Positions 1 through 22,719 of a stretch of 22,719 bases of DNA are shown here, piece after piece (position 1 is the stretch's first letter; every line of letters starts with the position of its first letter). The stretch covers positions 1 to 22,719 of IMG/VR virus record IMGVR_UViG_3300010296_000100. One strand, 5' to 3'. Position numbers and translations under genes: made by a program. Source of the stretch: a virus. The notes under the pieces were generated by a model that was given only the letters and a program-made list of their open reading frames with translations, ran no database searches and had not been told where the DNA came from.

Positions 1-549
1 AACGATCAAAAGTATATAGGTGCGAATGTAACTGACATTGTGGGTGCTACTGATTCTGCTAAATCTTTATCGGCAGGTGCGGATAATTATGTTTTAACGA
101 CTATTAATTCAAACACTGGTGATTCAGGGATAGCAGTAGATGGAGCGACACATACATTAGTTCGCAGGGCAGTTTTAAATTATGATTTTGCAACAGATGG
201 TGGAGCGCAGGGAGAGATATCATTGCGTGGTGATTCATTACCATTAAATGCTGTAGTGGTTAAGACTTTATATTATGTAACGACAGCGTTCACATCAGGT
301 GGTTCAGCGACAATTGCATTAAACATTCCAACTGATGATGCGGCAGGATTATTAGCTGCAACAGCGATTGGTACAGCAGGTACAGCAGGAGCGCATGACG
401 GTATACAGGACGGAGCGGCAGCTAATGTAAGTGAGATTACGACAGGTATTCGTTTACCTTCATTAACTGTAGGTACGGCTGATTTAACGGCAGGTGCATT
501 AGTAGTATATTTAGATTATATAGTTCCAGTAGCGGACACATCTATTTAG
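1..549 (+). CDS. Decoration-like virion structural protein (5' end missing)
   Basis: The reading frame is open from the first base, so the gene enters from outside the window; a GTG at 40 is an internal possibility, but the 13 codons before it read sensibly. The visible 182 residues are rich in Ala, Gly, Thr and Val, lack Cys and Trp, and alternate short hydrophobic strands with small-residue loops (a TSGGSATIAL stretch, then ITTGIRLPSLTVGTADLTAG), as expected of an all-beta capsid surface protein. Similar proteins with a 'valine-rich strand, LRGDxxP, TSGGSAT' pattern occur beside head genes in marine phages; that is recalled family knowledge, not a search. Its place two genes upstream of the portal and the terminator right after it suggest a separately transcribed, abundant virion component. 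Function as head decoration is inferred. Confidence 0.6.
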   Translation, partial: NDQKYIGANVTDIVGATDSAKSLSAGADNYVLTTINSNTGDSGIAVDGATHTLVRRAVLNYDFATDGGAQGEISLRGDSLPLNAVVVKTLYYVTTAFTSGGSATIALNIPTDDAAGLLAATAIGTAGTAGAHDGIQDGAAANVSEITTGIRLPSLTVGTADLTAGALVVYLDYIVPVADTSI

Positions 550-560
550 TGGGAGAGGAA

Positions 561-591
561 GGGCTGTTAATCAGCCCGCCTTATTTTTTTT
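561..591 (+). terminator. Intrinsic terminator abutting the next start codon
   Basis: A perfect 6-bp stem GGGCTG (561-566) / CAGCCC (572-577) with a 5-base loop is followed by GCC and an 11-base T-rich tract (581-591). This is a classic factor-independent terminator after the decoration-like gene. The tract ends exactly where ATG 592 begins, so the signal also serves as the leader of the next gene. The only Shine-Dalgarno-like run (GAGGAAGG, 554-561) lies before the hairpin. Confidence 0.75.
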
Positions 592-1011
592 ATGAGTGAT
601 ATAAATTATGCAATATTGAACGGAGTTAACCCAAGTGCTACAGGTACATTTACGGGTACGGCATATTCAACGGAAGATTTGCGAGATTTATCGGTAATGT
701 TGTTAATGCCAAGTACGACAGGTGTAAGTGGTGATACATTAGATATATCAATTGAGGAGTCAGACCAGCGAGATTTTGCAGATCCAGAGCGAATACGAAC
801 TATAGATTTAGTGCCTATTAGTGGTAGTGTGGTGGGTCAATTTACGCAAGTAGTTGGTGGGACTTCGAGTCCAAATGTTTTATTGCAGCAAAAATTCGAT
901 TTAGGATTTAAGAACGTGAATACTTTTGTGCGAGTAAAGTATACGGTAGCAGGAACGCCAACGAGTTTTACTGATATAACGGTTTTATTATTAGCTAACA
1001 GGAAGATATAA
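592..1011 (+). CDS. Small beta-rich virion protein upstream of portal
   Basis: A 139-residue protein without Cys, mostly beta-strand in character, with a repeated alternation of hydrophobic and Thr/Ser residues (SVMLLMP, TLDISIEES, DITVLLLANRKI). I do not recognise a named family. The position between a decoration-like gene and the portal fits a minor head or decoration protein. ATG 592 is the first start in frame; it has no Shine-Dalgarno at normal distance because the terminator hairpin fills the space, and an 11-base T-rich stretch precedes it instead. The stop codon shares one base with the portal start (TAATG at 1009-1013), so the two are probably translationally coupled and produced together. 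Confidence 0.6.
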   Translation: MSDINYAILNGVNPSATGTFTGTAYSTEDLRDLSVMLLMPSTTGVSGDTLDISIEESDQRDFADPERIRTIDLVPISGSVVGQFTQVVGGTSSPNVLLQQKFDLGFKNVNTFVRVKYTVAGTPTSFTDITVLLLANRKI

Positions 1012-3272
1012 TGGGAACAATTATTGATTCAAGGAAATTAAGTAGTGAGCAATTAGAGTCATTAATGGATTACATAACGCCATTATTGGACATTACGAGT
1101 CATAATCAAGAGCAGGACACAAAGCGAGAGGCGGTTGACAGGGCGATTAAGCAAGATGACGAGATCGAGTATAGTGATTATGTCAACAACACTACTGTAA
1201 GGGACGAGGAAGAAGAATTTGATGAGTTTAGTAGTTTATACGAGCCATTATTATTAAAGTTGTATCGCAGTTGGGTAGTATTATCGAAGAACGCATGTTT
1301 TCCATTAGCTGGTGAGTGGATGGACATAAAGCGTAAGAGTTCTACATATTTCAGGCGTAGGGGTTTGCATGATTTTTTACCACATGCAAACGAGGCATGG
1401 AAGAATGTAATCAACACTGAGAATTATCGTTTTGGTTTTAAGAAGAAGTATTCAATTGGTTTAGCTGAGTGTATTGCTTATGGTAACACTGGTTGTGTTC
1501 ATTATTACAACACTAGCGATCATTACATGGACATAAAGTTTCCAGGTATTCGTAACATCAGTGTATATCCATCAACAAACTTATGGCAACAGAGTAATTT
1601 AATTGTTCGTTATGATGTTCCATACACAAAAATGTTAAAGCGTGAGGATCTAGACCAGGAGTACATTTCAGCGATTGTTCCATCACAATTACGAGCTAAG
1701 AGTGATAGCAGTAATTTTTTAGAGCGAGGATCTACGAAGAAGCAAGAAGATTTAGATTACGAAGTTCCTTATGGTTGTGTTCGTAATTACGACATTTACA
1801 TTCCATCTATTTATTTAAAGGGTAAAGATGGCGAGGAGCCATTTGTAGCGGAGAACGTGTATATAACGCTTGCATATCAGCCTGAGTTATTAGATGACGT
1901 AGAGTTAGATTTACCTGATAATGCGGACGGTAATTTAATTTTAAAGATAGAGGTAGATGTAAAAGAGTTCGATCATGGAATATTATTAGCTTCTGCTGGT
2001 ACAACATTACCAGGAGTATTTTTCCATCAAGGAATGTTGATTCCATTTTTATCTCATCAAATGTTATTAAATCAGCAATTTAGTGCAATGGGTAGGGTAA
2101 CGAGTTTATTAGAGGATCCACCATTAGAGTTAGTGCGAAGTCCAGACGCAGAGTACGATCAAACGCCACCAGAGGATTTAGTTCCAGGTGCAATGTATCG
2201 TGGTTTCAATGTTAGGGCAATAATCCCACCTGAATATTACCAAGTATTGGATCAATTCATAAAGGTTAATAGTTATGTAACTAACAGTGTAGAGAGTGGT
2301 TCAGGATTATCGAAAGCACAATTAGCTGGTATTACTAGTAGTAGAACGAGTGCAAGTGAGGTACGAGAAGCTGTAAGTGCTGGTGGTTTAAATGTTGGTG
2401 AGTTCGTAGATCACATTGACACTGATTTATTAACACCGAGTTATGTTTTGCGTATTCAAGGTCAGCAAGAGCAATTGCGAGTACAGGTAGAGAGTGCATT
2501 AGAAGAAAGTGTAGATTTAGCTGGAGATGCCTTAGAGACTATATTAGAGGAAAACGAGTTATTTCAAAAAATATTAGATTTTTCAAATATCGAAGAATTG
2601 TACGAAAACTTTTACAATGATTACAAGGCAAGGCAAGTAGAGAACGATTTAATCAAGAAAGATATAGCGAGTACATTACAGCGTATTCAAGAGATTCAAC
2701 AAGCAGTGCAGGCTGATATTCCACCACCACCTGCAAGTCCAGTAGCTATTGATCCACAGACAGGTGCAGTAACACCGAGTCAACAAGAGCAAGATCAAAT
2801 GGAGCAAATGTATTACGATCAAATGCTTCAACAAAAGCAACAAATGATGCAAGAGGCACAGCAACTAGAGGTAGACGCTGAGAAGAAGCAATTACAACTA
2901 GAGGACTTACCAGATATCCCAGAACCTTCTCTAACACTGTATTACGAGATGATGGCATATCCAATCAAGGATAGTGATATTGTTGCTACAGGAGCAAGAA
3001 CAACAGTAGCAAAAGATTACACAAGACAGTTCTTAAAAGAGTGGACTGCATTTATAAGTGCATTAGGGCCAGAGGCTCAACAAGAACTAGATCCTGAAAA
3101 ACTAATTAAGTCTTTTACGAAGACTACTAACTTTATGTTGGGTGATGTAACTCGTGATTCAACTGATAAGCAGAAAATGAAAGCAGCGGCAGAGGCAGCT
3201 ATGATGAGGCAACAACAAATAGAGCAAGTGATGTTGCAAAATCCAGGTAGTCAGCCGCCTAAATTTGGATAG
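1011..3272 (+). CDS. Portal (head-tail connector) protein
   Basis: At 753 residues this is in the size range of podovirus portals (T7 gp8 is shorter, P22 gp1 similar). The N-terminal third is acidic and then aromatic/basic (EPLLLKLYRSW, residues about 80-90; WMDIKRKSS, about 103-111), followed by a wing/stem-like middle and a segment near residues 425-465 (SGLSKAQLAGITSSRTSASEVREA) like the 'SxRTAxEV' region of T7-type portals. The C-terminal 180 residues are a Gln/Met-rich coiled region with a PPPPAS linker, expected for the barrel and crown helices. It would form the dodecameric ring at the packaging vertex through which DNA enters and leaves. The start overlaps the previous stop by one base. 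Lys and Glu codons favour AAG/GAG over most of its length, unlike downstream genes. The portal call rests on size, order and this motif. Confidence 0.85.
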   Translation: MGTIIDSRKLSSEQLESLMDYITPLLDITSHNQEQDTKREAVDRAIKQDDEIEYSDYVNNTTVRDEEEEFDEFSSLYEPLLLKLYRSWVVLSKNACFPLAGEWMDIKRKSSTYFRRRGLHDFLPHANEAWKNVINTENYRFGFKKKYSIGLAECIAYGNTGCVHYYNTSDHYMDIKFPGIRNISVYPSTNLWQQSNLIVRYDVPYTKMLKREDLDQEYISAIVPSQLRAKSDSSNFLERGSTKKQEDLDYEVPYGCVRNYDIYIPSIYLKGKDGEEPFVAENVYITLAYQPELLDDVELDLPDNADGNLILKIEVDVKEFDHGILLASAGTTLPGVFFHQGMLIPFLSHQMLLNQQFSAMGRVTSLLEDPPLELVRSPDAEYDQTPPEDLVPGAMYRGFNVRAIIPPEYYQVLDQFIKVNSYVTNSVESGSGLSKAQLAGITSSRTSASEVREAVSAGGLNVGEFVDHIDTDLLTPSYVLRIQGQQEQLRVQVESALEESVDLAGDALETILEENELFQKILDFSNIEELYENFYNDYKARQVENDLIKKDIASTLQRIQEIQQAVQADIPPPPASPVAIDPQTGAVTPSQQEQDQMEQMYYDQMLQQKQQMMQEAQQLEVDAEKKQLQLEDLPDIPEPSLTLYYEMMAYPIKDSDIVATGARTTVAKDYTRQFLKEWTAFISALGPEAQQELDPEKLIKSFTKTTNFMLGDVTRDSTDKQKMKAAAEAAMMRQQQIEQVMLQNPGSQPPKFG

Positions 3273-3283
3273 GAGAGGAAAAA

Positions 3284-3565
3284 ATGGCTAGACACGGAAA
3301 ACAAGTGAGATATCACCGAAAAGAAGACGATAATTTATATGATGTAAAGTTAAATGATTGCATTACTTATATAGAGAACAAATGCCCTGAGCAATGGAAT
3401 TTCATATTAGCGTATGTAGACGCTGAGTCAACGATTCCAAAGAACAGATTTAACAAGATGGTAACTGACAATCAGTTAGCGAGGGAAGCATTTTATCGCC
3501 AGGGAAAGGCAGATGTTTTTGCTAGATTAGCAAGATTGAAAGAACAAGAAGACGTTAGTCTATAA
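3284..3565 (+). CDS. Unknown 93-residue protein between portal and scaffold
   Basis: A strong Shine-Dalgarno (AGGAGAGG, 3271-3278) precedes ATG 3284. The product is charged, opens with a basic segment (RHGKQVRYHRK, residues 3-13) and looks mainly helical after residue 20, with an amphipathic last third (FYRQGKADVFARLARLKEQED). One Cys lies in each of LNDCITY and ENKCPEQ. It has no signal peptide or membrane segment. I do not recognise the family. Small genes between portal and scaffold in podoviruses are often assembly cofactors or minor head proteins; that is context only. The gaps of 11 bases on both sides make it part of the same head operon. Confidence 0.6.
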   Translation: MARHGKQVRYHRKEDDNLYDVKLNDCITYIENKCPEQWNFILAYVDAESTIPKNRFNKMVTDNQLAREAFYRQGKADVFARLARLKEQEDVSL

Positions 3566-3576
3566 AAGGATAGGAC

Positions 3577-4350
<774 letters not shown>

Positions 4351-4375
4351 CGATATTATTCGTTTGGTGATACGC

Positions 4376-4390
4376 TAATACAGTAGTAGG
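4376..4390 (+). promoter_or_regulatory. Possible phage-type (T7-like) late promoter before capsid gene
   Basis: TAATACAGTAGTAGG starts with the TAATAC hexamer of T7-family promoters and ends in a TA-GG that could be an initiation point, immediately before a hairpin. It lies in the 88-base gap ahead of the capsid gene, the longest non-coding stretch here and the place where T7 has its strongest late promoter. The match is only partial, no second intergenic copy was found, and no phage RNA polymerase gene is in the window, so this is a weak call. Confidence 0.3.
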
Positions 4391-4416
4391 TTGTTTATGT
4401 ATTAAGCATGAGCAAC
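4390..4416 (+). other. RNA hairpin in capsid gene leader
   Basis: Bases 4390-4399 pair continuously with 4407-4416, giving ten base pairs (eight Watson-Crick and two G-U) closed by a 7-base loop, TATTAAG. It is not followed by a T-run, so it is not an intrinsic terminator. Its 3' side ends 5 bases before the Shine-Dalgarno AAAAGGA (4422-4428) of the capsid gene. It may protect the 5' end of the transcript, mark an RNase cleavage site, or tune translation; the pairing is seen, the role is inferred. Confidence 0.6.
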
Positions 4417-4438
4417 AAATATAAAAGGACAAATAGAT

Positions 4439-5668
4439 ATGGCAAATCCTAATTCGGGTGCTTTAACATACAATGATTCTTTATTGAATAAAGAATACGT
4501 TTATCCTGACATAGTGCGTTCTAGTAGGGTCTACGCTCCCTTCTTAATGAACCACATGAAGGGTGTGTCAAAGTACAATTCTAAAATGCAATGGTTCCAA
4601 CAAGCAATTTCGCAAGGAACTGTAACAATCAGTAGTAATTACACAGCGTCAGACGCTACAATCAGTGTAACTGCTCCTAGTAACTATAGCCCATTCGATA
4701 CTGAAATCAAAGCTAATGTTTCTCAACTAGTAACACAAGATGGTGGTTTAAGATTCAATGTAACTGCTGTAAATGGAACATTCACAGTATTAACAGTATC
4801 GGTAGCTAGTGGTACAGATACAAATTTAGCGGCTGGAACTAAATTATTTATTTCAAGACGTGGTGATATTGGTGATGATTTTGGTTCACAAAATGATATT
4901 TCAACTGCAACAACTGACTATAACTTTATTACAAGTTTCAGTCATACGCTTAAAATTGCTAACCCAATTGCAGATGGTTCATTTGAAAGTTTCGGTGAAA
5001 ACGAATTATCATTTTCTCGTCAACTTGAAAACTTATATCCAACAGTTATCAGAAACATGGAACGTGGATTATTAAAAGATTCAAGAATAGAGGGTGCAAA
5101 TCCTAAATCTGGAGCTGGTTTCACAAGAACGGCTGGTACTGGCGCACAAGCTGGTGGACTTGTATCATTCATTTCATCAGGTGGTGGTTACACAATATCA
5201 AGTGGTTCAGCAGCTTTAACTGAGTCTACTTTAATTACTGATATGGGTAACTTAAGAGACAGAGGTGCATTTACAAATCCGAGTGCAATGGAAAGAAGTT
5301 ACGGTGGAGACACTTGTGATGCTTATATTTCGCCAGCAACTTTAGGTGATATCAATAAGCTTGCAAGATTAGAAAGAGACGACAAAGCACTTTCAGCACA
5401 AGAAAATGGTAAGTTTGGTACATTCGTTACTCAAGTAATTGCGGACGGAGTATTAGTAAGCTTCTATTTATCAGACGGTGTAGCGGATAACGAAGTAATT
5501 TATGTTCCTAAGAAGGAATATATTGAAGCTAAAGTTATGCGTTTAGCAGAAGAACAGCCTGAATTACCAGGTGGTGATAACACTAAAAAAATGTTTGCAA
5601 CAACATTCTCGTTATGTGTTAAAGCACCGTGGATTTTAGGACACAGAACAAACTTAGTAAGACTATAA
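4439..5668 (+). CDS. Major capsid protein (HK97-fold, SU10/DUF5309-like)
   Basis: The 409-residue product follows the scaffold and resembles the SU10-type major head proteins (DUF5309 family) in layout: a short N-terminal arm (residues 1-50), a Thr/Ser/Val-rich inserted beta region (about 60-140), a long helix around residues 190-215 (RQLENLYPTVIRNMERGLL) that would be the spine helix, and a closing segment where a GD is followed by a strand-rich end (GGDNTKKMF, then LCVKAPWILGHRTNLVRL). The HK97 fold and shell role are established for that family; membership here is by pattern, not search. The Shine-Dalgarno AAAAGGA sits 10 bases before ATG 4439. The leader carries a hairpin and a possible promoter, fitting very high expression. 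No N-terminal delta domain is evident, in agreement with the separate scaffold gene. Confidence 0.88.
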   Translation: MANPNSGALTYNDSLLNKEYVYPDIVRSSRVYAPFLMNHMKGVSKYNSKMQWFQQAISQGTVTISSNYTASDATISVTAPSNYSPFDTEIKANVSQLVTQDGGLRFNVTAVNGTFTVLTVSVASGTDTNLAAGTKLFISRRGDIGDDFGSQNDISTATTDYNFITSFSHTLKIANPIADGSFESFGENELSFSRQLENLYPTVIRNMERGLLKDSRIEGANPKSGAGFTRTAGTGAQAGGLVSFISSGGGYTISSGSAALTESTLITDMGNLRDRGAFTNPSAMERSYGGDTCDAYISPATLGDINKLARLERDDKALSAQENGKFGTFVTQVIADGVLVSFYLSDGVADNEVIYVPKKEYIEAKVMRLAEEQPELPGGDNTKKMFATTFSLCVKAPWILGHRTNLVRL

Positions 5669-5685
5669 ATATCCTTAGTTTATAG
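5663..5685 (+). other. AU-rich hairpin over the capsid stop codon
   Basis: CTATAAA (5663-5669) pairs perfectly with TTTATAG (5679-5685) around a 9-base loop. The stem includes the capsid TAA stop. No T-run follows, so it is at best a weak terminator or an RNA-processing site. With the hairpin upstream of the capsid gene it would bracket the capsid message. Confidence 0.35.
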
Positions 5686-5708
5686 GAAAAGAAAGGAGAA
5701 GAAAGGAT

Positions 5709-6320
5709 ATGCCGTTTGTAACAAAATATGGTGGTTTAACAACTGATTTTGATGTTGTGCCAACAGTTAGGGATAAAGAAGGAATTATTATTCAAAAGGG
5801 TAATGGGTTAAAGTCGTTAAAGTTAGCATTTGGATCAACTTGTGATTTTAACCCACGCAGCCCTGAATTTCAGGAAACAGTAATGCGTGGAACGCCAAAT
5901 CAAAAACAAAGACATTGGTTAGACACACCTGTTTATCGTGTTCCTTTAAATAGAATGAGTGAGGAAGATCAAAACAGAGTAGTAGATTTCTTTTTTCAAA
6001 ATCAAAATGAAGAAACAAAATTAATCTATTATGAGCCAGCGATTGAAGACATTGAAATAAAGACAATGGGAACAAAATCTGGTTGGCATCTACCAGTGCT
6101 TATTTTAAAGAGATTAAAGTCAGCAGGAGTTTTTGAAGCTGCTTTAAAAGAGAGTAAAGTAGAACTTTCAGATGAGAAAAAGCTTACAGAAGAAGAATAT
6201 GAAATTTTAATGCAAGCTTACGATCAAAGAATGAAGCTAGGTGATATTAGCGAAAAGGGTTTATCAAAGCCATCTACAAAGAAAAAAGATGATCTAAATA
6301 AACTTGTATTAAAAACTTAG
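5709..6320 (+). CDS. Unknown 203-residue protein between capsid and adaptor
   Basis: ATG 5709 follows a purine-rich leader with AAAGGAG. The product has a mixed alpha/beta N-terminal region (residues 1-135), including IYYEPAIEDIEIKTMGTKSGWHLPVLILKRL, and a highly charged helical tail (KKLTEEEYEILMQAYDQRMKLGD) ending in a Lys-rich stretch. There is no signal peptide or membrane segment. I do not recognise a family. In podoviruses the slot after the capsid gene often holds a minor capsid or head-completion protein, but the charged tail and lack of Gly/Thr-rich surface strands would equally suit a non-virion assembly factor. Its 40-base upstream gap contains the AU hairpin at the capsid stop. 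Confidence 0.6.
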   Translation: MPFVTKYGGLTTDFDVVPTVRDKEGIIIQKGNGLKSLKLAFGSTCDFNPRSPEFQETVMRGTPNQKQRHWLDTPVYRVPLNRMSEEDQNRVVDFFFQNQNEETKLIYYEPAIEDIEIKTMGTKSGWHLPVLILKRLKSAGVFEAALKESKVELSDEKKLTEEEYEILMQAYDQRMKLGDISEKGLSKPSTKKKDDLNKLVLKT

Positions 6321-6330
6321 GAGAAGTGCA

Positions 6331-7023
6331 TTGGTAACGTATCTTGATTTATTGAATGAGGCTAGAGGTTTACAAAAGTTTTTAAATCTTAACGTAAATG
6401 AGTTATTAATAACAAATGGGGAAGCTGTAATTGGCTCACAAGCAGTAAATCGAGTAATTCAAAACATCAGATCATCTTCGGTTGATTTAGATTTTTCAGA
6501 ACCAGTGCAAGACATTGTTACTACATCTGGTGATAATATATTGTTGTCTCCAGATGGTGATAATGCTTGGAACCCACAAATGATACGTGAAATGCGTTTA
6601 GTGAGTAGCACTGAGTATTTAAAGTTAGACCAAGTTACATTACCAAAAGCAAAAGAACTAGAGTTTGCTTATCCAAATAGCGGTAAGCCTCTTTATTACT
6701 ATATCCATCAAGGAGCGGTTAAATTAATCCCTGTTCCAGATGATGCGTACACTTTAAAAGTTTTTTATCAAACACAATTAAGTCGTTTAACATTAGCGAC
6801 ATTAACAGCAAATGTAACAGAGCCTATTGATTTCCATGAAGCAATAGTTACAGGTATTTATGCGTATTTAAGGAGAGCAGAAGGTGATCCTGAATGGCGT
6901 CAATTTTGGGACAACGATTACAAATTGTCTTTAAACAAGGCAATAGACAGAAATAAATTTAATCAAAAAGCAAAAGGTAAGCGATTGTTTAGAATGCGTA
7001 GAACAGTGGATAGGAGAGTATAA
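6331..7023 (+). CDS. Head-tail adaptor protein (gp4/gp11-like)
   Basis: The TTG at 6331 is chosen because AGGAG (6319-6323) stands at proper distance and no ATG or GTG is available in frame nearby. The 230-residue product has a helical start, a central WNPQMIREMRLVSS region, and a GKPLYYYIHQGAVKLIPVPDDAYTLKVFY stretch (about residues 113-141, described in parts) that is typical of podovirus tail adaptor proteins, where a 'Y-x-G-x-L-P-P-D-Y-L' strand pair precedes the final helices. The basic C-terminus (KGKRLFRMRRTVDRRV) could contact DNA or the portal. It would bind under the portal ring and seat the nozzle protein encoded next. The stop overlaps the next start by one base, supporting joint function. 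The exact family name is uncertain. Confidence 0.7.
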   Translation: MVTYLDLLNEARGLQKFLNLNVNELLITNGEAVIGSQAVNRVIQNIRSSSVDLDFSEPVQDIVTTSGDNILLSPDGDNAWNPQMIREMRLVSSTEYLKLDQVTLPKAKELEFAYPNSGKPLYYYIHQGAVKLIPVPDDAYTLKVFYQTQLSRLTLATLTANVTEPIDFHEAIVTGIYAYLRRAEGDPEWRQFWDNDYKLSLNKAIDRNKFNQKAKGKRLFRMRRTVDRRV

Positions 7024-8663
7024 TGGTACTTAATACTCCTGGTTTAGAGATTGCAGATTTTGGTGGTGGTTTAAATTTAGTTGATGATGAAATTAAGTTA
7101 CCAATAAACCAAACACCCAGGGCTCAAAACTTTGAAATTGTTAGAGCAACAGGGTTACAGAAAGTATCTGGTTATTCATCTTTATTTGGTTCTTATGGAG
7201 ATGATATGAATACTTCATTTGTTGATAATTACACAGATGATTTTTTTAAATATAGATATATTACAGTTGCATACCCAAACATTTTTTTAACTGATCCCAT
7301 TAACGGAAACCAAGAGGTTGTAATAGACAACTTACACAGCAAGGGTGATCCGCATGGTGCAGAAGCAAACGGTGGTTATTTTTTTGTAGATGGAGTAAAC
7401 AATCCAAAATACATTTTAGGTCAAACAGTAACAGAAGTTCCCTGGCCACCTAGTTACACAGCTAATAATAACGCAGTTGGTAACTTAGATGAAAGTTCTT
7501 TATCAGTAGCGGCTAATCCAGCAGTTACCGATATTGGTATTCCTAGCATTGCAGCATTTTTTGCTAATAGAGTTTTTTTAGCTGGTGATAAAACTAATCC
7601 AAGAAGAATTTATGCTAGTAAGATTGGAGATGTTACGAATTTTAGCGACAACAATCCAGTAGATTTTGACATTGCGTTTTTCGTTGATATTCCATCTACT
7701 AGACCAATTACTGCAATGAAGGTAGTTAATAATAAATTTTTAGTAGTTTATTGTGATACTGAAATCATTTTATTAAGTGGTCAAAATCCACCAGGGACTT
7801 CATACCCTCAACCACATTTTTCTTTTAATACATTAAACACAGAGATAGGCGGTTTGCATAAAAATTTAATTGCACCAAAGGGTGATAACGACCATTATTT
7901 TGTTGGTAATAGGGGTAGAGTATACCAGCTTTCATTAACGGACAATTTTCAAGATGTAAAACCATTAGGATTATCCTCAAAGATTTTTCCTTTTTTATCG
8001 ACATTAAACAATGAAACATTAAAGCGTGGTCGTTTAATTAATTATCAACTACGTGGTGAGTTGCATTTTTTCGTGCCATCTACAAACACTAAACGCTATG
8101 CAGATATTGATTTAATTTTAAATTATAGTGATAGCGTAGATGAGCAAGGCCCAATATGGAGTCGTAATAGAGAGTTAGGTGATTCTTTTTTATTGCGAGG
8201 TGGTTTAATTGACAGGAATACTAATCGAATGATTTTAGTAACTCCAAATAGATTTTTGCTAACAAATGTAGGTACAAGTTTTGATGGAGAAGAAATAAAA
8301 TTTAGTTATCAATTAGCTACTTTAAACTTTGGAGATTCTAGTTTAAAAAAAGAAATAACTAGGATTCGTGTATTTGCAAGAAGTACAAATGGAGCAAAAA
8401 TCACTATCCGTCATTTATGGGAAGATGGTAGATCGGGCGTTAAGGAACTAAAAATTCTATCTGAACCTGATTCAGATTTTGGAACAGCAGAGTTTGGTAT
8501 CAGTAATTTTCAATCTGGCGCAGGATTACCATTTCGTGAATATACTTATCAACCAATTAATCCGATAGGAAGAATATTGAAAATGAGCTTAGAAAATGAG
8601 TCAGACGTAGATGATTTTCTTATCAGTGCGATTGTTTTTGATGTAAAGCCATTAGGAAAATAG
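7023..8663 (+). CDS. Tail hub/nozzle or DNA-stabilisation protein
   Basis: The 546-residue protein starts ADFGGGLNLVDDEIKLP (from about residue 11), a signature of short-tail hub and stabilisation proteins (P22 gp10-like, T7 gp12-like) in which a GGxN-type motif is followed by a list of 'inputs' such as QTPRAQNFEI. A beta-propeller-like core follows: FFANRVFLAGDK (about 179-190) and IYASKIGDVTNFSD (about 197-210), matching the 'nRLyfsG ... p..l..S..Gd..nF' repeat of this group. The rest is strand-rich with no membrane segment. It would cap the adaptor ring, hold packaged DNA and form the tail tube. Translation is probably coupled to the adaptor gene through the TAATG overlap at 7021-7025. Confidence 0.75.
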   Translation: MVLNTPGLEIADFGGGLNLVDDEIKLPINQTPRAQNFEIVRATGLQKVSGYSSLFGSYGDDMNTSFVDNYTDDFFKYRYITVAYPNIFLTDPINGNQEVVIDNLHSKGDPHGAEANGGYFFVDGVNNPKYILGQTVTEVPWPPSYTANNNAVGNLDESSLSVAANPAVTDIGIPSIAAFFANRVFLAGDKTNPRRIYASKIGDVTNFSDNNPVDFDIAFFVDIPSTRPITAMKVVNNKFLVVYCDTEIILLSGQNPPGTSYPQPHFSFNTLNTEIGGLHKNLIAPKGDNDHYFVGNRGRVYQLSLTDNFQDVKPLGLSSKIFPFLSTLNNETLKRGRLINYQLRGELHFFVPSTNTKRYADIDLILNYSDSVDEQGPIWSRNRELGDSFLLRGGLIDRNTNRMILVTPNRFLLTNVGTSFDGEEIKFSYQLATLNFGDSSLKKEITRIRVFARSTNGAKITIRHLWEDGRSGVKELKILSEPDSDFGTAEFGISNFQSGAGLPFREYTYQPINPIGRILKMSLENESDVDDFLISAIVFDVKPLGK

Positions 8664-8690
8664 TGATAAACTAATAAAGAGGAGAAAATT

Positions 8691-9212
8691 ATGGCAATCC
8701 CCCCACAAGTAATAGCGGCAGCAATTCAAGTAGCAGGCCAAATGGGTTCTAAAATAGGAGAAAGAGAGTATCCAGTTGGTACAACTTATGACGATTTACA
8801 AAGAGCATTAGGATTTTTGCGAAGAAAATATGGGCAAGCTTCAAATATTTTCCAAGAAGGTGGAACTATTGGGGATTATGAATTTCGTGGTGGCGGTAGA
8901 GATTCTGCACAAGAAAATCGTAGTAAGAATATTAGAAAAGCTTATGAAGATTATTTATTATCCGAAGGTTTCTCAGAAGATTATGCAAGCTCACGAGCTA
9001 AAAGAGATAAACGATTACAAAAACAAAAAGGTTTTAGAGAATACATTAAAGATACTGGTGATGAATATAATTTAACAGCAGGAAAAGGTCGTATCAAGGG
9101 TGTTCCTACATACGAAGGTTTTTATTTTGGGCCAAGAGAAGGTGGTCGCTTATATGAAAGTAACATTGACCCAGAAGCTTTATTAAAAACAGCATTAGGA
9201 CAAAGGGGTTAA
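8691..9212 (+). CDS. Probable small internal virion protein
   Basis: A strong Shine-Dalgarno (GAGGAGAAAA, 8680-8689) precedes ATG 8691. The 173-residue product begins with an Ala/Ile-rich hydrophobic helix (MAIPPQVIAAAIQVAGQMG), then becomes basic and helical with many Arg, Lys and Tyr, and ends in a Gly-rich segment (GVPTYEGFYFGPREGG). The N-terminal style (PPQVIAAAIQ) is common among proteins coded just after the tail hub in podoviruses, where ejection proteins lie. No enzyme motif was seen. The role as an ejected or internal protein is inferred from position and from three further genes of similar type that follow. Confidence 0.5.
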   Translation: MAIPPQVIAAAIQVAGQMGSKIGEREYPVGTTYDDLQRALGFLRRKYGQASNIFQEGGTIGDYEFRGGGRDSAQENRSKNIRKAYEDYLLSEGFSEDYASSRAKRDKRLQKQKGFREYIKDTGDEYNLTAGKGRIKGVPTYEGFYFGPREGGRLYESNIDPEALLKTALGQRG

Positions 9213-9217
9213 GTAAG

Positions 9218-10075
9218 ATGGCTTTAACAGACGTACAAAGAAGAAGAAGAAAAAAAAGAAAAGCGCAATATGCTGATTTAACTAAACAAGCAGAAAAACT
9301 AGGTTTAGAGATAGATTATGGTGATCTTGGTGAAAAACAATTTAAAAAAAGAAATCAACTTTTAAAACAAAAAATCCAAGAAGCACAAGCAGCAGAAAAA
9401 GCAACAGAAGAAGAAGCAAAAACAGCAGAAGAAAATTCAGTACCAGAAGTAACTCCAACAAGTGCAGCTAAAGATACTACAGCTGCTATTGGTGCAGTAA
9501 CTCCAGCAGTTGCACAAGATGTTGCAGCTGGAATAGGTTTCAGGGGTGATGTTAGAGATATTTTAGCAGGTGAAATTAGTGCAGCTGGAGTAGAGGGATT
9601 AACACAACAAGATTTAGCTGATATAGACACAGTTAGTCAACAGCGTATGCGTGGTGCAACAGAAGACTTTAGAAATAGAGTTCAATCTGTAATTGGTAAT
9701 TTGCAAGGACGTGGTTTTACATCTAGTAATTTAGCAGGTCGTAATTTACAAGAAGGAGCTTATGATCCTTACAGTAGAAACGTGCAAGACATTATGACAG
9801 GTGAAGCACAAATGAGACAAAATATTTTAAATGCAAGAGCGCAACGTAGAGCGCAAAGAGTACAAAGTGCTTTAGGAGCTGTTGGTACTTTAGGAACTGG
9901 CGGTGTAACTGAATTACAAAATACTTATATAGATCCTAGTCGTTATGGTGGTATGTCGCAAGCACAAGCAGCACAAATCGCTATTGGTGCAGCTGGGGCT
10001 GGTGCTAATTATTATTCACAAGCTGGTAAATACGGAGCAGGTGTTTTAACAGAAAATAGAGTATTAGGGTATTAA
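9218..10075 (+). CDS. Probable internal virion (DNA ejection) protein
   Basis: The 285-residue product opens with a basic run (QRRRRKKRKAQYADL), continues as a Lys/Glu/Ala coiled coil (to about residue 75), and then has an Ala/Gly-rich half containing GNLQGRGFTSSNLAGRNLQ (about 163-181), a motif I associate with internal or ejection proteins of podoviruses where 'GRGFxSS' is followed by long Gln/Arg helices. The end (AQIAIGAAGAGANYYSQAGKYGAG) is a glycine-alanine helix able to enter a membrane. A function in forming the trans-envelope channel during DNA entry is inferred. It starts 5 bases after the previous gene with only a weak Shine-Dalgarno, so it probably depends on upstream translation. 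Confidence 0.6.
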   Translation: MALTDVQRRRRKKRKAQYADLTKQAEKLGLEIDYGDLGEKQFKKRNQLLKQKIQEAQAAEKATEEEAKTAEENSVPEVTPTSAAKDTTAAIGAVTPAVAQDVAAGIGFRGDVRDILAGEISAAGVEGLTQQDLADIDTVSQQRMRGATEDFRNRVQSVIGNLQGRGFTSSNLAGRNLQEGAYDPYSRNVQDIMTGEAQMRQNILNARAQRRAQRVQSALGAVGTLGTGGVTELQNTYIDPSRYGGMSQAQAAQIAIGAAGAGANYYSQAGKYGAGVLTENRVLGY

Positions 10076-10077
10076 TT

Positions 10078-10632
10078 ATGGCAAGAAAAAGTGGTGGAAT
10101 ATTAGCAGCAATTGGAGAGGGACTTTCTCTTGGTGGTAAAAAATATGAGGAGTATCTTGAAAAGAAAAAGAAAGAACAAAAAGCCGAAACTTTAAAAGAT
10201 TCAATTAGAGAAATAATTGGTTACAAAACAAGTGGTAGTATAGATCCTCAAAATTTAAGAGCTGGTATTACAGCTGATGATCCAGTTGGTTTAATTGCAG
10301 GAATGGTTGATTCAGAAACAGGTGATTTATCAAACTTTGGACAAATGATGTTAAAAGCGCAAATAGAACGTCAGCAACAAGAAGATTTTTTTAGATTAAA
10401 AGGTCAACTTGAAAATCAACCAAATTATGGTCAATTGCTAAATACAAAAGATGGAAAAGATCCATTTGCAAATTTTAGATCTTTATATAAAGTTGAAAGA
10501 TTTTCTCCACAAGCAGAAAGGCAAATTATTATGGATATTGTGCAAGGTAAAAATCCATTAATGCACAAGCCAATTCCTAGTGGTAAGAAAGCTGGCATTT
10601 GGCGTGATGAGGATATATACGATTTACGATAA
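10078..10632 (+). CDS. Unknown protein of the internal virion cluster
   Basis: The gene starts 2 bases after the previous stop. The 184-residue product has a short hydrophobic N-terminus (GGILAAIGEGLSLGGKK), a Lys/Glu-rich helix (KKYEEYLEKKKKEQKAETLKD read in parts, residues about 21-40), and then a mixed region with FGQMMLKAQIERQQQEDFFRLK (helix, about 96-115). No catalytic motif or Cys is visible. I do not recognise the family. Sitting between two probable ejection proteins, it is most likely another minor virion or internal protein; a chaperone for its large neighbour is the main alternative. Confidence 0.5.
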   Translation: MARKSGGILAAIGEGLSLGGKKYEEYLEKKKKEQKAETLKDSIREIIGYKTSGSIDPQNLRAGITADDPVGLIAGMVDSETGDLSNFGQMMLKAQIERQQQEDFFRLKGQLENQPNYGQLLNTKDGKDPFANFRSLYKVERFSPQAERQIIMDIVQGKNPLMHKPIPSGKKAGIWRDEDIYDLR

Positions 10633-10641
10633 GGAAAAATT

Positions 10642-13600
10642 TTGATCGGAAACCCAACACCAGAAGAAACTGAAAAACTTAAAACTATGCCATCTATAAC
10701 AGGGTATAGAGAACACTCAGTTGAAAATTTAACACCAAAAGCAATTGAAGTTGCAAAAGATATTGGACTTGGAACAGTTTTTGGAGATGATATTAAAGAT
10801 ATTCTAATAAATAAAATTAATCCATTTGAAAAAGAATTTGATATTACGCCTGATCTAAAAGCAATTGGTGTTGGTGGAATACAAACTGCAATTGCATCAG
10901 GAGAAGCAATCGCAGGTGCGGCTACTCGTTTAGGACAACTTGGAATTGAGCAATATGGAATTAAAAGCGTAATAGGAAAATATAATGAAGCGTTAGCAGA
11001 AAATCATGCAAAAGGGTATGAACTTGATAAAACGGAAATAGATCCTGATGAATATATAGCTAATTTTAGAAAGTCTTTAAAAGAAATGGATATAACAAAA
11101 CACTTTGTAGATGACAAAGGTGTTTTTAATATTGACGATAGAACTCACGAATGGAGAAAGCAAACATTTGATGGTGATATAGTAGAATGGGGTAAAAAAA
11201 ATCCATTAACTTATGTAGGTGCAATTTTTGGTGGATTAGGTGCTGGTGCTGCTTTTAGTGCTGTTCCTATACTTGGCCCTTTGTTTAGTGGTGAAGCTTA
11301 TATGGGCGGTATTGCAAAAGCACTTGGCCCATTAGGAAAAACACTTATAGGAAAACAAATTCTTGCAAGACTTCTAGGTGGAATAACTGTAGGTGGTGGA
11401 AGTAATTTATTAGCTGAAATACCATTTGCAATTAATGACGCAATTGATGATGATGGCAATTTTGATATTGGAAGATTTGGTTATAATTTAACACTTGCAG
11501 GTTTAATTGGTGGTGTATTTGGAATGTTTACATCTGCTGGTGGCGCAATGTTAGCTGCATCTGGTAGAAGACTTGCATACAACCAGGCTGTTGAGGCAGA
11601 GAAACAGGCTATTGAAGAAGTTTTAAAAAATACAACTAAAGAACAATGGGCAGAATCAGTTGCTTATACTAAACGTAAAAATGCTTTTTTCCAAACAAAA
11701 CCAAAAGATGACGCAATTAAAATACAAGAACAAAAAGTAGAAGAAAATGTAGAAGGTCAAATTTTTCCAGATAGAGATGAAACAGGTGCAACCGAAATTA
11801 ATCAACAAGTTAGTTTATTTGATCCAGTTGTAGGTGTAGAAACAGTACCAGCAGATGATATAACAATAGAAGAAGCTTTAGAGCCTTTATTTAGAAAACC
11901 TACTTATACTCGTGATGAGGTAGAAGCAAGAGATTTATATGGGATTCAACCTAAACAAAAAAGACCTAGAGATGTTGCAAAAGCAAAAAAAGTTTTAAAA
12001 GAATTAAATTTAAAAAACCTTGACGAAAATTTTAAATTATCTATAAAAGAAAATTTAAGGTCTAAAGAAGGCCCAATCAGTGATCTTGACAGGCATTTAG
12101 GTATGCAACCAGAAATGCTACCAGATGAAAGATTGGTTATTGGTGATGAAAGTTTAAATAAACAAGGATACCAAAGACTTAAAAATATAAAAGAACAAAC
12201 TGGTGCATACGAAGAAGCTGGAACTGGTATATATCGTCAACCAAATTACACGCCAGAAAAAACGCAAAATATTATTGACATGCACCAAAAACTTTATGGT
12301 AAAACGCAAACTGTTAAAGCTCAAATATCAGATGATATTGCCGTATTATATGAAAATTCAAAAGCGTTTGAACCAGAGAAAGACAATCGTAATGTGCGTT
12401 TCCATGAATTAATTGAAGAAAATGGCCCTGAGTTTGCGGCTGATTTAATTGCGCCAGTAATAGAAAAAATATCTAATTTTGAAAGAACTTTATCATCAAT
12501 GGACGTTTTAGGTTATCGTACTTACGCTGGCCTCATTGGTGAATTTGCACCAGAAGTTGTTGTTACATTAAGAAATGCAGATTTTAATAAACTTGCAAAA
12601 GTAAAAGCTGCAAGTGATATATCATTTAAGTTTTTTGACAATATAAAAAAAATTATCAAGAAAGATACACCTGACTTTATGTCAATTAATACTTCATTAC
12701 AAGATAGAAACCCACAAGTAGTAAGAGATATATTAGAAAAAAGAATACAAACATATTCAGTTATGGGTGATAATGAATCATTAACAGCAGCTCGTAATGC
12801 ACTTGAAGGATTAGAAGATACTTTCAATCTTTTAGAAGTAATGCACTTTGAGCTAAACAAGTCAGGGACAGCAGTTAATTGGTTAGAAAACTATTGGCCA
12901 AGATCCATTAGAAGTGTTGACGCTTTAAAAGAGAAATTAGGTAGAACTTTTAAAAAAGACTATGAATTAGCTTTAAGTAAAGAAGCTAAACGACTTGGTT
13001 TGAAAAATAAAAAACATCTAGGTGAAGATGAAAAAAATAGAGTTTTGACAAAATTTATTTCAGACGCACAAAGAGCTGGGCAAAATCCTTTTAAAGCAAA
13101 AAGAACAATTGACAAAATGGAATCGTTATCAGAATATTATGACGATTTTGAAACAGCTTTTAATAAATATATTTATAGAGCAATCAATCAAATTGAAGAC
13201 AATAAACTATTAGGGAAATTACCAGATGGTTATTTAAAAGAGTTGCGAGGTAAGCCTAACAGACAGCAAATAGAATCACAAGATGAAATGATTGGTAAAG
13301 TATTACGTGATCGTGGTTTTGAAGATAAATTAGAATCAGGTCAAATTAGCGAACAAGAATTTAAACTAATTAAACAGTATTACCAAGACTATTTATACAA
13401 TAGTCGTAAAATGATAAATCCAGTTGCGAATTTTTTAAAACAGTTGTCTTATACAGGTTTCTTAGCAAATCCATCTGCAAGTATAACGCAGTTCGCAGAT
13501 GTGTCTATGAGCCTATATAACAATGGCCTTGCTAGAACAACAGGGACTATGTTTGACTCAGCAGGTAACTTGTATAGTAAAGATGGAAGTTTATTAGCAA

Positions 13601-14592
13601 AAATTGGTTTAAATGATATTCAAAAAGATATGAGTACCGATCCATACAGCACAGGTCGTTTTGAAAAATTCAATAAAAAGATTTTTGAGGCGACTGGATT
13701 TAAAACAATTGACGCATTTCAAAAAGAAAATATGTTGGGAGCAACTTTTAAAAAGTACGAAAACCTTGTGGAGAAAGGGATAAAAGATCCATCTAATAAA
13801 GATTTTCAAAAATTCATCAAAGAAAAAGAAATAATGTTTGGTGATAATACTCAAGAATTTTTAGAAGCAATTTATCAGGGTAAGTCAGATGATCCAAATG
13901 TATTAAAATCTTTATTTCATGATTTAGCAGAATTTCAGCCAATTACTTTTTCTGAGTTACCAATTGCAGTTGCAAGAAATAAAAACTTAGGTTTTATATA
14001 TTCATTAAAGTCTTGGAATTTAAGGTATTTAGATTTATTGCGAAAAGAAGTTTGGAATGAAATGAAAACAAGCAAGGGTCGTGCAATCGGTAATTTAATT
14101 AAGATCATGGCAAGTTATGGTATAACTAATGCAGCAACAAATTACATTAAAGATGTATTCATGGGCCGTAATGTAGAAGTAGAAAAAATGCCTATAGAAG
14201 TTTTATTGCAAACATTGACTTTTACTAATAGATATAATTTCGATAAATTAAGAAGGGGTGATAAAGAATTAGGTACTAGAGTTGGAGATTTTGCAAAATC
14301 TATTGTTTTACCACCATCTATGCAAATAATTTTTGATGTGCTTGATGATACTGGTGAAGTATTAGGTTCAACAATTGAAGGTGATACAAAGTGGGATCGT
14401 ATGCCTGTAATTGGCATAGACTCAAAATCAATGCGCTATATTTCAGGTGTAGGTAAAGATTTATATTTTAGGCTTGGTAGAGGTAAGCGATTAGAAGATA
14501 AGTATGGTGAAAATGTAAATGTTAGCAGTCTTGCTAATATTAGTGGCCCATCTAGGCGAAAAAGAAAGAGAAAGCTTAAACTAAATTTGTGA
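10642..14592 (+). CDS. Large internal virion / DNA-ejection protein
   Basis: This is the largest complete gene in the window (1316 residues), in the size class of T7 gp16. TTG 10642 is chosen because AAGG (10631-10634) lies 7 bases before it and the upstream gene stops at 10632. The protein has an acidic helical N-terminal region, two Gly/Ala-rich hydrophobic stretches (about residues 193-217, GAIFGGLGAGAAFSAVPILG, and 284-305, GLIGGVFGMFTSAGG) that could insert in a membrane, a long charged helical middle, and a more conserved-looking block near 926-970 (FLKQLSYTGFLANPSASITQ). The end is strongly basic (SRRKRKRKLKLNL). Unlike T7 gp16, no lysozyme or transglycosylase motif is visible. It would be packaged inside the head and ejected first to form the path for DNA. 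Confidence 0.7.
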   Translation: MIGNPTPEETEKLKTMPSITGYREHSVENLTPKAIEVAKDIGLGTVFGDDIKDILINKINPFEKEFDITPDLKAIGVGGIQTAIASGEAIAGAATRLGQLGIEQYGIKSVIGKYNEALAENHAKGYELDKTEIDPDEYIANFRKSLKEMDITKHFVDDKGVFNIDDRTHEWRKQTFDGDIVEWGKKNPLTYVGAIFGGLGAGAAFSAVPILGPLFSGEAYMGGIAKALGPLGKTLIGKQILARLLGGITVGGGSNLLAEIPFAINDAIDDDGNFDIGRFGYNLTLAGLIGGVFGMFTSAGGAMLAASGRRLAYNQAVEAEKQAIEEVLKNTTKEQWAESVAYTKRKNAFFQTKPKDDAIKIQEQKVEENVEGQIFPDRDETGATEINQQVSLFDPVVGVETVPADDITIEEALEPLFRKPTYTRDEVEARDLYGIQPKQKRPRDVAKAKKVLKELNLKNLDENFKLSIKENLRSKEGPISDLDRHLGMQPEMLPDERLVIGDESLNKQGYQRLKNIKEQTGAYEEAGTGIYRQPNYTPEKTQNIIDMHQKLYGKTQTVKAQISDDIAVLYENSKAFEPEKDNRNVRFHELIEENGPEFAADLIAPVIEKISNFERTLSSMDVLGYRTYAGLIGEFAPEVVVTLRNADFNKLAKVKAASDISFKFFDNIKKIIKKDTPDFMSINTSLQDRNPQVVRDILEKRIQTYSVMGDNESLTAARNALEGLEDTFNLLEVMHFELNKSGTAVNWLENYWPRSIRSVDALKEKLGRTFKKDYELALSKEAKRLGLKNKKHLGEDEKNRVLTKFISDAQRAGQNPFKAKRTIDKMESLSEYYDDFETAFNKYIYRAINQIEDNKLLGKLPDGYLKELRGKPNRQQIESQDEMIGKVLRDRGFEDKLESGQISEQEFKLIKQYYQDYLYNSRKMINPVANFLKQLSYTGFLANPSASITQFADVSMSLYNNGLARTTGTMFDSAGNLYSKDGSLLAKIGLNDIQKDMSTDPYSTGRFEKFNKKIFEATGFKTIDAFQKENMLGATFKKYENLVEKGIKDPSNKDFQKFIKEKEIMFGDNTQEFLEAIYQGKSDDPNVLKSLFHDLAEFQPITFSELPIAVARNKNLGFIYSLKSWNLRYLDLLRKEVWNEMKTSKGRAIGNLIKIMASYGITNAATNYIKDVFMGRNVEVEKMPIEVLLQTLTFTNRYNFDKLRRGDKELGTRVGDFAKSIVLPPSMQIIFDVLDDTGEVLGSTIEGDTKWDRMPVIGIDSKSMRYISGVGKDLYFRLGRGKRLEDKYGENVNVSSLANISGPSRRKRKRKLKLNL

Positions 14593-14607
14593 TAAAGTAA
14601 GAATAAG

Positions 14608-15288
14608 ATGGTAGTAACTAAAAGTGATCTGCAAACAATTGAATCAACTGATATATTGACATTTACTAATGGTGCAGGTAATCGTGTTGACGCAGATTTA
14701 GTTAATCAAAACTTCGCTACTTATCTTTCATTTATACAAACTTTAACTCAATTTTCAATAGATCAAAGTCCACAATTAGGCGTAGAATCAACTTTTGCAG
14801 TAAACACAAATTTTAGTAATGGTTTAAAAACGAATACAGTTAGAAGTTATACAACTAATGGTAACTTAATTTTAATTCCTGATGGAACAGGTAAGTTGTA
14901 TAAGACATCTGCAACGGCTAATAATGAGCTGTATACTAAAAATCAAGTAGATACTGCTATTGCAAGTATAGTAGGAACAAGTTTTACGCTTATTGATGGT
15001 GGTATTAAGACTACTGATTTTACAGTGGTTACAAATACTTTTTATTACGTAAGTGGTGCAACTGGAAACGTAACGGCTACATTACCTGCTAATCCAGTTA
15101 ATGGTCAGGTAGTAGGTTTCGTTAATTATTTAGAAGATTTTGTAAATAATGGAAATGTTTTTAATTTAGTGTCAGCTAATCATAATATACAGGGTGGGAC
15201 GGCAACGGCTATTGCACCAGAGGTTTTGAATAATTTTTATTCATTGTATTTGATATATGACACATCTTTAGGGTGGTATAGGTTATGA
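14608..15288 (+). CDS. Tail fibre-type protein with C-terminal beta domain
   Basis: The 226-residue protein follows the internal protein gene and opens the host-recognition region. Its first 60 residues are mixed (LVNQNFATYLSFIQTLTQFS is a helix), the middle is Thr/Asn-rich beta (NGNLILIPDGTGKL), and residues about 128-226 form a domain of the pattern FYYVSG, LPANPVNGQVVGF, then LYLIYDTSLGWYRL, seen at the ends of many phage fibres; the same layout appears in the gene at 18759. The first part may anchor to the tail. The Shine-Dalgarno is weak. The stop overlaps the next ATG in an ATGA, so it is coupled to the glycine-rich gene. Tail fibre is the most likely role; receptor contact is not shown. 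Confidence 0.65.
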   Translation: MVVTKSDLQTIESTDILTFTNGAGNRVDADLVNQNFATYLSFIQTLTQFSIDQSPQLGVESTFAVNTNFSNGLKTNTVRSYTTNGNLILIPDGTGKLYKTSATANNELYTKNQVDTAIASIVGTSFTLIDGGIKTTDFTVVTNTFYYVSGATGNVTATLPANPVNGQVVGFVNYLEDFVNNGNVFNLVSANHNIQGGTATAIAPEVLNNFYSLYLIYDTSLGWYRL

Positions 15289-16442
15289 GTAATAGATTAG
15301 CAAGTTCTTTAGGTACAATAGCAGGTGGCACTAAATATTTTACATTGAGTAGTAGTAATCCATATCCATCTTTTGATATTCCATTGTTTTTACCGATAAG
15401 TAATGGGCTAGATTTTGTCAGTTCTAGTAGTTTCACTCAAAGTGTTGGAATTTATGAGTATAACAATTTTACTATATCAACAGGACATCAAATGACTGTA
15501 AATCCTGGACTTACCATAATTCGTTGTGCAGGTACTTTTACTTGCGGTGGTAATGGGATTATTGGTGCATTAGGAGATCCTGTAACTATAGGTGATGGAT
15601 ACCCAAAAACATCTGGAACAGATGGTTTAGGTATTGCAAATAGTGATGGTGAAAATGCTACTGGTACTAGTGCTACTGGTGGTGGTGGTGCTGGTGGCAA
15701 TGCTGTTGTCGGTGGTGCTGGTGGTGCTGGTGGCAATGCTGGTAGCGGTGGCGGTGGCGGTGGTAATACTGGCTACAGTGGCGGTGGCGGTAACAGTATT
15801 AGCGGTGGCGGTGGCGGTGGCGGACTTCATGTTAATAATGGTTTTATACAATCAGCTGGCGGCGTAGCTGGAATAAATGGAGTTACTGGTAAAGTACCTG
15901 GTTGTTTAATAGTTATAGCAAATACAATTAATATATCTTCTAATATTACTTTGACTGGTAGTAGTGGCACTAACGCTGATAATGGTGGTAATGGTGGTGT
16001 TGATGCTAATAGTACTGTTGGGGGCGGCGGCGGCGGTGGCGGTGCTGGCGGTAGAGGCGTACAAGGTGGTATTTTTATAGGTTTAGGTAATACTATAAAT
16101 CACTCATCAGGTGTTATTGATGTTTCTGGTGGAAACGGTGGAAACGGTGGTAATGGTGGTAATGGTGCTAATGCTTATTACCCTGGTGGTGGCGGTGGTG
16201 CTGGCGCAGGTGGTAATGGCGGTAGCACAGGATTTGTATTTTTAAAAGCAAAAACTTTAATTGTGTCAGGAACCATTACTGCTAATGCAGGTACTCCTGG
16301 TACTGCAGGTACTCCTGGTACTGGTGGTGTTGGTGGCCCTTCTGGTCAATCTCAAGCAGGTTATAATGCTGGTACAAGTACAGTAGGATCAACTTACATA
16401 TCATTAAATCCAATACAAACAATTACAGGGAGTCCTTTCTAA
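15285..16442 (+). CDS. Glycine-rich adhesin-like tail fibre protein
   Basis: The 385-residue product has a non-repetitive N-terminal region (residues 1-125) with strand-rich NFTISTGHQMTVNPGLTII, then three Gly-dense blocks (about 130-183, 225-265 and 283-325) separated by hydrophobic beta segments (LIVIANTINISSNITLTGS; GIFIGLGNTINHSSGVIDVSG; FVFLKAKTLIVSGTI), and finally a GTPGTAGTPGTGG tail. Long Gly runs split by short beta strands are the pattern of the polyglycine-II sandwich domain in T-even-like phage S16 gp38 adhesin, where variable loops between Gly helices bind the receptor. That fold is known for gp38; here it is inferred. It may sit at a fibre tip. Start and stop both overlap neighbouring genes (ATGA before, TAATG after). 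A simple low-complexity linker is the alternative. Confidence 0.65.
   Translation: MSNRLASSLGTIAGGTKYFTLSSSNPYPSFDIPLFLPISNGLDFVSSSSFTQSVGIYEYNNFTISTGHQMTVNPGLTIIRCAGTFTCGGNGIIGALGDPVTIGDGYPKTSGTDGLGIANSDGENATGTSATGGGGAGGNAVVGGAGGAGGNAGSGGGGGGNTGYSGGGGNSISGGGGGGGLHVNNGFIQSAGGVAGINGVTGKVPGCLIVIANTINISSNITLTGSSGTNADNGGNGGVDANSTVGGGGGGGGAGGRGVQGGIFIGLGNTINHSSGVIDVSGGNGGNGGNGGNGANAYYPGGGGGAGAGGNGGSTGFVFLKAKTLIVSGTITANAGTPGTAGTPGTGGVGGPSGQSQAGYNAGTSTVGSTYISLNPIQTITGSPF
15657..16345 (+). repeat. Degenerate Gly-codon (GGT/GGC) repeat region
   Basis: Several clusters of GGTGGC, GGTGCT and GGTAAT units encode the glycine blocks of the adhesin-like gene. They are interrupted by non-repetitive coding sequence at about 15830-15955, 16065-16125 and 16225-16285. 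The glycine codons mix GGT, GGC, GGG and GGA, so the protein pattern and not pure slippage is likely kept by selection. Recombination between clusters could shorten or lengthen them. Confidence 0.75.
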
Positions 16443-16822
16443 TGGCAATAATTGACGATTACGTAGTAGATAACCTTAAAGGTAAATGGGATAATGAAAA
16501 GAATATGTGGGTGGAACCACCAGCAATAATTGAAGAACCCCCAGAGCTTCCAGATACAATTAAAATTAACCCTTTAGAAATTGCAACTAGACATCTATTA
16601 GCTCATAGACATACAGTTGATTTATGGATTAAAGAAAGTCCAACCTTACAAGCATTTTTTACTAAAGAGTCAATGGTAGATTGGACTGAATTAGAGTCAT
16701 TAAAAACAGTCATAGAACAAGATCGTGATGATGCAAATAATCCTTTAACAGCAGAAGTCGCAACTATAATGCTTGACTTGATTACAGGGATACAAGCAGG
16801 AGTAAAACATGAAACCACGTAA
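16442..16822 (+). CDS. Unknown 126-residue protein, possible fibre accessory
   Basis: The start shares one base with the stop of the glycine-rich gene (TAATG). The 126-residue product is acidic, with a Trp/Pro-rich first third (LKGKWDNEKNMWVEPPAI, IEEPPELPD) and a helical remainder (ESLKTVIEQDRDDA, VATIMLDLITGIQAG). There are no Cys residues, no signal peptide and no membrane segment. I cannot assign a family. Because a soluble acidic protein is coupled to an adhesin-like gene, a fibre assembly chaperone of the gp57A or Tfa type is one possibility, supported only by position. The last 14 bases overlap the following gene. Confidence 0.5.
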   Translation: MAIIDDYVVDNLKGKWDNEKNMWVEPPAIIEEPPELPDTIKINPLEIATRHLLAHRHTVDLWIKESPTLQAFFTKESMVDWTELESLKTVIEQDRDDANNPLTAEVATIMLDLITGIQAGVKHETT

Positions 16823-17021
16823 AGGAAAAGCAGTAGCAAAAAAAGTAAACGGTAAAAAAGTATCTTATGGGCAAGCTGGTAAGACACCACAGCCAGGTAC
16901 GGCTAAAGGTGATGCTTACTGTGCAAGATCAGCAGGGATAAAGAAATGTAAAAATCCACCATGCGCTAATACGCTTTCACGCCAGAGATGGAAGTGCAGA
17001 GGCACTAAATCAATGAAATAA
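16809..17021 (+). CDS. Small basic four-cysteine protein (SYGQAGK family)
   Basis: A GGAG (16799-16802) serves ATG 16809, and the gene overlaps the previous one by 14 bases in another frame. The 70-residue product is strongly basic, with a Lys-rich start (residues 2-17), SYGQAGKTPQPGT (19-31), GDAYCARSAGIKK (34-46) and SRQRWKCRG (57-65). Cys 38, 47, 52 and 63 could hold one metal ion. I recall very similar short proteins in cyanophages and other marine phages, where SYGQAGK and GDAYCARSAG are nearly constant and the function is unknown. A nucleic-acid or virion role is plausible from the charge, but nothing here proves it. It begins a run of three tiny basic genes. Confidence 0.65.
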   Translation: MKPRKGKAVAKKVNGKKVSYGQAGKTPQPGTAKGDAYCARSAGIKKCKNPPCANTLSRQRWKCRGTKSMK

Positions 17022-17023
17022 TT

Positions 17024-17269
17024 ATGCCTAGAAATTTTAAAAAAGAATACCAGAATTATCATTCATCAGAGAAACAAAAAAAGAATAGAGCTTCTCGAAA
17101 TACAGCTCGTAATAGAGCTGAAAAAGCTGGTAAGGTGCGTAAAGGTGATGGCAAAGATATTGACCATAAGAACGGCAATCCTAGAGATAATAAGCCATCT
17201 AATTTAAGAGTGCAATCAAAGTCTAGTAATAGATCATTTCCTAGAAATAAAAAGGCAGGCAAAAGATGA
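17024..17269 (+). CDS. HNH-like small basic protein
   Basis: The 81-residue protein starts 2 bases after the previous stop. A basic, helical first half (KQKKNRASRNTARNRAEKAG, residues 17-36) is followed by GDGKDIDHKNGNPRDNKPSN and LR, matching the core of HNH-type motifs in which Asp47-His48 and Asn50 begin the motif, Asp55-Asn56 and Asn60-Leu61 continue it, and Asn69 takes the last position. In the HNH_3 group the pattern is H-x-N-G-x3-D-N-x3-N-L-x7-N, which fits. Such nucleases nick DNA with a metal ion; the protein here is only the core with no extra domains, so it may be a nicking enzyme, a packaging helper or a DNA-binding relic. Close relatives occur in marine phages. Its last 4 bases overlap the next gene. 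Confidence 0.65.
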   Translation: MPRNFKKEYQNYHSSEKQKKNRASRNTARNRAEKAGKVRKGDGKDIDHKNGNPRDNKPSNLRVQSKSSNRSFPRNKKAGKR

Positions 17270-17409
17270 GTAAAGGCTTATATCACAACATGAACAAAAG
17301 AAAGAAAGCAGGAACAAGTCGTAGTAAGAAAAACTCAACAGTTGATCCTAATGTTTATAATGATATGAAAGAGAAAAAGGGTAAGTTTAAACCTAAAAAG
17401 AAAAAATAG
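17266..17409 (+). CDS. 47-residue basic microprotein (SKGLY type)
   Basis: The ATG at 17266 lies within the stop of the HNH-like gene (ATGA). The frame runs 47 codons to TAG 17407-17409. The product begins MSKGLYHNMNKRKKAG and ends GKFKPKKKK; about a third of the residues are Lys or Arg. The beginning resembles the short 'SKGLYANIHAKRKRI' proteins of cyanophages and other marine phages, whose function is unknown; that link is recalled, not searched. Tight coupling to two other small basic genes and the conserved start support a real gene despite the short length. Probable nucleic-acid contact is inferred only from charge. Confidence 0.6.
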   Translation: MSKGLYHNMNKRKKAGTSRSKKNSTVDPNVYNDMKEKKGKFKPKKKK

Positions 17410-17423
17410 GATAAAATGTAGAC

Positions 17424-17747
17424 ATGACACTAGCCTCAACAAACGCAATTCAATCTTTTGACGCAAACAATACACCAGTTAGTAATACATTTGCTCCAAC
17501 AGGTGCAACTCAAAAAATTACCAGTTCAGGTTCTAGTGTTCAATCAACAGTTTTTGATGCTAATAAAGCAGTAATACTAAGAATAGTAGCTGACGCAGAT
17601 GTGCATTACAAAGTAGCTGAAAATCCGACTGCTACTGCAAATGACGTTTATTTACCTCAATCAACAGGGGAACAAATTAGAGTTCCAGGAAATTATAAAA
17701 TAGCAGTTATCGGAGCAGGTAACTTATACGCAACAATATTGGAGTAA
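17424..17747 (+). CDS. Small beta-rich virion-type protein
   Basis: The 107-residue product is Thr/Ser/Ala/Val-rich with no Cys or Trp. It reads as a single beta-sandwich: TQKITSSGSSVQSTVF, then KAVILRIVADADVHYKVAENPTA (two strands around residues 48-70), then a conserved-looking end (VPGNYKIAVIGAGNLYATIL). Short proteins with 'vri.ada.vhy.vg.nPtAt' and a final 'IAVI...G.L' occur in the tail or fibre region of marine phages; this is recalled. It sits 3 bases before the collagen-like gene and may be a fibre base, collar or head-surface protein. The start at 17424 is preceded by AGGAT about 12 bases upstream; another ATG at 17416 is followed at once by TAG. Confidence 0.55.
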   Translation: MTLASTNAIQSFDANNTPVSNTFAPTGATQKITSSGSSVQSTVFDANKAVILRIVADADVHYKVAENPTATANDVYLPQSTGEQIRVPGNYKIAVIGAGNLYATILE

Positions 17748-17750
17748 ATT

Positions 17751-18611
17751 ATGTTTGGTGGTGCAAAAAAATTAAAGATAGATACATACGAAGACTTAAT
17801 CAAAGCTTTAAAAGGTGAGCAGGGTAATAGAGGCGTACCTGGTCGTGGTATTAAAGAAATTAAACAAGACGGTTCAGATTTAATTCTAGTCTATGATGAT
17901 AACACTGAGTTTACAGTAGTTAATGTTAAAGGCAAAGAAGGTGAGCAAGGCCCTCAAGGAAAACAAGGCGAACCAGGCCCTAAAGGAGATCAAGGTGATA
18001 AGGGTGAGACTGGTAGTCAAGGAGAAAAAGGGAACTCTGGCCCTCAAGGGGAAAAGGGTGAACCTGGCGACCCAGGAGATGTTGGGGCTCAAGGCCCGAA
18101 AGGTGAAAAAGGTGATCCAGGAGCGCAAGGGCTACAGGGGCCAAAGGGTGATTGTGGTGAGCAAGGTAGTCCAGGTGAGAAAGGTGAGAGGGGAGATCAA
18201 GGCGATCAAGGCCCGAAAGGTGAAAAGGGTGATCGTGGTGAAAAAGGCGACCCAGGTAAAGACGCACCGTTATCACAATGGATAAAAGTACAAGATATCA
18301 GCGTTGACACTACTAACAGTGGTAAACAAGTTATTTTTTCAGAAAAATATTCAAACAAAATTTTATATGCAGTTAAAGTATTAGTTTTTGGTAAAGCCAG
18401 TGAAGCTAATGCTTGGTTTGTAGGCGAAAGATTATTTACTATAAACCCAAGCAAACAAAGTATCAACATCAAGACGCTAATCCCAGAGGAAAAAACTCAT
18501 TCCGAACTTAGTTTTGGTGTTGAATTATCTGACGACTGTTACGATTTATTCGTTATTGGAATCGACATGAACTTTAATTGGAAAGCGAAAGTCGAGGTTT
18601 ACGCATTGTGA
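17751..18611 (+). CDS. Collagen-like tail fibre protein
   Basis: GGAG (17740-17743) serves ATG 17751. The 286-residue protein has an N-terminal part (1-60) with a short GEQGNRGVPGRG stretch and a beta hairpin (IKQDGSDLILVYDDNTEFTV, residues 37-56) of the kind that trimerises before collagen stretches in phage fibres. Residues 61-171 are 37 uninterrupted Gly-X-Y triplets, rich in Lys, Glu, Asp and Gln with Pro in X or Y. One triplet has Cys (residue 135). A globular C-terminal domain (172-286) with DAPLSQWIKVQDIS and a Trp-containing close follows and could bind a receptor. A trimeric rod with terminal heads is expected from known collagen-like phage proteins. The stop overlaps the next gene (GTGA). 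Confidence 0.85.
   Translation: MFGGAKKLKIDTYEDLIKALKGEQGNRGVPGRGIKEIKQDGSDLILVYDDNTEFTVVNVKGKEGEQGPQGKQGEPGPKGDQGDKGETGSQGEKGNSGPQGEKGEPGDPGDVGAQGPKGEKGDPGAQGLQGPKGDCGEQGSPGEKGERGDQGDQGPKGEKGDRGEKGDPGKDAPLSQWIKVQDISVDTTNSGKQVIFSEKYSNKILYAVKVLVFGKASEANAWFVGERLFTINPSKQSINIKTLIPEEKTHSELSFGVELSDDCYDLFVIGIDMNFNWKAKVEVYAL
17931..18263 (+). repeat. Gly-X-Y collagen-like repeat region
   Basis: This stretch encodes 37 consecutive Gly-X-Y triplets. Repeated pieces such as GGTGAAAAAGGTGA and CAAGGCCC(T/G) recur with small changes, so the region probably grew by internal duplication. It is the part most likely to vary in length among relatives. Confidence 0.9.
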
Positions 18612-18748
18612 TTGTAAACGGCTTTCTGTTTAATGGATTTTTTCTGTTTATACAGAGGTTATTAGGCCCAGAACCAGGTGCAGCATTGTTACAGGAAGAT
18701 GGGTTTTATTTGTTACAAGAAGATGGTTTCAAATATTTGTTAGACTAA
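18608..18748 (+). CDS. 46-residue microprotein with LLQEDGF repeats
   Basis: GTG 18608 overlaps the collagen-gene stop (GTGA), and the frame runs 46 codons to TAA 18746-18748, nearly filling the space before the next gene. The N-terminal 19 residues are strongly hydrophobic (IVNGFLFNGFFLFIQRLLG), and the rest has an 8-residue repeat: LLQEDGFY, LLQEDGFK, then YLLD. Repeats of the type LLQExGx or LLLExGx occur in longer virion and fibre proteins of marine phages, where each unit probably makes one beta turn; here it stands alone. A membrane-touching or small structural role is possible; function is unknown. The gene call is supported by coupling, the fit to the gap and the repeat. Confidence 0.55.
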   Translation: MIVNGFLFNGFFLFIQRLLGPEPGAALLQEDGFYLLQEDGFKYLLD

Positions 18749-18758
18749 GGGGGGAGTT

Positions 18759-19433
18759 GTGCCTGATTTAAAAATTACACAATTAACAGCATTAAGCGAC
18801 CCTACTAATGATGACATTTTTGTAATTGTAAATGACCCTACAGGCAGTCCTGTTAGTAGAAAGATTACTTTAGGCAACATCAGAAAAGATATTGTAAACA
18901 ATATTCCTAAGACTGCTAACTACACAGCAACTACTGGTGATGGAATTTTATTTGGAGACGCAACAAATGGAAATTTTAATTTTTATCTACCTACTGCTAC
19001 TAGCACTATTAGAGGATTAGAATTGTTATTCATTAAGGTAGACAGTTCTAGTAATGTGATTACTATTGTTCCAGATGGGACGCAAACATTAAATGGTGTT
19101 TCTAGTTATGTTTTAGAGAAAGAATACGAAAATATTGCAGTTATATGTGATGGTGCTAATTGGAAAAGCAAAAGTATCTTTCACAATCAAAGTTTTGAAA
19201 AAGTAAACAAGAATTTAAAAGCGGCAAACGCAACATTGAACTATGATGTGAATAGTAATCTTACAAGTATTGTTTATAGTTTGCCAGGTAGCAGGTCGAT
19301 AACAAAAACATTTAATTACACAGGAAATAATTTAACAAGTATTGTATTAAGCGGAGACACACCTAATAATATAAAATTAACTAAGACATTAAGTTACACA
19401 GGAGATAATTTAACAGGAGTAGCATACAGCTAA
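18759..19433 (+). CDS. Tail fibre-type protein with YD-like C-terminal repeats
   Basis: GTG 18759 follows a strong GGGGGGAG (18749-18756). The 224-residue protein starts LKITQLTALSDPTNDDIFVIVND and continues SPVSRKITLGNIR, an N-terminal module that recurs in phage fibre proteins ('KItqLta...pt.dDlf.iV...t..s.kiT..nl') and probably fixes the protein to the tail. Residues about 50-140 form a beta domain (FYLPTATSTIRGLELLF, then IVPDGTQTLNGVSS, then VICDGANWKS) laid out like the end of the 14608 product. Residues 160-224 contain three copies of a YD-like unit (NYDVNSNLTSIVYS, NYTGNNLTSIVLS, SYTGDNLTGVAYS). Stop and next start share a base (TAATG). Host-contact function is inferred. Confidence 0.65.
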   Translation: MPDLKITQLTALSDPTNDDIFVIVNDPTGSPVSRKITLGNIRKDIVNNIPKTANYTATTGDGILFGDATNGNFNFYLPTATSTIRGLELLFIKVDSSSNVITIVPDGTQTLNGVSSYVLEKEYENIAVICDGANWKSKSIFHNQSFEKVNKNLKAANATLNYDVNSNLTSIVYSLPGSRSITKTFNYTGNNLTSIVLSGDTPNNIKLTKTLSYTGDNLTGVAYS

Positions 19434-19969
19434 TGACAGGTACACCAGCACCAATTACAACACCAATAACACCACCAGATGGTAGTGTTGGATCTGATGT
19501 TGATTTAGCTATTGACTCACAGAATTTAGCTATCTTATCAAATAGTGCAGCCAGTAGTTTATTAGCAACTACTAACTTAGGTGCAAGTGTTACATCAAGA
19601 GTTAATAACACATTAGATTTGATTAGAAGTTTTGAAAGTTTTGAGGCATTTCTTTTAGATGGCACTCAGCTAGACAGTTTAAGTTCAGGTAACGCTACAA
19701 CGAATTACACTATTGCTAACACAGGTTCATCTGACTATGTAAGAATAATTGTAATATTAAACAGCTTTACTCCTTCTGCACCTAGTCCAGCAATAGTTTT
19801 TAATGATGGGACTAATAGTTATTCAGTTTCAATATCAACAACAACAAGTAATAAACGTGTTGAATTAAACAATATTCCAGCAAGTTTTGTTTCATCTTTT
19901 CAGGTTGAAAATCAAACAGGGACTAGCTTTGCTAGTTATGGTAATTCAATATTGGTGGTGAATTTGTAA
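19433..19969 (+). CDS. Fibre-associated or virion surface protein
   Basis: The start is coupled to the previous stop by one base. The 178-residue product is Ser/Thr/Asn-rich. It has a Pro-rich start (PAPITTPITPPDGS), a helical region (residues 24-77, NLAILSNSAASSLLA and TLDLIRSFESFEAFLL), and a beta-sandwich-like second half (TTNYTIANTGSSDYVRIIVI, KRVELNNIPASFVSSFQVEN). The pattern of a short helical stem and a single beta domain would suit a small trimeric fibre piece or a linker joining a spike to the tail. No Cys, no enzyme motif and no membrane segment are visible. I do not recognise a named family. It directly precedes the very large spike-like gene with no gap. Confidence 0.5.
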   Translation: MTGTPAPITTPITPPDGSVGSDVDLAIDSQNLAILSNSAASSLLATTNLGASVTSRVNNTLDLIRSFESFEAFLLDGTQLDSLSSGNATTNYTIANTGSSDYVRIIVILNSFTPSAPSPAIVFNDGTNSYSVSISTTTSNKRVELNNIPASFVSSFQVENQTGTSFASYGNSILVVNL

Positions 19970-22719
19970 ATGGCAAATATAACCGTTAGCACTTCATCGA
20001 ATATGGACGACCCGTCAAATTTAGCGTTAAACAATAACGAGGATGTCACAATTACAAATAACGCAACGCTCACTATTGACAGCGACCACAAGTATTCACA
20101 ACAAGCTGCTGCACCGAGAAAAGTAACTATTCAACAGGGGTGCAAATATTACGTGGATGGCAAAAAGGTATGGTGGATTCCTTTTGACGCTTCAAGCGGC
20201 AATGTTCCAGCGTTATCAACATACGGCACAACAGATGTAGAAGTAAGTTCAGTTGGCGTTGGAGAGTTTTTGGGGATATGGGCGGCACTGGGTGATGAAG
20301 CACCTTTGACAGCAGGTACAGCGTTGCCTACTAGCGGCTATGTCAAATTGCGAGAAAAAACAGGTACTATTGCAGATGATGATGTACTCACGTTTACAAA
20401 CAACTCAGCAACAGTAACAGTCAACAGCGCAACAGGTGGTCAACGTGGCTGGATAAGAAATACAACAACCGACTTAAACTATGCAAGAAATGATGGTTAT
20501 ACAGACTTTGGCGAGCTTGAAGTTGATGGCGATTGGTTCGAGCTAGGTACGAGTGATGGAACAACAACGCAAACGATTCAATTTTATCTACCAACAATAT
20601 GTTCTGCGATTCAAATTGAAACAAGCGCAGGAAGCGGTGTATACGAATGGTGGTGCAACTACAATACATTATATGCTGCATATCCGAACGCAATTCGTGG
20701 CTACACAAGCACAGCAACTGGTGCAATGACTTTTACAAAAGCACCCCCCAATGGCGCAAAGATACGAGTTCCAAACGTATATCAGGGCAGTTTATATGCC
20801 GTGAGCCCATCATATCCTTGCCGTTTTGTTGGACTCCCGAAAGTTACAATTAAAAAAAGTGTTTGCTATGGTAGTTTTTGGACGTATGACGCTTCCTCAC
20901 AATACTTCATGGTGGCGACTGCAACCGATTGCGCCTTACAGCACTGGTTGGGTTCTGCAAGTGGTACTCTGCCAATAGACCCTACAGCGAAGACAGTAAC
21001 AATATCAAATTGTGCAACTGATAAGTTTTTGGCAAAAGTTAATGGGTGCGACACGTTAACGATAGAAAATTGCTACACATTGCCTACAGTAACCAAGGCG
21101 GTCGTCAAAGCGACAAACACAAAAACAGTCACAATTTCGAATAGTTTTATGCATGCGGCTACTAGCGGTGATTCTTTAGCAGTAGAGCTAATCGGGGTGA
21201 GTGGCGGCAGTATATCAAACTCAACAATGGTTTGTGCTGGCAGTGGCGGCACAATCGTAAGTGCCGCAGGGGTGAATAATTTTACTTTTAACAACGTATC
21301 TTTTTGCGCAAGAACAACGGCAGTTAATTACTCAAAGAGCACAGCATTAACTTTTCTCGATTCAAACGACATTGTTATTAATGGAGTTTCAAAATTAAGT
21401 GGCGACTATGGAACAAACAGTTCAGCGTATGCGCTTTTGAATGTCACTAACTGTTATCGGTTACACGTTAGAAACATTGGGACGGCTGCAAATCCCTATG
21501 ACGCAAACACTGGCGCAACTGCCATTAAACAATCTCTAGCTATAGTTTCAGGGTGGTACGATAGTTCAGTATATAAAGTCTTCCACGAAAATCCAGCCAT
21601 TTCAGGAATAAGATTGTTTAATGTGAATATCACCGAGTGCGATAACGGTTCTGGTACAACAGGTTTCATTACTGTAAACGGCAATCAGAGACGCATGAAA
21701 TTCAATCCAAAGCAACAGGTAGGTGGTGCAACAGGCCCTTATTTCTATGATGCTGTTTATAATTCAGACACAAGCATAGCGATTGGTGTCAATTTTGTTG
21801 CGCCATATTTGCGTGATGAAGTTGATAAATTAAAAGACATGGTTGAGGTTACCGTTGGGAATGAAGGTGAAATATTCCCAGCGTTTACCAATATCTATTT
21901 ATCCCAGATACAAAACAAGGAAATTATTTACACGTGGAATTATTACGTTAAAGGAATAAACGCATTTAATACTTTTAACGAATCTGATTGGACTGTTATC
22001 AATGATTTATTTGACGGGACGTATCGCTCGGCAGATTATTATGCTCGTTATTATCAGATTGACAATAGAAGCGGTTGGAGTGCTTGGAAGTCTTTGACAG
22101 GCGCAAATCTAAGCGGTGAAACTCCGAATCCAGCAGGTTGTAGATTGCGACTCAAGATAGTTGGAACAACTAACAACAGTGGGAGTGCTTGGAAAGGTAC
22201 ACTTGAGGGAACTACAACCCCGGCAATTATTGCGGCAAATCCTTATCCCTTATCCGAGCCAAAAGTTATTGTTAGTAATGCTGAAAGTGATACTTTAGTG
22301 GCTTTGTTCAATAACAGTGATGGTTTGATGATGTCAATAGCAAAAGGGGTTGATACGATTACGACTTATAGCGAATATTATCAAGCAAATCAAACTCAAA
22401 CAGTTAGAATCACAAAAGCAGGTTCTATTCCGCAACAAATACCTTTAGACATTGTGGAAACAGAGCAAGTCTTGCCAATCGTGCAAGAAGCTAACGGATT
22501 GCCTACTTCAACACCAACGGCAACAGGCATAAGCATAACAAATCATGGTGCAAGCCCAGTCTCATGGGAAGGTAAAACTTGGTCAATTTCAGTCGTAGTA
22601 ACTGATGGCAGCAGTCCAGCAACAATCGCTCATTTTATCAATTACCACAGAGCGCAAGATGAATATAATCTATTAACAAATTTATCTAATATTGCGTTGC
22701 ATGAGGCAGTAATTCCAGT
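19970..22719 (+). CDS. Very large tail fibre/tailspike protein (3' end missing)
   Basis: ATG 19970 follows the previous stop directly (TAAATG), and the frame stays open to the last base: 916 codons with no stop, so the gene continues outside. The N-terminal 110 residues (MANITVSTSSNMDDPSNLAL, then GDEAPLTAGTALPTSGYVKL) look like the start of large fibre proteins in marine phages. From about residue 275 to 560, short Asn/Thr/Cys strands recur (TVTISNCATDKF, LTIENCYTL, TVTISNSFMHA, SISNSTMVCA, FTFNNVSFCA), as in a right-handed beta-helix. A short helix follows (RDEVDKLKDMVE, about 615), then Trp/Tyr-rich beta domains, and ITNHGASPVSWEGKTWSISV near 856. No catalytic residues could be assigned. 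Base composition is clearly richer in G+C than in the genes before it. Confidence 0.8.
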   Translation, partial: MANITVSTSSNMDDPSNLALNNNEDVTITNNATLTIDSDHKYSQQAAAPRKVTIQQGCKYYVDGKKVWWIPFDASSGNVPALSTYGTTDVEVSSVGVGEFLGIWAALGDEAPLTAGTALPTSGYVKLREKTGTIADDDVLTFTNNSATVTVNSATGGQRGWIRNTTTDLNYARNDGYTDFGELEVDGDWFELGTSDGTTTQTIQFYLPTICSAIQIETSAGSGVYEWWCNYNTLYAAYPNAIRGYTSTATGAMTFTKAPPNGAKIRVPNVYQGSLYAVSPSYPCRFVGLPKVTIKKSVCYGSFWTYDASSQYFMVATATDCALQHWLGSASGTLPIDPTAKTVTISNCATDKFLAKVNGCDTLTIENCYTLPTVTKAVVKATNTKTVTISNSFMHAATSGDSLAVELIGVSGGSISNSTMVCAGSGGTIVSAAGVNNFTFNNVSFCARTTAVNYSKSTALTFLDSNDIVINGVSKLSGDYGTNSSAYALLNVTNCYRLHVRNIGTAANPYDANTGATAIKQSLAIVSGWYDSSVYKVFHENPAISGIRLFNVNITECDNGSGTTGFITVNGNQRRMKFNPKQQVGGATGPYFYDAVYNSDTSIAIGVNFVAPYLRDEVDKLKDMVEVTVGNEGEIFPAFTNIYLSQIQNKEIIYTWNYYVKGINAFNTFNESDWTVINDLFDGTYRSADYYARYYQIDNRSGWSAWKSLTGANLSGETPNPAGCRLRLKIVGTTNNSGSAWKGTLEGTTTPAIIAANPYPLSEPKVIVSNAESDTLVALFNNSDGLMMSIAKGVDTITTYSEYYQANQTQTVRITKAGSIPQQIPLDIVETEQVLPIVQEANGLPTSTPTATGISITNHGASPVSWEGKTWSISVVVTDGSSPATIAHFINYHRAQDEYNLLTNLSNIALHEAVIP

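Follow-up and report, generated by a model that had tools for sequence, protein, structure and literature searches.

The question raised by this locus is what kind of promoter, if any, drives the major capsid gene of a virus represented by a 22,719-bp fragment (the window, by which we mean this whole stretch of DNA). The gap that we studied, positions 4351-4438, separates the major capsid gene from the gene just upstream, which occupies the scaffold position. The features to which the analysis refers are as follows.

561..577, + strand: terminator-like hairpin followed by T8, 3' of gene g1 (1-549)
3577..4350, + strand: gene upstream of the gap, an ORF for a very acidic protein of 257 aa
4348..4377, + strand: second hairpin, unlisted in the initial annotation, TAGCG-(A)-TATTATT loop GGTGATA-CGCTA, spanning the upstream stop codon
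4354..4359, + strand: rival -10 hexamer TATTAT, 5/6 to TATAAT, with a start near 4366
4368..4376, + strand: proposed extended -10 element TGATACGCT (TGnTAnnnT), from enrichment in relatives and weak by matrix
4376..4390, + strand: motif TAATACAGTAGTAGG of the initial annotation, made up of the last base of the proposed -10, the discriminator AATACA, and the start region GTAGTAGG
4383, + strand: predicted transcription start, the G of GTAGTAGG, six bases after the -10, placed by the six-base spacing to GTA in relatives
4390..4416, + strand: leader hairpin of 10-11 pairs with loop ATTAA, from sequence and fold prediction
4424..4429, + strand: Shine-Dalgarno AAAGGA, predicted unpaired; capsid ATG at 4439
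4439..5668, + strand: major capsid protein gene, 409 aa, Pfam SU10_MCP PF17236

The capsid assignment follows from a match to PF17236 (E 1.2e-6; 28.7 bits versus a cutoff of 24.1), and the gene at 6331-7023 matches the Pfam SU10_adaptor family. PHROGs gave no family match for the 3577..4350 gene, with which genes of relatives align at the same place; its position points to a scaffold role for its product. The initial annotation had described TAATACAGTAGTAGG ahead of the capsid gene, a hairpin beginning on the last base of this motif, and then a Shine-Dalgarno and the capsid ATG. The letters of the motif are exact, the pairing at 4390-4416 was confirmed, and AAAGGA ends at 4429, upstream of the ATG at 4439. 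Its description of the gap as the longest in the window does not hold literally, since 18612-18758 spans 147 nt; a 56-aa frame (18578-18748) covers most of that longer gap, however, and among gaps without a plausible small gene 4351-4438 ranks first in length. This frame, itself unlisted, contains the repeated words LLQEDGF and overlaps the end of a gene at 17751-18611 for a collagen-like repeat protein (GxxGxxG) within the tail-region genes. Terminator-like hairpins lie 3' of g1 in the window (550-591) and, as read by eye, in four relatives (L037, L107, L058, and L059), and several relatives have one 3' of the capsid gene as well; none was found 3' of the capsid gene in the window. Such hairpins suggest two separate high-output units, one for g1 and one for the capsid gene.

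In phage T7, the phi10 promoter and a 5' stem-loop leader lie ahead of capsid gene 10. The gap had been interpreted in the same manner, as a divergent promoter for a phage single-subunit RNA polymerase with a leader like that of gene 10, because the capsid gene is preceded by TAATAC, then AGTAGTAGG, and by a 5' hairpin. Scored by ungapped identity against the 23-bp T7 consensus, the site at 4376 matched at 8/23 positions, a chance level that 6,160 forward positions equaled or exceeded. The best score in the window was 16 on each strand, equal to the 14 to 17 of shuffled sequence, no site came within three mismatches of the T7 20-mer, and the promoter likeness of TAATAC, present in 12 copies on the + strand and 21 on the - strand, was not above chance. 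TAATACAGTAGTAGG has no exact second copy within the 22,719-bp fragment; with three mismatches it has three copies (1.0 expected; 2 of 100 shuffles have as many), all inside genes, which leaves the motif without repeats in noncoding sequence. The T7 RNA polymerase model PF00940 matched none of nine records of this phage family, some of them contigs of 41 to 43 kb, in a search in which the polymerase gene of phage T7 itself was recovered (9.9e-110); an earlier search of 11 records was likewise negative, with its control silent. Furthermore, the element that is repeated in relatives, described below, is a different one. With the consensus match and the repeated copies lacking in the fragment and the polymerase gene lacking in the nine family records, we rejected a T7-type system, which is very improbable here. 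What stands of the original proposal is a promoter with a hairpin leader, supported by a promoter-like element in the capsid gap of relatives and by the hairpin near the predicted 5' end. The likeness to T7 phi10 and the gene 10 leader is thus one of arrangement, a promoter plus 5' stem-loop before a capsid gene, whereas the polymerase class and the promoter letters differ. Correcting the T7 label matters, as it would have suggested a phage polymerase.

Relatives were collected by a search with the nozzle protein (12 loci), by profile scans that added L037, L046, L049, L053, L057-L061, L064, L087, L102, and L104 (other rows being repeat contigs), and by a genome-contig scan that added L107, located in a 358-kb scaffold of a Candidatus Caenarcanales bin. 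Single-sequence scans of viral contigs with the capsid and portal proteins gave no match; in the phages collection the capsid and portal proteins had no match and the nozzle protein did. Relatives retain the order of the genes that flank the capsid gene, and capsid identity to the window was 59% for L037, 54% for L107, 45-47% for subgroup A (L005-L015), 39% for L058, 33% for L016, and 29% for L104; that of L059, measured against L037, was 44%. Distant nozzle relatives (L121-L131 and others), mostly weak, were found in 34 of 97 genomes around the Caenarcanales bin, bin included, and those loci that could be read have different capsid genes.

Our set of gaps was drawn from upstream of the capsid gene and of g1, an upstream virion-gene homologue, with one or two gaps from each lineage (16 in all), and came to 13 after removal of three near-duplicates (the G003 capsid, G003 g1, and L059 g1 gaps). 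In the window, what precedes g1 falls beyond the left end of the record. Set next to one another, most of the gaps agree with a pattern of TGnTAnnnT, a spacer of six bases, and then GTA or AGGA. The pattern TGNTANNNT (TGnTAnnnT) was present in 8 of the 13 nonredundant gaps (shuffle mean, 1.33; 0 of 1000 shuffles with as many) and in 9/16 before removal of duplicates, and TAnnnT-N6-GTA was present in 7/13 (null, 0.68; 0/1000). Because the pattern was framed after the gaps had been seen, these shuffle counts overstate significance; the extended -10 shape was already an established motif. None of 24 control upstream regions from the same phages (g2, g7, the adaptor gene, and the window's portal gene; about nine lying inside coding sequence) contained TGNTANNNT. 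The element was also absent from all 10 gaps taken from distant prophages with a similar nozzle and other capsid genes, a negative control that adds no further support. A blind sampler at width 18 placed the element in register in 13/16 gaps by our reading, missing the window, L037 g1, and G010 g1. Among the regions compared, the element is enriched ahead of g1 and the capsid gene and absent ahead of other genes.

Gaps were also compared within single genomes. In subgroup A, both the g1 gap and the capsid gap carry AATAGAAATATACTTTA or a close form, and the 8-mer ATATACTT has only two to three copies per genome in four genomes, two of them in the g1 and capsid gaps. In L059, the two gaps are identical over 19 consecutive letters and also share the Shine-Dalgarno region. 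Likeness between the g1 and capsid gaps of one genome was equaled by 0 of 1000 shuffles for L059 and G001 and by 1 for G003; it was moderate for L037 and G010 (17 each) and L107 (35). The L058 gaps were not alike by alignment, with 979 of 1000 shuffles as good.

Homology of position makes it likely that a promoter lies somewhere in the window's gap, its exact site being left between candidates, and the gap showed no significant likeness to the gap of any single relative (best, 85/1000, with L037 g1). The consensus of extended -10 promoters of the sigma-70 family is TGnTATAAT. The window agrees with TGnTAnnnT at 4368-4376, resembling such promoters in the TG, T-12, A-11, and T-7 and in having no clear -35, with a start predicted, as is usual for them, about six to seven bases after the hexamer. 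The putative promoter differs at three of the six hexamer positions (CGC), so that instead of a near-consensus TATAAT the window has TACGCT (3/6). The run TGATACGCT-AATACA-GTA at 4368-4385 is the sole noncoding one among three window matches to TGNTANNNT-N6-GTA (1.29 expected; 13/100 shuffles have three). Matrices built without the window ranked 4368 at 103 of 45,402 positions (four nearest sites) or at 555 (14 sites), and the blind sampler picked a third place in the gap. Elsewhere in the window, the top matrix match was at 18738, from which a start would fall six bases before a GTG.

Within the same kind of promoter, the active -10 could instead be the TATTAT at 4354-4359, with a start near 4366, a longer leader, and TGATACGCT unused. 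This hexamer is the better one and has a -35-like AAGACA at a spacing of 16, and the two matrices built without the window both scored its site (4351) above 4368 and highest in the gap. The arrangement AAGACA-16-TATTAT, a 9/12 match in our scan, belongs to a group of 58 such sites (74 expected), and it is without the TG and the GTA start seen in relatives, which leads us to regard this choice of hexamer as rather unlikely. A more basic alternative is that the gap contains no promoter and the capsid gene is expressed by upstream read-through, with the hairpins acting as processing or 3'-end-stabilizing structures in the RNA that joins the scaffold-position gene to the capsid gene. The weak promoter match of the window and the two adjacent hairpins that read-through RNA would contain (gap fold z of -3.0) are consistent with this alternative, yet relatives keep the repeated element exactly in the capsid and g1 gaps, and we consider exclusive read-through quite improbable.

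The reading that we favor, at somewhat better than an even chance, is that the gap is a late promoter of the bacterial sigma-70 family type, driving the capsid gene from the extended -10 element TGATACGCT and followed by a hairpin leader. In this model, TGATACGCT at 4368-4376 would act without a recognizable -35 box, and the multisubunit RNA polymerase of the host would read it, carrying a sigma that is encoded by the host or by the phage. The predicted start lies about six bases further along, near G4383 and seven bases before the hairpin, and would give an RNA that begins GUAGUAG, forms the hairpin of 4390-4416 close to this 5' end, and keeps its Shine-Dalgarno unpaired. By forming a cap-like structure at the 5' end, the hairpin may slow the decay of an RNA that is used heavily. 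Beside what was directly observed (the letters, the fold prediction, the over-representation of the element in the capsid and g1 gaps of relatives, and a sigma gene in four relatives), we infer all four of the following: TGATACGCT as the active site, the start point, the sigma that reads it, and the stabilizing role.

Genes with sigma-70 region 2 were found in G001, G002, G003, and G009, just past the structural module. These genes (in G001 at 27163-27927) lie on the strand opposite to that of the structural module. They had no region 4 match in Pfam, and the one tested against PHROGs gave a sigma match. Searches of the window fragment, G010-G014, G018, and the L107 prophage, a set that includes the nearest relatives and some incomplete records, gave no sigma gene; for G014, ten chosen ORFs were checked. 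The bin of L107 yielded only distant host sigma copies. Because no sigma was found in the window fragment or its nearest relatives, a host sigma is as likely for the window as a phage one.

Phage phiEco32 has an SU10-type capsid and adaptor in common with the phage of the window. One report describes its sigma, gp36, as being without region 4 homology, as in our relatives, and as reading single-element promoters (PMC8948821); a -10-only element therefore fits such a sigma. As described there, the gp36-dependent middle and late promoters lie before late structural genes, as here, and their element, tAATGTAtA, differs from the one in these phages (PMC8948821). phiEco32 also differs in that no sigma was seen in the window or its nearest relatives. 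We rejected the phiEco32 element for the window, since TAATGTATA with at most one mismatch occurs at chance level window-wide (14 sites versus 14.8 expected) and is absent from the gap.

The leader hairpin reads GTTGTTTATG-TATTAAG-CATGAGCAAC and has 10 pairs, two of them G-U, to which folding adds an 11th (T4400-G4406). The fold of 4351-4441, cut at the ATG, was better than 200/200 shuffles (z of -3.0); that of the longer stretch 4351-4460 was less clear (z of -1.84; 10/200 shuffles). RNA beginning at 4383 had a fold that beat all 500 shuffles, and the predicted probability that the Shine-Dalgarno is unpaired was 0.95 in read-through RNA and 0.98 in RNA from 4383. The 4348-4378 segment folded at -8.8 kcal/mol, with 9/500 shuffles as good, and other folds of the region compete with the second hairpin at 4348-4377, which only read-through RNA would contain. 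An Rfam scan at gathering thresholds gave no match.

Whether the leader hairpin has any role is a separate matter. Comparable hairpins are absent from the capsid gaps of the two nearest relatives, L037 (z of -0.5) and L107 (z of -1.4), and the stem is therefore not conserved among nearest kin, an outcome that the initial annotation, as with the lack of a phage polymerase (here in the relatives examined), had named as counting against its proposal. In addition, stems of this kind (10 bp, loops of 3-8) are not unusual across the window, with 3 seen versus 3.7 expected in shuffles. Both results are as expected if the hairpin is a chance product of an AT-rich gap. Against this, such a stem arose in only 85/5000 shuffles of the 88-nt gap, and the capsid gap of another subgroup is also strongly structured (z of -6.8 and -5.0). 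We regard a chance origin as a substantial possibility, short of an even one.

That other subgroup is subgroup A, whose 12 contigs contain only four distinct leaders and whose capsid gap forms a much stronger and different structure from that of the window. The very stable stem before the capsid gene (L006:6783-6848 and its equivalents in L005-L015 and L046) is predicted to hold the -10-like element in its 5' arm and the Shine-Dalgarno in its 3' arm. By prediction only, the Shine-Dalgarno was unpaired with a probability of 0.33 in read-through RNA versus 0.58 and 0.73 from the predicted start in two leaders. Covariation was uninformative, as no pair changed on both sides among three distinct rows. 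According to one report, the Shine-Dalgarno of T4 gene e is sequestered in read-through RNA by a stem that contains a late promoter-like element (PMC3014915). As described there, the gene e, soc, and I-TevI leaders resemble subgroup A in having a promoter-like element in the 5' arm and a hidden Shine-Dalgarno (PMC3014915), a likeness known for subgroup A from fold prediction and without compensatory change. They differ from the window, where the Shine-Dalgarno stays free, and with its unpaired probability of 0.95 in read-through RNA we rejected a switch of this type for the window. We likewise rejected one for L107 g1, where a small hairpin touches the Shine-Dalgarno and accessibility falls from 0.60 to 0.43 in RNA from the predicted start. 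It is conceivable, if unlikely, that subgroup A has a gene e-like switch by which only phage-sigma-started RNA would make capsid protein, and that the paired hairpins of the window would be a diverged remnant or variant of it at the corresponding gap.

The gap in the window is thus probably a late promoter with a structured leader, an ordinary and known kind of device in a little-known phage family. In place of a T7-type promoter, the favored reading offers a bacterial-type late promoter that can be tested, in a family most of whose known members come from metagenome contigs, and subgroup A provides a candidate sigma together with two candidate target promoters per genome. As for the host, the L107 locus (with L114 and L115; JABSOS010000004.1) is bounded at one edge by a phage integrase gene, past which lies a flagellar FliK gene, and is therefore an integrated prophage, and its residence in the Candidatus Caenarcanales bin is the only host hint for the phage family of the window.
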